DNA from: Vulcanisaeta moutnovskia 768-28
GTDB taxonomy: Archaea > Thermoproteota > Thermoprotei > Thermoproteales > Thermocladiaceae
Assembly (NCBI RefSeq): GCF_000190315.1
Contig: NC_015151.1
Location: 1,736,001 to 1,800,000, forward strand
DNA length: 64,000 bases
Reading direction: 5' to 3'
Shown here: one piece after another, positions 1 to 64,000 of the stretch
Layout of the letters: each line of letters begins with the position of its first letter
Numbering within the stretch: position 1 is the first letter of the stretch
The notes under the pieces: generated by a model
The model's input: the letters and a program-made list of their open reading frames with translations, nothing else
What the model was told of the DNA's origin: nothing
Databases searched by the model: none
Position numbers and translations under genes: made by a program

Positions 1-213
1 AAGGTTATTGGTAAGAGCGGTAGTGTGGAAATCGTATTAATACCAGCACCTAAGGGTGTTGGTCTCGTCGCTGCTGATTCCGCTAAGGTTGTACTTAGAC
101 TAGCTGGCATTAAGGATATCTGGTCATATACCTGGGGCGAGACGAGGACAACGCACAACCTGGTCAAGGCTACATACGATGCCCTGAAGAAGACCTATGC
201 ATTCTCCATCTAA
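1..213 (+). CDS. rps5: 30S ribosomal protein S5 (uS5), C-terminal part
   Basis: The reading frame is open from the first base and stops at 211-213, so this is the last 70 codons of a gene that begins outside the window. The residues [18 protein letters not shown] and the following A[18 protein letters not shown] match the C-terminal domain of archaeal uS5, a small-subunit protein of the decoding and mRNA-entry region. L30, L15 and secY follow, the normal archaeal spc-operon order, which supports the call. A GTG at 25 is internal and is not the start. Confidence 0.95.
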
Positions 214-262
214 TCGCAGGAGGGCTAAAGTTTAATAATTATAGGTTTACTGGGCGTTGTTT

Positions 263-817
263 ATGCAGGTTCAGGAAAGTGCCCGGTATAGTAAGGAGGC
301 GCCTTACACACGCATAGCAGTGATAAGGCTTAAGGGATTAGCCGATACACCGCCAGATGTTGAAAGAGCACTTGATCTACTTAGATTAAGGAGGAGGTAT
401 ACATGCGCAGTGATTGATGAGAGACCATCATACGTGGGAATGCTTAATGTTGTTAAGGACTGGGTCACCTGGGGTGAGATAGACGCCGATACATTGACTG
501 AGTTACTAAGAAGGAGGGGTAGGTTAATTGGCAATAAGCCTCTAACTGATGATTGGGTTAGGAAGTATGGTTGGTCAAGTATTGATGAGTTTGCGCTGGC
601 GTACATAATGGGTGAAGTTAATCAACTCGCATGCCCTGAGAACAAGCCATGGCCTAAATCAGGTAATAAGGTGCTATGCATACCTAAGTTAAAACCGGTC
701 TTTAGGCTTCATCCACCATCAGGAGGCCTTAGGAGCATTAAGAAGGGCTTTAATGAAGGTGGGGATCTGGGTTATAGGGGCATTGCAATTAATGAGTTGA
801 TACTTAGGATGCTATAA
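263..817 (+). CDS. rpl30: 50S ribosomal protein L30 (uL30)
   Basis: The protein has about 184 residues. It opens with the uL30 strand-helix (IAVIRLKGLADTPPDVERALDLLRL) and carries the longer archaeal C-terminal extension including KPLTDDWVRKYGW. It belongs to the large ribosomal subunit. Start choice: an in-frame TTG lies at 257, but an AT-rich box at 231-245 would place transcription start near 262, so the ATG at 263 fits a leaderless message. It lies between S5 and L15 as in the archaeal spc operon. Confidence 0.93.
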   Translation: MQVQESARYSKEAPYTRIAVIRLKGLADTPPDVERALDLLRLRRRYTCAVIDERPSYVGMLNVVKDWVTWGEIDADTLTELLRRRGRLIGNKPLTDDWVRKYGWSSIDEFALAYIMGEVNQLACPENKPWPKSGNKVLCIPKLKPVFRLHPPSGGLRSIKKGFNEGGDLGYRGIAINELILRML

Positions 818-841
818 TTTAATCATTAATTTTAACCATAA

Positions 842-863
842 ATTAATAACCCGCGTTATTAAT
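842..863. repeat. 8-bp perfect inverted repeat, L30-L15 gap
   Basis: ATTAATAA at 842-849 is mirrored by TTATTAAT at 856-863 around a CCCGCG loop. It lies in the 135-base gap between L30 and L15, upstream of the L15 promoter. It could be a weak terminator hairpin for the S5-L30 message or an operator. The arms are AT-rich, so chance is possible. Confidence 0.4.
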
Positions 864-910
864 AATTATTGTGTAGGACCTTAATAATTTATTACGTATA
901 GTGCAGGTAA

Positions 911-930
911 GGTCATAAAATTTATTAAGG
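911..930 (+). promoter_or_regulatory. TATA-type promoter of rpl15
   Basis: An AT-rich box (ataaaatttattaa, 915-928) sits about 26-30 bases before the ATG at 953, the spacing of an archaeal BRE/TATA element to a leaderless start. It implies that L15-SecY can be transcribed separately from S5-L30. Confidence 0.55.
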
Positions 931-952
931 GTTTCAATAGTCAATCGTAGTC

Positions 953-1426
953 ATGGTTAGGCGATTTGAGAGAAAGTCTAGGAAGTATAGGGGTTCGAGA
1001 ACCCATGGTTGGGGTAGGGTTGGTCAGCATAGGAAGAGTGGTTCAAGTGGTGGTAGGGGTAAGTCTGGTCTCCATAAACATAAGTGGTCGCTCGTTATGA
1101 AGTATGCCGAGGATTCGAGTGGTTATCCATTCTTTGGTAAGCATGGGTTTAAGCAGCCCGAGGCTATAGTCGCGGCTAGGGTTGGTATTAATGTTGGTGA
1201 GCTTGACTCAATGCTTGATGAATTGGTTAACAAGGGCTTGGTGCAGGTAGTTGATGGTAAGTATGTAGTTGATTTATTAAAGATTGGTTTTAATAAATTG
1301 CTGGGTAGGGGTAAAGTCAGTAGGCCCATGATTGTTAGGGCTGTTTGGGTTTCGAGGAAGGCTGAGGAGAAGATCAGGGCTGCTGGAGGTTCCGTGGAAT
1401 TAATACGGGGGGTAGTGCATGGCTAA
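953..1426 (+). CDS. rpl15: 50S ribosomal protein L15 (uL15)
   Basis: This 157-residue protein starts with the basic, glycine-rich segment typical of uL15 (SRTHGWGRVGQHRKSG, then GGRGKSG-x-HKHKW). A globular C-terminal domain ending in a repeated G-x-V pattern follows. It is an assembly protein of the large subunit. The ATG at 953 follows a TATA box at the right distance and begins exactly at the conserved N-terminus. It overlaps secY by 8 bases, indicating translational coupling. Confidence 0.95.
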   Translation: MVRRFERKSRKYRGSRTHGWGRVGQHRKSGSSGGRGKSGLHKHKWSLVMKYAEDSSGYPFFGKHGFKQPEAIVAARVGINVGELDSMLDELVNKGLVQVVDGKYVVDLLKIGFNKLLGRGKVSRPMIVRAVWVSRKAEEKIRAAGGSVELIRGVVHG

Positions 1427-2858
1427 TAGTGAGCGTAGGTTCATTGATGCTGTGGAGCCGATACTGCGTTTCATACCGACTGTACCCAAACCCAGGGAAG
1501 CCCTGAGCATGGGTTCAAGGCTATTCTGGACGTTTCTAGCGGTAACTGTTTACCTGCTAATGTCGATAACACCACTTTATGGGTTAAGCCCAGTGACACC
1601 ATCATTCTTTCTATCACCTGCCATAGCATCCATACTAGGCATAACCTTCGGAACGCTGGCTCAGTTGGGTATAACCCCAATAGTCGTCGCCGGTATAATA
1701 CTTGAGATACTCGTTTTCTCGGATATGATCAATGTAGATCTTGAGGATCCAGAAGATCAGGCCAAGTTTAATGCGTTACTTAAGCTCCTTGCTATAGTCT
1801 TTGGGCTTCTCGAAGCCATAGCCCTAGTAACCAGTGGCCAGTTAATCCCCGTTAATGCCCTTGGTGGAACCCTAATAGTTATTCAGTTGTTAGTGGCCAC
1901 GGTAATAATAATCTTAATGGATGACATGATATCAAAGGGCTGGGGATTAGGTAGTGGTATATCGCTATTCATCCTCGTAACCATAGTTAAGCAAATGTTC
2001 GCAATGGCCTTCTCACCATTCATCTTACCAGGCTCAGTAATACCCTATGGCGCCATACCCGCCCTCGCAGCGGCCATTTACTACGCAATAGGTGGCAAAT
2101 TAAGTTACTTAATGAGTATACTTTATCAAGTCAATTTCCCAAGTCTAACTGGCTTAATAGCGACAATAGCCCTTGCATTAATTGTATTGTACCTAGAGTT
2201 AATGGAGGTTTCAATACCAGTAGCACTCGTGCAGTATAGGGGGTATAGATACTCAGTGCCGTTGAAGCTAATGTACGTATCAGTACTACCCATAATATTC
2301 ACCGCATACACTGTTTACTTAGTAGGTGAGGGCTTAACACTTCTCTGGAGCGCGTATAACAAGGCGAATACTAACCCATTCCTTAACTGGCTGGCTTGTG
2401 CGCACTCGACATCTCTAGGCCTAATACCATGCCCCAACTCACTGCTCTATTACTTCACGGTTGTTCCTAGAAACATAGATGCCACGTATATAGCTGTTCA
2501 CATAATTATGTACGCCGTACTATCAGTTGTATTCGCAATTGTTTGGGTTAACCTGGCGGGTCTAAGCGCTGAGGATCAGGCAAAGTACATAGTGCAGGGT
2601 GGTATGCACATACCAGGCTTTAGACCGAGCACTAAGGTTATCGCTAGGTTTCTCGATAGGTACATTAGGATGTTAACAATAATCAGTGGCTTAATAGTTG
2701 GCGTAATTGCAGCCCTTGGCGACATTGCCGGTGTCTTTGGTGGTGGTATTGGCTTAATACTGGTTGTGGAGATAGTGATACAGTACTACTCATTGGCATT
2801 GCAGGAGCAGTTATTCGAGATTTACCCAGGCCTTAAGAGGCTCCTTGGTAAGGAATGA
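1419..2858 (+). CDS. secY: preprotein translocase subunit SecY
   Basis: The 479-residue integral membrane protein has about ten hydrophobic segments and the archaeal SecY/Sec61-alpha landmarks. These are an N-terminal cytoplasmic helix, a plug region after the first transmembrane segment, the loop with VALVQYRGYRYSVPLKLMYVS, and a C-terminal part with GFRPSTKVIARFLDRYI. It forms the protein-conducting channel in the cytoplasmic membrane, with SecE and Sec61-beta encoded elsewhere. Its start overlaps the L15 stop. No adenylate kinase gene follows, unlike in many archaeal spc operons. The last codons overlap a repeat-like hairpin (2855-2891). Confidence 0.96.
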   Translation: MANSERRFIDAVEPILRFIPTVPKPREALSMGSRLFWTFLAVTVYLLMSITPLYGLSPVTPSFFLSPAIASILGITFGTLAQLGITPIVVAGIILEILVFSDMINVDLEDPEDQAKFNALLKLLAIVFGLLEAIALVTSGQLIPVNALGGTLIVIQLLVATVIIILMDDMISKGWGLGSGISLFILVTIVKQMFAMAFSPFILPGSVIPYGAIPALAAAIYYAIGGKLSYLMSILYQVNFPSLTGLIATIALALIVLYLELMEVSIPVALVQYRGYRYSVPLKLMYVSVLPIIFTAYTVYLVGEGLTLLWSAYNKANTNPFLNWLACAHSTSLGLIPCPNSLLYYFTVVPRNIDATYIAVHIIMYAVLSVVFAIVWVNLAGLSAEDQAKYIVQGGMHIPGFRPSTKVIARFLDRYIRMLTIISGLIVGVIAALGDIAGVFGGGIGLILVVEIVIQYYSLALQEQLFEIYPGLKRLLGKE

Positions 2859-2891
2859 CCTCATTCCCGCTCTAAAAGACGAGACTTTTAG
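2855..2891 (-). repeat. degenerate IS605-end-like hairpin element at secY 3' end
   Basis: Read on the minus strand this segment runs AAGTCTCGTC, a hairpin core, GCGGG, then GAGGTCA. It is recognisably the same as the element at 28344-28377, which is on the plus strand. On the plus strand it also contains a perfect 7-bp inverted repeat, CTAAAAG at 2872-2878 and CTTTTAG at 2885-2891. It overlaps the secY stop codon. It may be a decayed terminal hairpin of an IS200/IS605 (TnpB) element that now serves as a 3' end structure. The family assignment is from memory of crenarchaeal elements. Confidence 0.45.
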
Positions 2892-2910
2892 TTAAAGGTA
2901 AATCCTAAAC

Positions 2911-2930
2911 GTGAAAAAGCTTATAAATTA
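2911..2930 (+). promoter_or_regulatory. BRE/TATA promoter of the 44-codon gene
   Basis: GAAAAAGC followed by TTATAAATT at 2913-2929 is a strong archaeal BRE plus TATA box. Its centre is about 26 bases before the GTG at 2951, so the predicted transcript starts at or within a base or two of that codon. Confidence 0.7.
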
Positions 2931-2950
2931 AGGCCATACTTGTAGATTTC

Positions 2951-3085
2951 GTGGGAGGTAGACAAAGGACAAGTCTATTCATGACGAGTGAGGAAGAGGA
3001 GAGGAGACTAGGTAGGGCATTAACTGAGGCGACGGGTTCATCGCAGCAGCAACAGGGTAAGCAGGCTAAGGGAGGTAAGAAGTGA
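2951..3085 (+). CDS. small charged unknown protein, 44 residues
   Basis: This is an open frame of 44 codons with GTG start and TGA stop, too short for most gene finders. The predicted product has a charged helical middle (TSEEEERRLGRALTEA) and a Gln-rich then Lys/Gly-rich tail ending KGGKK. There is no membrane segment, so it is not Sec61-beta. A strong TATA box 26 bases upstream makes GTG 2951 a leaderless start; an internal ATG at 2981 is the alternative. It is probably co-transcribed with the SPOUT methyltransferase and L3-L4-L23. The Lys-rich tail and setting suggest a ribosome-associated protein, but I do not recognise a family. Confidence 0.6.
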   Translation: MGGRQRTSLFMTSEEEERRLGRALTEATGSSQQQQGKQAKGGKK

Positions 3086-3117
3086 GGTATAAACCATAAG
3101 TGATTAGTGATGTTAAA

Positions 3118-3978
3118 ATGAGGGTATTAAGGTTAAAACCAATTATTGATATTGCAATACCCAGTGACTTTCTTGCGGAGTCTCCTGACAATAGGGAGGC
3201 AATTAGAAAGATTGGTTATATTGGTAGGGGTGCCGCGATATTCCAGGTAAGTAGGATTATTGTTTATAGGCATAGGCTGGCTGGCGATAGGGATAAGGCT
3301 GAGTTCATTGTTAAGAACCTGAGGTATCTATCAACGCCACCATACTTAAGAAAGGACTTGTTTAAACTCGATAGGGATCTTAAGTATGTAGGCTTATTGC
3401 CACCGTTAAAGACACCTAATCATGCACCTGAGGGTAAGCCAGAAAGGGGTGAGTATAGGGAGGGTATTGTCATTAAGTGGGATGGTTACTACTCAATTGC
3501 CAAGATTGGTGATGGCATTTACGCTAAGGTACCAAGGCCAATGCCACTGGGTACTAGGGTCGTTGTTCAGATTGATGCGCCGACAACAAGGGATGACACG
3601 TATAGGGCACATGTTGTTCCAAGAGACCGTCTAAGTATTTATTGGGGATTTGAATCAGAGGTCATGGATGTAAGTAAATTGTTTGATGAATATAGTTATG
3701 TGGTTTTAACGGGTAAGGAGGGAATTAGCATTAAGAATGCCATAGAACAAATTAATGACTTTTTAAGTGGGGATAGATTTCTCGTGGTCTTTGGATCACC
3801 TTATCATGGAGTTGACGAGATACTTAGGGCTGAGGGCATGGAGAATACATTGAAGAAATATCCATTTATTAATTTCATACCTGGTCAGGGCGTTGAAACC
3901 GTGAGGACCGAGGAGGCCGTGATAGCCGTATTATCAATACTAAACCTGATTAGGCACCTGCATGGTTCGTTGCCCTAG
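3118..3978 (+). CDS. SPOUT-type RNA methyltransferase (DUF171 family)
   Basis: This protein of about 286 residues has the layout of the archaeal SPOUT methyltransferases encoded beside L3/L4. An N-terminal part of the alpha/beta knot is followed by an inserted OB-like beta domain (near EGIVIKWDGYYSIAKIGDGIYAKVP). The C-terminal knot has VVFGSPYHGVDEIL and FINFIPGQGVETVRTEEA, the SAM-binding trefoil signature. It probably methylates ribosomal RNA. ATG 3118 begins at the expected N-terminus; GTG 3100 is an alternative start. It sits 33 bases after the small gene and 52 before L3. Confidence 0.85.
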   Translation: MRVLRLKPIIDIAIPSDFLAESPDNREAIRKIGYIGRGAAIFQVSRIIVYRHRLAGDRDKAEFIVKNLRYLSTPPYLRKDLFKLDRDLKYVGLLPPLKTPNHAPEGKPERGEYREGIVIKWDGYYSIAKIGDGIYAKVPRPMPLGTRVVVQIDAPTTRDDTYRAHVVPRDRLSIYWGFESEVMDVSKLFDEYSYVVLTGKEGISIKNAIEQINDFLSGDRFLVVFGSPYHGVDEILRAEGMENTLKKYPFINFIPGQGVETVRTEEAVIAVLSILNLIRHLHGSLP

Positions 3979-3990
3979 TCCAGGGAACTA

Positions 3991-4007
3991 ATAATTTTTA
4001 AATAGGG
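3991..4007 (+). promoter_or_regulatory. TATA-type promoter of rpl3
   Basis: TAATTTTTAAATAGG at 3992-4006 lies about 27-30 bases before the L3 ATG at 4031, the spacing expected for a leaderless archaeal start. It would drive L3-L4-L23. Confidence 0.55.
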
Positions 4008-4030
4008 TTGTGACTACGTAGGGCTGAACT

Positions 4031-5059
4031 ATGGGTTTAAAGATTCATAGGCCTAAGCGCGGATCCATGGCTTACTACCCAAGGAAGCGAGCCGAGTCCC
4101 TAGTGGCTAAGTTCAGGGTATGGCCAGATCCACGGCCTGGTAAGCCCATGTTGCTTGGTTTCGTGGCGTATAAAGCAGGTATGGCGCATGCCGTGTTCAT
4201 AGATGATAGGCCAACGAGTCCCTTCTACAGTAAGGAAGTTATTAAGCCAGTCACAATATTGGACTCACCACCAATTAAGGTAATAGCCTTTAAGGCCTAC
4301 ACGTACGATCCCTGGAAAAACCTAAAGTTGAGCCTTGGCGAGGTTTGGATGCCTGATGTGCCTAAGGACATTGCTAGGAAAATACCAACACTTCCAGAGA
4401 AGTTTAACAAGGAGGAGATGATGAAGAAGATACTTGATAATGTGGATGTAATTACGGAGATTAGAGCCCTCGTAGCAACACAACCAAGACTTAGTGGCAT
4501 TGGCAAGAAAACCCCAGAGCTTCTGGAGATACCCATTGGTGGTGTTGATGATATTAATCAATTAATTAAGTATGCTGATTCAATATTGGGTAAGGACATT
4601 AATGTAACCGACGTGTTTAATGAGGGTCAATATGTTGATGTCGCCGCAATAACGAAGGGTAAGGGATTACAGGGTGTGGTTAAGAGGTTCAACGTTAAGA
4701 TATTACCAAAATGGCACAAGCATAGGAAGGGTTATAGGAGGATTGGAGCCATTGGTCCGCAAAACCCAGCTCTGGCCTTCACAACGCCAAGACCTGGTCA
4801 AATGGGTCTGCATAAGAGGACGGAGTATAACAAGAGGATACTCAAGATAGGTCTTAATGGTGCTGAGGTAACCCCAAGCTCCGGCTTTCCGCATTATGGT
4901 ATAGTTAAGGGACCTTACATGGCCCTTGAAGGTTCAGTACCTGGTATTGTTAAGAGACTTGTGACACTTAGGTTCCCAGTAAGACCTAGACCGCCAACAT
5001 ACCCAACTGGTAAGGTTCAAATAGTCTGGTTATCAACACAGCCACTGCAGGGTGCATGA
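4031..5059 (+). CDS. rpl3: 50S ribosomal protein L3 (uL3)
   Basis: This is a 342-residue archaeal/eukaryotic-type uL3. It begins MGLKIHRPKRGSMAYYPRKRA and carries the GKGLQGVVKRF and HKHRKGYRRIGAIGP segments that reach toward the peptidyl-transferase centre, followed by PGQMGLHKRTEYNKRI. Full length for the family. The stop overlaps the L4 ATG as ATGA (5056-5059), so L3 and L4 are translationally coupled. Confidence 0.96.
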   Translation: MGLKIHRPKRGSMAYYPRKRAESLVAKFRVWPDPRPGKPMLLGFVAYKAGMAHAVFIDDRPTSPFYSKEVIKPVTILDSPPIKVIAFKAYTYDPWKNLKLSLGEVWMPDVPKDIARKIPTLPEKFNKEEMMKKILDNVDVITEIRALVATQPRLSGIGKKTPELLEIPIGGVDDINQLIKYADSILGKDINVTDVFNEGQYVDVAAITKGKGLQGVVKRFNVKILPKWHKHRKGYRRIGAIGPQNPALAFTTPRPGQMGLHKRTEYNKRILKIGLNGAEVTPSSGFPHYGIVKGPYMALEGSVPGIVKRLVTLRFPVRPRPPTYPTGKVQIVWLSTQPLQGA

Positions 5060-5892
5060 GCATGGTATCCCTAGACATGTCACCATTAATAAGGCCTTTG
5101 TATAATGTACCAAGTGTTGTGAAGGTATTCGATATAAATGGTAATGCTATTAATGAAATAGAATTGCCTTCCCAATTCTTCGAACCCATAAGACCTGACT
5201 TAATACTCAGGGCCTACATAAGTGCATTGACGGCTAGGCTTCAGCCCAAGGGAACAGATCCAATGGCTGGTAAGAGGACCACGGCAGTGAGTTTTGGTAT
5301 AGGGCTTGGTATTGCCAGGGTTCCTAGGGTTAAGGGTAGCCTATGGCCAACCGCTAGGTTAGCGCCAAACGTTGTTAAGGGTAGGAGGGCACATCCACCT
5401 AAGGTTGAGAAGGTTCTTCATGAGAGGATTAATAAGAGGGAGCGTAGGAAGGCCATTAGGTCCGCCATAGCCGCTACGGCAATAAAGGACCTAGTAATTG
5501 CTAGGGGTCATACTGTTGATAAGGTTCCGCAGATACCACTTATTGTCAATGATGATTTTGAGAGAATTAGTGTTATGGCTGATTTGAAGAAGTCGCTTGA
5601 ATCATTGGGTCTTTGGGATGATATTGAGAGGGTTGCTGAGAGGATTAGGATTAGGTCTGGTAAGGGTAAGATGAGGGGTAGGAGGTATAAGGAGGGGAAG
5701 AGTTTGTTAATTGTTGTTTCATCCACTGATGCATCGATTATTAAGGTGGCAAGGAACCTACCTGGCGTTGATGTTGTTCCTGTGAGAAACTTAGGCGTGC
5801 TGTATCTAGCGCCTGGTGGTGTCCCTGGTAGGTTAACACTATGGACCTCGAGTGCTATTGAGGAGTTACGTAAGGGTCTATTTATGGGGTGA
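5056..5892 (+). CDS. rpl4: 50S ribosomal protein L4 (uL4)
   Basis: The 278-residue product carries the uL4 signature, including the flexible loop region G-x-GIARVPRVKG followed by ARLAPNVVKGRRAHPPKVEK, which lines the exit tunnel. The C-terminal globular domain has LGVLYLAPGGVPGRLTLWT. It has archaeal length. The start overlaps the L3 stop; an ATG at 5062 is a less likely alternative. Confidence 0.95.
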   Translation: MSMVSLDMSPLIRPLYNVPSVVKVFDINGNAINEIELPSQFFEPIRPDLILRAYISALTARLQPKGTDPMAGKRTTAVSFGIGLGIARVPRVKGSLWPTARLAPNVVKGRRAHPPKVEKVLHERINKRERRKAIRSAIAATAIKDLVIARGHTVDKVPQIPLIVNDDFERISVMADLKKSLESLGLWDDIERVAERIRIRSGKGKMRGRRYKEGKSLLIVVSSTDASIIKVARNLPGVDVVPVRNLGVLYLAPGGVPGRLTLWTSSAIEELRKGLFMG

Positions 5893-5898
5893 GGTGGC

Positions 5899-6144
5899 AT
5901 GATCGTGAGGTTCGTACTAACAGAGAAGAGCCTTAGGCTTGCTGAGAGGGAGAATAAGATAACGATTGTTGTTCCTAGGAACACTACTAAGAAGGAGATT
6001 AGGGATTATGTGGAGAAGACGTATAATGTTAAGGTGGAGAGTGTGAATACATTAATAACAATGACTGGTGAGAAGAAGGCCTATGTTAAGCTAGCCCCTG
6101 AGTACAACGCATACGACTTACTCAGTCATCTGGGGCTCGTGTAA
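5899..6144 (+). CDS. rpl23: 50S ribosomal protein L23 (uL23)
   Basis: This compact 81-residue uL23 has the expected pattern: an N-terminal LTEKSLRLAERENKITIVVP strand-helix and a C-terminal VESVNTLITMTGEKKAYVKLAPEYNA. It binds near the tunnel exit, where SRP docks. A GAGGTG motif at 5890-5895 just before the ATG is a clear Shine-Dalgarno site, as expected for an internal operon gene. L2, S19 and the rest of the S10 operon do not follow, so the operon is split here. Confidence 0.95.
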   Translation: MIVRFVLTEKSLRLAERENKITIVVPRNTTKKEIRDYVEKTYNVKVESVNTLITMTGEKKAYVKLAPEYNAYDLLSHLGLV

Positions 6145-6225
6145 GTTTAATTTTATCAGTTCGTGGATTCATCTTCATCCAATCAGCACTTAAGTCCCTC
6201 TTCATCATTATTAGCCCTTAACTAA

Positions 6226-6247
6226 TTTATATAAAAGCATTTATAAG
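6226..6247 (+). promoter_or_regulatory. TATA boxes upstream of the C/D guide RNA
   Basis: Two TATA-like stretches, TTTATATAAAA (6226-6236) and ATTTATAAG (6239-6247), precede the guide RNA. The second is about 26 bases before 6268-6270, where the C box begins, which supports independent transcription of the RNA. Confidence 0.6.
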
Positions 6248-6263
6248 CAGGGTTGTCTTATAC

Positions 6264-6322
6264 TCCCGTGTGATGATGCTTCACCTCCCTGACTAATGAG
6301 GAATCCTTTAAGTACTGACCTG
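6264..6322 (+). ncRNA. C/D box guide sRNA (2'-O-methylation guide)
   Basis: All four boxes are present in order and at archaeal spacing. C box GTGATGA is at 6270-6276, D' CTGA at 6289-6292 after a 12-base guide, a C'-like TAATGA at 6294-6299, and D CTGA at 6315-6318. The guide before D (6304-6313) is the exact complement of ACUUAAAGGA, a highly conserved stretch of archaeal 16S rRNA just before the Arch915 site. The fifth-base rule would place the methyl group at the position equivalent to E. coli 912. I could not place a target for the D' guide. A TATA box sits 26 bases upstream. Such RNAs bind L7Ae, Nop5 and fibrillarin. Confidence 0.82.
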
Positions 6323-6363
6323 GTTAATTTTTAATGTCATTAGATAAGATTTATTAGTTCTTA

Positions 6364-6837
6364 TTGATTGCCGATGATGTGGACGTAATTAAGGAGATTG
6401 GAGGTGATGATTTGAAGTTCATCTTTATTAGGGATGAACCTACTTTCATATTAGAGGCTCTATACGTTAAGGGCTTTAGTGAGGAGAAGTATAGGAAATT
6501 GAGGAAGTATATCAAGGAGAAGCTTAATGAGGAGTTTTCTGGAATTATTACTCTTAATACGGGCAAGGCGTTAACTAAGGTATTACTAGTGGGTGGAGAT
6601 CAGGTTGGTCAGTCCTTAATCAACGATTTAATAGATAATGAGGCAAGCAAGATAAGTATGTGGGTCTCTAATGGCGTAATTAAGGAATTAGTTGATAAGG
6701 TATCGAGTGAGGTGGAGGAGACTAAGAAAATCAGAAAGTCAAGGAGAAAGAGAAGCAGGAGGAAGAGAAGTAAATCTTCTAAGGGTAATAAGGGTAAAAG
6801 GAGAAGGTCTAGGAAGAAGAGGTCAAGGAGGGCATGA
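6364..6837 (+). CDS. unknown protein with Lys/Arg/Ser-rich tail
   Basis: The product has 157 residues. The first 120 or so look like a small alpha/beta domain: strand FIFIRDEPTFILEALYVKG, helix EEKYRKLRKYIKEKL, strand FSGIITLNTG, strand KVLLVGG, then helices. The last 40 are almost only Arg, Lys and Ser with RKRSRRKRSK-like repeats, suggesting nucleic-acid binding. The start is TTG 6364; GTG 6379 is also possible. The gene follows the guide RNA in the same direction. I do not recognise the family. Confidence 0.7.
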   Translation: MIADDVDVIKEIGGDDLKFIFIRDEPTFILEALYVKGFSEEKYRKLRKYIKEKLNEEFSGIITLNTGKALTKVLLVGGDQVGQSLINDLIDNEASKISMWVSNGVIKELVDKVSSEVEETKKIRKSRRKRSRRKRSKSSKGNKGKRRRSRKKRSRRA

Positions 6838-6867
6838 AACCTTTGTTATTGAAAATAAGTGGAAAAA

Positions 6868-6880
6868 AGACTTTTTATAG
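6868..6880 (+). promoter_or_regulatory. TATA-type promoter of the disulfide oxidoreductase
   Basis: AGACTTTTTATAG at 6868-6880 lies about 26-28 bases before ATG 6904 and indicates a leaderless transcript. It rules against the longer frame that would begin at GTG 6859, because that start lies upstream of the promoter. Confidence 0.6.
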
Positions 6881-6903
6881 GGGTTACTTCCTACGAAGAT
6901 AGA

Positions 6904-7656
6904 ATGTCCGCAACACCCTTCGAAAAATCACAAGGCGCAGTAGAGGTACCGCACATAGAGGTTGATGAAGAGACTAAGGAAATAATAAAGGAGATACTGT
7001 CACAGATGAAGAATCCGGTTGAGGTCTTATTCTTCACAAGCAATACTTGTGGTAACAGGGACACTAATTGGTGTGTACCAACAGAGGAACTACTGGACTT
7101 ACTCGCTGAATTAGCACCCCCTGGTAAGTTAATACTGAGGAAGGTAAAATACGAGGAAAACAATGAGACATTCACAAAGTATAATGTTGAACCACAAAGA
7201 GTTCCCGTCATATACCTACTGGATGGTGCAATTAAGTACTTAGGCGCGCCGCTCGGTGAGGAAGTTCGAGCATTCATAGAGACCATAGTAAGGATATCCG
7301 TCGGTGAAACCAAGTTAAGGCCAAGGACTAAGAAGGGGCTCGAAGCTCTACTAAATTCAAGCAATAGTAAGAAGGTTGAGGTCATGACAGTGGTTACGCC
7401 ATCATGCCCATACTGCCCATACGCCGTCTTAATGGCTAACATGTTTGCTTATGACAGTAAGGGTAAGGTCATATCAGTAACTATTGAAGCCTATGAAGAG
7501 GGTGATATTGCAGATATGTATCAGGTGACTGCCGTACCGACTGTGGTCCTTAAGAGGGAGGATCAGGACGTTGGTAATGTTGAGTTTATAGGAGTTCCTC
7601 CAGAGAGCGACTTATTAAAGAAGGTACTTGATTATAGTGGCGTTAATCTACAGTGA
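6904..7656 (+). CDS. protein disulfide oxidoreductase (tandem thioredoxin folds)
   Basis: About 250 residues form two thioredoxin-like units, as in archaeal PDO/glutaredoxin-like proteins that make and reshuffle disulfides in the cytoplasm of hyperthermophiles. The second unit keeps the classical TPSCPYCPYAV site with its cis-proline later at AVPTVV. The first unit has its cis-proline at RVPVIYLLDG. Its cysteines, however, read TCGNRDTNWC, seven residues apart, instead of CxxC. The start is ATG 6904, set by the TATA box at 6868-6880. Confidence 0.9.
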   Translation: MSATPFEKSQGAVEVPHIEVDEETKEIIKEILSQMKNPVEVLFFTSNTCGNRDTNWCVPTEELLDLLAELAPPGKLILRKVKYEENNETFTKYNVEPQRVPVIYLLDGAIKYLGAPLGEEVRAFIETIVRISVGETKLRPRTKKGLEALLNSSNSKKVEVMTVVTPSCPYCPYAVLMANMFAYDSKGKVISVTIEAYEEGDIADMYQVTAVPTVVLKREDQDVGNVEFIGVPPESDLLKKVLDYSGVNLQ

Positions 7657-7708
7657 GTTAAAAATACCTTAAAAATATAAATTTTTCATTTCAACGTAAA
7701 ATGAGACT

Positions 7709-8272
7709 ATGAGGGTATTCTTCGTTACAAGTAATAAGGCTAAGTTTCGTGAGGCATCCCTGGTACTTAAGGAATTCGGCATAGATCTCCTAATTGATAC
7801 CAATCATAGGAAGGTTGAAATTCAAAGTGATAATCTTGAAGATATCGTTAGCAATGCCCTAAAGGAAATATGCAATGGCAATACTGGTGACTATTTCGTA
7901 GTTGAGGATGACGGCCTTTTCATAAATAAACTGAATGGTTTCCCAGGACCGTACTCATCCTATGTCTACAAGACGATAGGGCTTACGGGGATCTTAAAAC
8001 TAATGAGTGGTGTTGATGATAGGACGGCATACTTCAAATCCGTGGTTGGTCTATGCGGCCCTAAGGCAATTATTAAGCTATTTACTGGTGTTGTGTATGG
8101 AAATATAGCTATGGAGCCCAGGGGCTCTGAGGGCTTTGGCTTTGACCCAATATTCATACCGAGTGATTATGACAAAACCTTCGCTGAGTTAGGTATTGAC
8201 ATTAAGAATAGGTTATCCCATAGAGCCAAGGCATTTAGGGCCTTAGGTGATTGGCTATTAAGTATTTTTTAG
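7709..8272 (+). CDS. rdgB: XTP/dITP diphosphatase (Ham1/RdgB family)
   Basis: The 187-residue enzyme hydrolyses non-canonical purine triphosphates such as dITP and XTP to monophosphates. Family marks are the N-terminal FFVTSNKAKFREA (SxNxxK), the VVEDDGLFINKLNGFPGPYSS segment and the C-terminal GFGFDPIFIP plus NRLSHRAKAFRAL. It is full length for archaeal Ham1. A TATA-like box at about 7668-7685 lies 26 bases before ATG 7709 (leaderless). Its last 15 bases overlap the convergent gene on the minus strand. Confidence 0.93.
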   Translation: MRVFFVTSNKAKFREASLVLKEFGIDLLIDTNHRKVEIQSDNLEDIVSNALKEICNGNTGDYFVVEDDGLFINKLNGFPGPYSSYVYKTIGLTGILKLMSGVDDRTAYFKSVVGLCGPKAIIKLFTGVVYGNIAMEPRGSEGFGFDPIFIPSDYDKTFAELGIDIKNRLSHRAKAFRALGDWLLSIF

Positions 8273-9016
8273 GTGGTTCATCACTATTATTAATACTGCT
8301 TCGTAAAGTAATGCGGCCGCTATTCCTATAAGGATAGCCATTAATAAGTAGCTACTACCTAATGTTTGACTATATCTGCATAGTAGTGATGTGATGGGTC
8401 TTGATGGTTGTATTATGTACATAAGTGGTATTGATCTACTGGGCGCAACAATGTAAATCGGTGTTAATGGGGATCCCGTGCTACACACTATATTACCTGT
8501 GTAAGCTGTCATATTTAATATGACTATTACAGAGCTTATGCTTGTGCCGTACACTACCACTGTATTTGTGCTACTGGTTGTCATTGGCGAAGACCCTGTG
8601 TATGATATTATCTCAATAAAATGATTTGCCTTTACAATAGTATTGCTATAATTAGTTGATGGATTACTTATTGTGATATTTGATGAACCACAAATTATTG
8701 AATTACGGTTCATTACAACTACGTTTATGTCATTAATTGGTATTAACTTATTCGTTAAGTTCATTGTTATTTCAAGGTTATAATTATTACTAAGTGTGGC
8801 ATCTATGATCACTGTGTTATTTTGTATTGTTGGTGTGATTGACGTGATAGACACGGTATATGGGTTCACCTTGCATTTTTCCAGGGCTTCTCTAATACCA
8901 TTATTTATTTGGCTTGTGACCACGCCGGCTTCTGCATGGGTTATTGTTATGTTCATCAAAAGAACTAGGGTCACTCCGAGCAGTAATACCATGGGCGATA
9001 GACTATGCTTATTCAT
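8258..9016 (-). CDS. predicted secreted or surface membrane protein, unknown
   Basis: About 252 residues: an N-terminal signal-like hydrophobic segment ending near THAEAG, a central region rich in Ser, Thr, Asn and Ile with many N-glycosylation sequons, and one C-terminal transmembrane helix (YLLMAILIGIAAALLYEAVLIIVM). This is the layout of a membrane-anchored extracellular domain. The start is ATG 9016, with a TATA-like stretch on the minus strand at 9040-9052. It converges with the ITPase gene. No family recognised. Confidence 0.65.
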   Translation of the reverse strand: MNKHSLSPMVLLLGVTLVLLMNITITHAEAGVVTSQINNGIREALEKCKVNPYTVSITSITPTIQNNTVIIDATLSNNYNLEITMNLTNKLIPINDINVVVMNRNSIICGSSNITISNPSTNYSNTIVKANHFIEIISYTGSSPMTTSSTNTVVVYGTSISSVIVILNMTAYTGNIVCSTGSPLTPIYIVAPSRSIPLMYIIQPSRPITSLLCRYSQTLGSSYLLMAILIGIAAALLYEAVLIIVMNHLKNT

Positions 9017-9057
9017 CACTTGAGGAAATAGATGTTGGGTTTTATTTTAGTTTTCCT

Positions 9058-9261
9058 TTAGGGGTCTTCGTAACTTTCCACGTCTATTATTGATGTAATT
9101 AGTCCCTCCTTCTTCATATTTAGTAATGTCCTTACTAGGTGCGTCCTAAGTATCTTTGCTCCACAATACGTGCAATACGGCTTTCCATTGATCAAAACAG
9201 TTACCTTAACCGAACCACATGCACTGCACTTAAGCATTGTTATTGATTGATAACCAATCAA
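9058..9261 (-). CDS. small zinc-ribbon protein
   Basis: The 67-residue frame contains CSACG then CTYCG, 17 residues apart, a typical four-cysteine zinc ribbon (residues about 12-35), followed by a basic helix. Its start is TTG 9261 or ATG 9237; an AT-rich box at about 9286-9300 on the minus strand fits either. Such small ribbons are often transcription- or translation-related, but nothing here shows which. It is divergent from the Lhr helicase. Confidence 0.6.
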   Translation of the reverse strand: MIGYQSITMLKCSACGSVKVTVLINGKPYCTYCGAKILRTHLVRTLLNMKKEGLITSIIDVESYEDP

Positions 9262-9411
9262 TATTAGGTTTACGCCACCGCAAAAAATAATATTTATGAA
9301 ATACTATGTACCCTTTATTTATAAGTTTCGTGGTTTTGACTTTCACTTTAACTGAAGCAAATGGTTTAAAATGGGTAGGGCCCATGGTGTTAATTGTATA
9401 GTGTTGGTACA

Positions 9412-12336
9412 ATGAATAGCCATAGTGCTGAAGTTTCTGTATCTGTCAAGGAGTTAGATGATGTTTATAAGTTACTTCATCCTATAATTCAATCGGCACT
9501 TGTTGAGAGGGGTTTCCTAAGGGCTACGGAGCCCCAGAAATCGGCTATTCCAAGGATACTTAATGGTCGTAATGTACTAATAATAGCACCAACAGGTAGT
9601 GGTAAGACGGAGGCCGCGGTACTGCCCGTACTCTCAATGTTTAGGTGGGGTATGGATAAGGGCGAATTTATTGATAAGGGTATATACATACTCTACGTTA
9701 CGCCACTTAGGGCGTTAAATAGGGACCTGCTTGATAGGCTTGTTTGGTGGGGTGAGAAAATCGGTGTTAAGGTTGGTGTTAGGCATGGGGATACTGATCA
9801 GAGTGATAGGGTTAAGCAAAGTAGGGATCCGCCGCAGATGCTCATAACAACTCCCGAAACACTCCAAGCAATTCTAGCTGGTAAGAGGTTGAGGGAGCAT
9901 TTAACAAAGCTTAAGTGGATAATAGTGGATGAAATTCATGAGTTTGCCGAGGATAAGAGAGGCACACAACTGGCCTTAACCCTTGAGAGGATTAAGTGGT
10001 TGATTGGTAGGAAGCCTCAGATAATTGGTTTGTCAGCAACAGTTGGCAGTCCTGAGGAGGTTGCAAAATTCCTCGTCGGTAATGACGATGAGTGTGACAT
10101 AGTACAGTCAAGTATTGTTAGGGAGATGCAGCTGGATGTGGTTCGTCCAGAAACTACGAGTGAGGATGAGGAGGTAGCTAAGAACGTTTATTTATACCCA
10201 GATGCAATCGCAAGACTTAGGCTCATTAGGGACTTAGTGAGTAAGAATGGCGCTACAATAGTTTTTGTGAATACACGATCAATGGCCGAGCTATTAATGT
10301 ATAGATTTGCCATGCTTGGTTATGATTCCGTAGGTATACACCATAGTTCCTTGTCTAAGGTTTCGAGAATAACCACGGAGAGGGCCTTTAAGGACGGTAA
10401 GTTGAAGGCCGTAATAGCCACGTCGAGTCTTGAGCTTGGTATTGATATTGGTCGTGTGGATTTCGTAATCCAATACTTATCGCCTCACCAAGTGGTTAGG
10501 CTTGTTCAGAGGATTGGTAGGAGCGGTCATAGGCTTGATAAGGTACCAAGGGGTGTTGTAATAACTGAGGATCTAAATGATACGCTTGAGGCTGTGGCAA
10601 TAATTAATAGGGCTAAGTCTGGGCTTCTTGAGGCTACGCAAATACCTGATAAGCCCTATGACGTGCTTGTTCATCAAATAGTTAGCCTATTAATGATTAA
10701 GAATAGGTGGCCCATTGATGAACTCTATGATTTAATAAGTAGGGCTTACCCATACAGGAAGTTATCAGTTGAGGAGCTTAAGGGTGTATTGAGGTTCATG
10801 AGTGAGGTCCTCAACCCAAGGCTTGCATACTTCATTGAGGATGAGGGAGTCGTACTTAAGCCAAGTGGTTTCAGGGCTAGGAGGGAAATGTATAGATATT
10901 TCTTTAGCCAAATGTCCATGATACCTGACGAGAAGCATTACCTGGTGATTAACCAAGCCAATGAGGAACCCATTGGAGTACTTGATGAGGCTTTTGTGGC
11001 TGAGTATGGGGAGCCCGGCGTAAAATTCGTGTTTAGAGGTGGTGTTTGGGTTTTGCAGAAAATTGTTGGTGAAACTATCTATGTAGCCCCTGCTAAGGAT
11101 ACTGTTGGTGCGATACCATCGTGGGTTGGTGAGGAGATTCCAGTACCCTTTGAGGTCGCGCAGGATGTTGGTAGTATTAAGGAGGAGATAAGTAATTACA
11201 TTACTAAGGTTGGTCCTGAAGCGACCAGTGAGGTCTTCGCAACGAAGCTAGGCATTTCTAGGGATACTATTAAGTATGTTATTGATAGGGTCATGGAGCA
11301 TCTTGAAAGTGGTGTTCCAATGCCATCGCATAGGCTCATTCTTCTTGAGCGTGTTGGTGATTTAATAATATTGTATACGCATGGTGGTACGTTAGTTAAC
11401 AGGACAATAGCCAGAATACTTGGTGAGGTACTTACTGAGAGACTTGGTTATCCAGTTGGTGTTCAGCAGGATGCCTATGCCGTTATCCTACAATTGCCAA
11501 GGCCTGGTATTGACACAACACTAATTGTACACACAATAATGGATATAGCTAACATGGATGATAAGGTTTTCATTGACTATGCAATGAGGGCGATAACAAG
11601 GACTGGTATTTTCAAGAGAAAGTTTGTTCATGTTGCCCGGAGATTCAATGTTATTAGGAAAGACAGGGAATTAAGTGACTTAGCGATAACGAACCTTGTA
11701 GAGCTTTATAGAGGGTCGCCGGTATTTACGGAAACCCTTAAGGAGGTATTAACGAGGGACTTCGACCTGGATAATACGTACTTATTCCTAAAGTCATTAG
11801 CTAATGGTGAGAGGAAGTTAATAACGATGGAAAGGAGTGAGTTTAGCCCAATGAGTAGGGAGATCGTGGATAAGATAAGCCATAGACTAGAGGTAATGGC
11901 GCCGGAAAGACTTGACAAGTTGGTTAGGGAGAGTGTTAAGGCTAGGCTACTAAATGAATCAATGACCTTAGTATGCCTTAACTGTGGTTGGGTTGGTTCA
12001 GCTAGGAACAAAGACCTGCCAGAAAAACCCAAGTGCCCCAGGTGTGGTTCGGAAAGACTTGGCGCGTTAAAGATTGATGAAGAGAAGATTAGGCAGATTG
12101 TGGAGAGGTGGAGAGAAGGTAGGGCTAAGTCTGATGACAATGAGTTAATTCAGTACATAGGTAAGACGGCAGAGCTAGTTAGTAAGCATGGTAAATTAGC
12201 AGTATTGGCATTGTCAAGTAGGGTTAGGATTGATGATATTGAGGAGTTCCTGCCAAAGATAAATGACGTTGATAAGTTGGTGCTCGTAATTCATGAGTTG
12301 GAAAAGAGAGAGTTAAGGAGGAGGTTCATGGAGTGA
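9412..12336 (+). CDS. lhr: Lhr-family DEAD/H-box helicase
   Basis: This large protein of about 975 residues is an ATP-dependent superfamily 2 helicase. Motif I (APTGSGKTEAA) is near residue 60, DEIH replaces DEAH, and GLSATVG is motif III. The second RecA domain has ATSSLELGIDIG and QRIGRSGHR. An Lhr-core winged-helix/beta region follows. The C-terminal region adds a zinc ribbon (CLNCGW ... CPRCGS). Lhr proteins act in DNA repair or RNA processing in archaea. A TATA-like box at 9364-9372 would put transcription start near 9394, so TTG 9394 is an alternative start six codons upstream of ATG 9412. Confidence 0.92.
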   Translation: MNSHSAEVSVSVKELDDVYKLLHPIIQSALVERGFLRATEPQKSAIPRILNGRNVLIIAPTGSGKTEAAVLPVLSMFRWGMDKGEFIDKGIYILYVTPLRALNRDLLDRLVWWGEKIGVKVGVRHGDTDQSDRVKQSRDPPQMLITTPETLQAILAGKRLREHLTKLKWIIVDEIHEFAEDKRGTQLALTLERIKWLIGRKPQIIGLSATVGSPEEVAKFLVGNDDECDIVQSSIVREMQLDVVRPETTSEDEEVAKNVYLYPDAIARLRLIRDLVSKNGATIVFVNTRSMAELLMYRFAMLGYDSVGIHHSSLSKVSRITTERAFKDGKLKAVIATSSLELGIDIGRVDFVIQYLSPHQVVRLVQRIGRSGHRLDKVPRGVVITEDLNDTLEAVAIINRAKSGLLEATQIPDKPYDVLVHQIVSLLMIKNRWPIDELYDLISRAYPYRKLSVEELKGVLRFMSEVLNPRLAYFIEDEGVVLKPSGFRARREMYRYFFSQMSMIPDEKHYLVINQANEEPIGVLDEAFVAEYGEPGVKFVFRGGVWVLQKIVGETIYVAPAKDTVGAIPSWVGEEIPVPFEVAQDVGSIKEEISNYITKVGPEATSEVFATKLGISRDTIKYVIDRVMEHLESGVPMPSHRLILLERVGDLIILYTHGGTLVNRTIARILGEVLTERLGYPVGVQQDAYAVILQLPRPGIDTTLIVHTIMDIANMDDKVFIDYAMRAITRTGIFKRKFVHVARRFNVIRKDRELSDLAITNLVELYRGSPVFTETLKEVLTRDFDLDNTYLFLKSLANGERKLITMERSEFSPMSREIVDKISHRLEVMAPERLDKLVRESVKARLLNESMTLVCLNCGWVGSARNKDLPEKPKCPRCGSERLGALKIDEEKIRQIVERWREGRAKSDDNELIQYIGKTAELVSKHGKLAVLALSSRVRIDDIEEFLPKINDVDKLVLVIHELEKRELRRRFME

Positions 12337-13512
12337 TGCGTCATAAACAGCCTTAATCAATGAAATCTCCATTTCATTAATGCTAGACCTCCTTAATTCC
12401 ACAAATCTTCTGTAAACCTCAATAACCTTATCAATCCTAAACCTCTCACAGTCATTATTTATGCACATATTAAATGGTGGTATATTATTCCGGACAAAAC
12501 CAACAACACTACTTCCCTGCCCAATGTACTTGCCGCTCATTATTGATGTATTAATCCCAACCTTAACCCAATCACCAATTATTGAGCCAAGCTTAATCAT
12601 GCCCGTATCAATACCCATATACCTAATATCACCAATAGTGTTTTTCAAATTAGACGTTACAGAACCAGCTCCGATATTCACCCACCTACTCACGTAAGAA
12701 TCACCTAAGTAACTAAAGTGTTCCTTAAGGCTGTTCACGTCCATTATTGAATTCTTAATCTCACCACCAACGGCATTATTCATGTATAGAACAGTGCCTT
12801 CCCTAATGTATGCATGGGGCAATACCCTAGAACCAGGTCCTAGTAATGAAGGACCCTTAACATAGGACAGGGGTTCTACTGTGGAGTTTATTGTTATTAC
12901 ATCACCAGCCCTTTCATCAATAATTGCATTACTTGAAATATCGGAATCCAGGTTCTTACTACCAAGCAACTTTATTAAATACTTGGAATTACTGCGGAGT
13001 AACTCCGTGTTCCACTTAATTACTGACCAAATACCATTATTCATTAGCAAATCACAATTATTAATTACGTCCCTATTCGTCTCATTACCTCTATCATTCA
13101 CGACATTAATTAATACCCTATCGTCACACCTAACCTCAGTCCCTGCACTAACATTTCTTAATATTTTATTTAATGTGTCTATTTGTGGAACTAATGATGT
13201 GTGAATTATGAGGGATGGGCCATTAATATCCTCAATACTATCTAAGTACCTTATTGAGTACTTCATGTTGAGCCTTGTCAGTAGTGACTCGGCAATTCCT
13301 CGCCAATACTTTGCTAAGTAATTGCGGGTTATTACGTAGATATTAGCATCATACCCTAGACTCATGAGCCACAGTACTATATGTTCATAGTAACGAAGAC
13401 CACCTATTACTATGTCACTAAGCGGTGTACTAATTGATATGGGATAATAATTCCTGTACCTGTCCTCAATGATTATGACATTATCAAATTGCACAATTAA
13501 TGCTATAGCCAT
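12313..13512 (-). CDS. GlmU-like protein: nucleotidyltransferase-like domain plus left-handed beta helix
   Basis: The 399-residue protein has two parts. The N-terminal part resembles the NTP_transf_4 group of putative sugar nucleotidyltransferases (RNYYPISISTPLSDIVIGGLRYYEH). The C-terminal part, from about residue 220, has hexapeptide-type turns (VKGPSLLGPGSRVLPHAYIREGTVLYMNNAVGGEI and later IGDWVKVGINTSIMSGKYIG) of a left-handed beta helix as in GlmU-type acetyltransferases. A role in sugar-nucleotide synthesis for glycosylation is inferred. The C-terminus overlaps the 3' end of lhr. It lies 5 bases after the CYTH gene, probably in one operon. Confidence 0.7.
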   Translation of the reverse strand: MAIALIVQFDNVIIIEDRYRNYYPISISTPLSDIVIGGLRYYEHIVLWLMSLGYDANIYVITRNYLAKYWRGIAESLLTRLNMKYSIRYLDSIEDINGPSLIIHTSLVPQIDTLNKILRNVSAGTEVRCDDRVLINVVNDRGNETNRDVINNCDLLMNNGIWSVIKWNTELLRSNSKYLIKLLGSKNLDSDISSNAIIDERAGDVITINSTVEPLSYVKGPSLLGPGSRVLPHAYIREGTVLYMNNAVGGEIKNSIMDVNSLKEHFSYLGDSYVSRWVNIGAGSVTSNLKNTIGDIRYMGIDTGMIKLGSIIGDWVKVGINTSIMSGKYIGQGSSVVGFVRNNIPPFNMCINNDCERFRIDKVIEVYRRFVELRRSSINEMEISLIKAVYDASLHEPPP

Positions 13513-13517
13513 GATTA

Positions 13518-14069
13518 TTAAGGTTTATTCATACTATTCTTCTCAAGTACTAATTCAAGGTACGTCTTTCTCTCAATCCAATCCCTCCTAAGTCCTAGCT
13601 TATCACCAAGCTGAAGAACTTCCTCCGTAGCCTTATTTATTAATTCCCTATCATTTACCATAGTCTCAACCTCAACGAAATTCCCCAAGCCCTCAACAAT
13701 GTCTATGTATATCGTAAAATTCTCATAATTATAAATATCCCTCCTCTTAATAACCCTAGCAACCTCCTTAAAATCAAGTCTCCTAAGGATTTCTAGAAGG
13801 CTTTCGAGGTCATTAACGGTTACGCTCAGCTCCTCACGTGTCTTCCCAATACCACCAATACGAGGCCCTTTATACGTTAGTACTACAGTACCATCACCAT
13901 AAATCCTAACCCTGAGCGCCTCATCGGTCTTCGCAAAATCCCTTATTGGACTATTGAAATAGATATCAGTTTCCTCAGTATGTTCGAGAAATTTAGCGTT
14001 TAATGCCTTCAATTTCTCCTTAATCACATCGTGACCCGGAACCCTATACTTGACCTCGACTTCAAACAC
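13518..14069 (-). CDS. CYTH-domain protein (class IV adenylate cyclase/thiamine triphosphatase-like)
   Basis: About 183 residues with the CYTH signature FEVEVKYRV (ExExK) at the very N-terminus, followed by the alternating basic and acidic strands RVRIYGDGTVVLTYKGPR, IKRRDIYNY and FVEVETMV, which line the triphosphate tunnel. Archaeal members bind triphosphates with metal; the true substrate is unknown. Start: GTG 14069 is placed by a TATA-like box (about 14093-14103, minus strand) and begins exactly at the domain. ATG 14087 would add six residues. It is divergent from the permease across a strong inverted repeat. Confidence 0.85.
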   Translation of the reverse strand: MFEVEVKYRVPGHDVIKEKLKALNAKFLEHTEETDIYFNSPIRDFAKTDEALRVRIYGDGTVVLTYKGPRIGGIGKTREELSVTVNDLESLLEILRRLDFKEVARVIKRRDIYNYENFTIYIDIVEGLGNFVEVETMVNDRELINKATEEVLQLGDKLGLRRDWIERKTYLELVLEKNSMNKP

Positions 14070-14114
14070 GGCATGTTTATAATACATACTATTTTTAAAG
14101 TATGCGTTAAATCT

Positions 14115-14140
14115 ATTGTTTAATAATTTGATTAAACAAT
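14115..14140. promoter_or_regulatory. 10-bp perfect inverted repeat, candidate operator
   Basis: ATTGTTTAAT (14115-14124) and ATTAAACAAT (14131-14140) are perfect inverted copies around a 6-base spacer. They lie between the divergent CYTH gene and APC permease, and about 20 bases upstream of the permease TATA box. The symmetry suits a dimeric winged-helix or Lrp-type regulator. Confidence 0.6.
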
Positions 14141-14161
14141 AAACGATAATAATGAACAGAG

Positions 14162-14172
14162 AATTTATAAAT
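14162..14172 (+). promoter_or_regulatory. TATA box of the APC permease
   Basis: AATTTATAAAT at 14162-14172 is about 26 bases before ATG 14193, so the message is predicted to be leaderless. Confidence 0.6.
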
Positions 14173-14192
14173 TATTTAAAATAACTATTATA

Positions 14193-15722
14193 ATGATGGA
14201 TAAGGAATACCAAGTCTTTGTTAGGGAATCCACGGGTTTAGTTAAGTCGGCTGGTTTTTGGGATGCCGTTTCAATAAATATTGCCAACATGTCAATTGGT
14301 GCTGCCTTGGCTACTGTTGGTTTTACTTTGGCTGCCCTACCAACTGTGGCGGGTGCGAACCTTGTTTATGCCTCATTAATAGCCGCATTATTCGCAATAC
14401 CCCAAGTCATCGTATACTCAACACTAATTAGGCACATACCAAGGGTTGGCGGGGACTACGTATGGCTAGGCAGAGCTCTAGGGTCAAAATTAGCATGGCT
14501 AACAAACGGTCTTATTTTTGGTTTTATAATAGAGAGCCTAACGTATTATGCACTAATAGCATTTGCAGCGGTTTTCCAAATAGAATCGGTATTACCAATA
14601 CTTGGTATTAATGTATCATTAACACCAATTCAAGAGGTCGGCATAGGCATAGTCTTCTTTGCGGTAATTGTGCTTACAAACATCCTAGGGACTAAGTATG
14701 GTATTAAGTTAATGACTATATTAACCTCAGTATCATTGCTCGGATTGCTAATCGCCATGGCGATACTCTTCATTATGCCCAAGGCCCAAGTTATTAATGC
14801 AGTATCCTCATTACTACCACCCGGTTATACATACCTGAGCGTGGCTCATGGTTATTCTGGTCCTTTCTTCTCCATGAATACAATACTAATGTTACTACCT
14901 TTCTTCGCAATATACGTCTACCCATGGTTAAATGCTGGGCCTGCAATAGCAACGGAAATAAAGGGTAAGAACGCACTTCACTGGAACGTGCCTATGGCAT
15001 TCCTATTCTCATTAGTATTCCTGACCCTCGGTTTTGAGGCAATGTATTATTCACTGGGCTTTAATTTCGTGACAGCCGCATTATCAAATCCAAACCTCAA
15101 CGGTATTATTAATTTCTGGACCGTGGCAATGGTTGCCTCACACAATGTGGCATTAAGTTGGTTCATAGGCATCGCATCTGTTGTTTGGTACTTGGCGGTT
15201 TTAGCTTATGGTGCTATTGTTGTTGTTAGGTATTGGTTTGCCCTTGCCTTTGATAGGGTTTGGCCAAGCCTCTTCGCCTACATAAGCCCAAGATTCGGAA
15301 CACCAATATACGCGCATACATTTGACTTGGTAATAACGGCAGCGTTAATAGCCGCAGCTGGTTTTATCTATAATACATTTACAGCATTGTACGGTGCTGT
15401 TGTTGAGGCAATAATATACTATATGGTCGTTGGCATCGCCGCTATCATAATAGCAACACTTAGATACTCATCATTCAATATGGGTAGTAGGTCCAGGGCA
15501 ATCTTAACAGTATTTGGTGTATTGATGGTGGGCGTAATGGCATACATAACATATGAATTCCTAGCCTATCCACAGATTTGGGGTGGTAATTGGCTGGCCT
15601 ACGGAGTAGAACTCGGCGCAGTAATACTAGGAATAATCGTGTATTTAGTATCACGTCATGTTAATCTTAGGAAATACGGCATTGACATATCTGTGGCATA
15701 TACTGAGATACCGCCAGAGTGA
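14193..15722 (+). CDS. APC-family amino acid permease
   Basis: This 509-residue polytopic protein has about twelve hydrophobic segments. The N-terminal stretch matches APC-superfamily transporters: a G-x-W-like VKSAGFWDAVSINIANMSIG substrate-binding helix, then IPRVGGDYVWLGRALG in the second helix. The substrate is likely an amino acid or amine taken up with H+ or Na+. It is transcribed alone, behind an inverted repeat at 14115-14140, so it is probably regulated. ATG 14193 is 26 bases from its TATA box; an ATG directly follows at 14196. Confidence 0.85.
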   Translation: MMDKEYQVFVRESTGLVKSAGFWDAVSINIANMSIGAALATVGFTLAALPTVAGANLVYASLIAALFAIPQVIVYSTLIRHIPRVGGDYVWLGRALGSKLAWLTNGLIFGFIIESLTYYALIAFAAVFQIESVLPILGINVSLTPIQEVGIGIVFFAVIVLTNILGTKYGIKLMTILTSVSLLGLLIAMAILFIMPKAQVINAVSSLLPPGYTYLSVAHGYSGPFFSMNTILMLLPFFAIYVYPWLNAGPAIATEIKGKNALHWNVPMAFLFSLVFLTLGFEAMYYSLGFNFVTAALSNPNLNGIINFWTVAMVASHNVALSWFIGIASVVWYLAVLAYGAIVVVRYWFALAFDRVWPSLFAYISPRFGTPIYAHTFDLVITAALIAAAGFIYNTFTALYGAVVEAIIYYMVVGIAAIIIATLRYSSFNMGSRSRAILTVFGVLMVGVMAYITYEFLAYPQIWGGNWLAYGVELGAVILGIIVYLVSRHVNLRKYGIDISVAYTEIPPE

Positions 15723-15773
15723 TTATAGTTTATTTAAAAATGAAAGTTATTATCAATTATCAGATAAAAAATA

Positions 15774-15785
15774 AAACTTTAATAC
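15774..15785 (+). promoter_or_regulatory. TATA-type promoter of the ABC transporter operon
   Basis: AAACTTTAATAC at 15774-15785 is about 28 bases before ATG 15808. Just upstream TTATC (15749-15753) and GATAA (15762-15766) form a short inverted repeat that could be an operator. Confidence 0.4.
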
Positions 15786-15807
15786 AGGCAAAAATCGATT
15801 CAGGTGT

Positions 15808-16983
15808 ATGGCGAGCACAACCGTTTGGTTAGTCGTTGGATTAATAGTGGGTCTTGTGGTTGGTATAGCGATTGGTTATGCAGTAATGCCGCCTAAGACA
15901 GTTACTGTTACTAAATACGTTAATGTAACCACCACAACTAATGTAACTACCCCCGTCACTACTACGACTACGGTATCAACGGCACCCTTTGCAGTTGGTG
16001 CTGCTGGTACACTAAAGTTTGCCTTTGGTGATATACTTAATGTTATGCAGAGCATGTATCCAAGCATAACGATAGCCCCTGCCATGTTTAAGGGCAGTGG
16101 TGAGGTTGCACATACTGAGGCAACTACTCAGCAATTCAGTGTTGTGGCTTCTGCGGATACTACGACAATACCTTCTGTACTATTCCCCAACTACACTAAT
16201 TATGAGATAGCCTTTGGAATAACACAAATGGTCATAATAGTTGACCTAAACACCACTGCTGGTCAGGAGGTTTATCAACTATGGCAACAGGCTCAGTCGT
16301 ATCCACCATTATCTGCACAGTATAACGAGACCTGGCAGAAAATATGGCAGATAATAGCCCTTAACTCAAGCACTGTAGTTGGTGTTTCAAACCCATTCAC
16401 GGATCCATCTGGTTACCAAGCACAGTGTGTCGTTAAGCTCGCAGGACTTGCTTTCTTTAATAATGCATCGTACCTCTACAACGCCATTTATGGAAACCCA
16501 AGTAAGTACATGATGAGGAATACAGAGATAGACCTACTAACACTAATGACCTCTGGGCAGGTGGACTTCATATTATCAGCCTACGAGAGCAATGCAATAC
16601 CACAAACGCAGACTTATCACAATACCGTATTCATAACATTACCGCCTTTCGTAAACCTCGGTAATCTAAGTTACGTCAATTATTACCACCAGGTTAGTGT
16701 TACCTGGACCGAGAATGGCGTCACAAAGACCTTTGCATGCAATCCAGTGGTTTACACAATAACAATACCATTCCAGGCACCAAATAAGCAGGCTGCTGAA
16801 TACTTCCTATTACTGCTCTATAGTCCAATTGGTCAGAAGATACTTGAGGAGAATGGTATTGTACCCATAATACCCGGTATTGTATATGGTAATTACAGCG
16901 CTGTGCCTAATGCAATTAAACCCTTTGTTGCGCCCCTAAGCCAGTACCCACAGTATGCATCCATATTCCCAAGCCAAGGCTAA
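15808..16983 (+). CDS. wtpA: tungstate/molybdate ABC transporter, substrate-binding protein
   Basis: The 391-residue extracytoplasmic binding protein has an N-terminal membrane anchor (residues about 5-27) and a Thr/Val-rich linker to about residue 60. The binding domain shows the WtpA/ModA pattern: AAGTLKFAF near the start, FKGSGEVAHTEATTQQFSVVASAD, a hinge segment GVSNPFTDPSGYQA and a C-terminal SPIGQKILEENGIVPI. The oxyanion assignment rests on this pattern and on the matching permease and ATPase downstream. WtpA-type proteins favour tungstate, which fits a hyperthermophile. Confidence 0.83.
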   Translation: MASTTVWLVVGLIVGLVVGIAIGYAVMPPKTVTVTKYVNVTTTTNVTTPVTTTTTVSTAPFAVGAAGTLKFAFGDILNVMQSMYPSITIAPAMFKGSGEVAHTEATTQQFSVVASADTTTIPSVLFPNYTNYEIAFGITQMVIIVDLNTTAGQEVYQLWQQAQSYPPLSAQYNETWQKIWQIIALNSSTVVGVSNPFTDPSGYQAQCVVKLAGLAFFNNASYLYNAIYGNPSKYMMRNTEIDLLTLMTSGQVDFILSAYESNAIPQTQTYHNTVFITLPPFVNLGNLSYVNYYHQVSVTWTENGVTKTFACNPVVYTITIPFQAPNKQAAEYFLLLLYSPIGQKILEENGIVPIIPGIVYGNYSAVPNAIKPFVAPLSQYPQYASIFPSQG

Positions 16984-16996
16984 GGGAATTAAAGGT

Positions 16997-17809
16997 ATGC
17001 ATTCATTAAAATCAAACATACCCATAATCCTAATCCTACTAATCTCCGTATTTATTTTCTCAATTCTCATAATATACCCACTAGCCCTACTTATAGTGCT
17101 TGGTTTCCCATTGATACCTAAGGCTTTATCCGTAATGAGTTTCATACAGGCCATTGAGGTTACTGTGACCATGTCAACACTATCAGCCTTAATAGCCATA
17201 ATCATGGGGACACCAATAGCCTACGTAATGGCTCGATACAACTTCCACCTAAAGAGTATTGTTGATGCTGTGATTGACATACCAATAATGATACCGCATA
17301 TAATAGTTGGAATAATGGTTGTATTGGCCTTCGCATCATACTACGGACTTGGCTCTATCCTGAAGGCGCACGGTATTAACTTCATAAATACGCTTTGGGG
17401 GGCCACAACTGCCGTGGCTTTCCTCTCATCGACATACTACATAAGAGTTGTTGAGTCATCAATTGTAATGATAAATCCTGAGATGGAGGCTGTCGCAAGA
17501 ACACTGGGTGCAAGTCCACTAAGAGTCTTCACTTCAGTAATACTCCCGAGAATCTGGAGGTCGATGGCGACCGGCGCCATTTTGTCATGGGCAAGATCGG
17601 TCTCTGAGGCTGGTGCCCTGTTTATTGTTGCATACTATGTACTATTTGGTAAGAATCTTGTTTACCCAGCCTCTGTCTATATCTATGAGAGTTACGTAGG
17701 TATTGGTTTAGTAAATGCCGTGGAGTTTTCAGCGGCTCTTGTCGCGGTTATTCTCGTAATTTTCGTAATCTACAGGGTCTTAATTAGTATAGGTGGTGGT
17801 CATGCCTAA
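16997..17809 (+). CDS. wtpB: tungstate/molybdate ABC transporter permease
   Basis: About 270 residues with six transmembrane segments. The ABC permease EAA loop (EMEAVARTLGASPLRVFTSVILPRIWRSMATGAILSW) is where the ATPase docks. The last part, SVSEAGALFIVAYY, matches the ModB/WtpB group. ATG 16997, 13 bases after the binding-protein stop, is preferred over ATG 16955, which would overlap the upstream gene by 29 bases. The stop overlaps the ATPase start. Confidence 0.85.
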   Translation: MHSLKSNIPIILILLISVFIFSILIIYPLALLIVLGFPLIPKALSVMSFIQAIEVTVTMSTLSALIAIIMGTPIAYVMARYNFHLKSIVDAVIDIPIMIPHIIVGIMVVLAFASYYGLGSILKAHGINFINTLWGATTAVAFLSSTYYIRVVESSIVMINPEMEAVARTLGASPLRVFTSVILPRIWRSMATGAILSWARSVSEAGALFIVAYYVLFGKNLVYPASVYIYESYVGIGLVNAVEFSAALVAVILVIFVIYRVLISIGGGHA

Positions 17810-18842
17810 CATGGTTGAGTTGAGAGGGGTTGTCACAAGGCTTAGATACTTTACCCTAGGCCCCATAAGTACTGTATTTGGGCGTGAGACGTATAATGTG
17901 GTTCTTGGGCCAACAGGATCAGGTAAGAGCACATTGCTTAAGGTAATTGCAGGTATTTATAGGGCTAGTATGGGTAATATATTGATTGATAGTGTTGATG
18001 TGACTAGGGAGCCGCCAGAGTCCCGTAATGTGTCGTATGTGCCACAGGGATACGCGGTCTTTGACCATATGACTGTTTATGAGAATATTGAGTATGGGCT
18101 TAGATTTAGAGGTGTGCCAAGGCAGGATAGGCGTAGGCTTATTCAGGAGATTGCTAAGGACTTAGGTATTGATTATTTGCTCAATAGGAGGGCAGTTAAT
18201 TTAAGTGGTGGTGAGCAGCAGAGGGTTGCGTTGGCTAGGGCGCTCGTTATTAGACCTAAAGTCCTACTACTGGATGAGCCTCTCTCAATGCTTGATAGAG
18301 AGACTAGGGATAGGATAATGATTATGCTGAGGGAATTGCCTGGGAGGTATGGTATTACGGTAATTCACGTGACTCATGATTGGGATGAGGCATACTCACT
18401 GGCTGATAAGGTATTTATTATGAGGGAGGGCAGGATAATAGAGGAGGGAAATCCTGAGCAGGTATTTAATAAACCAAGCAGGGTTTTCACAGCTAAATTC
18501 CTCGGTTTTCAAAACATAATCAGAGGTATTGCGGAGGGCAGTATCGTTAGGCTTAGTAATGAGATTGAGTTACGTATTGATGAGTACGTTGATGGTGAGG
18601 TTTATGTTTGTGTACGGCCGGAATGGATTAGGGTCGCTAGGGATGAAGGTGTTAATATTGATGGTCATAATGTGCTTAGGGGTGTTGTTAATGAGGTAAT
18701 TAGGAGTAGATTTGGGTATCAATTATTGGTTTCGATAGGTAATAACCTGTCTTTAACGGCAATATCGAGTAGTGTCTTCAAGCCTGGCGATAAGGTTTTA
18801 CTTTTAATACCTAGGGAAAGTGTTCATGTAATTAAGGATTGA
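17802..18842 (+). CDS. wtpC: tungstate/molybdate ABC transporter ATPase
   Basis: This is a protein of about 346 residues. Walker A is LGPTGSGKST, the Q-loop is SYVPQGYAVFDHMTVYENI, the signature is NLSGGEQQRVALARAL, Walker B is VLLLDEPLSMLD and the switch is VIHVTHDWDEA. The C-terminal 100 residues form a TOBE/MOP-like regulatory domain, as in ModC/WtpC. ATG 17802 overlaps the permease stop by 8 bases, giving a three-gene operon. A longer frame from GTG 17793 is possible. Confidence 0.9.
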   Translation: MPNMVELRGVVTRLRYFTLGPISTVFGRETYNVVLGPTGSGKSTLLKVIAGIYRASMGNILIDSVDVTREPPESRNVSYVPQGYAVFDHMTVYENIEYGLRFRGVPRQDRRRLIQEIAKDLGIDYLLNRRAVNLSGGEQQRVALARALVIRPKVLLLDEPLSMLDRETRDRIMIMLRELPGRYGITVIHVTHDWDEAYSLADKVFIMREGRIIEEGNPEQVFNKPSRVFTAKFLGFQNIIRGIAEGSIVRLSNEIELRIDEYVDGEVYVCVRPEWIRVARDEGVNIDGHNVLRGVVNEVIRSRFGYQLLVSIGNNLSLTAISSSVFKPGDKVLLLIPRESVHVIKD

Positions 18843-18886
18843 ATTAATGAATCTGTATTCAGTTGAATATTTTTCATATAATTTCT

Positions 18887-18926
18887 ATATTGATCAATTG
18901 CCGAATTCATATTCAGAAATCAATAT
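18887..18926. promoter_or_regulatory. inverted repeat overlapping the malic enzyme TATA box
   Basis: ATATTGAT (18887-18894) and ATCAATAT (18919-18926) are perfect inverted copies 24 bases apart. The right copy overlaps the TATA box (18922-18930), whose centre is 26 bases before ATG 18952. A regulator bound there would block TBP. Confidence 0.4.
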
Positions 18927-18951
18927 AAATCCTTAAGTTGTGCATTTCGCG

Positions 18952-20283
18952 ATGAGCGAGGAGTCAAGTAAATGGTTTAAGATAGCCATTGAAGCATCAA
19001 GAAGGTATGGGGGGAAGATAATGATATTACCGAAGGTACCCGTTAGGAGTTTACAGGATTTCTCAATATGGTACACGCCGGGTGTCGCTGCGGTTTCAAA
19101 GGAGATAAATGCGGATGTTGATAAATCCTTTGAGTACACATGGAGGTGGAACGCAATTGCGATTTTAACTGATGGTAGTAGGGTACTTGGGCTTGGCAAT
19201 GTTGGTCCAGAGGCGGCGATGCCAGTCATGGAGGGCAAATCGCTCCTCTTTAAGTACCTTGGCGGTGTTGATGCAGTACCATTACCTGTAAGGGTTAAGA
19301 CGCAGGACGATATTGTTAATATTGGTAAGACAATAGAACCTGCCTTCGGTGGTATTAACCTAGAGGATATTGAGTCACCAAAGTGTTTCCACATACTCGA
19401 GAAATTAAGGGAGGAGCTGAAGATTGCTGTTTGGCATGATGATCAACAGGGAACAGCCGGTGCAATATTGGCCGGTCTAATAAATGCCTTTAAGGTCGTT
19501 GGTAAGAAGATCGAGGATTCAACAATAGCATTCATAGGCGCTGGTGCATCGAACATAGCCGCTGCCAGGGTATTGATTAAGTACGGTGTTAAGCCAGGTA
19601 ATATAATACTCGTTGATAGTAAGGGAATACTACACCCTGAGAGAGAGGACATGGATAAACTAATGCTTACTAATCCCTGGAAGTATGACTTAGCAATAAA
19701 GACTAATGCTGAGAGGAGGAAGGGCGGTATTAAGGAGGCTCTTGTAGGGATAGATGCCGTGGTTGCAGCATCTGTTCAGGGACCCGGCGTGATTAAGAAG
19801 GAGTGGGTTAGGTCAATGAATAAGGACCCAATAGTCTTTGCCCTAGCAAACCCAATACCGGAGATCTGGCCTTGGGAGGCTAAGGAGGCTGGTGCTAAGG
19901 TTGTGGCTACAGGTAGGAGCGACTTCCCTAATCAAGTGAATAATTCCCTGGTGTTTCCAGGCGTTTTCAGAGGTTCGCTGGATGCTAGGGTTAGGACGAT
20001 AACTGATGAATTGATAATAGCCGCTGCTCAGGAAATAGCGAATTTCGTTGGTGATAAATTGAGTGAGGACAAGATACTACCGACGATGGAGGAGTGGGAC
20101 TTCTACCCAAGAGTTGCTGCTGCTGTTGCTGTTAAGGCTGCTGAACTGGGTGTTGCTAGGAGGTCCTTAACCTGGAAGGAGGAGTATGAGAGAGCTAAGG
20201 AAGTTATTGCTAGTGCTAGGTTAATGATTGAGACCTTATTTGGTAAGGGATTAATAAAGGACTTACTGAGTGACATGACTTAA
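18952..20283 (+). CDS. malic enzyme (oxaloacetate-decarboxylating malate dehydrogenase)
   Basis: About 443 residues. The N-terminal domain has [14 protein letters not shown] and [25 protein letters not shown]. The [11 protein letters not shown] segment is the malic-enzyme metal and substrate signature. The NAD(P)-binding domain shows [14 protein letters not shown], and [14 protein letters not shown] and [13 protein letters not shown] follow. It converts malate to pyruvate and CO2, linking the citric acid cycle to gluconeogenesis. The leaderless start ATG 18952 follows from the TATA box at 18922-18930; an in-frame GTG at 18940 lies too close to it. Confidence 0.94.
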
Positions 20284-20284
20284 A

Positions 20285-20581
20285 TTATACTGAGTCCTTA
20301 ATCTGTTCAAGTAATGAAATTACCTGCCAGAAAATAACCCTACTAAAAAGTGGCATGTTTGGGTCCGCCAATGCATCATCGAGTATACTAATAACCGTTG
20401 AAGCCTTTAGGCCTGGGCTCATGTTTGGGTCCATTAATATCCTAACAGCCTCACTGGCGGCCCTTCTAATATTTCTAGGTATACCCATGTCCTGAACAAC
20501 CCTCGTTAGGTAATATAGGGCCTGCTTTATTCTCTCGTCCGTTTCATCCTTACTCAATCCAGGTGTTTGTCTACTTGACAT
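20285..20581 (-). CDS. UPF0147 family protein
   Basis: This all-helical protein of about 98 residues matches the archaeal UPF0147 family, with GIPRNIRRAASEAVRILMDPNMSPGLKASTVISILDDALADPNMP. Function unknown but widely kept in archaea. ATG 20581 is preceded by GGTGAT, a good Shine-Dalgarno site, with a TATA box near 20625-20634 on the minus strand; frames starting upstream at 20593 are less likely. The stop is 2 bases from the malic enzyme stop. Confidence 0.88.
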   Translation of the reverse strand: MSSRQTPGLSKDETDERIKQALYYLTRVVQDMGIPRNIRRAASEAVRILMDPNMSPGLKASTVISILDDALADPNMPLFSRVIFWQVISLLEQIKDSV

Positions 20582-20832
20582 GGTCATCACCAAAGAAGGT
20601 CTTTTGTGCTGAACAATCGTTGATAACTAATATAAAAACATTTTCTTTGATTAATTCATTAATTACTCTATAGCATTCATGTTTTTTCAGGGTTTAAGTA
20701 TGCATGAATTATTTACGCTTTTATGATCATCATCATGGTTAATTGATCTCTAAATAGGTATGTGGAAAAGATAATTATGTAAAGTGGTTATGTGCGTTAT
20801 GAATATTTTTATAACAAGCGAATGTTTTTTAA

Positions 20833-21321
20833 ATGAGTTCACTGGATACTTCATTGATGTCAATAACCGAGGAGATAGACCAGACCGATATTGAAATTTT
20901 AAAGATGTTGCAGGATGATTGCAGGATAACCCTCGATGAAATGGCTAATAAGCTGAAGATTTCAAAATCAACGGTTTACTATAGGATTAAGAAGCTTGAG
21001 AGACTTGGCATAATACTTGGCTGTCACGCCAAGTTAAGCCCTGAGAAAATGGGTAAGGATTATGTGGCTGTGGTATTAGTTAAGGCTAGGTACGGTCCTG
21101 GTTACCACGAGAAGGTTGGCCAAAAGTTGGCGAGTATTGGTGGCGTGACTATTGTTTATTACATATTTGGTGAGTGGGACTTTGTATTGCAGGTTAGGGC
21201 TAGTGGTAAGGATGAGATTCTTAGGATACTTGAGCAGATAATGAATATGGAGGAGGTTGAGAGAACATCAACATTGATAGTGGCTAAGGTCATTAAGGGG
21301 GATCCAAGATTACCCATCTAA
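20833..21321 (+). CDS. Lrp/AsnC-family transcriptional regulator
   Basis: The 162-residue regulator has an N-terminal winged helix-turn-helix (DQTDIEILKMLQDDCRITLDEMANKLKISKSTVYYRIKKLE) and a C-terminal RAM ligand-binding/oligomerisation domain (GEWDFVLQVRASGKDEILRILEQI). TATA-like TTTTTATA at 20806-20813 lies 26 bases before ATG 20833. It is alone in its transcription unit; its targets are not evident. Confidence 0.93.
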   Translation: MSSLDTSLMSITEEIDQTDIEILKMLQDDCRITLDEMANKLKISKSTVYYRIKKLERLGIILGCHAKLSPEKMGKDYVAVVLVKARYGPGYHEKVGQKLASIGGVTIVYYIFGEWDFVLQVRASGKDEILRILEQIMNMEEVERTSTLIVAKVIKGDPRLPI

Positions 21322-21403
21322 AAGGAAAGGATTAACTACGTAGTTGCTTTAAATTAATTCATGAAGAGTAAGTTTAAGATATTTGTTCTTTACTAACTTA
21401 ATA

Positions 21404-23758
21404 ATGGAATTAACATTCTGGTTATTGGACGTAACATATGGTGTTGTCGGTAACGCACCAGAGCTTAGATTATTTGGTATTACTAACGATGATAAAAGGG
21501 TTCTTGTTCTTGATAGATCCTTTCGACCTTACTTCTATGTATTACCGTCAGGCGATGTCAATAATGTATTCACTAACGTTAAGCGTAAGTTGGAGGGTAA
21601 GGTATTGAATGTGGAGATTGTTAAGCGTAGGTTATTTAGTAATGAGGTTGATGCTATTAAGGTAATTGCGACAATTCCTGAGAAGGTTAGGGAACTTAGG
21701 GAACTCGCTGCTGAGGTTCCAGGTGTCGAGGATGTACTTGAGGCCGACATTAGGTTCTCACAGAGGTACTTACTGGATATGGGTATTAAGCCGAGCAATT
21801 GGGTTGTTGTTGATCAGTGTGAGGAAACTAAGGGTAATTACCAGGTTGACCTGGTTTGTCTTGCTAAAACAAGGCCTAGGATGATTGAAGAACATAAATT
21901 ACCTAGTTTCAAGATCCTTGCATTTGATATTGAGGTTTACAACCCAAGGGGTATGCCAAATCCTGACAGGGACCCCGTGATAATAATATCAACGATGACC
22001 AAAGAGGATGGTGTTAAAATGTTTGTGGTGAATGATGATAAGAACGATGCTAAAATAATTAGGGAATTCCTAGATTACTTTAAGAGGTACGACCCTGATG
22101 TTGTGGTTGGTTATAATAATAATGGTTTTGATTGGCCTTACCTAGTTAATAGATCCTCGAGAATCGGCGTTAGGCTGGCCCTATCCAGGATGAGTAATCC
22201 ACCTGAACCCAGCGTTTATGGCCACTGGTCAATAATTGGCAGAGCAAATGTCGACCTATATAACTTCATTGAGGAGGTTGGTGAGATAAAGGTGAAAAGT
22301 CTTGATAGAGCTGCGGAGTTTTTTGGAATAATGAAGAGGGATGAACGTGTTTTAATACCTGGCCACAGAATACATGAGTACTGGGATGATAAGTCTAAGC
22401 GTGATCAACTACTTAAGTATGCCAGGGATGATGTGGTCAGTACTTACGGCTTAGCTGAGAAACTTCTTCCATTTGCTATTCAATTATCCTCAATATCAGG
22501 GCTTCCACTGGATCAAGTAGGTGCGGCTAGTGTGGGTGCTAGGGTTGAGTGGATGATATTTTATGAGGCTGTTAAGAGAGGCGAGTTAGCGCCTAATCGT
22601 GAGGAGAGACCCTACGAGACCTATAAGGGCGCTGTCGTGCTTGAGCCAAGGCCTGGTCTTCATGAGGACATTGCCGTGATAGACTTCTCAAGCATGTACC
22701 CGAGCATCATGATGAAGTATAATGTTTCACCAGATACGCTAGTACTTGGGGATTGTGATGATTGCCACGTAGCGCCTGAGGTTAATTACAAGTTTAGAAA
22801 GTCACCCGAGGGATTATATCCAGGTTTACTTAGGATGTTAGTTGAAAGTAGACGTAAAGTAAGGGAGTTAATGAAGAAATATCCAGAGAATAGTCCTGAG
22901 TGGACCCTTTTGAACGAGAGACAGAGGGCGCTTAAGGTTATGGCTAATGCCATGTACGGATACTGTGGTTGGTTGGGGGCTAGGTGGTATAGGCGTGAGG
23001 TCGCCGAGGCTGTCACGGCATGGGGCAGAAACTTGCTCAAGACTGTTATTGAGAAGGCTAAATCCCTGAGCCTTCCAATTATTTATGGTGATACTGACAG
23101 CCTATTTGTTAGGAATATCAGTGATAAGGTTGATGCATTAATTAACTACATAAATAATGAGCTTGGATTTGATGTAAAGGTTGATAAGGTGTATAGGAGG
23201 GTTTTGTTCACGGAGGCTAAGAAGAGGTATGTTGGTTTAACAATCGATGGTGAGATAGACATTGTTGGTTTTGAGGCCGCTAGAGGCGACTGGGCTGAGA
23301 TTGCTAAGGATGTTCAGGAAAGCGTCGCCGAGATAGTGCTAACAACGGGTGATGTTAGTAAGGCGGTTTCTTATGTTAAGTCCATAATTGATAAGGTTAA
23401 GGCGTATCAATTCGATATTGATGATGTAATCATTTGGAAGACACTTGATAAGTCGTTGAATGAGTATAAGGTTTTGACGCCGCATGTTGCTGCGGCTAAG
23501 CAGTTGGTGGAGGCTGGTTATAAGGTTGGTAAGGGTGACATGATTGGTTACGTAGTTGTTAAGGGTGGAGGCGCCAAGTTGGCTTATAAGGTTAAGCCAT
23601 ACATACTTGTTAAGGATATTAGGGAGATTGATGTTGATTACTATGTTGAGAAGCAGATAGTTCCTGCCGCTATGAGGATACTCGAGGTTTTGGGGATTAA
23701 GGAGTCACAGCTTATGGAGGGTAAGGCAGGTAAATCAATACTTGACTACTTCTCATAA
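21404..23758 (+). CDS. polB: family B DNA polymerase
   Basis: The 784-residue replicative-type polymerase has an intact 3'-5' exonuclease: FDIEVYN near residue 175, NNNGFDWPYL and YARDDV. Polymerase motif A is DFSSMYPSI (about 425), motif B is KVMANAMYGYCG (about 510) and motif C is YGDTDS (about 560). The C-terminal KSILDYFS resembles a PCNA-binding motif. Crenarchaea carry several family B paralogues and I cannot say which this is. ATG 21404 is preferred over a TTG at 21383. Confidence 0.94.
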   Translation: MELTFWLLDVTYGVVGNAPELRLFGITNDDKRVLVLDRSFRPYFYVLPSGDVNNVFTNVKRKLEGKVLNVEIVKRRLFSNEVDAIKVIATIPEKVRELRELAAEVPGVEDVLEADIRFSQRYLLDMGIKPSNWVVVDQCEETKGNYQVDLVCLAKTRPRMIEEHKLPSFKILAFDIEVYNPRGMPNPDRDPVIIISTMTKEDGVKMFVVNDDKNDAKIIREFLDYFKRYDPDVVVGYNNNGFDWPYLVNRSSRIGVRLALSRMSNPPEPSVYGHWSIIGRANVDLYNFIEEVGEIKVKSLDRAAEFFGIMKRDERVLIPGHRIHEYWDDKSKRDQLLKYARDDVVSTYGLAEKLLPFAIQLSSISGLPLDQVGAASVGARVEWMIFYEAVKRGELAPNREERPYETYKGAVVLEPRPGLHEDIAVIDFSSMYPSIMMKYNVSPDTLVLGDCDDCHVAPEVNYKFRKSPEGLYPGLLRMLVESRRKVRELMKKYPENSPEWTLLNERQRALKVMANAMYGYCGWLGARWYRREVAEAVTAWGRNLLKTVIEKAKSLSLPIIYGDTDSLFVRNISDKVDALINYINNELGFDVKVDKVYRRVLFTEAKKRYVGLTIDGEIDIVGFEAARGDWAEIAKDVQESVAEIVLTTGDVSKAVSYVKSIIDKVKAYQFDIDDVIIWKTLDKSLNEYKVLTPHVAAAKQLVEAGYKVGKGDMIGYVVVKGGGAKLAYKVKPYILVKDIREIDVDYYVEKQIVPAAMRILEVLGIKESQLMEGKAGKSILDYFS

Positions 23759-23799
23759 CTTATGAAAATATTTAACTAGGATTATTTTACTTAAGGTTC

Positions 23800-25170
23800 T
23801 CATTGCTTGGTTTCAGTATTTACCTTACTTAGGTACTCATCTATGGTTAGTATTAGCATGTCAGTGGGTACCTTCGTTATGTTGCCCACTCTCGACATAA
23901 TTAGTAACTTGACGCCTTTGCTTGATGCAACATCCACTAGGCGTTGTGTGCAGACGCCATCAAACACAACGGCATATGCATTGGGTAATTGCTGCAGTGT
24001 ATCAACAAGGTCTCTCACGGGTATCCTCTTTACCTCAGTCCAGTGGTCATCATATATTACTGCCTCTAGGGTTCCGCTCAATTTCTTCATCTCATCAATA
24101 ATATTCTGAGGCAATTGAGGTAATTCAAGGCTTGCCTGCTGAGGCTGAGGTGCTGGTTGTGGAGTGGTAGCTTGTACCGGAGTTACTGCTTGCACCTGCT
24201 GTGGCTGTGGTGTTACTTGAACTTTCTCGGTTTGTTGCGGTTGTTCCTGAATTGGAACTTCTATTGCCTGTGCCTGTGGTATTTCCTGCTGTGTCTGTGC
24301 TTGTCTTGCTTCCTCAATCATCTTCCTTTCTTTCTTCTCAAGGCTCGCTAGGTACTCCTCAGCAGGTACCTTATTTCTAAGTGCCTTTGTTATTTCCTTA
24401 GCCGTTAATTGTTCAACTTCCTTACCAGGCGGCGCCTTAGCTATGTAATCAATATCAGCATACTTAAGCAACTCCTTAAGTAGCATTTCACCACCTCTAT
24501 CTCCATCAACAAAGGCGATTGTGGTCTTTTTCTTACTTAATTCAATCACGGTTTTCGGAACACCACCGCTTGATCCTCCAAGGCCTATTACGTTCTTAAA
24601 CCCATGCTTAACTAGATTAAGTACGTCTGCTCTACCTTCAACAATTATTACTGTATCAGCCTTATCCACTTCAGACCCTGCAGGTAATTTTTCTGGTCCA
24701 TACTCAATAACCTCGGTTTCCCTAATGTTCTCCATAAACTTCGTAATCAACTCCTTAGTATCGGGTAATGCCTCATGCTCAACAAGCTTAAGCAACTCCC
24801 TAGCCCTATCAAAGATCCTCTTCCTCTTCTCCTCCCTGAGATCCTTAATCTCAACCACCTGAACCTTAGCGTTGTAAGGCCCTACCTTATCCACAGTCTC
24901 TATCATTGCAGCCACAAGGGCAGTTTCATACCTATCCAGGTTCGATGGTATGTAGACCTTACCAATGGTCTTATCACCCTTATACTCGGTCTCAACCTCT
25001 ATCCTGCCAATCCTGCCATTCATTTGAAGTTCCCTCAAATCAAGTTCATTGCCTAAAAGTCCCTCTGTTTGGCTGAATAATGCGCCTATTATGTCGTACT
25101 TCTCCACAGTTCCCTGAACCTCCACATTAGCGACTACTAGGTACTTAGCCACAATTGTTAAGGCTCCCAT
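23800..25170 (-). CDS. dnaG: archaeal DnaG-like primase
   Basis: The 456-residue protein has the archaeal DnaG N-terminal domain (YDIIGALFSQTEGLLG ... LDLRELQ). A TOPRIM domain follows with VIIVEGRADVLNLVKHG near residue 175 and FVDGDRGGEM for metal binding. A Gln/Pro/Val-rich low-complexity linker runs from about residue 290 to 350, and a C-terminal domain follows. Archaeal DnaG is associated with the exosome and has primase activity in vitro. The convergent polymerase gene ends 41 bases away. The linker explains long spurious frames on the other strand. Confidence 0.94.
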   Translation of the reverse strand: MGALTIVAKYLVVANVEVQGTVEKYDIIGALFSQTEGLLGNELDLRELQMNGRIGRIEVETEYKGDKTIGKVYIPSNLDRYETALVAAMIETVDKVGPYNAKVQVVEIKDLREEKRKRIFDRARELLKLVEHEALPDTKELITKFMENIRETEVIEYGPEKLPAGSEVDKADTVIIVEGRADVLNLVKHGFKNVIGLGGSSGGVPKTVIELSKKKTTIAFVDGDRGGEMLLKELLKYADIDYIAKAPPGKEVEQLTAKEITKALRNKVPAEEYLASLEKKERKMIEEARQAQTQQEIPQAQAIEVPIQEQPQQTEKVQVTPQPQQVQAVTPVQATTPQPAPQPQQASLELPQLPQNIIDEMKKLSGTLEAVIYDDHWTEVKRIPVRDLVDTLQQLPNAYAVVFDGVCTQRLVDVASSKGVKLLIMSRVGNITKVPTDMLILTIDEYLSKVNTETKQ

Positions 25171-25369
25171 TACGACACCAAGTACTTCATGACTAAACTA
25201 GGTTAAAATGATTTCGCCTATGGTTATTCCTAGCAAAGTACAGGCCTTACTCCTCTTCTCACCTGATTCCCTTTGTGGATAGTTAGACTACCTTGATTGA
25301 GTATCATTATTTTCTCTCACTATCTCACACATTACTAATCCTACTCAATACAATTACTAATAGGACAAG

Positions 25370-25380
25370 GCTATTTAAAG
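25370..25380 (+). promoter_or_regulatory. TATA box of the methionine aminopeptidase gene
   Basis: GCTATTTAAAG at 25370-25380 is about 26 bases before GTG 25402, which supports that GTG as a leaderless start. Confidence 0.6.
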
Positions 25381-25401
25381 GAGTCTATGTGATCAGCTTA
25401 C

Positions 25402-26307
25402 GTGCCTTCGGACCTAGTGAGGATTTATGAGAGACTTGGTGTTATTGCAAGGGATGCGCTTAATTATGCGATGTCAATGGTGGAACCTGGAATGCCGATA
25501 CTTGAGCTATGTGAGAGGGTTGAGAATAGGATTAGGCAAAGTGGTGCAAAGCCAGCATTCCCTGTTAATGTAAGTGTTAATGAAGTTGCTGCCCACTACA
25601 CAGCGACTATAGGCGATAAATCAGTAATACCTAAGGGCGCCATTGTTAAGATAGACCTTGGTGCGCATATCGACGGCTACATAGTGGACACAGCGGTTAC
25701 GGTTACATTTAATCCAATGTATAATCAATTAGTTAAGTCCTCTATGAAAGCACTAGAGGCTGCTCAATTAATCATGAAACCTGGCGTTACATTAACGTCA
25801 GTGGGTGCGCAAATAGAGAGGGCTATAAGGTCCTTCGGGTTTAAGCCCATTAAGAACCTAAGTGGGCATTTAATAAGAAAATATGTACTTCACGCTGGTA
25901 AGTCAATTCCCAATTATGATAATGGTGATAAGCAGAAGATAGTTGAGGGTGAGGTGTATGCTGTCGAGCCTTTCTCAACGAATGGAGCTGGTTATGTAGA
26001 TGATGGGCCGCAAGTCACGATTTACCACCTACTTAAGAACCCAAGCCCTACAGATCCTCACTATGACGTGCTCTCATACATAAGTAGTGAGATTGGACCG
26101 TTGCCATTCACCCCAAGGTGGCTTGTTCCTAGGTTTGGCGATAAAGTTGGTGATTTAATAAACGAGTTATACGTAAAGGGTCATATTTATGGTTACCCCG
26201 TGTTGATAGAGCATGGTAAAGGCTTAGTGGCTCAAGTTGAGGATACATTTATGATAACCAGGGATGGTGCGATACCAGTAGTTAATGTGCTATCATTACT
26301 AAAGTAA
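25402..26307 (+). CDS. map: methionine aminopeptidase, type II
   Basis: The 301-residue pita-bread enzyme removes the initiator methionine. Metal ligands are visible in KIDLGAHIDGYIVDTAVTV (two Asp), the His in LSGHLIRKYVLHAGKSIPNY, GEVYAVEPFSTNGAG (Glu) and the late VEDTFMIT (Glu). The type II insertion (about residues 200-260) is present. GTG 25402 is 26 bases after its TATA box. It converges with uppS, 3 bases apart. Confidence 0.93.
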   Translation: MPSDLVRIYERLGVIARDALNYAMSMVEPGMPILELCERVENRIRQSGAKPAFPVNVSVNEVAAHYTATIGDKSVIPKGAIVKIDLGAHIDGYIVDTAVTVTFNPMYNQLVKSSMKALEAAQLIMKPGVTLTSVGAQIERAIRSFGFKPIKNLSGHLIRKYVLHAGKSIPNYDNGDKQKIVEGEVYAVEPFSTNGAGYVDDGPQVTIYHLLKNPSPTDPHYDVLSYISSEIGPLPFTPRWLVPRFGDKVGDLINELYVKGHIYGYPVLIEHGKGLVAQVEDTFMITRDGAIPVVNVLSLLK

Positions 26308-26310
26308 GAA

Positions 26311-27027
26311 TTACCTGCCAAACCTCCTTTCTCTCCTTTCATACTCGTCAATTGCTTGCTTAAGATCCTCTCTGGTTATTTCTGGCCAATATTTATTCAG
26401 GATGTAGAGTTCGGAGTATGCAGTTTCATATAGCAGGAAATTACTTATCCTATGTTCTCCTCCAGTCCTAATTACTAGGTCTGGTTCAGGGTAGGGCTCA
26501 TCATTCACGTATAGGTACTTAAATAACGCATTTTCATCAAGGTCACTAATGTTTACTTTACCACTATTATAATCAATAAGCAATTTCTTCATTGCATCAA
26601 TTATTTCCTGCCTACCACCATAAACCACCGCCAGGTTTAAATAATGATCTGAGTAATCTGCCGTAGTCTCCTCAGTAAGTTCTATTTCTCTACGTACATC
26701 CTCAGGTAAGAGCCAAGTCCTACCAATGACCCTAACCCTAACCCTATTCCTATGAATCCTCACATCTCTTCTAATCTTGATCAGTTTCTCCTTTAACAAA
26801 CTATACAGTAGATCAAGTTCCAGCTTGGATCTTCTAAGGAAGTTTTCGGTGGATAATACGTACACTGTAACAACCTTTATACCAAAATCCAAAGACCAAT
26901 CTAGAAACTCCTCAACCTTATCTGAGCCAATTCTATAGGCCTCTGTTATTGGTAATCCAACCTTCCTAGCCCACCTCCTATTCCCATCTGGTATAACACC
27001 AACATGTACTGGTACTGCACCTGGCAT
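26311..27027 (-). CDS. uppS: cis-prenyltransferase (undecaprenyl diphosphate synthase family)
   Basis: This 238-residue enzyme condenses isopentenyl diphosphate units into a long cis-polyprenyl diphosphate, the lipid carrier for N-glycosylation. Family motifs are VIPDGNRRWARKVG near the N-terminus, VYVLSTENFLRR, NLAVVYGGRQEIIDA and PEPDLVIRTGGEHRISNFLLYETAYSELYI. Full length. It is divergent from the epimerase gene, with about 120 bases between start codons. Confidence 0.94.
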   Translation of the reverse strand: MPGAVPVHVGVIPDGNRRWARKVGLPITEAYRIGSDKVEEFLDWSLDFGIKVVTVYVLSTENFLRRSKLELDLLYSLLKEKLIKIRRDVRIHRNRVRVRVIGRTWLLPEDVRREIELTEETTADYSDHYLNLAVVYGGRQEIIDAMKKLLIDYNSGKVNISDLDENALFKYLYVNDEPYPEPDLVIRTGGEHRISNFLLYETAYSELYILNKYWPEITREDLKQAIDEYERRERRFGR

Positions 27028-27147
27028 TCTATTTGGATTCTTGAAGATTGTCTGCCCCTTTTAAAGTTATGCCACCTAATTTATGGTTCCTTAATCGCTT
27101 GGGTAATAAATTTATTTTTGCATAATTTCGATGCTTTAGGAAATACA

Positions 27148-28314
27148 ATGAGAGTATTAATACTTGGTATTGATGGGTATTTGGGCTGGGCATTGACATT
27201 AAGGCTAATTAGGAAAGGACACGAGATTGTTGGCGTTGATAATTTCTATACAAGAAGGGCCGTGAATGAGGTTGGCTCTGACTCGGCATTACCCATACTC
27301 TCAATGCAGGATAGGATTAGGGCTATTGAGGAGATCTTTGGCGCCAGGTTAGAGTTTATTGAGGGTGATGTCGCTAATTATGACTTGGTAAGGAAGGTCG
27401 TTGAGAGGTATAGACCCGACACCATTGTTCACTTTGCTGAGCAGAGGTCAGCGCCATACTCAATGATTGATGTTAATCATGCCAAGTACACAATCATTAA
27501 TAACCTAACGTCAACGCTAAATGTGATATACGCCGTCAAGGAGGTTAGGAGGGATATCCACATATTGAAGATGGGTACCCTGGGTGAGTATGGCTACCCA
27601 GCATTTAGGATACCGGAGGATGCCTTTATTGATGCCATTATTCAGGGGGTTAGGGATAGGATTACCGTGCCCAGGTGGGCCGGCTCTTGGTACCACTGGA
27701 GTAAGGTGTTTGATTCATACATGCTTCTATACGCGAATAAATTGTGGGGCTTAACAATAACTGATTTTCATCAGGGTCCTGTGTACGGGACTAGGACTAC
27801 TGACATTATTTCGGAGGAGTTATTCACTAGGTTTGATGTTGATGATGTGTGGGGTACGGTAATAAATAGGTTCTGTGCTGAGGCTGTTGTTAATCATCCA
27901 TTGACTATATACGGTAGTGGTTTACAGAAGAAGGGTTTCACGTCTCTTGAGGATACAATAACGGCGCTGGCGGCATTAATAGAGAATCCGCCGGAGCTTG
28001 GTGAGTTTAGGACTGTGCATCATTATAGGGAGATAAAGACGCTGAATGAAATGGCCGAATTAGTTAGGAGAGCCGCTAAGCAAGTGCTTGGTTATGAACC
28101 GGAGATAACGCATCTACCTAATCCAAGGGTTGAGCCTGAGGAGGACTTGCTCTACGAGCCAGAGAAAAGGGTGTTGCCCAAACTCGGTATTTATAGGCTT
28201 ACTAGGGTAATGGAGGATGAAGTTGTTACAATGCTTAAGGACCTTAAGCCATACACTGATAGGATTAAGAGGATTGAGGCATTGTTTAAGCCGAGGATTA
28301 AATGGAGAGATTAG
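27148..28314 (+). CDS. UDP-sulfoquinovose synthase-like NAD-dependent epimerase (SQD1/Agl3 type)
   Basis: The protein of about 388 residues has an N-terminal Rossmann fold (LILGIDGYLGWALTLRLIRKGHEIVGVDN). Its SQD1-like features include FAEQRSAPYSMIDVNHAKYTIINNL, a TLGEYGYP segment and the catalytic YHWSK. In Sulfolobus the homologue Agl3 makes UDP-sulfoquinovose for the S-layer N-glycan. That role is inferred here, and is consistent with the neighbouring cis-prenyltransferase. ATG 27148 opens at the Rossmann fold; the open frame extends upstream to 27004, but with no plausible protein. Confidence 0.87.
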   Translation: MRVLILGIDGYLGWALTLRLIRKGHEIVGVDNFYTRRAVNEVGSDSALPILSMQDRIRAIEEIFGARLEFIEGDVANYDLVRKVVERYRPDTIVHFAEQRSAPYSMIDVNHAKYTIINNLTSTLNVIYAVKEVRRDIHILKMGTLGEYGYPAFRIPEDAFIDAIIQGVRDRITVPRWAGSWYHWSKVFDSYMLLYANKLWGLTITDFHQGPVYGTRTTDIISEELFTRFDVDDVWGTVINRFCAEAVVNHPLTIYGSGLQKKGFTSLEDTITALAALIENPPELGEFRTVHHYREIKTLNEMAELVRRAAKQVLGYEPEITHLPNPRVEPEEDLLYEPEKRVLPKLGIYRLTRVMEDEVVTMLKDLKPYTDRIKRIEALFKPRIKWRD

Positions 28315-28343
28315 TGGAATAACCCTGACAAAAAGAACGACAA

Positions 28344-28377
28344 GCCTCGTCCCCTTCAGGGCGGGGAGGAGGTCAGA
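28344..28377 (+). repeat. IS200/IS605-like terminal hairpin, solo
   Basis: CAAGCCTCG, then CCCC-TTCA-GGGCGGGG, then AGGAGGTCAG forms a GC-rich hairpin that stands out from its AT-rich surroundings. From memory, sequences of this kind close many crenarchaeal TnpB-carrying IS605 elements and form the 3' end of their omega RNA. There is no tnpB or remnant in the 100-base gap between the epimerase and thrS. A degenerate copy in inverse orientation is at 2855-2891. It might now act as a terminator. Confidence 0.55.
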
Positions 28378-28391
28378 TTAATAAATTAATA
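28378..28391 (+). promoter_or_regulatory. TATA-type promoter of thrS
   Basis: TTAATAAATTAATA at 28378-28391 is about 26-30 bases before ATG 28415, giving a nearly leaderless message. It directly abuts the hairpin at 28344-28377. Confidence 0.5.
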
Positions 28392-28414
28392 CTAGTTTGT
28401 TTCTGTCGTAATTA

Positions 28415-30280
28415 ATGAGGTTATTATTCATACATGCAGAGGATTTTTCATACCAGGTTAGGGATAAGGCTGTTGAAAACCCTGAACCATTAACACCAGA
28501 ACTTGAGAAGGGCGCCGCAAAGAACGCGCTTGTGGTTTTTGTGAGCGTTGAGGATAACGATAATGAGGAACCCAGCTATATAAATTACGTCGTTGATGAA
28601 ATATTAAGTGTATTAAATGAGGTTAAGGCGTCACAATTAGTCCTATATCCGTACGCGCACTTAAGCCCTAACCTTGCAAGGCCAAGTAAAGCATTAAGCG
28701 TTTTATCGGCTGTTTATAATAAATTGAGAGAGAGATCACCAGTTCCTGTAATGAGAGCACCATTTGGATACTATAAGGCATTTGACATTAAATGCTATGG
28801 GCATCCACTCTCAGAGCTCAGTAAGTCGCTTAGTCCTAGCATGATTAGTGCACAGACAGTTCAGCAACAGGCTGTGGGTAAGGATTACTACGTTATATTG
28901 ACTCCTAATGGTGAGGAATACGACGCTATGAAATATCAATTCAAGCCTAGTGAGGATGACTTGAAGGCTTTGGTTGAGAAGGAGGTGCTGAAGATGGAGC
29001 TTGAGGGTGGTAAGGAACCTAGGTATATCGATTACTGCCGTAAATTCGGCTTTGAATGGGAATCCATGAGTGATGTGGGTCACATGAGGTATGGACCAGC
29101 AGCAACATTAATGATGGAGCTCGTTGAGGACTATGCATGGAAATTAGCGAATGAACTTGGCATACCCGTGTTTAAGATCAGGGGTACTAACATGTTTAGG
29201 CGTGGTGAGAGAGCTATTGATGAGCATGCCAGGTTGTTCAATGAGAGGATGTATACGATTGAGGGCGATAAGGACGAGTTGATAATGAGGTATGCCGCCT
29301 GCTTCCAGCAATTTGCAATGATTAAGGACTGGGTGTTGAGTTATAGGGATATTCCCATTGGTATGCTTGAGGTTGCTGATAGCTATAGGTATGAGCAACC
29401 TGGCGAGACCGTGCTATGCTTTAGGCTCAGGAGGTTTTACATGCCTGACCTGCACATTTTTACGAAGGATCTAAAGAACGCAATGGATGTTGCCCTGAAG
29501 CTTCATGAGATAATATTTAGGGAGGTTAGGAAGTTGGGTAGGGACTACGTGAGCCTATACAACGTCACTAAGCAATTCTACGATGAACATAGGGATTACC
29601 TAATCGAGTTGGCTAAGCGTGAGGGCAAGCCGATGCTCATCAGGATAATGCCAGAGCAGAAGTACTACTGGGTCCTCAATGTTGAGTTTCACATAGTTGA
29701 TGAATTGAGGAGGCCTAGGGAGATAGCCACGTTCCAGTTCGATGTTGGTAACGCTCAGAGGTTTGGTATTAAGTATAGGGATGAGAATGGGGAGATTAGG
29801 TACCCGGTGATTATACATACGGCGATAATAGGTAGTGTTGAGAGATACATATACGCGCTCCTTGACACGGCGGCAATAACCGAGTCTAAGGGTGAGATCC
29901 CAAGATTACCAACGTGGGTTTCACCAATACAGGTTAGAGTAATACCGATTAGCAAGGAGCACTTGACCTTTGCAAACGAAATTGTCTCAAGACTTGAGGA
30001 TAGGATGATCAGGGTTGATATTGATGACAGGTTTGATGAGACACTAGCCAAGAGGGTTAGGGACGCGGAAACCTTCTGGGTGCCCTATATCGTAGTCATT
30101 GGCGATAGGGAAGTTAAGACTGGTAAATTAAGCGTTAGGGTTAGGGGTGTGCAAAAGCCCATTGAGATGGGCATTGACGAGTTTACCAGCAAGATTGAGG
30201 AGGAGATTAAGGGTTACCCGAGAAGACCACTTACGATGCCTAAGTACTTAAGCATGAGACCTGCAAGCGTAATAACCTAA
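28415..30280 (+). CDS. thrS: threonyl-tRNA synthetase, archaeal type
   Basis: The 621-residue class II synthetase charges tRNA-Thr. The N-terminal 145 residues are the archaeal editing domain, related to D-Tyr-tRNA deacylase (starts MRLLFIHAEDFSYQ, later LVLYPYAHLSPNLARP). The catalytic core has the DVGHMRYGPAATLMMELVEDYAW segment, motif 2 around ADSYRYEQPGETVLCFRLRRF and motif 3 near the end of the core. The anticodon-binding domain is C-terminal. Some crenarchaea split editing and charging between two proteins; here both are in one chain. Confidence 0.95.
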   Translation: MRLLFIHAEDFSYQVRDKAVENPEPLTPELEKGAAKNALVVFVSVEDNDNEEPSYINYVVDEILSVLNEVKASQLVLYPYAHLSPNLARPSKALSVLSAVYNKLRERSPVPVMRAPFGYYKAFDIKCYGHPLSELSKSLSPSMISAQTVQQQAVGKDYYVILTPNGEEYDAMKYQFKPSEDDLKALVEKEVLKMELEGGKEPRYIDYCRKFGFEWESMSDVGHMRYGPAATLMMELVEDYAWKLANELGIPVFKIRGTNMFRRGERAIDEHARLFNERMYTIEGDKDELIMRYAACFQQFAMIKDWVLSYRDIPIGMLEVADSYRYEQPGETVLCFRLRRFYMPDLHIFTKDLKNAMDVALKLHEIIFREVRKLGRDYVSLYNVTKQFYDEHRDYLIELAKREGKPMLIRIMPEQKYYWVLNVEFHIVDELRRPREIATFQFDVGNAQRFGIKYRDENGEIRYPVIIHTAIIGSVERYIYALLDTAAITESKGEIPRLPTWVSPIQVRVIPISKEHLTFANEIVSRLEDRMIRVDIDDRFDETLAKRVRDAETFWVPYIVVIGDREVKTGKLSVRVRGVQKPIEMGIDEFTSKIEEEIKGYPRRPLTMPKYLSMRPASVIT

Positions 30281-30340
30281 TACTCAGTGCTCTTCCCAAT
30301 CATCACTCATCAGGCAGCAGCCCTTATCTTCACCAGGTTT
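30278..30340 (-). ncRNA. C/D box guide sRNA
   Basis: On the minus strand the order is C box GTGAAGA (30327-30333, one mismatch), a 13-base guide, D' CTGA (30310-30313), C' GTGATGA (30300-30306), a 12-base guide (30288-30299) and D CTGA (30284-30287). Short complementary ends (AACCT and AGGTT) can close a terminal stem. AT-rich TTTATTT near 30355-30366 on the minus strand is about 26 bases before the predicted 5' end. The target sites would read TGCTCTTCCCAA (D) and GCAGCAGCCCTTA (D'). I could not assign them to rRNA or tRNA by eye. Confidence 0.75.
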
Positions 30341-30395
30341 TTAAGAAAAGGAAGGAAAATAAACTTTAATTTTGAAACAGAATTGAATTTAATTA

Positions 30396-31067
30396 TCAGC
30401 CTGACACGCCATACCAAGGAGCCCACTTAGCCCAGATCAATGTGTGTTCAAATGTGGCACTTATACCTATGAAGAATGCTAGGATACCGGATAGGATTAG
30501 TAAGACCATGACAAGGACACCAACGTACCTACCTGCATTATTCCTAGGCAACATGGCGCCTGGGCTAATTAGCATCGCTATCCCCAGGAACAGGTACATA
30601 GCACTCGCAAATAAAGGCTCTGTAGTCAACCCATGTACTAGTATATCAACACCATAAACAATAACTGGTATGCTAAATAACGCTATGGGTAGCGCTAGGT
30701 ACCTTAAGTCAGCACCTATGTACATTGCTAAGCCAAGCATTAATGTTACTAAGCCAAAGATTGGCCAAGCGTCGGAAAAGACCAGGTTGTACGAACTTGG
30801 AAGCGGCCAAGTCATTGAAGCCCAAAGACCAGTGATTAGTGCGTAGATCCCAACACTTATGAAAAAGATGCTTAGGCACTTATTTATATTAATGCAGGCA
30901 GTAACTCCCTGAATTCTTTCCACAGTCTCTGCCCTAGACCCATCAGCGGCTATTCTAGGTCTCCTAATGAAGTTCATGAAGACGCCATACGCTGCGGTTA
31001 TTAGTGTTATTCCAAGTATCATTAGCCAGATGTCCAGTGGGTCCGTAAAGAGACCTGCCATTCTCAA
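30396..31067 (-). CDS. multi-spanning membrane protein, DUF981-like
   Basis: 223 residues with about six hydrophobic helices and short loops. One loop has a CININKC cysteine pair (residues about 55-61). The overall layout, including a LTEPLFASAMYLFLGIAML region, resembles the DUF981 membrane proteins of Crenarchaeota; this assignment is from memory. The start is near 31067 (MRMAGLF), with a TATA-like box on the minus strand around 31097-31106. Function unknown. Confidence 0.65.
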   Translation of the reverse strand: MRMAGLFTDPLDIWLMILGITLITAAYGVFMNFIRRPRIAADGSRAETVERIQGVTACININKCLSIFFISVGIYALITGLWASMTWPLPSSYNLVFSDAWPIFGLVTLMLGLAMYIGADLRYLALPIALFSIPVIVYGVDILVHGLTTEPLFASAMYLFLGIAMLISPGAMLPRNNAGRYVGVLVMVLLILSGILAFFIGISATFEHTLIWAKWAPWYGVSG

Positions 31068-31284
31068 TCACCATTCTCATTCACTTGATTACAATATATA
31101 AATCAGCATATGGATGCATTTGATGCACTTATTTTTACACTTAAAAATTCATTATTTATTATTGCATTAATTAGCATGTAAATAAATGTTAATGATTATA
31201 AAAGTATTCAAATGAATTCTTCACCCAGCATTCCTTATTTAACAGCAAATCTATTTAATTTTCCAGGATTATTAAATATAGGCA

Positions 31285-32454
31285 ATGGTTAGATTTAGCG
31301 AATTATCGCCTGAATTCTGGAGAGAATTTAGGCTTTGGCGTAGTGTGGGCAATGAAATCAGTGGTTTATCACCACCTGGAAATTTCATTGGTTCTATGAA
31401 TTACCCATACATTAATGTTGGTGCATTAGTTAATGACGGTAGCAGTGACGCATCAATACTTGATAACCCAGAGGAGTGGTTTAAACGTGGCTTTACCCAA
31501 TGGGATATTGTCCGGTTAAGGTCTAGGATAATACTCAGTAGGACGAGGGCTTCAGTTAATTCACTTAATAATCCCATAATTAGTAGGATTCAGGAATTAA
31601 GTATTGGGCGTAATTCAGTTGATGTTGAGGTTAGGTTGAGGAAATTGGTGCTTAGGGCGTTGGCTGATGATTATCACGCACCGCTTGGTAATATTGGTGA
31701 GTTAAGGGATTTGAGGATAACGTCTAATGTCAGTGCCGAGAATGTGGTTGAGCGGTTAATCAATGACTATGATGTGGATGCCGAGACGGCCGTTATTGAG
31801 CTTTACCGTGGCTCAATACCTGTATCCCGTATACAGCGCATGTTTACGATTGGATTGTTAGGCAGTAGGAGATTTAGGAGGTTAGTACCGACAAGGTGGT
31901 CTATAACGGCTGTTGATTCAATAATTGGTGATTACCTTAGGAACAGGATTATTGAGTATGATGAGGTTGGGCAGGTAGAGGTTCACAAAATGGAGTACAT
32001 GGGAAATAGGTATTTTGTAATACTCATACCAGGTCCCTGGAGGTATGAACTTATTGAATTGAAAATGCCCGGCTCGATATGGAATAGAGACGGTAACTCG
32101 CCCAGGGTATTCGCAGATTACGAGAGGACAAGGGGCATGAAGGGGTATGCGGAAAACACGGGTGGTGCGTTTTACGCAATTAGGCTTGGTGTCCTTGAGT
32201 ATCTCAATAAGGTTGGTAGGCAAGCATCTGTGATAGCAATTAGGGAGGTAACACCAGAATATAAGGTTCCTGTGGGCATCTGGCAGGCAAGGGAGGCTGT
32301 TAGGAATGGCATGGGGGTTAATATAAGGGGGTTTTCGGACGTTAATGAGGCAATTAATTACGTGAATGCTTCATTATTGGCGGGAAGTGTATGGCTTAAT
32401 CATAGTCGCCTCATTAGGGAGTTTAGGAATGATTTGGCTAGGTTCTTCATTTAA
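31285..32454 (+). CDS. nreA: DNA repair protein NreA
   Basis: The 389-residue product matches the archaeal NreA family. It has FIGSMNYPYINVGALV near residue 38, a basic central part, a LIPGPWRYELIELKMPGSIW region and a C-terminal VWLNHSRLIREF. NreA contributes to DNA damage tolerance with PCNA, and the extreme C-terminus (NDLARFFI) looks like a PCNA-interacting peptide. The gene overlaps the 3' end of ctaB by 8 bases. Confidence 0.85.
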   Translation: MVRFSELSPEFWREFRLWRSVGNEISGLSPPGNFIGSMNYPYINVGALVNDGSSDASILDNPEEWFKRGFTQWDIVRLRSRIILSRTRASVNSLNNPIISRIQELSIGRNSVDVEVRLRKLVLRALADDYHAPLGNIGELRDLRITSNVSAENVVERLINDYDVDAETAVIELYRGSIPVSRIQRMFTIGLLGSRRFRRLVPTRWSITAVDSIIGDYLRNRIIEYDEVGQVEVHKMEYMGNRYFVILIPGPWRYELIELKMPGSIWNRDGNSPRVFADYERTRGMKGYAENTGGAFYAIRLGVLEYLNKVGRQASVIAIREVTPEYKVPVGIWQAREAVRNGMGVNIRGFSDVNEAINYVNASLLAGSVWLNHSRLIREFRNDLARFFI

Positions 32455-33301
32455 TGAATGATAATGCCATGCCGATTATTAGGAAGACCGTTAGTACAGG
32501 TGAGCTTGCCTTGAACATTTGCCAGAATACCTCCCTACTGGGCTTAATTATGGCCTTAATACTGTAATAACTGCTCCAGGCTGCTGTAATGATTAGTATC
32601 ACTAATCCAATGAAGTTCTTGAGTATGAGTATGTAGAGGAATAGCATGTATATGTTTGAGAGTACATTTAGTAGTGCCACCATTATCATGGCCTTATCCT
32701 CACTCATCTCAAGAGGCAGCATCTTGATGCAAGTCCTTGAGTAATCATCCTTAGCCCTAATCACGAGGCTCCATATGTGTGCGGGTATCCATAGGTATAT
32801 GGCCATGGATAATAGGATAGCCTCGAGGTCCAAAGGCCTTGCCACAGTCCACCCAGCCAGTAATGCCGCATTACCAGCCACACCACCAATTAGGATATTA
32901 CTCCAACTCCTGCATTTCAGGAGTATTGTATAGATTACTGCATAGAAGAACCAACCAAGCACCACAAATATCGTCGGTAACAAGCCAAGCCATAAATATG
33001 ATAATATGAATCCAATAATAGACAAGATCAATGACTCGATTAATGCATTACCTGGACTCACACGGCCTGCAGGTATTGGCCTAGTCCTAGTCCTGGTCAT
33101 CTCAGCATCAATATTTCTCTCATAATACATGTTAAATACTGCAGAACCACCAGTACTCAGAAGCCCTATGAGCGCCAGTTCTATTACATAAATTGCATTA
33201 ATACTGGGTGCCGCGGCGAATATGTACCCAGCTATAGCGGCGAGAATAAGTAGCCAAATAACTCTTGGCTTCATTAGTACTATATAATCCTTAATTGTCA
33301 C
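32447..33301 (-). CDS. ctaB: protoheme IX farnesyltransferase (heme O synthase)
   Basis: The 284-residue UbiA-superfamily membrane enzyme attaches farnesyl or a longer prenyl to heme b, making heme O for terminal oxidases. Signatures are YIVLMKPRVIWLLIL at the N-terminus, NMYYERNIDAEMTRTRTRPIPAGR (first Asp-rich motif) and HIWSLVIRAKDDYSRTCIKMLP (second). Its presence implies heme-copper oxidase respiration. It diverges from herA across 150 bases. Confidence 0.93.
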   Translation of the reverse strand: MTIKDYIVLMKPRVIWLLILAAIAGYIFAAAPSINAIYVIELALIGLLSTGGSAVFNMYYERNIDAEMTRTRTRPIPAGRVSPGNALIESLILSIIGFILSYLWLGLLPTIFVVLGWFFYAVIYTILLKCRSWSNILIGGVAGNAALLAGWTVARPLDLEAILLSMAIYLWIPAHIWSLVIRAKDDYSRTCIKMLPLEMSEDKAMIMVALLNVLSNIYMLFLYILILKNFIGLVILIITAAWSSYYSIKAIIKPSREVFWQMFKASSPVLTVFLIIGMALSFIK

Positions 33302-33359
33302 GTTTAGTAATTATTAACTGTTGCGTTAAAAACTTTATTTCATAATCCATGTTAAAGTA

Positions 33360-33395
33360 ATTGGTGAGATTCTGTTTAATTAATTTAACACCAAT
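33360..33395. repeat. inverted repeat between ctaB and herA
   Basis: ATTGGTG (33360-33366) and CACCAAT (33389-33395) are perfect inverted arms, and the 22-base interior holds the palindrome TTAATTAA. The element is in the divergent promoter region and may be an operator. Confidence 0.4.
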
Positions 33396-33452
33396 GCACG
33401 ACTCCTTATTTTATTTAATAATAATAAAACTAGGTAATTCCCGATTAATGAT

Positions 33453-35042
33453 GTGAGGGTTGGTGTTATAATTAAGGCGCAAAGCCCTAGATCATTTTGG
33501 TTTAGGGTATTTGATAATGTGGAGGATCGAATAAACGTTGGCACATTCGTAACCCTCGATAATTATGAAAATAGGACTAATGGCCCAATACTCGCCAGGG
33601 TAACAAGGGTTATTAGGCATAATTACCTGGTGGATGATAGAGTCATTGCCCAGCTGGGTAGTGAGGATGTGATAAATACCTTTAGGGATTATGGAGTAGA
33701 TATACAGTATATTGCGCAGTCAACACTAGCCAGAGCATCAATTATTGGTTATAGGGTTGGTGCACGATTTTCTAAACCGCTCAAGCCCCCTAAGCCTATG
33801 GATTTTGTGCATTTACCAGCTGAGGGTGAATTAAGTAGGTTACTGAGGCTTGATAATAATGGTGTTATGTTGGTGATCGGTAATATTAGATCACTATCAA
33901 TACCTGCAGAGCTAGATGCCAATAAGCTGGTTTCTCATCACTGCGCAATACTTGCTGCCACTGGTGGTGGTAAGTCTTGGTTGGCGGGTGTTATAGTTGA
34001 GGAATTAGCATTGAGGGCCGAAATACCGATAATAATCATTGATCCACATGGCGAATACTCAGCAATGCAGGTCCCTAAGTTTACCACTGATGACGCCAAG
34101 TACGTATCAGGTTTAGTACGGGTTTATGTGCCAGGTAAGGTTGATACCGCAAGCCTTGATGAATACTTCAGGAGTAGGTTTGGTGTTGAGAGGAGATATA
34201 CCAGGTTTGGTATTAATCCTAGGGCATTATCGTTAAGGCTTATGGAAGGATTACTAAATCATTACTATGGACTTACGGATGCCCAAAGGAGGATTCTTGA
34301 GGAGGCTTGGCAGTACATGGGTATGAATAATGAATTAACGAGCATAGAGGAATTCATAAATGACTTAGAGAAGAGCGGTGGTAAGGTCGTTAGGGGTTAT
34401 GGTAATGAATTAGCATTATCCACATTACTAACCAAGGTCAGGATGCTAGTGGAGAATAGGCCATTCTTTATAACGAGACCTGGCGAATTTTATGGAAATG
34501 AACCAATAAGGTTGTTGGATATTAAGGATCTCATGGAGTATGGTATCCACGTACTTGACTTAAGTGGTTTAGACCTAGTGGATCAGCAGGCTCTTGTGGC
34601 CTTAATACTAAGTGATATATTTAGGGCATCCACAGTGAGGAGGGACAAGCCTATACTTATCGTCGTTGAGGAAGCGCATAATTATGCTCCATCAGTTAGC
34701 TCATCACTTAGTACATCGACGCTAATAAAGATCGCCAGAGAAGGTCGAAAATTCGGTGTTGGGCTCTGCATAATTAGTCAAAGGCCTTCTAAGGTTCACC
34801 CTGATGTACTAAGTCAGTGTCTAACACAGGTTTTTAAGAGGATTATTAATCCCATTGATCTTAAGTACGTTAGAAATGTTGTGGAGTTTATCTCTGATGA
34901 GGACCTATGGGAGGTAAGGGTTCTTAATGAGGATGATGCCTTGGTAACGGGATTGGCTGTTCCAATGCCATTGCCTGTTAAGGTTAGGGATAGGTTAACT
35001 GAGCATGGTGGTGTGACACCAACGCTTATTCCCAGGAAATAA
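33453..35042 (+). CDS. herA: HerA-family DNA helicase/ATPase
   Basis: 529 residues. The N-terminal HAS-barrel-like region (MRVGVIIKAQSPRSFWFRV ... VGTFVTLDN) is followed by the HerA ATPase with ATGGGKSWLAGVIVEE (Walker A), IIIIDPHGEYS and VVEEAHNYAPS (Walker B). An arginine-finger region REGRKFGVGLCIISQRPSKV follows. HerA and NurA resect DNA ends in recombination. No mre11 or rad50 is adjacent, and nurA lies 27 kb away in this window. The start is GTG 33453. Confidence 0.92.
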   Translation: MRVGVIIKAQSPRSFWFRVFDNVEDRINVGTFVTLDNYENRTNGPILARVTRVIRHNYLVDDRVIAQLGSEDVINTFRDYGVDIQYIAQSTLARASIIGYRVGARFSKPLKPPKPMDFVHLPAEGELSRLLRLDNNGVMLVIGNIRSLSIPAELDANKLVSHHCAILAATGGGKSWLAGVIVEELALRAEIPIIIIDPHGEYSAMQVPKFTTDDAKYVSGLVRVYVPGKVDTASLDEYFRSRFGVERRYTRFGINPRALSLRLMEGLLNHYYGLTDAQRRILEEAWQYMGMNNELTSIEEFINDLEKSGGKVVRGYGNELALSTLLTKVRMLVENRPFFITRPGEFYGNEPIRLLDIKDLMEYGIHVLDLSGLDLVDQQALVALILSDIFRASTVRRDKPILIVVEEAHNYAPSVSSSLSTSTLIKIAREGRKFGVGLCIISQRPSKVHPDVLSQCLTQVFKRIINPIDLKYVRNVVEFISDEDLWEVRVLNEDDALVTGLAVPMPLPVKVRDRLTEHGGVTPTLIPRK

Positions 35043-35059
35043 TATCATAAGTGTGTAAC

Positions 35060-35081
35060 TTAAGTATAATTTAAGTATAAT
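35060..35081 (+). repeat. 11-bp tandem direct repeat before the TGT-like gene
   Basis: TTAAGTATAAT occurs twice back to back (35060-35070 and 35071-35081), some 15 bases upstream of the TATA box at 35094-35104. The 11-base period equals about one helical turn, so it could be a paired regulator site. Confidence 0.45.
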
Positions 35082-35093
35082 AGAGTTAGGTAA

Positions 35094-35104
35094 AACTTTT
35101 TATT
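35094..35104 (+). promoter_or_regulatory. TATA box of the TGT-like gene
   Basis: AACTTTTTATT at 35094-35104 lies 26 bases before GTG 35125. It favours that GTG over the in-frame TTG at 35113. Confidence 0.55.
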
Positions 35105-35124
35105 ATGTCCCATTGACGTATAAC

Positions 35125-36090
35125 GTGCGAATAATCTTAGGCACGCCAATTAATTCGAGACCTAAACCCTGGCTTTATTTCCATGTACCGACTATTATGG
35201 TGAATGCCTTTGATGTTATAAGAAATAGGATTAGCAAAAAGGAACGTGTCATAAAGAATGTACTGCAATACGACGGTGAGGTTTGGATGGATAGTGGTGG
35301 ATTTCAATTTCTTAGGCATGGTAAAGTACCAGAAATAGAGGACTTAGCTAAGGTTTATGACCAATTCTGGGATATTAGGTACTTTCTAAATCTTGATTAT
35401 CCTCCAAGCCCTACTGATAGTGATCATGAGTTGGAGGCGAAATTAAGGATGTCAATGGTTAATTATGAGTATTTGACTAAGAGATTTGATAACGTATTAC
35501 CAGTGCTCCATTATCACTGGAGGACCGATATAATCATGGAGTATCTAGTTAAGTATCTAGACTTTAATCCTAAGTGTATTGCAATAGGAGGTTTAGTACC
35601 TTATGTATTGATCAGTAGGGGTGTTCCTAAGGATTCGCGGAGATCGGCATTAAGGTTTCTACTAAGGATCAAACAGGAAACAGATACGTGCATTCATGTA
35701 CTTGGCCTTGGATCACCGATAATAAATCCAATACTAAAGTTGATAGGTGTTGATAGTACAGATACGAGTACCTGGAGGGTTAAGGCGGCCTATGGTAAGG
35801 TGATAATGCCTGGCGGTGGTGAGAGGCACGTGAGCGGTCGATCCATAAACTTTGGCGGTAAGAAGATTACCCCCGATGATTTAATGAGATTACATAAGTT
35901 CCTTAGAGATACTGGCTTTCCAATAATTGATAGGTTTAATGATATTAAATTAAGTTTTGAATATAGGGCCTTAATTAATGCCTGGGTCGTGCTCAATAGC
36001 TTTGAGGAACCAAATTCTGGCGTGTTTAGGGCTATATATGATGAGTTAGTGAGCATGTTTTCCAAGGAAGCTCTTGAAAGAGCGTACTAG
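35125..36090 (+). CDS. short tRNA-guanine-transglycosylase-like enzyme (DpdA-like)
   Basis: About 321 residues of a TIM-barrel TGT domain. Base-recognition residues are in WMDSGGFQFLRHG (near residue 55). Later segments are LNLDYPPSPTDSD, VLPVLHYHW and IAIGGLVPYV, then HVLGLGSPIINPILKLIGVDSTDTSTWR, which holds the expected second catalytic Asp. It lacks the CxCxxC-x-His zinc site and all the C-terminal PUA and linker domains of archaeosine TGT, which is much longer. The layout is closer to DpdA-type enzymes that insert 7-deazaguanines into DNA. The substrate is unknown; no other preQ0 or DNA-modification genes are adjacent. Confidence 0.7.
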   Translation: MRIILGTPINSRPKPWLYFHVPTIMVNAFDVIRNRISKKERVIKNVLQYDGEVWMDSGGFQFLRHGKVPEIEDLAKVYDQFWDIRYFLNLDYPPSPTDSDHELEAKLRMSMVNYEYLTKRFDNVLPVLHYHWRTDIIMEYLVKYLDFNPKCIAIGGLVPYVLISRGVPKDSRRSALRFLLRIKQETDTCIHVLGLGSPIINPILKLIGVDSTDTSTWRVKAAYGKVIMPGGGERHVSGRSINFGGKKITPDDLMRLHKFLRDTGFPIIDRFNDIKLSFEYRALINAWVVLNSFEEPNSGVFRAIYDELVSMFSKEALERAY

Positions 36091-36132
36091 AGGATTATAT
36101 TTATTAATATCTGATGTCTCCCTGTAACCACC

Positions 36133-36480
36133 GTGAAGAGAGTACAGAAAAATTGCTTGACGTTGATTGTGGATGTTTGCAATGATACATTAGATAAGTT
36201 TAAAGGTGCTATGAATACGGTACTTAGAAGGGCGGGATTTGGCGGCGCCCTGAGGGTTCTTGTTTATAAGTGTAAGGACCTTGATTTTAATAAGTATATT
36301 AGGGAATTGAATTCGATAGTTGCCAATAATTTTTCAGTGACTCTGTTTGTATATGAATTCGAAGATTTAAACTCATTAATTAATGAACTCAATAAGAACA
36401 TATTCAGTGGGTGCGATAATTATGGAGTACTGTCAACAATTGATTTACCAGCAAGTATTAACTATGAAAAATTAAAGTAA
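36133..36480 (+). CDS. unknown protein, 115 residues
   Basis: A GTG-initiated frame with an AT-rich box at 36092-36107 upstream. The predicted fold alternates strands and helices: CLTLIVDVC, helix, GALRVLVYKC, helix, FSVTLFVYEF, helix. This suggests a small alpha/beta domain. There are four cysteines, not spaced as a zinc site. It follows the TGT-like gene by 42 bases in the same direction, so they may be co-expressed. I do not recognise the family. Confidence 0.6.
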   Translation: MKRVQKNCLTLIVDVCNDTLDKFKGAMNTVLRRAGFGGALRVLVYKCKDLDFNKYIRELNSIVANNFSVTLFVYEFEDLNSLINELNKNIFSGCDNYGVLSTIDLPASINYEKLK

Positions 36481-36535
36481 TCAGCTTAGCCCAGTACATC
36501 ATCTCTTCAGACCTTGCAAGCATCATCACTTAAGG
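36478..36535 (-). ncRNA. C/D box guide sRNA downstream of the DUF2848 gene
   Basis: On the minus strand the order is C box GTGATGA (36523-36529), a 12-base guide, D' CTGA (36507-36510), a C'-like GAGATGA (36499-36505), a 14-base guide (36485-36498) and D CTGA (36481-36484). Flanks TTAAGT and ACTTTAA can pair as a terminal stem with one bulge. The C box starts 10 bases past the stop of the DUF2848 gene, so the RNA may be cut from its 3' UTR. The D' target would be ACCTTGCAAGCA, which resembles a tRNA-Ala(UGC) anticodon loop. The D target (CTTAGCCCAGTACA) is unassigned. Confidence 0.75.
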
Positions 36536-36539
36536 GATT

Positions 36540-37217
36540 TTACTCAATCCAGTAATAATGGTCAATTGACCTATTAAGTACTGGGTCATGAAGCTCAATT
36601 TCGAAATACCCACTAGGCTTTATTTGGCCTTTTATTAGGGGTATTGTACCCGAGAAAACAACGACATTCTTTAGGTCTGGTACAACCTCACGTATCAAAT
36701 CAACCAGTTTTTCTGGTGTTAGTAGGAACTTCATGGTGCCCTCCTGATAAAGCGTCTTCTTATCATCCTCAAGTATCCAACTCCTTAGTATTAAGTCATC
36801 CCAATGGTCCTCAACCTCCTTAAGCGGCCAAGCCCTCCTCGCGACAATCTTTGGATACATATGCTTACCAGCAAGTATGCTACACCTCTCTGCTTCCCTA
36901 TCCGTGTGATCGCTTCCCACAGACACATATATCTCATCCTCATTCTTAATCAACAATACATACTCAACCTCACCACTATGTAAATCACTAACCTTCCTGA
37001 TGTAGTTGCTCGTGGTTACCAGGTATGGCTGTAATATGTATATTTCAGGTATGTTCTTAGGCCCACTAATGCCTATCCTACTTAACTCTTCAACCTCCTT
37101 TTTAATAATGTCCGTAGTCCTCCCAGACCAGACAAAGATCACTAGATCACTAACAGCGATTTCAATATCTCTCTCGTTACCATTCTTGAACTCTATAGTT
37201 ACGTTAAGTCTATGCAT
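36540..37217 (-). CDS. DUF2848 family protein
   Basis: The 225-residue protein matches DUF2848, a family of putative hydrolases related to fumarylacetoacetate hydrolases. Visible marks are VIFVWSGRTTDIIKKEVEELSRIGI, VSVGSDHTDREAE, AWPLKEVEDHWDDLILRSW and VVFSGTIPLIKGQIKPSGYFEIELHDP. Substrate unknown. The start is ATG 37217. It is transcribed alone with a C/D guide RNA directly after its stop. Confidence 0.8.
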   Translation of the reverse strand: MHRLNVTIEFKNGNERDIEIAVSDLVIFVWSGRTTDIIKKEVEELSRIGISGPKNIPEIYILQPYLVTTSNYIRKVSDLHSGEVEYVLLIKNEDEIYVSVGSDHTDREAERCSILAGKHMYPKIVARRAWPLKEVEDHWDDLILRSWILEDDKKTLYQEGTMKFLLTPEKLVDLIREVVPDLKNVVVFSGTIPLIKGQIKPSGYFEIELHDPVLNRSIDHYYWIE

Positions 37218-37323
37218 AGACGAACTCTGGTTTATAAGGCAATAACCTTATTAAATTTTTGGTCTCGTTCCTTAAGCCCAAGTAGATGGAAATACTAAAA
37301 AATCCTGTAACAATATTGTCAAG

Positions 37324-37782
37324 ATGATCTCAGAAATAGTCAGAGTGGGCTTGGTTTCGGAGATTAAGCTTTCAATACCGAGTGCTGATGATGCACTTGA
37401 TTATTTAAGGCTCATGCTGAATAATTTAATTGGATTAATGGCTTCAATACCACCCGCCCTAGCTCAGAGCGTTAAGCCTGAGATACCAATATTCATAAAA
37501 TCTGTTGGCAATGAGGCCGAGTTATCAATACACTACTCACCATTAATGCCGTTAATCCGAATAAGGACGTCTAAGGATTTAATAAATAAGGTAAGTGGCA
37601 TTAGTTTCATTGGCGTTGTCTTAGATTCAGGGGGTACTATTTTGAGGATGTACAGGGGCAAGGATGAGATGGGTAAGGATAGGGAGAAAATACTCCTTAT
37701 TTTTAGAGTATTTATGAATTCTGATGTGGAGTTACAACCACTACCTAGCATGCCTCAGGGGCAAGGTGGCGCCATTATTTAA
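37324..37782 (+). CDS. unknown protein, 152 residues
   Basis: The frame begins at ATG 37324 with an AT-rich box (about 37291-37303) at the distance expected for a leaderless message. The sequence shows strands and helices (EIKLSIPSADDALDYLRLMLNNLIGLMA; FIGVVLDSGGTILRMYRG; KILLIFRVFMNSDVEL) and a Gln/Pro/Gly-rich tail. It precedes the L37Ae-Brix-Pcc1 cluster in the same direction but has its own promoter. No family recognised. Confidence 0.65.
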   Translation: MISEIVRVGLVSEIKLSIPSADDALDYLRLMLNNLIGLMASIPPALAQSVKPEIPIFIKSVGNEAELSIHYSPLMPLIRIRTSKDLINKVSGISFIGVVLDSGGTILRMYRGKDEMGKDREKILLIFRVFMNSDVELQPLPSMPQGQGGAII

Positions 37783-37839
37783 ATTGCCCAAGTAAACATC
37801 AATAGAAATGCTTTTATTTAGTTAAATGCTAGGTCCTTG

Positions 37840-38118
37840 ATGCCGTTTAGCCATACAAAGATTGTAGGGCCAACTGGAAGGTATGGTGCTAGGTATGGAA
37901 TGGGCGTTAGAAGGAAGGTTCTACAGATAGAGGTTAAGCAGAGGGGTAGGCATAGATGCCCAAGATGTAAGTCCCTGGTTAAAATGGAGAGGATAGCCTT
38001 CGGCATTTGGAGATGCCCTAAGTGTGGTTATACCTTCGCAGGTGGCGCCTGGATTCCGCAGACAATAATGGGTAAAACCCTGGCCACCGAAGCAGCGGCT
38101 AAACAAAGCACTAGATGA
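37840..38118 (+). CDS. rpl37ae: 50S ribosomal protein L37Ae (eL43)
   Basis: This zinc-ribbon ribosomal protein of 92 residues has KIVGPTGRYGARYGMGVRRKV at the start, CPRC and CPKC (residues about 38-60) as the zinc ligands, and the ending AGGAWIPQT. ATG 37840 follows a TATA box (CTTTTATTTAG, about 37810-37820) at leaderless spacing; the TTG at 37837 is not needed. In many Crenarchaeota rpo12 follows; here Brix follows directly. Confidence 0.94.
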   Translation: MPFSHTKIVGPTGRYGARYGMGVRRKVLQIEVKQRGRHRCPRCKSLVKMERIAFGIWRCPKCGYTFAGGAWIPQTIMGKTLATEAAAKQSTR

Positions 38119-38131
38119 AGGCATTGTCGTA

Positions 38132-38707
38132 ATGAGTTTAATAGTATTAACATCATCACGAAATCCCAGTACTCGAATGAGACAATTTCTTAATGAGTTA
38201 GAGGTGGTTATTCCCAGCGTCATTAAGGTGAATAGGGGTAAGTTATCAATAGTTGAGGTTGCAGGTAAGGCATTGAGTTTAGGGGCCATGAAAATACTAT
38301 ATATTGGTTCGAGGGGTGGTAATCCTGGTTTCATGCGTTTTTTAAGAATTAAGGAAGGATTGATTGAGGTAATGCCGTACTTCATAAAAATACTTGGGGT
38401 TAAACTCCTCACTGATATGCAGGTTAGTATTACGCATAGACGAAGGGTACGGAGTGGAATTATCGTGGCCCTAAGGGAGTATACTGAGATAATGGATGTA
38501 CTTAGTGAGCAACTTGAATTACCTAGCGTGAGAATTTACGATTTTGAGAGTATTAGGGGCATGTATGATGTGATCTTCCTAATTCATAGGGCTAATAATG
38601 AGTACGAGATTCAGATATTAAATGGTATGGACCTGGGTCCTTATGGTCCTTTCATGAAGGTTAGCGACGTGACTTATGTAAGGCCTAGGGTGATTAAGTT
38701 TGAATGA
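38132..38707 (+). CDS. Brix/Imp4-domain ribosome biogenesis protein
   Basis: The 191-residue archaeal Brix-domain protein starts LIVLTSSRNPSTRMRQFLNELEVVIPSVIKVNRGK and includes LYIGSRGGNPGFMRFL. Homologues of the eukaryotic Imp4/Brix family help rRNA processing and subunit assembly. It lies 13 bases after L37Ae and overlaps the Pcc1 gene, in the conserved archaeal order. Confidence 0.9.
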   Translation: MSLIVLTSSRNPSTRMRQFLNELEVVIPSVIKVNRGKLSIVEVAGKALSLGAMKILYIGSRGGNPGFMRFLRIKEGLIEVMPYFIKILGVKLLTDMQVSITHRRRVRSGIIVALREYTEIMDVLSEQLELPSVRIYDFESIRGMYDVIFLIHRANNEYEIQILNGMDLGPYGPFMKVSDVTYVRPRVIKFE

Positions 38708-38942
38708 ATGTACGTTTAAGACTGTTTTTTCATTAGAAAATGTTGACAAAGAATTAATAGTTAATTCATTTAAGACGCTTGAAAAAGAAATGAGGTTTAG
38801 CAGGGGTTTTGTAAGTGTTGATGTTAATGATAATAATGTGATTATTGTTATTTGCGCCAGGGATTTATCAAGTTTAAGGAGTTTAGTCAGTGGGGTCATG
38901 AAATCACTATACTTAATATTAAAGGCTGAGGAACTTGACTAG
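38700..38942 (+). CDS. pcc1: KEOPS complex subunit Pcc1
   Basis: The 80-residue protein has the Pcc1 fold: strand TVFSLENVDKELIVNSFKTLEKE, strand RGFVSVDVNDNNVIIVICARDLSSLRSLVSGVMKSLYLI. Pcc1 is the dimerisation subunit of KEOPS, which makes t6A in tRNA. Its TTG start overlaps the Brix gene by 8 bases. The position between Brix and prefoldin beta is typical. Confidence 0.88.
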   Translation: MNECTFKTVFSLENVDKELIVNSFKTLEKEMRFSRGFVSVDVNDNNVIIVICARDLSSLRSLVSGVMKSLYLILKAEELD

Positions 38943-39030
38943 GTCATGGCTTTGTATTTCTTAATCATAGGCTTATTCATGATTCACATGCGGATTAATA
39001 CTTATTAAGGCTTAGTTCAATGGCAATTTA

Positions 39031-39411
39031 ATGAGTTCATTACCGCCGTCATTACAATCAGACCTGGAGAAATTACAGGCGTTACAGGACCAATTAAATA
39101 GTGTTAGGGTTAGGAAGCAACAGTTTGAGAGTGAGTTAAAGGAGGTTGAGAAGGCTATTTCGGAAATTGAAAAGATATCCACCGAGAGTAAGGTGTATAA
39201 GATCGTTGGTTCCTTCCTGGTTTTGGTTACTAAGGATCAGGCACTTCAGGAACTTAAGGATAGGAAGGAATTGCTTGAGCTTCATATAAAGACGCTGTCA
39301 AGGCAGGAGAGCATGTTAATGAAGCAAATTGAGGACCTAAGAACCCAGATAAATGAAGCCTTGGCAAAGTTACAGGGTGGGGCTGGTGAAGTTGCGAAGG
39401 GTGGTGGTTAA
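39031..39411 (+). CDS. pfdB: prefoldin beta subunit
   Basis: The 126-residue protein has two long coiled-coil helices joined by a beta hairpin (VYKIVGSFLVLVTKDQALQEL), the beta-class prefoldin signature. The hexameric chaperone hands nascent proteins to the thermosome. A TATA-like box around 38993-39008 gives it its own promoter 88 bases after pcc1. Confidence 0.93.
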   Translation: MSSLPPSLQSDLEKLQALQDQLNSVRVRKQQFESELKEVEKAISEIEKISTESKVYKIVGSFLVLVTKDQALQELKDRKELLELHIKTLSRQESMLMKQIEDLRTQINEALAKLQGGAGEVAKGGG

Positions 39412-39416
39412 AGGTA

Positions 39417-39758
39417 ATGAGTAATTACGAGATACTTAATGACATAGCTAATGTGATTGCGGAGGAGATATATAGGTATTTAATGCATAGGCTTCCTGAA
39501 AAATTGCTTGAGGATTTCGTTATTAACGTGGGATTTACAAACCTCGCGAATTACAACCTTGAAATAAGTATTGAAGCAATGACGAACCCATTATTAAAGG
39601 GTCTTGATAGTATAATAAATGATGCTGTTGAGTTTGGATTTAAAATAGCTGATTACCTAATGGATAAGTTCAAGGGGGGTGAATTGATTGGTTTATCAAC
39701 TGGAGAAATTGAGAGAATTGCTGAGGAATACGCAAAAAATCTGTATAGTAACACATAG
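39417..39758 (+). CDS. DUF3194 family protein
   Basis: This 113-residue protein is encoded right after prefoldin beta, where archaeal DUF3194 genes normally sit. The pattern is helix, strand VINVGFTNLANYNLEISIEAMTNPLL, helix. The function is unknown; the fixed neighbourhood suggests a link to protein folding or tRNA modification. Its end overlaps the next gene by up to 71 bases in another frame. Confidence 0.8.
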   Translation: MSNYEILNDIANVIAEEIYRYLMHRLPEKLLEDFVINVGFTNLANYNLEISIEAMTNPLLKGLDSIINDAVEFGFKIADYLMDKFKGGELIGLSTGEIERIAEEYAKNLYSNT

Positions 39759-40680
39759 GCATGCAGACCTAGATGCATATGCATGTGGAGTGGCTGTTAA
39801 GGAATTAATTACTAAATTAGGCCGTGATGCATATATAGTGATTCCTGAGGGTTTGTCCCATGATGTCAAATCATTCATTAGTAAACTTAGCATTAGTTAT
39901 CAAGGCCTAAGCAATTGCAGTGATGGATCAGATATGGTGATCTTGGTTGATGTTAGTACATACGCCCAATTAAATGAGTTTAGGGATATCATAGGCAATA
40001 AACCAATAGTCGTGATTGATCACCATGAGGTACATAACATTACACCCACATTAGCGATAATTAATTCAAGCGCTACGAGTTGCTCTGAGATAGTTGCACA
40101 AGTACTTAAGGAGTTAGATATTGAGCCAAGCAATGAGGTTGCCACCTTGCTCATTGGTGGAATCCTAAGTGATAGTGGTAGGTTAAGCAGAGCTAGACCT
40201 GAAACCTTTGAGGTTATGGCATGGTTACTTAGACTATCGGGTAGGAATTATCGAGATATAATCAATGCCATGTCTGAGGAAATGACCTTTCCAGAGAGGA
40301 TGGCTATAGTTAAGGGATTACTAAGGATGAGGGTGTATAGGATTAATGATTACATCGTTTGCTTAAGTAATGTGAACGCGTATGAATCATCGCTCGCTGA
40401 TACCATGATTAGGGCAGGTTGTGACATAGCATTGGTGGCCTCAGAACATGACGAAGAGATTAGATTATTCGGTAGAGGTAGTAAGAGAATTGCCGAGAAG
40501 ATATCACTTGCCGAGGTATTTAGTGATTTAGCGCGATACTTCAATGGTGAGGGGGGTGGTCATGTATTAGCGGCTGCCCTAAGTACCAGGGCTAGAGTTG
40601 ACACAGCCACATTATTAATAAAGGCCCTAAGTAATATTGAGCAGAAGTTCGGTATTAAGTCCTCAAGGATAAGTGAATAA
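39688..40680 (+). CDS. DHH-family phosphoesterase
   Basis: About 330 residues with DHH motifs THRHADLDAYACG (motif I), VILVDVS (motif II) and VVIDHHE (motif III), and a DHHA1 domain ending GEGGGHVLAAALS. It is a Mn-dependent phosphodiesterase of the RecJ/NrnA superfamily, probably a nanoRNase or polyphosphate-type hydrolase. The start is a TTG at 39688, 39709 or 39718; later ones reduce overlap with the DUF3194 gene. Confidence 0.88.
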   Translation: MVYQLEKLRELLRNTQKICIVTHRHADLDAYACGVAVKELITKLGRDAYIVIPEGLSHDVKSFISKLSISYQGLSNCSDGSDMVILVDVSTYAQLNEFRDIIGNKPIVVIDHHEVHNITPTLAIINSSATSCSEIVAQVLKELDIEPSNEVATLLIGGILSDSGRLSRARPETFEVMAWLLRLSGRNYRDIINAMSEEMTFPERMAIVKGLLRMRVYRINDYIVCLSNVNAYESSLADTMIRAGCDIALVASEHDEEIRLFGRGSKRIAEKISLAEVFSDLARYFNGEGGGHVLAAALSTRARVDTATLLIKALSNIEQKFGIKSSRISE

Positions 40681-40720
40681 TTTTAACATAGGTAAGTTTT
40701 CATTTATAGTGGGGATTTTA

Positions 40721-42067
40721 CTAGGTTCTCAACCTTAATTCCATGTTGATCCTATTAATGATATATGATGACTTACTATATTGATGAATTTCATATTGCG
40801 AATTTGCATCCGTAATTACACTATTAACGCTTATTGCACTAACATTTATATCGCTCATTATACTGTTCATCTGCGTAATTATTTCATTATTAATCACTCG
40901 TAATGCACACCATGAAACCTCACTTACCTGTGATTGATAAATCGGTGATAAGTATTGTTCAGGAGTTATTGGTATGATGGATTCATTGAAGAGATCATAC
41001 GCCTGTAAATAACCTCCAAATAATAATGAGCCATTGAGTAGGTATAGTCCCATTGGGTAGTTCTTGGTTTCATAAACTGGTATCGAATAACCGCTCTGCG
41101 TCACGTAATTAACCTGGAGCAGGTAATAAGTACCTGACAAACAGGTTGGGTTTATTATCGTGCCATTTGGAAGCAGGAGTATTGGCGATATGTATATCAC
41201 GGGCCCAAAGGGCACAAGCCTCGGTCTTTGGTATACCGTATAGCCGTAATTCGTAATTTCACTAATAGTCACATTAGGACTAAGGGTTAGGTGAGTGATT
41301 GATGATGAATTAACGTACTCATTGAATGAGTAGCTAAGGACCTGAAGCGCCTCCTGAAAGCCCGAGCTAGGCCATGAACTTGCATTAATGCCCTGACCAA
41401 CCCACATGGTGAACAGGCTCAGACCGGGCAAACCAACCTCGTAGTGCTCACTAATACCTCCAGTGACTGGATTATAACCATAGTAATAATTCCATAGGTG
41501 ATACGACTCACCATTAAGGGCGATTAGGTAACCGCCTACCGTACTCAGTTCACTTAGTATTTGCGTAAGGCTTTCATTACCTGTTTCGAAGGCGAAGACC
41601 ACGTATTCAGCGCCATTTTTGTCCTCAGTTATTATCACGTACCAATTGGCGTATACGGGCTGCGGATATATTAGGTATAGCGGGACTTCTAAGGTCCACG
41701 TGATACCGCCAGTATCGTTGGTCAGCGCTGTTGAGTTGAGCATTACTTCCTGCTGTATAGTGGTTTCTGATGCATTGACTATGTATAGTGTGAATTCCCT
41801 ATTGGCTGTGGTGACCCAGACAGGCGTTGTATTGGTGATTAGTGAATCTTCACGGTATGTTAATGGGTACTCATTAACTATGCTATTTAGGAACTGTGCT
41901 GTTGGTCTTGAGTCTGTCAGGTTCATTGTTATTACGTATGTCCTGTAAACTACGGGCGTAGGTGCTGGACCATAGGTAGTATTTGCATATGTGATAAATG
42001 AGACTAATGTGAAGATAATTGCTGGAAATACTGCAAATATTATCCATTTGTTGTTAATCATTACCAT
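40721..42067 (-). CDS. secreted or surface protein, unknown
   Basis: The 448-residue protein has an N-terminal signal or anchor helix (WIIFAVFPAIIFTLVSFITYA) and a long region rich in Thr, Ser, Asn, Tyr with many N-glycosylation sequons. No second membrane helix is visible. It is divergent from the secretion ATPase at 42168, only 100 bases away, and could be a substrate or surface part of that system, but nothing beyond position shows this. Start ATG 42067 or 42061. Confidence 0.7.
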   Translation of the reverse strand: MVMINNKWIIFAVFPAIIFTLVSFITYANTTYGPAPTPVVYRTYVITMNLTDSRPTAQFLNSIVNEYPLTYREDSLITNTTPVWVTTANREFTLYIVNASETTIQQEVMLNSTALTNDTGGITWTLEVPLYLIYPQPVYANWYVIITEDKNGAEYVVFAFETGNESLTQILSELSTVGGYLIALNGESYHLWNYYYGYNPVTGGISEHYEVGLPGLSLFTMWVGQGINASSWPSSGFQEALQVLSYSFNEYVNSSSITHLTLSPNVTISEITNYGYTVYQRPRLVPFGPVIYISPILLLPNGTIINPTCLSGTYYLLQVNYVTQSGYSIPVYETKNYPMGLYLLNGSLLFGGYLQAYDLFNESIIPITPEQYLSPIYQSQVSEVSWCALRVINNEIITQMNSIMSDINVSAISVNSVITDANSQYEIHQYSKSSYIINRINMELRLRT

Positions 42068-42167
42068 TTAATATGGCGCCAGCAATTATATAAGTTTCTG
42101 ATCATTAAGAGTTACTGAAATTATGAAACAGAAAGTATTTTAGGGGGCTTGTTCTTTAGTAAATTGA

Positions 42168-43685
42168 ATGAGCTTAGACTTTCAGTTAATAAAACTGGTA
42201 GGTCAACTCAAGGAGTTGGAGAGGTACCCATTATATGAACCATTTGCATATGCCACAATAGTCCAGGATGAGAAGACGGGAGATATAATGTATTACCTTG
42301 AGGAGATAACACTTGACCCTACCGAACAGCAGGTATATAAGGAGTTGGTAAGGATAGTTATGCTTGAGCTACCACCACCTGAGGAATTAACAAAGATAGG
42401 TGATGTCAAGAATTACCTGCTTAATGAATTAAAGAAGATCGTTGGGCGATACAGAAGGCTGTTCAGAAATGTTTCCACATCATCCTTCGCTAAATTCCTA
42501 TACTACATGGAGAGAGATTTACTTGGTTACGGCCCCATAGATGCCTTAATGAAGGATGAGAATATTGAGGATATATCGTGCGATGGCGTAGGTAGACCTG
42601 TTTATGTGTTTCATAGGAAGTATGAATCAATACCAACAAACATAGTGCCAGTGACAGACCAAGCCCTTGATGACCTGGTTGTGAAGCTAATACACCTATC
42701 AGGTAGGCATGTCTCAGTTGCAACGCCAATAGTTGATGCGCAATTACCTGATGGTTCTAGGATAGCCGTGACATATAGGAAAGAGGTCTCGCCTGGTGGC
42801 TCCACATTCACAATAAGGAAGTTTAGGAAGAACCCATTAACATTCACGGAACTCGTTAAGTTCGGTAACATCAGTGCGGAGATTGCGAGTTACTTCTGGG
42901 TCATGCTGGATAATGGCAGGTCATTCCTAGTGCTTGGTGTTACCGGTGCAGGTAAAACGAGTTTCCTCAATGCAATGGCCACATTCATTAGGCCTCACAT
43001 GAAGATAATAACCGTTGAGGAAGTCCCTGAAATAAACTTACCACATAAGAATTGGATTAGGCTCGTTACAAGGCAAAGCTATGGTTCTGAGAAGATAAAT
43101 GAGATTACATTATTTGACTTAGTTAAGGCAACGCTTAGGATGAGACCTGATTACTTAATAGTTGGTGAGATAAGGGGTGAGGAGGCTTATGTTCTATTTC
43201 AAGCGGTAAACACAGGACATAGCGGCATATCCACTATGCACGCGGAGTCCTTTGAGGCGGCTGTTAATAGGCTCATGAGCCCGCCAATGAACATACCACC
43301 GGCTTATATACCTGCCATGAACATCTTTGTTATGATTAAGAGGGTTAAGATTAATGGTAGATTAACGAGGAGAGTCACTGAGGTTGGTGAGGTTTATATA
43401 GATGGTGATAAAATAAGATTTAATACAGTATTTAAGTGGAATCCAAAAACTGACTCTCACGATTCATATGTAGAAAAGAGCGTCCTAATTAAGCAGATAA
43501 GTGATATGACAGGTAAGGATGTTTATGAAATTCTCAAGGAAATAGACACTAGGGCTAGTATTGTTAATTGGATGGTTGAGAATGAAATACTGAACTTTGA
43601 GGACGTATCTACATACGTACAGACATATTATACAAACCCAGACAAAATACTTAATCAAGTTCTTGGTAAAGGTGATCAAGGTTGA
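42168..43685 (+). CDS. type II/IV secretion-system (pilus-type) ATPase
   Basis: The 505-residue GspE/VirB11/FlaI-family ATPase has a regulatory N-terminal domain, then the core. The core has VATPIVDAQLPDGSRIAVTY, Walker A GVTGAGKTSFLNA (near residue 265), an Asp-box VEEVPEIN, Walker B DYLIVGEIRGEEA and a His box TGHSGISTMHAES. Such hexameric motors power pilus assembly, archaella or DNA export. No TadC-type platform protein follows. Instead the next genes encode a small helical protein and an unusual membrane protein. ATG 42168 follows an AT-rich box near 42133-42142. Confidence 0.9.
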   Translation: MSLDFQLIKLVGQLKELERYPLYEPFAYATIVQDEKTGDIMYYLEEITLDPTEQQVYKELVRIVMLELPPPEELTKIGDVKNYLLNELKKIVGRYRRLFRNVSTSSFAKFLYYMERDLLGYGPIDALMKDENIEDISCDGVGRPVYVFHRKYESIPTNIVPVTDQALDDLVVKLIHLSGRHVSVATPIVDAQLPDGSRIAVTYRKEVSPGGSTFTIRKFRKNPLTFTELVKFGNISAEIASYFWVMLDNGRSFLVLGVTGAGKTSFLNAMATFIRPHMKIITVEEVPEINLPHKNWIRLVTRQSYGSEKINEITLFDLVKATLRMRPDYLIVGEIRGEEAYVLFQAVNTGHSGISTMHAESFEAAVNRLMSPPMNIPPAYIPAMNIFVMIKRVKINGRLTRRVTEVGEVYIDGDKIRFNTVFKWNPKTDSHDSYVEKSVLIKQISDMTGKDVYEILKEIDTRASIVNWMVENEILNFEDVSTYVQTYYTNPDKILNQVLGKGDQG

Positions 43686-43990
43686 AAGTATTACTTAGGT
43701 TTAAAGATCTTAATTCTCTTGTTAAATATTTAAATGAAGACTTGAATAAATTATTAGTAGCCAAGAAAATATTAGAGGAGGAAGTGAATAAGGAGTCGCT
43801 CGTAGATATCATCGAAATAAGGAACAATAACGTTATTATACAGAGAGAAAGAATAACAGAGATAAAGGGAATATTAGATGAACTTGATAATAGGATTAAT
43901 GCAATTAATTCACTACTTGAGGAAATAAGGGATGAGTTTAATGATAGTAATTATGCAGGTCCAAGAGAGTATTACTATCACAGCCCTTAA
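43682..43990 (+). CDS. small helical protein of the secretion-ATPase cluster
   Basis: 102 residues. The TTG start overlaps the ATPase stop (TTGA, 43682-43685), so they are translationally coupled. The N-terminus (VLLRFKDLNSLVKYLNEDLNKL) closely resembles that of the minus-strand protein ending at 44873 (VEIKRFESLNELIQTLKGEL). The rest is a coiled-coil hairpin. It probably forms part of the same complex as the ATPase. No known family. Confidence 0.75.
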   Translation: MKVLLRFKDLNSLVKYLNEDLNKLLVAKKILEEEVNKESLVDIIEIRNNNVIIQRERITEIKGILDELDNRINAINSLLEEIRDEFNDSNYAGPREYYYHSP

Positions 43991-44006
43991 CCTTGAGTGA
44001 GGTACC

Positions 44007-44876
44007 ATGATAATGCTAATACCTGTATTGATCATTGCAATAATGATTGGAATGCTAATCCTAGGTCTGCTCAGACCACCATTAACAGTCATAATACCGC
44101 TCCTAGGTATCTACATAATACTAATGTTAATACCGTACATAATACCAAACCTAACAATTAATCAGTATCTTAGTATCAAATATATAGTAATCCCGATAAT
44201 AGGCTTAGTTATAGGTTATGGGATGTCCATTTTGATAAATAAGTATATGAGTATTGATGTACGGTCACTATTTAAACTAAACCAGGGTCAAAAGACGGTC
44301 TCTAAGAGGCCTAGAAAGATCACGAATAAGCAAAAAAGCGAGAAGAAACCAGGGATTAAGCCCGAGGACTTAGATAAGATAATTCCTAAATCCATTGACG
44401 ACTTAAGACTTGGAATAACAACTAATGAAGCATTGGGTAGTTGGATTGAGTATTACGATGGATGGACCGACACCATAATAAGCGTATCAAGAAGGTTCAT
44501 AGACATCAAGGATAGTACAGAGATTATTAGTAAGGAGGCCTTATTTCTATCGAGGATTAGGCAGTATGAGAATAAAGCCCTATCGCTGGGTCTTACCTTA
44601 AAGGAGGAATCTGCATTTAAGAAGCAAAGGCAGAGAAGATCAAGGTCTAAGAGTAATGAGGATAAATTAATAGTATATGTGAAGCCTGAGGATGTGACTA
44701 CCGATTTAATGACTACTGCGCAATTAATGAGTGGTTATGTTGAGGAGTTCAACAATATAGTCGAGAAGTTAATACGTGATAAAGAGATTTCTCAATATAT
44801 GATTAATTCGCAGATACTAGTTCTCTATATAGATGGAATACCTAGAAAGTTCGTAACTCTTCATAAGGAGAGCTAA
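44007..44876 (+). CDS. three-helix membrane protein of the secretion-ATPase cluster
   Basis: 289 residues. Three transmembrane helices (about 1-22, 27-48 and 60-80) are followed by a basic linker and a soluble region with coiled-coil potential. The last 65 residues (VKPEDVTTDLM ... GYVEEFNNIVEKLI ... LVLYIDGIPRKFVTL) match the C-terminus of the convergent gene ending at 44873. It may serve as the membrane platform for the ATPase in place of TadC, which it does not resemble. Its last 4 bases overlap that convergent gene. Confidence 0.78.
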   Translation: MIMLIPVLIIAIMIGMLILGLLRPPLTVIIPLLGIYIILMLIPYIIPNLTINQYLSIKYIVIPIIGLVIGYGMSILINKYMSIDVRSLFKLNQGQKTVSKRPRKITNKQKSEKKPGIKPEDLDKIIPKSIDDLRLGITTNEALGSWIEYYDGWTDTIISVSRRFIDIKDSTEIISKEALFLSRIRQYENKALSLGLTLKEESAFKKQRQRRSRSKSNEDKLIVYVKPEDVTTDLMTTAQLMSGYVEEFNNIVEKLIRDKEISQYMINSQILVLYIDGIPRKFVTLHKES

Positions 44877-45277
44877 GTATTCTCTTTTTGTATTATTATC
44901 ATTATTGGTATTGAATCAATAAGTAAAGTGATTATTGGGCGATTCCTATCAATATTGAGGGTCTCTAATCTGTCAATAATTGACTTTATAATTGCAGATC
45001 TTCTTTGTATATAGCCAGCGACATCATTTATTACATTACTTCTTGTACTAGAACCTGGCTTATAAACGATTCTTAAGGAGAATACTTCTGAGGAACCGTC
45101 AACAAACTTAATATTTTCAGAAATTTCACTGGCCAATGCAATATTATTTTCTGCACCTAAAATTTCATTCCAATTCTGCTTGAGCATATACATAAATCTA
45201 TATGAGTTACTCAATTCACCCTTTAGTGTTTGAATTAGTTCATTTAGTGATTCAAATCTCTTAATTTCGACAATCAT
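44873..45277 (-). CDS. cluster protein with shared helix-hairpin module (134 aa)
   Basis: Last gene of a four-gene minus-strand operon. The N-terminal strand and helix (VEIKRFESLNELIQTLKGEL) resemble the plus-strand protein at 43682. The C-terminal module is IVYKP, then GYIQRRSAIIKSIIDRL, then TLLIDSIPIMIIIQKE, which lines up with the end of the membrane protein at 44007. The start overlaps the upstream gene's stop by 4 bases. No known family. Confidence 0.75.
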   Translation of the reverse strand: MIVEIKRFESLNELIQTLKGELSNSYRFMYMLKQNWNEILGAENNIALASEISENIKFVDGSSEVFSLRIVYKPGSSTRSNVINDVAGYIQRRSAIIKSIIDRLETLNIDRNRPIITLLIDSIPIMIIIQKENT

Positions 45278-45915
45278 GATAATCCACCCACCTCTTCTTC
45301 AATCTTCCTAAATGGCTCTGGATAGTTTATATTATCTAATTTCACGATAGTTTCGACATTCCTTGAATTATTACTAATCGATGAAATTATTTCATCAATC
45401 ATCTTCATGAGCCTAGCAACCTCATCAGCGGTTAAGCCAACAATACTACTTAAAATGCTGGGTATTTCAGTGGTTTCCCTGATGTTAGGTAAGTATAACA
45501 GTGATGTCTCCGACATGTCGGGCAATGAGTAACCTATTACCACATCTATTGATGCATCATCTATTATAATCACATAATCATCATTCACGCCAAGTTTTTC
45601 AGTAAATTCCATGGCCTGTTTAATAGACATTAATACATTCGTATAATAATTAATTGCATCTCTTATTGCATCCTTATAGCCATTAGCTGTTAATGTGTAA
45701 ATCACCTCAATATCATCAATCTTGGTCGTTACGTTGGTATTGCCCTTAACTAATGTGGCTGGTGATTTACTCCTCAATTCCCTAATCATTTTATTCATGG
45801 TTTCATTATCAGGACTATACGCATAAATCTCACTAATAACCTGGAGTATCTCATTAAGTCTATTACCAAGACTTAAAACTATATCTTTCAACCTATCACT
45901 TCTTAGTACTATCAA
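45274..45915 (-). CDS. cluster protein with shared helix-hairpin module (213 aa)
   Basis: TTG start at 45915, overlapping the upstream gene by 20 bases. The N-terminal strand-helix is IVLRSDRLKDIVLSLGNRLNEIL. A central module has strand IEVIYTLTA, helix DAINYYTNVLMSIKQAMEFTEKL and hairpin YVIIIDDASIDVVIGYS, the same order as in its neighbours. An additional helical C-terminus (about residues 150-213) is unique to this member. No known family. Confidence 0.72.
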   Translation of the reverse strand: MIVLRSDRLKDIVLSLGNRLNEILQVISEIYAYSPDNETMNKMIRELRSKSPATLVKGNTNVTTKIDDIEVIYTLTANGYKDAIRDAINYYTNVLMSIKQAMEFTEKLGVNDDYVIIIDDASIDVVIGYSLPDMSETSLLYLPNIRETTEIPSILSSIVGLTADEVARLMKMIDEIISSISNNSRNVETIVKLDNINYPEPFRKIEEEVGGLS

Positions 45916-46285
45916 GTTCGATCACCACTAAGGATGGTACGTCTCCAAAGTATCTAACTATTGCCTTAAATTCATGCCCCTTAAGCTTACCTAACCTACC
46001 TTCAAGGGTCTCATAAATAGCGTATTCTAACTTAAGAAATTGAAGTGCCTTTGAAAATAGTTCCCTATAAGCCTCCTTTGATGGTTCCTTATATATTATT
46101 ATTGGAATAGAGTTGGGTATATCAATAATTACCTTTTCGCTCCTATCAGGTAGATCAGTCTCATTATTTATCTTATCGTATATATCGGATAGTCTCTTAA
46201 CATAATCAGTAACCTTCCTCTTATTTTCTAATATCCTCCTGTGCAGCTCATCGACATTAATATTAATATCTATATTCGTGCTCAT
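45896..46285 (-). CDS. cluster protein with shared helix-hairpin module (129 aa)
   Basis: The N-terminal coiled-coil hairpin is followed by the shared module: strand PNSIPIIIYKEPSKE, helix KALQFLKLEYAIYETLEGRLGKL and strands FKAIVRYFGDVPSLVVIELD. ATG 46285 overlaps the preceding stop by 4 bases (ATGA). It is the second gene of the minus-strand operon. No known family. Confidence 0.72.
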   Translation of the reverse strand: MSTNIDININVDELHRRILENKRKVTDYVKRLSDIYDKINNETDLPDRSEKVIIDIPNSIPIIIYKEPSKEAYRELFSKALQFLKLEYAIYETLEGRLGKLKGHEFKAIVRYFGDVPSLVVIELDSTKK

Positions 46286-46677
46286 GGCATTATCACCAGT
46301 CTTGTCTTTTTATTTGCATAGTCAATAAGCACCATTACTGAGGCATCCCTACCCTTAATGCCATTTAAGTATTTATTTATCTTTTCAATTTCGTTTACTA
46401 CATAGTTAATATTATCATCTATTACATTCAACTTACTTAGTAACCATGTTGAGTGTGGTGCGATATGTATGTTCATCGTGTGAGGTATAGCATGTACTGT
46501 TATTACTTGGTGAGACGGTTGAAAACCAAGTTTTGTAAGTTTATCCTCAATCTCTGCGTTTATTTTCAGCTTCTCCTTAATTGCCCCATAGCGTTCCCTT
46601 AGGTTTAATAATTGTTCTTTAATTATATTCAATTTACTTATTGCGTCCTCAATTGTGTTAAACAGAAGTACTAACAT
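46282..46677 (-). CDS. cluster protein with shared helix-hairpin module (131 aa), first of operon
   Basis: First gene of the four-gene operon. A TATA-like box on the minus strand (about 46700-46710) is 26 bases before ATG 46677, so the message is leaderless. The N-terminal strand-helix is LVLLFNTIEDAISKLNIIKEQL. The C-terminal module is MNIHIAPHS, helix NVIDDNINYVVNEIEKINKYL, then VMVLIDYANKKTRLVIMP. It resembles its neighbours in order of elements and length. No known family. Confidence 0.74.
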   Translation of the reverse strand: MLVLLFNTIEDAISKLNIIKEQLLNLRERYGAIKEKLKINAEIEDKLTKLGFQPSHQVITVHAIPHTMNIHIAPHSTWLLSKLNVIDDNINYVVNEIEKINKYLNGIKGRDASVMVLIDYANKKTRLVIMP

Positions 46678-46754
46678 TCAGATTCTCATTAATTAGGCTA
46701 TATTTATTCTTTACTTGTGAGAGTTAATGGTGAGTCTCGTACGACAGTTAAACA

Positions 46755-46982
46755 CTACGTCTCTTCCCTAATCAACCTGGAGATCTCACTAATGGCCTTA
46801 CTTATGTCCTTAACGTCATCATGAATCTCTATTATCTCTGCTATGAGTAATGAATTATCAAGGCACCTTAGAAGTAGGTCGGCCCAACTCCTTGAATGAT
46901 ACAACTGCTTAAGTTTCTTTAACTCTTCATATTGCCTATCATCAACCTCAATTACAATTCTTCTCTTGCCATTTTTAGCCAT
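46755..46982 (-). CDS. small ribbon-helix-helix-like protein
   Basis: The 75-residue protein starts with a basic strand RRIVIEVDDRQYEELKKLKQLYHSRSWADLLLRCL, the usual strand-helix-helix of RHH DNA-binding proteins. A second helical segment follows (IIEIHDDVKDISKAISEISRLI). It could regulate the adjacent cluster or be an antitoxin-like protein; no toxin gene is next to it. The assignment rests only on pattern. Confidence 0.6.
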   Translation of the reverse strand: MAKNGKRRIVIEVDDRQYEELKKLKQLYHSRSWADLLLRCLDNSLLIAEIIEIHDDVKDISKAISEISRLIREET

Positions 46983-47026
46983 GCCACTGAATAAACATTA
47001 ACCTAATTTAAAATTAACCCCCCAGA

Positions 47027-49426
47027 CTATTTACTCCTCTTTTGTAACTTAGTGACACTAATCATAAACTCTGGTATTTCGACATACTTTACATAGTATT
47101 GAATGAGCAATTTAATTACCTCCCTAAGCATAAGCATTAATGTCGACTTCCTAATACTAAGAACCTTAGCAGACTCCCTCCAAGGCCTTGCCTGCAACAC
47201 CTTACAAATTAGCGCCTCCTCATAGAACTGAGGAAGATTAATACTATCAACACCCCTCCTTAAATAATACGTTTTTACCAACTCTGTTATTGCATCAGCA
47301 GTGTTCTCGTAGGTCATTGGACCCCATGAATAAGCAACTAAACGCCTAGTCTGAGCCTCAGTAAGCCTTGGAGTATAACCAGGATCTAATGCCTGACCCC
47401 AGTCAGTTAGTAGCATCCTGACTACGTCAGGTTCCATATCATGGAATGGACCCTGCAATGAATTAAGCAGTCTTAATCTAAACTCCTTATTTGCATAGAT
47501 AATAATGTCTCTTGTCTTCTCATTTATTGGCTTAACAAGCAATACACTATACTCACCACTTATTGGATTCCTCTCGGGGCTTATGTGTACGGGCATGTAG
47601 CCATTCTTAATCCAGAAATTCAGTAATTTGGCGTTAACTCCAAAGCCCACACCAACCCAATCAATACCTCTCTCCCTAGCCTCTTCCTCAATTCTCTTAA
47701 GCATCTCAGTGCCTAGACCCTTATCCTGAAGTTCGGGATGCGTGGCAATCCTTATTATCCTCCAGCCCTTCAATTTAGCAAAATCCGTAAGTCCCCAATA
47801 CTTGATTAGCCTATCAGGTATTATGTTTCCAGGTAGTTTCAATCCTCTCACAACCATATCAATCATATCATCACCTATACCACCCTCCTCAGCCAATTCA
47901 ACGGACACCACAATCTTGCCATTACTTAATGATAACGCTCTTATGAAGTGGTGAGGCGCATCCATCATCATGCCTAAGTCATCCGGTTCATTCCTATAAT
48001 GTGCTTGAACGTATATTCCGAAGAACTGCCTTAGTTGTTCCTCGTTCAATAAGAAGAATTCCTTAAGATCGGGAATTAAGTAATTGAATTCATGCCTATT
48101 TATCAATTCTTGATCCTCATCAGTTATCCTGGCGGGCTCGGCATCAAGTAACAATGTATCAAATAACCACTGTTCCACTGGGTCATTGGGTGCATACCTA
48201 ATTGGTTCCTTAAGCTCATACTCAATAATCCTCGTATTCTTATCCTCACGTAGATACTTAAGGAACCTAAGGCTAAAGCCTCTGCCAGCGCCCTCATAAC
48301 CATGTATTGTCGATGCATATATAACCCTGCTAAACCTCTCGTGTATTCCGTAAAGCACGGGTAATGGTATCATTGCCGCCTCATCAACCACAACAATATC
48401 CCTATCATCCTCACTAAGCATGTCATAAGGCCTTATGTAATCTATGAAGACTGAAATGCCAACCTTCACCGAAACCACATCATTACCCCAATAGCTTGTG
48501 CTCACATCATAGTTTAGTGCCTTAAGTCCCTTTATTACGAACTCCATTAATGTAGAGACATTACTGGGATTCATTGCCGTAACCGCGAACCTTACCCTAC
48601 CCTTAATCTTCCTAAGCCTATGTGCTAAGGCAGCCAACGCAAGACCAATAACTGCTGACTTACCTCTGCCTCTATCAGCAATCAATACTACATTGACCTT
48701 CTTACCCCTTGGAGGTCTCTCCATTAGTACCTCCATCGCTCTAAGCGTCTCAACCTGGTCTTGGGTCTTAGCGAGCTCATATATAGTCCTTGTAAACTTC
48801 ATCCTCTCAGGCATTACTATCTCCCTTGGCCTCCAGGGCTGTGAATCACCAAGGACTGGCTCCTTAATTAACTTATTATTATCGGTATCAATTATCAATG
48901 CCTTATCCATGCTCATTAGCTTATTCCAGAACCTTACCTTTAGGAAGTGCCTAACATGTTCAGGTCCATATTGAGGAACCAAAAGGCTTTGTTGGAACTT
49001 CGTTAATTGCTTTATCCAATCATTCAATGGTGGCACCATGAATACGTAAATACCGCCACCCCTAACGATGCCTCCTAATCTACCCACATCATTTGGCTTC
49101 AAATCGTTCATTAGATCGAGAACAGCAAAATCGACAGTGATACCAAGGAGCTTATCAGTATCTTTATATGGTCTATAATCAATATTTATGGGAATTCCCT
49201 CAATAAGGTCCTTAAGTTTACCCATCCTTCTCTGGGCATCGGAGTACTCCGGTTGGTACATGTATAGTCCATGTGGATCCTTAACAAGCGATGAGAATAC
49301 CCTAAGGGACTCTGCCGCATACTTAGCAATTTTTTCCTCATTAGTACCCACAAGCACAATAAGTCTTCTGTGATTTGATGATAATCCCTCCCTAACCAAT
49401 CCCTGCAACAGCTCAATCCAGCCCAT
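47027..49426 (-). CDS. tmcA: tRNA(Met) cytidine acetyltransferase TmcA
   Basis: The 799-residue enzyme has the TmcA/NAT10 architecture. An N-terminal DUF1726-like domain is followed by the helicase/ATPase module with VVLIADRGRGKSAVIGLALAAL (Walker A near residue 240) and VVVDEAAMIPLPVL. The GNAT acetyltransferase domain has IIRIATHPELQDKGLGTEMLKRIEEEARER, and a tRNA-binding tail follows. It makes N4-acetylcytidine in tRNA and, in hyperthermophiles, in many RNAs. The palindromic TATA GCTTATAAGC at 49460-49469 serves this gene on the minus strand. Confidence 0.94.
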   Translation of the reverse strand: MGWIELLQGLVREGLSSNHRRLIVLVGTNEEKIAKYAAESLRVFSSLVKDPHGLYMYQPEYSDAQRRMGKLKDLIEGIPINIDYRPYKDTDKLLGITVDFAVLDLMNDLKPNDVGRLGGIVRGGGIYVFMVPPLNDWIKQLTKFQQSLLVPQYGPEHVRHFLKVRFWNKLMSMDKALIIDTDNNKLIKEPVLGDSQPWRPREIVMPERMKFTRTIYELAKTQDQVETLRAMEVLMERPPRGKKVNVVLIADRGRGKSAVIGLALAALAHRLRKIKGRVRFAVTAMNPSNVSTLMEFVIKGLKALNYDVSTSYWGNDVVSVKVGISVFIDYIRPYDMLSEDDRDIVVVDEAAMIPLPVLYGIHERFSRVIYASTIHGYEGAGRGFSLRFLKYLREDKNTRIIEYELKEPIRYAPNDPVEQWLFDTLLLDAEPARITDEDQELINRHEFNYLIPDLKEFFLLNEEQLRQFFGIYVQAHYRNEPDDLGMMMDAPHHFIRALSLSNGKIVVSVELAEEGGIGDDMIDMVVRGLKLPGNIIPDRLIKYWGLTDFAKLKGWRIIRIATHPELQDKGLGTEMLKRIEEEARERGIDWVGVGFGVNAKLLNFWIKNGYMPVHISPERNPISGEYSVLLVKPINEKTRDIIIYANKEFRLRLLNSLQGPFHDMEPDVVRMLLTDWGQALDPGYTPRLTEAQTRRLVAYSWGPMTYENTADAITELVKTYYLRRGVDSINLPQFYEEALICKVLQARPWRESAKVLSIRKSTLMLMLREVIKLLIQYYVKYVEIPEFMISVTKLQKRSK

Positions 49427-49488
49427 AACCTCTGAGCAAGTAAATCAAATTGAGTTAGGGCTTATAAGCATATGCAAATGGTAGTAAT

Positions 49489-49556
49489 TAGTGATTGGGC
49501 GCGTTGGTTCTGAGGGTTATGATGAGAGACGGGCGAGAAGGATGATTAATCACGCT
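49489..49556 (+). ncRNA. possible C/D-like small RNA, incomplete
   Basis: A TATA box at 49460-49469 reads on both strands. About 26 bases after it come a degenerate C box GTGATTG (49491-49497), a 12-base guide, D' CTGA (49510-49513) and C' ATGATGA (49519-49525). No D box follows at any usual distance, so this is not a canonical guide RNA. GTGATT and AATCAC (49548-49553) could close a stem. Low confidence. Confidence 0.25.
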
Positions 49557-50106
49557 TAGGAAAAATAGAGCTACAGGTTATAATGCCTTTTTTAAGCGCA
49601 TCAACAAATTTAAGGTAATCATTGTAAACATCCCTAATCCACTCATTAATGCCCTTAAAATACACGGGGCTCGTCGAAACAAGCTCAAGGATCTCATCAT
49701 TACTTAACTTACCAATGTAGTAACATGGATCCTTAAGCAATAAGACTCTTCGATATTCCCTAGCAATTATAGGCGTGATGGGCGTGCCAGGGATACCGTT
49801 TACATACTTAAGATACACCTCAACGTCATTCAGGGAAATACTGTTTCTAAATCCTCTACTCTCCCACTCATCAACTAGTGCATAGAAATAATTAATTAAG
49901 TCATCGATATAGGGATTTCCATTATTGTAATACATAAGTACAATGGGATGATTAACCCACCCACGCTTGCCATCATTAATAATGCCCATCCTCCTAAGTA
50001 TTGCCAACAAGACCTGCTTGGTTTCAACTCGTTGTTTACCAAGCCGTAGATTATCCAGGAATTGCGCCGATTTTCTATACTCAATGTATGGTCTAAACAC
50101 CTGCAT
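49546..50106 (-). CDS. pyrimidine-dimer DNA glycosylase-like protein (MSMEG_6728 type)
   Basis: The 186-residue protein starts MQVFRPYIEYRKSAQFLDNLRLGKQRVE, followed by KQVLLAILRR and GWVNHPIVLMYY, then a DEWESRGF segment. This is the pattern of the small family annotated as pyrimidine-dimer glycosylase/MSMEG_6728, related to T4 endonuclease V. A role in UV or base damage repair is plausible but inferred. The start is ATG 50106. Confidence 0.72.
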   Translation of the reverse strand: MQVFRPYIEYRKSAQFLDNLRLGKQRVETKQVLLAILRRMGIINDGKRGWVNHPIVLMYYNNGNPYIDDLINYFYALVDEWESRGFRNSISLNDVEVYLKYVNGIPGTPITPIIAREYRRVLLLKDPCYYIGKLSNDEILELVSTSPVYFKGINEWIRDVYNDYLKFVDALKKGIITCSSIFPKRD

Positions 50107-50165
50107 TGGCTATGTACGTATTACTTTGTTTTATTTCATTTTCCATGATTATTAATGATAGAGGT

Positions 50166-50180
50166 AGTACTTAAAAATAC
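50166..50180 (+). promoter_or_regulatory. TATA-type promoter of the nuoM/nuoL unit
   Basis: AGTACTTAAAAATAC at 50166-50180 lies 26 bases before the ATG at 50201. The first codon transcribed is therefore that of the 32-codon gene, not nuoM. Confidence 0.6.
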
Positions 50181-50200
50181 GGTCTTTCCTTAAGGCACGT

Positions 50201-50299
50201 ATGCTAATGAATAGTACCGAATTGCAAAGGTATTACTTAATGACGTATCAATGCAGAAATGTATCATTAATCAAGAAGGCAATGACAGGTGATGAGTAA
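50201..50299 (+). CDS. leaderless 32-residue small protein coupled to nuoM
   Basis: A short frame: ATG 50201, TAA 50297-50299, whose last base is the A of the nuoM ATG (TAATG). The ATG is where a transcript from the TATA box at 50166-50180 would begin. The product (starts MLMNSTELQRYYLM, ends KKAMTGDE) is soluble and charged at the end, with no membrane segment. It may be a coupling leader peptide for nuoM, or a tiny accessory subunit. Confidence 0.5.
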   Translation: MLMNSTELQRYYLMTYQCRNVSLIKKAMTGDE

Positions 50300-51780
50300 T
50301 GCTCATGCAAAGTGATCCAGTACTATTAGCATCTTTAGCCTTACCTTTCGTGGCTTCAGTAATAGCTGGAATAATAGGTAAGAGGTTCAGTAGGGTTGCA
50401 ATGATTATAACCTCTATATCCTTTATACCATTATTTATATACTCATCATACTTACTAGTACTTGGTAAGGCTTACTTAATTCCACTTGGCGCCCTGCCAA
50501 GACCAATAGGTATGGTCTATTTGATAAGTGATGGCTTAAGTAATGCATTTGGTTTGGCAATAGCGCTTGTTGGAATAGCGCTGGAAATAGCTTCTTATCC
50601 ATACATGAAGCATAGATTCCATGTATTAGAACTAACTGAGCAATTCGATGTATATTACCTACTCTTTACCTTATGCGCGGCAAGTATGGAATTAATGATA
50701 TATTCATATAACTTATTGTTAATGTATATAGCCCTAGAGGTTTCATTAATAACACCTGTCATACTAATTTATTACTATGGTTATGATACGCAGGGTATGA
50801 CAAGACGCTGGATTGCACTTCTTTATTTCGTATATGGAATGTTAGCAAGTACATTATTCCTAATAGGCGCCGTTATGGTTGGTCTAGAGAATGGGACAAT
50901 GGATCTCTATACAATAAAGAGCATATCAGTTATAGCGTGGGCATTAATGTTCATAGGATTATTAATAAAATTACCAAGCTTTGGTCCACATGTATGGATA
51001 CCTTGGGTTCATGGATCTCATCCAACTCCAGTAGCGGCGTTAATATCAGGGCTTGTTGGATTAATGGCTTATGTACTAGCTAGGATATACCTAGTCTCTC
51101 CATATTTCATAAACATGTTTAGATTACCAATACTCGTTTATGCAATAGTTGGTGGGATCATAATAAGTCTTGGTGTGATTAGGCATAGTTACCACTATAA
51201 GTGGTTGCTTGCATATTCAACAGCGGCTAACTCCACGTACTTATTAATAGGACTTGCACTAGGTCCTTATGGAATACTTGGACTAACAATGCATTATATA
51301 TCACACTTATTCGGCAAAACAATACTCTTCATGACCGCTGCATCAATAATTGTTTACTATGAGGAATTTGACATGAAAAAAATGGGTGGTCTTCAGACGT
51401 ATATGCCATCGGTTGGTGCAGCTGCTGTACTCGGTTGGATGGCGCTTTCAGGAATACTAACATTATCAATGCTTGCCGAGTTTTACCTATTTCTTGGATT
51501 AATAAATGTTATACTGCCTTCATATCCATTATGGGTATTCATAGGTTTAGCCAGTGGATTAGCTATCATATTTGTGTTAACGGGGTACTACGGCTTCTGG
51601 GCTCTTAAGCAGGTGTTTTATGGGCAATCTAGGGGTAATTACCATAAGGTAAGCGTTGATCCTAAACTCGTAATACCATTATACGTACTTGGTCTAGCCG
51701 CGATAATACTTTTATTCCCACCAGCATCCACATACCTCGTGCATTCAGTACTAATGAGTATTAGTATGATAATGAGGTGA
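50299..51780 (+). CDS. nuoM: complex I antiporter-like subunit, NuoM type
   Basis: The 493-residue proton-pumping membrane subunit has about 14 transmembrane helices. The conserved transmembrane Glu is in LMYIALEVSLITPVILIYYYG (near residue 147), and the Lys-rich proton channel helices are around LLIKLPSFGPHVWIPWVHGSHPTPVAALISG. It is coupled to the small gene upstream by TAATG and to nuoL downstream by TGATG. None of the other complex I genes are in the window. Confidence 0.9.
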   Translation: MLMQSDPVLLASLALPFVASVIAGIIGKRFSRVAMIITSISFIPLFIYSSYLLVLGKAYLIPLGALPRPIGMVYLISDGLSNAFGLAIALVGIALEIASYPYMKHRFHVLELTEQFDVYYLLFTLCAASMELMIYSYNLLLMYIALEVSLITPVILIYYYGYDTQGMTRRWIALLYFVYGMLASTLFLIGAVMVGLENGTMDLYTIKSISVIAWALMFIGLLIKLPSFGPHVWIPWVHGSHPTPVAALISGLVGLMAYVLARIYLVSPYFINMFRLPILVYAIVGGIIISLGVIRHSYHYKWLLAYSTAANSTYLLIGLALGPYGILGLTMHYISHLFGKTILFMTAASIIVYYEEFDMKKMGGLQTYMPSVGAAAVLGWMALSGILTLSMLAEFYLFLGLINVILPSYPLWVFIGLASGLAIIFVLTGYYGFWALKQVFYGQSRGNYHKVSVDPKLVIPLYVLGLAAIILLFPPASTYLVHSVLMSISMIMR

Positions 51781-53786
51781 TGAGCATGTTCGAAACCTTA
51801 CTTGGTGAATTAATGGGATTAATGTTGTTATCACCTATAGTACTTGCTGCACCCATAACTATTTATTGGCTATTTAACCAAGATCCGAGGAAAGCTAAGC
51901 CATTAGCTTATCTAGCGGTTATTGGTCTCGGAGTGTCCGCAATCATAGCCACTTACATAGAAATTGCATTTCCATGGATGAACATAGCCTATAACATGCC
52001 TTGGATGATCATACCCACTCCCAGTGGTAGTTTCACTATATATGTATCGTTTATTGTTAACTTTCTCAGCAGGAACATGGGATTATTAACTGCTTGGTTG
52101 GCCTTCATAATAGGAGTATATAGCCTTGATTATTTAGCCGATGATTACAGACTTGGTTGGTTCTGGTTCTTCTATAACCTCTTTGCAGCGTCCATGTTAC
52201 TCATGGTATATGCTAATGACTTATTGTTCATGTTCATTGGATGGGAGGGTCTTGGCTTTAGTTCCTGGGCTCTCATAGGGCATTGGTATAAGGATGATGA
52301 TGAATTATCATACGTAGGGAGGTTTGGTGAGAGACTAATTTTGAATAAACCGGCCTGGACCACGCCATCCTATGCAGCGTATAGGGCTATAGCCACGATA
52401 AGGTTTGGTGATATGCCAATGTTAGGTGCAATAGCCGCAATAGGCATATTAGGTGGTTCCCTAATATTGACCCCTGTAAATGGTGTTTCAGCCATAAACT
52501 GGCCTCATGTGATTTCAGTACTTGGTGTTGGTGGTACCGTTGCCTTATTACTGGCATTCATGCTTGGTCCATACACAAAGAGTGCCCAGGTTCCGTTTAA
52601 TGATTGGTTACTCACGGCAATGACGGGCCCTACCTCGGTCTCAGCATTACTACACTCAGCGACTATGGTTGCGGCCGGTGTCTACATATTCATGAGGCTG
52701 ACGGAGTCGTTGTACATGGCTGGCGCATTAACGAGTGCAGGTGTTGAGATTGTTTATTTAACAACCGTGTATATAGGGCTATTAACGGCATTGTTGGGGG
52801 CGTTGTTTGCCACGATGATTGATGAGAGGAAGGTTATCTTGGCAGGATCGACTATGTCCTCCCTAGGTTTTATGATGGGTGTAACAGCGTTAACGCCATT
52901 TATACCCCAGACGCTCACGGTGGGTATGTACGTAGTACCGCTGGCCGTGCTTGTGGCATTCTCATACTTAATAATTCACGCACTTGCTAAAGCCACATTA
53001 TTCCTAGTCAGTGGTCACTTAATACATGTAACCCACACCAGGTTTAACATGGGTGATTGGGAGTTCGGTAAGAGAATGAAGGCTGCATTCTACGCAGCAT
53101 TGGCCGCAGCCATATCCCTCGGTGGTGTACCTCCATTAGCTGGCTATTGGATTCATGCCGCGATGGACGAGGTCGCCACAGAAACCGTTTCTGTTGTCGG
53201 TTATGGCGCGTACATTCTCATGTTGTTGGCTAGCCTAGCCTATGTGGCGTTCTTATCAAGATTTGTTTCACTTAATTTCATAAAAGGTGAGAGACCGCAC
53301 ACACATGAGGAGCATGGCAAGTACCCACTTATGGTTGCGGCCTACATAATTACAGGAACGGCAGCGCTCGCCTCATTAGCGATACCCTTCGTGTTACAGC
53401 CAGCTATATTCATAAGTGCAGGTGTTGATCCTATAGTCATCGCTGTGGGTATTGTGTTATGGATAATCTTCATAATAGCCCTAATAAAGCCTAGGGTTGG
53501 TAATTTGGGATTAATAACTAGGATATTCGAAAGGAGGTATTACATACAGACCTTCATGGACGTCGTTTTGGCAGGTTTTGGGCTCGCTTTGACATTGGCC
53601 GCGTTTTACATCTATAAGGGTTTCGATATATTATTCAACTTCCTGATACCAGACGCATTTAATGCGTTGTCTAGGTATATTAGGTCAATACAAAGGGGTT
53701 ATTTAAGAACGTATTTAGAGATGCTGCTCGTTACGTTGGCAATCGCAATATTGGTGATCCTAATAATAATAGCATTATTGATGTAG
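51780..53786 (+). CDS. nuoL: complex I antiporter-like subunit, NuoL type
   Basis: About 668 residues with more than 14 transmembrane helices. NuoL features are DLLFMFIGWEGLGFSSWALIGHWY (transmembrane Glu), AQVPFNDWLLTAMTGPTSVSALLHSATMVAAGVYI (channel Lys region), HALAKATLFLVSGHLIH and a long C-terminal extension with a lateral-helix-like segment. ATG 51780 overlaps the nuoM stop by one base; GTG 51777 and ATG 51786 are alternatives. It would pump protons in complex I or a related membrane complex. Confidence 0.9.
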   Translation: MSMFETLLGELMGLMLLSPIVLAAPITIYWLFNQDPRKAKPLAYLAVIGLGVSAIIATYIEIAFPWMNIAYNMPWMIIPTPSGSFTIYVSFIVNFLSRNMGLLTAWLAFIIGVYSLDYLADDYRLGWFWFFYNLFAASMLLMVYANDLLFMFIGWEGLGFSSWALIGHWYKDDDELSYVGRFGERLILNKPAWTTPSYAAYRAIATIRFGDMPMLGAIAAIGILGGSLILTPVNGVSAINWPHVISVLGVGGTVALLLAFMLGPYTKSAQVPFNDWLLTAMTGPTSVSALLHSATMVAAGVYIFMRLTESLYMAGALTSAGVEIVYLTTVYIGLLTALLGALFATMIDERKVILAGSTMSSLGFMMGVTALTPFIPQTLTVGMYVVPLAVLVAFSYLIIHALAKATLFLVSGHLIHVTHTRFNMGDWEFGKRMKAAFYAALAAAISLGGVPPLAGYWIHAAMDEVATETVSVVGYGAYILMLLASLAYVAFLSRFVSLNFIKGERPHTHEEHGKYPLMVAAYIITGTAALASLAIPFVLQPAIFISAGVDPIVIAVGIVLWIIFIIALIKPRVGNLGLITRIFERRYYIQTFMDVVLAGFGLALTLAAFYIYKGFDILFNFLIPDAFNALSRYIRSIQRGYLRTYLEMLLVTLAIAILVILIIIALLM

Positions 53787-53818
53787 ATTTAACCTTCAAC
53801 AGCGCTTTTTCGTTTTAC

Positions 53819-54985
53819 TTACTTAATTTTCAATTGCTTTAGATACTCCTCCTTAACATGGAGTATTAACTTAGGTAAATCAATACCCATAGGGCAGACC
53901 TCCTTACAATTTCCAGAGTGTGTACATAACATGGCGGCCGGCCCTGCCTCCATTATTCCTCTGGTTACGGCCGTCCATGGTATACCCATAGGACCTGTAT
54001 ATGGTGGTTTACCAAACCTTGGACCAACAGCCCAATATGTTGGGCAATGCATACTGCACCTACCACACCTGATACATAGTAATATTTCCCATAGAATGGG
54101 ATCCTTGGCGGCTTTTCTTCTACCATTATCAATAAGCACCATGTGGAACTCCTTAGGGCCTTGGGCTGGTGATACCCTATACATCTCAACGTCAGCTGTA
54201 CTACTTGGTCCAGCCGTTAAGTTGACGTACGTAGGTGGGTAAAGCCCAGCGTAGGCCGCCTGTATTAGTGTTTCAATCATAGCGTGGTATAATGTTGGTA
54301 CTATCTTTTCAACACCATCGTAAACAATATGTACGGTGGGTACCACACTGGTCATCCTAATGTTTCCCTCATTCTCAACCAATAACACCGCACCTGTATC
54401 GGCAGCTATGGCATTGGCGCCCGTAATTCCCACATTGGCCTTAAGGAATTTATCCCTTAGGAATTCCCTGGCTCGCTGCGCAATAGCCACTGGGTCTGGC
54501 GGTACATCAATACCGAGCTTTTCCTTCATCACCTGGGCTATCCTCTCCTTGGTCATGTGAAGCGCAGGTGCTAGTATGTGACTCGGTTCCTCATTAGCAA
54601 TTTGTATCAAGAATTCGCCAAGATCCGTCTCCCAGACCTCGTTACCTAGATTTTCGAGGTACGGTCTTAATCCGGTCTCCGAGGCTACATTGTTCTTACT
54701 CATGACTATGACTTTGCCATTGCCGACAATCTTGCCGACAATATCCTTAGCTTCATTAGCAGTCTCAGCAAGATAGAACCTACCTCCTATTCGTTCTACG
54801 GACTTCTTAGTGAGGTCTATGTAGTAATCAAGGTTTTTAATGACCTCCTCCCTAGCCTTTCTCAATTCCTTAGCTAAATCAAGAAGATACGGATGTCTCT
54901 TAAGTATTTCAAAAACGGCAGGTATATTCGAAGACTTAGCCCTAGTTATAGCAACATCCCAATTCGGTGGTGCCACTACCTCCAT
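53819..54985 (-). CDS. LutB/LldF-like iron-sulfur protein with LUD domain
   Basis: About 388 residues. The LUD domain comprises residues about 60-270 with VIVMSKNNVASETGL, VGITGANAIAADTGAVLLVENEGN and TSVVPTVHIV. A ferredoxin-like domain follows. The first cluster is complete (CIRCGRCSMHCPTYWAVG). The second reads CTHSGNCKEVCPMGI, with Ser where the second Cys is expected. Relatives act in lactate oxidation. ATG 54985 is 26 bases after a TATA box on the minus strand (about 55006-55014). Confidence 0.87.
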   Translation of the reverse strand: MEVVAPPNWDVAITRAKSSNIPAVFEILKRHPYLLDLAKELRKAREEVIKNLDYYIDLTKKSVERIGGRFYLAETANEAKDIVGKIVGNGKVIVMSKNNVASETGLRPYLENLGNEVWETDLGEFLIQIANEEPSHILAPALHMTKERIAQVMKEKLGIDVPPDPVAIAQRAREFLRDKFLKANVGITGANAIAADTGAVLLVENEGNIRMTSVVPTVHIVYDGVEKIVPTLYHAMIETLIQAAYAGLYPPTYVNLTAGPSSTADVEMYRVSPAQGPKEFHMVLIDNGRRKAAKDPILWEILLCIRCGRCSMHCPTYWAVGPRFGKPPYTGPMGIPWTAVTRGIMEAGPAAMLCTHSGNCKEVCPMGIDLPKLILHVKEEYLKQLKIK

Positions 54986-55034
54986 CACATCCCAATTAAT
55001 TCATCCCATTTAAATACAAAACCTAACATGTACG

Positions 55035-56027
55035 CTAGTACTTCTCGTGCCAGAGCTTCATAACCTCATCCTCAATAAAGCCGCTAACATTACCAAGTAC
55101 TTCACCATCCTTAACCAAATCAACACCTGGCTCGCCCTTAACAACCTCACCAATGATTGAGTAATTAATACCAAGTCTCCGTAACTTATAGTCCACGGCA
55201 TTAACCACACTCCTGGGTATTGTAGCCACTAGCATGCCTGAACTTAGTGACTTAAGTGGGTCGAGACCCAACGTATTAAATAAATACCGCGTTTCTGGAA
55301 GTATGGGTATCCCATCAACATTTATCCTTAACCTAACACCACTAGCCTCGGCAATCTCAAGAAGACCCTGTAATAACCCACCCTCGGTTGGATCGTGCAT
55401 TGCATTAGCAACATCGGCTAGCTCGAGTGCTTCCTTAACAACACTAAGATTCCAAATAAGGTCCTTGGCCCTATCAAGAACATCCTTAGGTACACCCCTC
55501 CTAATTAGCTCATTAGTAAAGTCGCTAGCCAGTATTGCCGTGCCTTCCATAGCTACGTACTTCGTTACAAGGATTAAATCACCTACCTGGGCGTCAGACG
55601 TGGTTATGTAGCGATCCCCAACGCCAATGGCTGTGGTTGATGCAATAACTCTATCAAGACCTGGAGCATACTCTGTATGACCACCAACAAGCGAACCTCC
55701 TAATTCCATGAGTGCGGTATTTACGTCCGTCATTATCTTCCTAATACCATCCTCATTAGTGTCTGTGGGCAATAGCAATGTTAATAAAAACCACCTCGGC
55801 CTAATACCTCTAACGGCTATATCATTAGCTACTATATTTATTGCAAACCAACCAATCCTCTCAATAGCGCCGGTTATTGGGTCCGTATGCATTGCCAAGT
55901 ATTTGTCGCTAATCCTGATAATTGCGGCATCCTCACCTACCTTAGGGCCGACGATTACATCGTCATCCTTAACGCCTAAATTCGTAAATACAATTCTCCT
56001 TAGTACTTCATTACTTATCTTAACCAT
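55035..56027 (-). CDS. AIR synthase-related protein (HypE/ThiL-like)
   Basis: About 330 residues of the PurM/HypE/SelD/ThiL fold. The N-terminal part has VGPKVGEDAAIIRI (nucleotide-binding Asp), IVANDIAVRGIRPRWFLLTLLLP and VGGHTEYAPGLDRVIASTTAIG. The C-terminal part has AMHDPTEGGLLQGLLEIAEASGV. The C-terminus ends LWHEKY without the Cys tail of true HypE, and no hydrogenase genes are near, so the substrate is unknown. ATG 56027 follows a TATA box at about 56050-56060; the frame extends to 56051. Confidence 0.82.
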   Translation of the reverse strand: MVKISNEVLRRIVFTNLGVKDDDVIVGPKVGEDAAIIRISDKYLAMHTDPITGAIERIGWFAINIVANDIAVRGIRPRWFLLTLLLPTDTNEDGIRKIMTDVNTALMELGGSLVGGHTEYAPGLDRVIASTTAIGVGDRYITTSDAQVGDLILVTKYVAMEGTAILASDFTNELIRRGVPKDVLDRAKDLIWNLSVVKEALELADVANAMHDPTEGGLLQGLLEIAEASGVRLRINVDGIPILPETRYLFNTLGLDPLKSLSSGMLVATIPRSVVNAVDYKLRRLGINYSIIGEVVKGEPGVDLVKDGEVLGNVSGFIEDEVMKLWHEKY

Positions 56028-56120
56028 GACGCCAACTCTGGCATATCGCATATTTTAAATTATTAGGTTAGGATGGTTCCTGAGTAAGACTTAATACTAT
56101 GCAATACGTATCAACATGTT

Positions 56121-57359
56121 ATGACTACACCACGCGAGATCTATGAACGATCATTAGATGCACTAAAGCTGATTAAGGATGCTCAATCAAGGGGTTTAAT
56201 ACATAGGACACCCTTAATAAGGTCCGAGACTATCAGTAATATTGCTGGTACCAATGTATGGTTGAAGCTCGAGTCTCTCCAAAAAACTGGCTCATTCAAG
56301 GTTAGGGGTGCTTACTTTGCGATTAGTAATGCGGTCAAGAGAATGAGTATAAACCACGTCGTTACAGCCTCAGCAGGTAATCACGCGCAGGGCGTAGCCT
56401 ACTCAGCAAGCCTAATGGGTATAAAGGCCACGGTGGTAATGCCCCAGTACACGCCATGGATAAAGATATCAAGGGCGAAGAGGTACGGAGCCGACGTTGT
56501 CCTTCACGGTGAATCCTACAGCGAGGCTGAGGAATACGCAACTAAATTGGCTAGGGATTTGGGTGCGTATTACGTCCATGCATACAACGATCCTGACGTG
56601 ATAGCTGGGCAAGGCACAATAGGCTTTGAGATACTCGAGGATCTTAAGGATGTCGATTATGTAATAGTACCCGTCGGTGGTGGTGGGCTAATATCAGGGA
56701 TAGCCTCTGTAATAAAGACAGTAAGCCCCAGAACTAAGGTTATTGGTGTTCAATCAGATGGCGCTCCAGGAGCATATTTAAGCTTAAAGAGTGGTAGGAT
56801 AATTACGATAGAGAGGGTAGACACGATAGCGGATGGTATAGCCGTTAAGAAGATTGGTGATTTAACGTTTAAACTAATGAGTGAGTTGCTTGATGATATA
56901 GTGTTGGTTAACGATCTTGAAATTGCCAAGGCCATATTAACAATAGCGGAGAGCGTTAAGGTAATTGCTGAAGGTGCAGGTGCGGTTGCCGTTGCTGCGT
57001 TGATGAGCGGTAAGGTTAAGGTTAGTGGTAATGTGGTAGCTGTGGTTAGTGGTGGTAATATAGATATGAATATGTTATTTAGAGTAATAAGTAAGGCCCT
57101 GGCCCTAGAGGGAAGGATTGTGAAGATAAGCGGCTTATTACCAGATAGACCTGGCATGCTTGGTAAGGTAACATCTGTGTTAGGTGATTTAGGCGTTAAT
57201 ATTCTCGATATATTTCATGAGAGGTATGACCCAACAATAACGCCGGGCTATGCCATGGTGTCGTTTATAGTGGAATTACCGCCCGAGGAGAATGCCCTTG
57301 ATAAGGTTATGAATAAACTTAAGGAACTTGGATTTAGCTTTAGGGTTGAGAAACCATAA
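56121..57359 (+). CDS. ilvA: threonine dehydratase (threonine ammonia-lyase)
   Basis: The 412-residue PLP enzyme converts threonine to 2-oxobutanoate and ammonia. The Schiff-base lysine is in LESLQKTGSFKVRGAYFA (near residue 55), the phosphate loop is VPVGGGGLISGIASV and there is a serine at VVSGGNIDM. A C-terminal ACT-like domain (LLPDRPGMLGKVTSVLGDLGVNILDI) gives allosteric control. It is followed by RidA, which removes its reactive enamine/imine product. Confidence 0.93.
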   Translation: MTTPREIYERSLDALKLIKDAQSRGLIHRTPLIRSETISNIAGTNVWLKLESLQKTGSFKVRGAYFAISNAVKRMSINHVVTASAGNHAQGVAYSASLMGIKATVVMPQYTPWIKISRAKRYGADVVLHGESYSEAEEYATKLARDLGAYYVHAYNDPDVIAGQGTIGFEILEDLKDVDYVIVPVGGGGLISGIASVIKTVSPRTKVIGVQSDGAPGAYLSLKSGRIITIERVDTIADGIAVKKIGDLTFKLMSELLDDIVLVNDLEIAKAILTIAESVKVIAEGAGAVAVAALMSGKVKVSGNVVAVVSGGNIDMNMLFRVISKALALEGRIVKISGLLPDRPGMLGKVTSVLGDLGVNILDIFHERYDPTITPGYAMVSFIVELPPEENALDKVMNKLKELGFSFRVEKP

Positions 57360-57393
57360 TGCTTTAAAGAAAAGTGAATTATTGTGAATTGCC

Positions 57394-57777
57394 ATGCCAA
57401 GAACAACAATATTTACCGATAAGGCACCTAAACCAATAGGCCCATATTCACAGGCTGTGCGTGTTGGTAATACTCTATTCATTAGTGGGCAGATACCCAT
57501 TGACCCATCAACTGGGCAGTTGGTTAAGGGTAGCGTTAAGGAACAGACTGAGAGGGTTCTCGAGAATATTAAGGCTATCCTTGAGGCTGCAGGTTATTCC
57601 TTGGTTGACGTGGCTTGGGTATTCGTGGCACTTAAGGATCTGAGCAGGTTCTCGGAATTTAATGAGGTTTATTCAAGGTACTTTAAGGAGAATCCACCTG
57701 CGCGCATTACTGTTGAGGTGAGTAACTTACCTGGTGGCGCCTTGATAGAGATATCTGCTATAGCCGTTAAGGATTAA
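57394..57777 (+). CDS. ridA: RidA family 2-iminobutanoate/2-iminopropanoate deaminase
   Basis: The 127-residue protein has the YjgF/RidA signature [26 protein letters not shown], the active-site-like [18 protein letters not shown] and the ending [24 protein letters not shown]. It hydrolyses reactive imines released by threonine dehydratase, whose gene is 34 bases upstream. Confidence 0.94.
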
Positions 57778-57850
57778 TGAAATTAAAATTAATTCATTAT
57801 CCTTATTAATGACTAGGTATTAATCAAACATTGTCTTGGTAGGTAATTCA

Positions 57851-58561
57851 ATGATTAGATTCAGTAGGGATTACGTAACTGTTTCTGAAATAGCCCAACA
57901 GCTATATTGTGAATACAAATTGCATTTATCAGTCGTTGAAGGTAGGGTGCAAACACCATCCATGGAAATGGGAATAATAATCCACGATGAGGTATTTAAG
58001 GGAAGGAGAGTGAGTACAGAGGAGTTTCTCAATGTTGTTAAGAGCAGTGAGATTGTAATAGCCACATTACCGTTAATAGCAAATATAAGTGGTATTACTG
58101 TATTGGGTATACCCGACGCTGTGGTATTTATGGGTGGAATAGCCAAGGCTGTTATTGAATTAAAGACAAGTAATAAGTGGTTGGATAGATTATTCGATAA
58201 CGAGTATGTACAGGCACAATTATATGCATATCTAATAAATAAAATGGGATTAGGTAAGGATCCATTGGTTATTGTGATAAAGACTAAGCGTGATATTAAC
58301 ATCACCGAGAAGTTACGTAGGAATATTCTCTCTATGGCAGTTAAGTATTTAATGAATTCTGTGGAATTTCCTGCTAAGGTTAGGTTTAGGGATTTCATAG
58401 TCTACATTAATGAGTTTGATAGATCAATAGAGGTTCACCTTAAATGGGCATTGGATTATTGGCTGATGCGTAGAGAACCCAAGGCCTCACCATCACTTGG
58501 TAAATGCGCCGTATGTGAATTTAATAATAAATGCCCATTTAAGTCATTCGTACAGGAGTGA
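57851..58561 (+). CDS. Cas4-like PD-(D/E)XK nuclease, solo
   Basis: About 236 residues with the Cas4 layout. These are an N-terminal Cys (QLYCEYKLHL), the G-x3-H box (MGIIIHDEVF), GIPDAV and VIELKTS as the nuclease core, QAQLYAYL as the Q/Y motif, and CAVCEFNNKC at the end, giving four cysteines for an Fe-S cluster. No cas1, cas2 or CRISPR repeats occur in the window. ATG 57851 is preferred over TTG 57836. Likely a 5' or 3' exonuclease for DNA repair or end processing. Confidence 0.82.
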   Translation: MIRFSRDYVTVSEIAQQLYCEYKLHLSVVEGRVQTPSMEMGIIIHDEVFKGRRVSTEEFLNVVKSSEIVIATLPLIANISGITVLGIPDAVVFMGGIAKAVIELKTSNKWLDRLFDNEYVQAQLYAYLINKMGLGKDPLVIVIKTKRDINITEKLRRNILSMAVKYLMNSVEFPAKVRFRDFIVYINEFDRSIEVHLKWALDYWLMRREPKASPSLGKCAVCEFNNKCPFKSFVQE

Positions 58562-58633
58562 TGCTTAGGCCGTAATTCTCTAATTAATTAGGATAAATCA
58601 TGAATTACTTAATGCAAGTTTTGGTTCTAAAAA

Positions 58634-59098
58634 TTACTCTTCAGCAACTTCATGATACTTCTGTACTCGTTTTAGGTTCATACGCCTTAATACCGATAGT
58701 ACTTGATCAATGTATTTATTTACCTCGGTTTCATTCAATTCTCTATCCTTAATTATTACCTCCATAACCTTTGCATAGTTCTTATATTCCTCATTCAGTT
58801 TTTTCCAGGGAATGCCCCTTAGGGACTGCATCAATTTCTCATTAATCGGTAGTAACCTCTTAGTCATTAAAAATGATATTATTGGATAACCAACATAACC
58901 CCTATATATAGTACCATTGTCCGTACTGTCGACCTCCCTCCTAGAAATATCCACATAGACCTTATATGTTCTCGTACCATCTGACGACCTAACCAATGCC
59001 TCCTTCTCATTAACTTCCTCAACCCTACCATCAGCAAGGGCTCCAAGGGCCTCAAGAACCTTAATCCTAGGTGGTGTTTTTAGGTAGTTAGAGCTCAC
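58634..59098 (-). CDS. unknown protein, 154 residues
   Basis: GTG start at 59098, placed 26 bases after a TATA box on the minus strand (about 59119-59130). It begins with a winged-helix-like segment (TPPRIKVLEALGALADGRVEEV), a small beta domain and a helical C-terminus with ELNETEVNKYIDQVLSVLRRMNLKRV. A DNA-binding or regulatory role is possible. No family recognised. Confidence 0.65.
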   Translation of the reverse strand: MSSNYLKTPPRIKVLEALGALADGRVEEVNEKEALVRSSDGTRTYKVYVDISRREVDSTDNGTIYRGYVGYPIISFLMTKRLLPINEKLMQSLRGIPWKKLNEEYKNYAKVMEVIIKDRELNETEVNKYIDQVLSVLRRMNLKRVQKYHEVAEE

Positions 59099-59183
59099 GT
59101 ACTTATTGTAATTACCTTATTTTTAAGTCATTTTAATAGTCTGATTAAAGTTAAATGGCGCCTATGCATTGGGTTTAATTAGC

Positions 59184-60446
59184 ATGGGCTTTAAGGAGAC
59201 AAAGATCGTGGATCAAGTACTCAATGAGGCTATTAAATATATTAAGCACGTGCCTAGAGTCGTTGATTCTACAATAACTGAAGCACTTAATAAGTACTTG
59301 GCTGAGGATGCAGTGGCTAAATTTGATGTACCTGGATTCAATAGGTCGGCAGTTGATGGTTATGCAGTAAGGAGCGTAGATACCTTTGGGGCATCATCAA
59401 CAAATCCAATAACGCTGAGGGTGATAGGGTTTATGTCGGTTGGTGATGATCCAAGCAAATACTCATTAAATCCAGGTGAGGCCGTGGAAATAAGCACTGG
59501 CGCTCCATTACCTATTAATGCTGATGCAGTGGTTATGTATGAAGATACACGCAGGGCAGGGGATTATGTTGAGGTTTTAAGACCTGTACCACCCATGGGT
59601 AATGTATCAAGGAGGGGTGAGGACGTTAAGGCCAATGAGGTAATGTATAGGAAAGGCATGAAAATATTGCCTTGGGATTTAGGTGTATTAGCGTCAATGG
59701 GTATTTATAGGGTTAAGGTATTCTCACCAAGAGTTGCAATAATAAGTACGGGTAATGAGCTTGTGGAAGTAACTGATGTGTTAAGTAAGGGACCGCCACC
59801 TGGCCGGGTAGTTAATAGTTCAAGGTTTGTAATTGAGGGTTTGCTCAAGTCTCTTGGTTGCGAACCAGTTTACCTAGGCATTGTTGGTGATTATGAGGAG
59901 AGGATAGCCGAAACCATAGATAATGCTCTCAGGGATTATGATGCAGTAATTACAACGGGCGGTGTTTCGGTGGGTAAGGTTGATTATACAATAAAAGCCG
60001 TAATGAGACTAAAACCTGAGTATATTAATCACGGGCTTTCAATTAGGCCTGGAAAGCCAAACAGCATAGCAGTGGTTAATGGAAAACCTATCTTTATGCT
60101 TAGTGGTTTTCCTGTTGCAGCCGCAACAGGTTTTGATGTGCTTGTAAGGCCTATACTACTTCATATGATGGGGGCTACTGATGATCCAAGGCCCATTGTC
60201 AGGGGCATTCTAACCAGGAGGGTATCAACGCCAGTTAATACTAGGTCATTTGTGAGGGTTAGGGTTTACTTGGGAAGAGATGGTAAGGTGTATGTGGATC
60301 CACTTGCATTAACAGGTAGTGGGGTACTGAGTACGTTGGTCAGGGGTAATGGTATTCTCATTGTTCCTGAGAATAGGGAGGGGTTTGATGAGGGTGATGA
60401 GGTGGAGGTTACATTAATTAGACCATTGTTTGTAGAGGGATCGTAA
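59184..60446 (+). CDS. moeA: molybdopterin molybdotransferase MoeA
   Basis: The 420-residue enzyme inserts Mo or W into molybdopterin. Landmarks are FDVPGFNRSAVDGYAVRS, GEAVEISTGAPLPINADAVVMYED, ISTGNELVEV, VVNSSRF and the MoCF-biosynthesis loop TTGGVSVGKVDY, followed by RPGKPNSIAV and LSGFPVAAATGF. A C-terminal domain IV is present. It fits the tungstate/molybdate transporter at 15808-18842. ATG 59184 is chosen over TTG 59169. Confidence 0.93.
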   Translation: MGFKETKIVDQVLNEAIKYIKHVPRVVDSTITEALNKYLAEDAVAKFDVPGFNRSAVDGYAVRSVDTFGASSTNPITLRVIGFMSVGDDPSKYSLNPGEAVEISTGAPLPINADAVVMYEDTRRAGDYVEVLRPVPPMGNVSRRGEDVKANEVMYRKGMKILPWDLGVLASMGIYRVKVFSPRVAIISTGNELVEVTDVLSKGPPPGRVVNSSRFVIEGLLKSLGCEPVYLGIVGDYEERIAETIDNALRDYDAVITTGGVSVGKVDYTIKAVMRLKPEYINHGLSIRPGKPNSIAVVNGKPIFMLSGFPVAAATGFDVLVRPILLHMMGATDDPRPIVRGILTRRVSTPVNTRSFVRVRVYLGRDGKVYVDPLALTGSGVLSTLVRGNGILIVPENREGFDEGDEVEVTLIRPLFVEGS

Positions 60447-60493
60447 TAAGATAGCTTTTTTAACTTGCTTATTTAGCCATCATTTTGAGGGTA

Positions 60494-60955
60494 ATGTCAT
60501 CTTCAATTCCTGAATACTTAAGACAGTCTGTGAAAGTTAAGGAGATTATTGATGACATAGAGATTAATTCGTTTAAAGTGCCTCCACATAAATTCTTTGT
60601 TAATGAAGAATTAACATACTTATCCTTACCCCTTAATGTTGAGGAAAAGGTTATCATAAATAAAATAAATGAATTAAAGCTTGGAAGAAAAACAATTGAA
60701 AAATTATACGCCATAAGGCTTGATTCAGAGCCATGGCAATACAACGAACTTGAACTACCCGACTTACTTAATAATGAGGTTGATGGTACCTCAATGGAGA
60801 GTAAGGGTAACGTTATATTCTCGGCATACATTCATGTTAATGGTATTAAGAATTTCCTAAAAATAATCGCCTTTAAGTATGTAAGTTACGTAGAAGTAGA
60901 CATTGTGAGACTTGCTGGTTATCGGGGAATAGTCAGGTATATAGTGCACTTCTAA
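60494..60955 (+). CDS. unknown protein, about 153 residues
   Basis: ATG 60494 (MSSSIPEYL) is preferred over an upstream TTG at 60485. The frame alternates helices and strands (VKVKEIIDDIEINSFKVPPHKF; TYLSLPLNVEEKVIINKINELKLG; ending KIIAFKYVSYVEVDIVRLAGYRGIVRYIVHF). There are no cysteines or membrane segments. Its stop is 5 bases from the nurA stop. No family recognised. Confidence 0.62.
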   Translation: MSSSIPEYLRQSVKVKEIIDDIEINSFKVPPHKFFVNEELTYLSLPLNVEEKVIINKINELKLGRKTIEKLYAIRLDSEPWQYNELELPDLLNNEVDGTSMESKGNVIFSAYIHVNGIKNFLKIIAFKYVSYVEVDIVRLAGYRGIVRYIVHF

Positions 60956-60960
60956 CTGGG

Positions 60961-62376
60961 TCATTCTTGGAAATCCTCAGGTTGGGGATTTAGGTTGATG
61001 TTGAAGGCCATACCGAATCTTCTCTTGGTCTGTATTCTTAACTTACTCACCGCAGTCATTGCATACTCGAGAAATTGATCCTCACCAAAATTGGCATATT
61101 CATGGGCAAGCCAGAGTAATTTATTATAATGAATGGGGTCCTTGTACATGCTCATAAGTAGTCCTAGGTGATTACTAATATCAATTTTATCATAGAATAG
61201 TTTCCAGGGAACTCCTTGATTAAACATTGGCCAGTCATAGTAAGGTATTTCCACTGATATTGGAGTATCACTTTCATTAAATTTTATGTATAGCATGATT
61301 ATTCTTGGAAAATTAATTAATACCTTCCTAACTTTATTTAGTTCTTCATCAATATTTAGATTATCATAGTCATCAACGGTTCTTAATCCAGCACTGTCTT
61401 CAATTCTATCCTTAATGAATTTTAATAGGTTATCTATTTGTGTTAATGATTTATGGTTTAGATACGCGTCCATTGCGCCTATTAGTAGTTTCCTGGTCAT
61501 ACCTGCCCTAATGCCCCGCATTCTAACTAACTCCTCTAGAAGCATAATATCAGATATTGATTGACTCAGTGCCATTCTAATGCCAATTCTAATTAAGTCT
61601 CTGTGTGTTCCATTGTAATTCTTTGCCAATGAGATTAGCTTATTTCTATAATTCCTGATCCAAACAATACTATACCAATCAATACCCCTATTGAGTATAT
61701 CAAGGAGTTCCTTACTGACATTAACAAAGGGCACGTCACTGAGTATTAACTCCTTAAGTGCCTTAAATAGTATGTAGTCCTTAAATATCTTTAACTTAGA
61801 ATCCTTAGCCACAAAGATTACATTAACTCCTAACTCCCTAGCTCTCTCAAGAACATTATATAGGCTTTCCAATGCCCTTATAACCTCAGGAATGTAATAA
61901 AGATCTAAGAAACCCTTCGTTAATATTAACTCGTGGATTAACGCTGTAATCTTAGCATATAAACTACCATCTAACAGCAGGAAGTCATATTTACCTCTCT
62001 CAATGGTCCTCAGTGCAACCTCGCTCTCTATATACGACAATAATACCCACTTAATAACGGGTGTAAATACGGGTATCCAATCAACAATCACATCCTTAAT
62101 TGGTTGCTCACCAATATTATTAACTGCAATAGCCCTAGCGATTATTATGGCACTTCCATCCCTAAGTTCAAGTTCCCTAACGCCTCCATCAATAGCCACT
62201 GCCTTATTATTATCATGCCTAGAGAAGGTGGGGAGTGATTTCCATAAATCCCTAATATCGCTGGCATCAATAATTTTACTTAATACACCATGCATTGTAT
62301 TAATTCTTCTTAGACTGTGGTTCTCATTCAATTCCATTAATCGTTTATAATAAATGTCATAAAATATGTCGGCCAC
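60961..62376 (-). CDS. nurA: NurA nuclease
   Basis: The 471-residue protein has the NurA domain: AVAIDGGVRELELRDG (first catalytic Asp, near residue 60), FLLLDGSLYAKITAL (second Asp) and a GVNVIFVAKDSKLKI segment. A long helical middle with RAGMTRKLLIGAMDAYL makes it longer than many NurA proteins. NurA works with HerA in DNA-end resection; herA is at 33453, not adjacent. Confidence 0.85.
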   Translation of the reverse strand: MADIFYDIYYKRLMELNENHSLRRINTMHGVLSKIIDASDIRDLWKSLPTFSRHDNNKAVAIDGGVRELELRDGSAIIIARAIAVNNIGEQPIKDVIVDWIPVFTPVIKWVLLSYIESEVALRTIERGKYDFLLLDGSLYAKITALIHELILTKGFLDLYYIPEVIRALESLYNVLERARELGVNVIFVAKDSKLKIFKDYILFKALKELILSDVPFVNVSKELLDILNRGIDWYSIVWIRNYRNKLISLAKNYNGTHRDLIRIGIRMALSQSISDIMLLEELVRMRGIRAGMTRKLLIGAMDAYLNHKSLTQIDNLLKFIKDRIEDSAGLRTVDDYDNLNIDEELNKVRKVLINFPRIIMLYIKFNESDTPISVEIPYYDWPMFNQGVPWKLFYDKIDISNHLGLLMSMYKDPIHYNKLLWLAHEYANFGEDQFLEYAMTAVSKLRIQTKRRFGMAFNINLNPQPEDFQE

Positions 62377-62505
62377 TAAATCATTAATGGTTTAACGTTA
62401 TAATAGTTTTTGCTTATGTACATACTACTGGGTACAGTGTAAGTTTTAATGCCGTGTAGGTAAACATTTATTAATAGGTTGGCGTGAAATCCTCGGTAAT
62501 GTATT

Positions 62506-63258
62506 ATGAATTTAAGGTACGTATTAATAACAGCGATAGTGGTAGTGGTAATAGTAGTCCTGATTTTAGTCTTTGTCCCGCATATAATTTATAAACCAAC
62601 AGGTCCTAGCTTTAACGAATTATTTGCTTATACCAATAATAATACATACACAGCTAATTATAATTATTATGTTTATTCAAATATAGCTGGGCAGGTAAGT
62701 ACTGAAGAATACCTCTTCTTATATAGCCAGAGAGGACCTATGGATAGGTACATAGTTGTTACGACCACGAGCTCTCCTCAAATGAGCCTTTACATAGTAA
62801 CTACGCAATTAAGTAATGGAACGATGGTGCAGTGTGTAGCCGAACCCATGTACGCTGGTTGTTTTCCTGCAAATCAGACATTCAATTTAGTATACCTAGC
62901 ACTCCCCATAGTTAATTCATCATCATTCACATTAATTGGTACCCAGAAAATACTTGGGTATAGTGCATATTGTTATGCTTCAAGGAATGTCACAACACTG
63001 GGAAGTGTAATGCCCAGTGCCGTCCAGGCGGGACTTGGTTCAGTCCCTGTAAATGTTACAAGTGAGATATGCATGACGCAGGATGGAGTACCACTTCTAA
63101 TAAAGCTGAGTGTATTCACAACACTAAGTGTTAGTGGTTATTCAGCACCATTAAACCTTACGCAAACATTACAGGTGACTAGTATTCAGGATGGGGTTTA
63201 CCTAAGTAATAATGCAACAACACTACTCAACTCACTGGGTATTAATGCCACAGGGTGA
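62506..63258 (+). CDS. membrane-anchored extracellular protein, unknown
   Basis: 250 residues with one N-terminal transmembrane anchor (YVLITAIVVVVIVVLILVFVPHII) and an extracellular part rich in Asn, Thr, Ser and Tyr with several N-glycosylation sequons. It has four cysteines, probably in disulfides. A TATA box (CATTTATTAATAG, 62467-62479) is upstream of ATG 62506. No family recognised. Confidence 0.68.
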   Translation: MNLRYVLITAIVVVVIVVLILVFVPHIIYKPTGPSFNELFAYTNNNTYTANYNYYVYSNIAGQVSTEEYLFLYSQRGPMDRYIVVTTTSSPQMSLYIVTTQLSNGTMVQCVAEPMYAGCFPANQTFNLVYLALPIVNSSSFTLIGTQKILGYSAYCYASRNVTTLGSVMPSAVQAGLGSVPVNVTSEICMTQDGVPLLIKLSVFTTLSVSGYSAPLNLTQTLQVTSIQDGVYLSNNATTLLNSLGINATG

Positions 63259-63280
63259 AGGATTTAATGGCAATCGCGAT

Positions 63281-63293
63281 TCCCTTAAAAATA
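63281..63293 (+). promoter_or_regulatory. TATA box of the thioredoxin-fold gene
   Basis: TCCCTTAAAAATA at 63281-63293 is about 26 bases before GTG 63316, so that GTG is a leaderless start. Confidence 0.55.
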
Positions 63294-63315
63294 AGTTGCT
63301 ATTAACCGCGATGCC

Positions 63316-64000
63316 GTGAACAAAACAAACATAGAGATCTTCATACACCCAACCTGCTCAACATGCCATACATTAATTAGATTACTGAAGCAGTGGAATT
63401 ACCTAGATATTGTTAAGATAATAGATACCTCTAGGGATCCGTACACTGCAATGGAGAGAGGAGTTAGATCGGTACCGAGTATTTTCATTAATGGCGAGTT
63501 AGTATTTGCAGGGATAGTCGACTTCAAGAGACTTAAGGCAATGCTCGATGGCGAGTACTCAAGCAGTGTGTTCGAGGGTGACTTAAGGGAACTTGAGGAG
63601 AGATTTTTCAGGGGTGTTCTCGATAGCGTGGCTACAGCACTTTGGCTTTATGTTAATGAGGATTGTAATGCCCTCCTTAAAGATAGGGAATTCACAATGG
63701 CGATAACCAACATATCCATATACAGTAACCGCGAGGAGTTGTATGATGAATTACGTAGGTACTTAAGTGACGTTAATACATGTAGGGAAGCCATAAGGAG
63801 TAGAGAGGAGAGGTTCTTTGCCGTAATCACCAAGAATTTCACGAGAGAGATTTACTGGCTATATAATAGGTTTCTTAGTTGGAATGATATCTCTAAGTTA
63901 TATAATAAAGAGGTTATTGCTCACTGGATGATTGTACGTAGTGCCCTTGGTAGGGTTGGCCTTAGGGTGTACCCAATTAGTAATGAGAAATTTAAGGAAA
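63316..64000 (+). CDS. thioredoxin-fold protein with C-terminal extension, partial
   Basis: The frame starts at GTG 63316 and is still open at the window end (228 codons visible). Residues 1-75 form a thioredoxin/glutaredoxin-like domain with HPTCSTCHTLIRLL (CxxC) and a cis-proline at SVPSIFINGELVFAG. The following region is helical with single cysteines, and is of unknown fold. It would act in thiol-disulfide exchange. The C-terminus is outside the window. Confidence 0.75.
   Translation, partial: MNKTNIEIFIHPTCSTCHTLIRLLKQWNYLDIVKIIDTSRDPYTAMERGVRSVPSIFINGELVFAGIVDFKRLKAMLDGEYSSSVFEGDLRELEERFFRGVLDSVATALWLYVNEDCNALLKDREFTMAITNISIYSNREELYDELRRYLSDVNTCREAIRSREERFFAVITKNFTREIYWLYNRFLSWNDISKLYNKEVIAHWMIVRSALGRVGLRVYPISNEKFKE

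Follow-up and report, generated by a model that had tools for sequence, protein, structure and literature searches.

What does a pilus-type ATPase drive when its immediate neighbours include no platform protein, no prepilin and no prepilin peptidase? The question is raised by a block of seven genes (A to G; Table 1) in Vulcanisaeta moutnovskia 768-28, for which an initial annotation, made from the sequence alone, had proposed an undescribed, platform-free membrane machine consisting of a motor and six novel partners. The block lies within a 64,000-nucleotide stretch (the window, G000:C1:1736001-1800000) of the single-contig genome, which has a total of 2,298,983 bases; positions given without a prefix are counted from the first base of the window.

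Table 1. Position, strand and interpretation of the seven genes of the block (positions within the window)
Gene	Position	Strand	Interpretation
A	42168..43685	+	FlaI/TadA-type type IV filament assembly ATPase, PilT/VirB11 superfamily, 505 aa
B	43682..43990	+	small cytosolic protein, TTG start; shortened in V. moutnovskia
C	44007..44876	+	membrane protein, 289 aa; three predicted transmembrane helices and a cytosolic domain of B-family topology
D	44873..45277	-	B-family small protein, 134 aa
E	45274..45915	-	213 aa; probable B-family member with a C-terminal extension
F	45896..46285	-	129 aa; inferred strand/helix order as in the B family, sequence link not established
G	46282..46677	-	probable B-family small protein, 131 aa

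The convergent arrangement of two operons described in the initial annotation was recovered in full, with all seven open reading frames in place and overlaps of 4 bases for A/B, C/D (the convergent pair), D/E and F/G and of 20 bases for E/F. B had been described as translationally coupled to the ATPase, and three transmembrane helices were again predicted for C; a fixed stoichiometry, which had also been read from the overlaps, does not follow, as gene overlap does not show stoichiometry. Between B and C there is a gap of 16 bases in V. moutnovskia, where its relatives have an overlap of 4 bases. The reading frames were kept in orthologues at ten other loci of the genus, some gene copies at these loci being broken (draft or MAG assemblies), and dN was far below dS for all seven genes (0.03-0.34, against a dS of at least 1.05 or saturated), a sign of purifying selection; on both grounds we consider the seven to be real genes. 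Two of them evolve fast, since C and E are only about 31% identical to their orthologues in the Vulcanisaeta genome G011, compared with 86% for A. The six partners in operons with or against this pilus-type ATPase had been called unknown, and indeed none of B to G reached a curated cut-off in Pfam or NCBIfam.

DNA alignment with other Vulcanisaeta genomes revealed that B has suffered a 31-base, out-of-frame deletion at about 43961/43962, reported here for the first time. The deletion (affecting 43950-43990) removes the C-terminal beta-hairpin from a protein that is 118-123 aa long in its orthologues; either the last hairpin is dispensable or B is decaying in V. moutnovskia.

Two further genes border the block. 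Divergent from A, on the reverse strand at 40721-42067, is a gene for a protein of 448 aa, possibly a surface protein, which has a hydrophobic helix at its N terminus and many NxS/T sites. It has no Pfam match, and its gene occupies this position at the other Vulcanisaeta loci that were examined as well. On the other side, at 46755-46982 (reverse strand), is the gene for a 75-aa protein with a weak match to VapB-type antitoxins and ribbon-helix-helix proteins; most Vulcanisaeta loci have kept it upstream of the D-G operon, of which the protein could be a regulator.

The identity of A is clear. It is a FlaI/TadA-type type IV filament assembly ATPase, matching PF00437 (T2SSE) with an E-value of 3.4e-35 and, among solved structures, PDB 2oap (E 3.7e-105) and FlaI (4ii7; E 6e-79), with CpaF as another relative. 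An intact set of four motifs had been reported; Walker A (GVTGAGKT), Walker B and the His box are present, but the "Asp box" reads TVEEVPE, with an EE that is invariant within the clade of A, in place of the ED usual in most relatives. The archaellum FlaI model scored strongly on A, yet below its cut-off (397 against 550 bits). In an ATPase tree of 30 rows, A and its orthologues from Vulcanisaeta, Caldivirga, Thermocladium-like genomes and a deeper Thermoprotei MAG (G026; contig QMRC01000004.1) formed one clade with support of 100/99, separate from the other pilus ATPases of the same genome and from those of Pyrobaculum type. In Thermocladium-like genomes (L057:1657-3938) A is closely preceded by a second, divergent T2SSE-type ATPase of 423 aa and by a membrane protein that has a sub-threshold T2SSF match; this ATPase grouped in the tree with the one at 1494 kb in V. 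moutnovskia, both on long branches.

That the locus has no platform, prepilin or peptidase of its own, as the initial annotation stated, is correct: neither a platform nor a prepilin peptidase domain was found in the 64-kb window, and no prepilin in the block. The statement does not extend to the genome, which encodes all three. A prepilin peptidase (PF01478, E 1.3e-9) is located at G000:C1:1201687-1202025, stand-alone pilins occur elsewhere, and T2SSF domains occur at three loci. At the first, a pair flanks the ATPase at 1,920 kb; the second is roughly 4 kb away from the ATPase at 1,733 kb; and the third, at G000:C1:2288090-2289949, some 510 kb from A, encodes a protein of 620 aa in which the domain occurs twice. 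The last has no FlaI/TadA-type ATPase adjoining it, only one of MinD/ParA type (L064:7282-8085, 267 aa). The MinD/ParA-type gene also adjoins the two-domain platform in another Vulcanisaeta (L100) and at two Thermocladium-like loci; it is not beside the platform in G011 or at the two Caldivirga loci examined.

We searched 41 genomes for members of the clade of A (at least 57% identity) and for the two-domain platform (E-value of 3e-44 or better). Both were present in 10 of the 25 near-complete genomes and both absent from the other 15, a co-occurrence that covers few independent lineages; the exceptions were two incomplete genomes, G006 and G023 (54% and 67% complete), each without one of the two genes. 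Because so few lineages stand behind the co-occurrence, the pairing rests more on G026, where the genes for the platform, a homologue of B, a C-like protein and A follow directly on one another, in a cluster that also encodes pilin-like proteins; one of these, two genes further along, has a class III signal peptide (PF04021, above cut-off). The nearest ATPase outside the clade of A, from Acidilobaceae (47%), has a platform gene directly 3' of it, and this platform was the best relative of the 620-aa protein among 13 further loci compared (225 bits). The missing platform of A is thus most likely the 620-aa T2SSF protein encoded about half a million bases away, an assignment made here for the first time; for Vulcanisaeta itself, we infer the pairing by analogy with archaellum and Tad motors. 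Searches for the corresponding pilin locus in Vulcanisaeta, with the 596-aa and 561-aa secreted proteins of G026 as baits, gave no match, and a Pyrobaculum-type secreted protein of 1206 aa, used alone or with a homologue, gave only a weak, broken match in G011; neither bait yielded a pilin assignable to A.

The six partners had been taken for novel parts, and most of them look related to one another. Comparison of the profiles of B and D gave an E-value of 4e-5 (hhalign), a score that none of 60 shuffled controls matched, and the same was true of B against its G026 homologue (E 4e-6), of G against that homologue (E 3.5e-4), and of B against C within the Thermocladium-like genomes (E 9e-5), where the C homologue adjoins A and B. 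The B model independently picked up D in G011 and G014 and, when run against 290 background open reading frames, ranked D, G and C highly, with only one background frame scoring as high as G. D was modelled by AF2 (pLDDT 77) as a strand, a helix, a hairpin, a long helix and a second hairpin. The soluble part of C has the same order of elements in its model, which is of low confidence (pLDDT 61 overall, roughly 70-82 in the soluble helices) and was used for the order of elements alone. The C proteins of G026 and Vulcanisaeta could not be aligned by sequence.

On this basis the firm members of what we call the B family are B, D and C (its soluble part), which appear to be paralogues of one another. 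Membership is probable, with less support, for G and E. Cross-scoring linked D and E (4 of the 290 background frames scored as high as E with the D model, and 2 as high as D with the E model), while hhalign matches of E to the family did not exceed controls. For F, 11 of the 290 scored as high with the D model, which does not set it apart from the background; its B-family-like order of strands and helices comes from a crude propensity string, and F could be a member by this inferred topology only. With a combined core profile, none of E, F and G outscored the circularly permuted controls; for this reason we make no claim for F and a weak one for E and G. Paralogy among the partners, which appears to extend to five of the six with sequence support, is likewise described here for the first time.

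Gene order provides a second view of the block. It is conserved throughout Vulcanisaeta, as a single seven-gene system would predict, but synteny within the genus is weak evidence because the unrelated flanking genes (DHH, TmcA) are equally syntenic. Beyond the genus the seven do not stay together: A, B and C are adjacent in Thermocladium-like genomes, and A stands alone at the locus in Caldivirga. Neither B nor D was detected in Caldivirga, which nonetheless keeps A and the platform in its genome; the small proteins are therefore not obligatory. No D was found in G026 either, and one Thermocladium-like genome (G014) has a stand-alone D homologue. The occurrence of D-G inside the block, only in Vulcanisaeta, is a further new observation. 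B adjoins A in the Vulcanisaeta, Thermocladium-like and G026 genomes in which the B model matched strongly. A-B-C is the conserved unit, and paralogy is the basis on which D-G are tied to it. Among other members of the class the B model gave matches at E-values of 0.003-0.02, and those in G060 and G061 hold up as B-like by a local HMM; no pilus genes were found beside the match in G052. In G060 and G061 (L180:8390-10992 and L179:5870-8652) the B-like gene encodes 143-147 aa and lies beside a gene for a secreted protein of 724-780 aa, not an ATPase; the secreted protein at L180 has thioredoxin-like and weak PQQ-propeller-like matches.

A unit of this kind is on record. Makarova, Koonin and Albers (2016; PMC4858521) described a "subclade 4A" ATPase of Vulcanisaeta and Caldivirga beside a cytoplasmic and a membrane protein, and tied it tentatively to a pilin locus without an ATPase and TadC of its own; A-B-C is very likely this unit. 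The main text of their paper assigns no TadC to the subclade 4A ATPase and does not include D-G, the shared family or the arrangement in G026. The archaellum offers a second comparison. Its motor, ArlI-ArlJ, works with ArlX in Crenarchaeota or with ArlCDE in Euryarchaeota, and ArlX is thought to hold or switch the motor (PMC8978795). A FlaI-like ATPase and a T2SSF-type platform are common to both systems, and the archaellum accessories, membrane-anchored with a cytosolic part (ArlX) or soluble (ArlCDE), may be likened to C and to the soluble proteins among B-G. The differences are that C has three predicted transmembrane helices and ArlX one, that A falls short of the FlaI cut-off, and that B-G match no archaellum family in Pfam or NCBIfam; nor were ArlH, ArlF, ArlG or archaellins found among the seven genes.

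How the parts work together can be read in several ways. Taken at face value, the absence of platform, pilin and peptidase from the block would mean that A drives only the six proteins encoded beside it, with TadC replaced by a new membrane element, C, which is membrane-embedded and shares an operon with A. Precedent exists in the clade 4D systems, which according to Makarova et al. (2016; PMC4858521) consist of an ATPase and a protein with four or five transmembrane segments and have no pilins, and it is true that no partner matches TadC. However, C has no Pfam match to T2SSF, and a two-domain platform follows the distribution of the clade of A and lies next to A in G026 and next to its closest outside relative. 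We therefore set aside the platform-free machine of the initial annotation as highly improbable. A different division would make A-B-C the motor unit of a filament and leave D-G to some other process, as neighbours by history that are kin through ancient duplication only. The absence of D-G from the A locus outside Vulcanisaeta, the stand-alone D in G014, the equal synteny of the unrelated flanks and the B-like genes of G060 and G061, whose neighbour is not an ATPase but a secreted thioredoxin/propeller-like protein, are all consistent with such a division; it is made rather unlikely by the probable paralogy of D, G and E with B, a protein that adjoins A in three groups of genomes.

Alternatively, B-G could belong to the same filament system as cytosolic, prefoldin-like chaperones or regulators, with no structural part in a collar: they would hold prepilins, select them or exert control over the ATPase. 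Foldseek searches of the PDB with D gave no significant match, and the best neighbours included prefoldin (E 0.44, prob 0.72) and V-ATPase coiled coils; prefoldin resembles D in having two helices joined by beta-hairpin structure. Against this, D has an additional N-terminal strand and a C-terminal hairpin, no protein of the window matched a prefoldin family in Pfam, and C is membrane-anchored and encoded together with A, and we regard a chaperone role as unlikely. The account that we consider probable has the genes of a type IV filament system scattered, its platform supplied in trans and, as a proposal, an accessory collar made of B-family proteins. In such a system A would be the motor ATPase of an archaeal, pilus-like filament, the 620-aa protein its platform, and the prepilin peptidase and pilins would come from further loci; a hexamer of A would hydrolyse ATP against the platform, so that prepilins are inserted into the filament. 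One coiled-coil/beta-hairpin module would recur in B, in D and in the cytosolic region of C, and probably also in G and E, with F undecided, and the membrane-anchored C and its soluble paralogues may assemble into a hetero-oligomeric cytosolic collar at the junction of A and the platform, which would hold or switch the motor much as ArlX or ArlCDE may do in archaella. This role as scaffold or collar is proposed for the B family by analogy with those proteins. More tentatively, and with some doubt, such a collar may have arisen by repeated duplication of a single module, one copy of which became membrane-anchored, and may represent a third solution, beside ArlX and ArlCDE, to the task of steadying or switching a motor of pilus type.

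The reconstruction replaces a motor "without a platform" by one that likely has its platform in trans, and it is a warning against relying on gene neighbourhood alone in Thermoproteales, whose pilus genes lie scattered. It also brings several unrelated-looking proteins together, mostly in one family whose role can be tested. If there is such a collar, it would help to explain how archaeal pilus motors of few parts gain accessory rings, and would bear on whether ArlX-like supports arose more than once.
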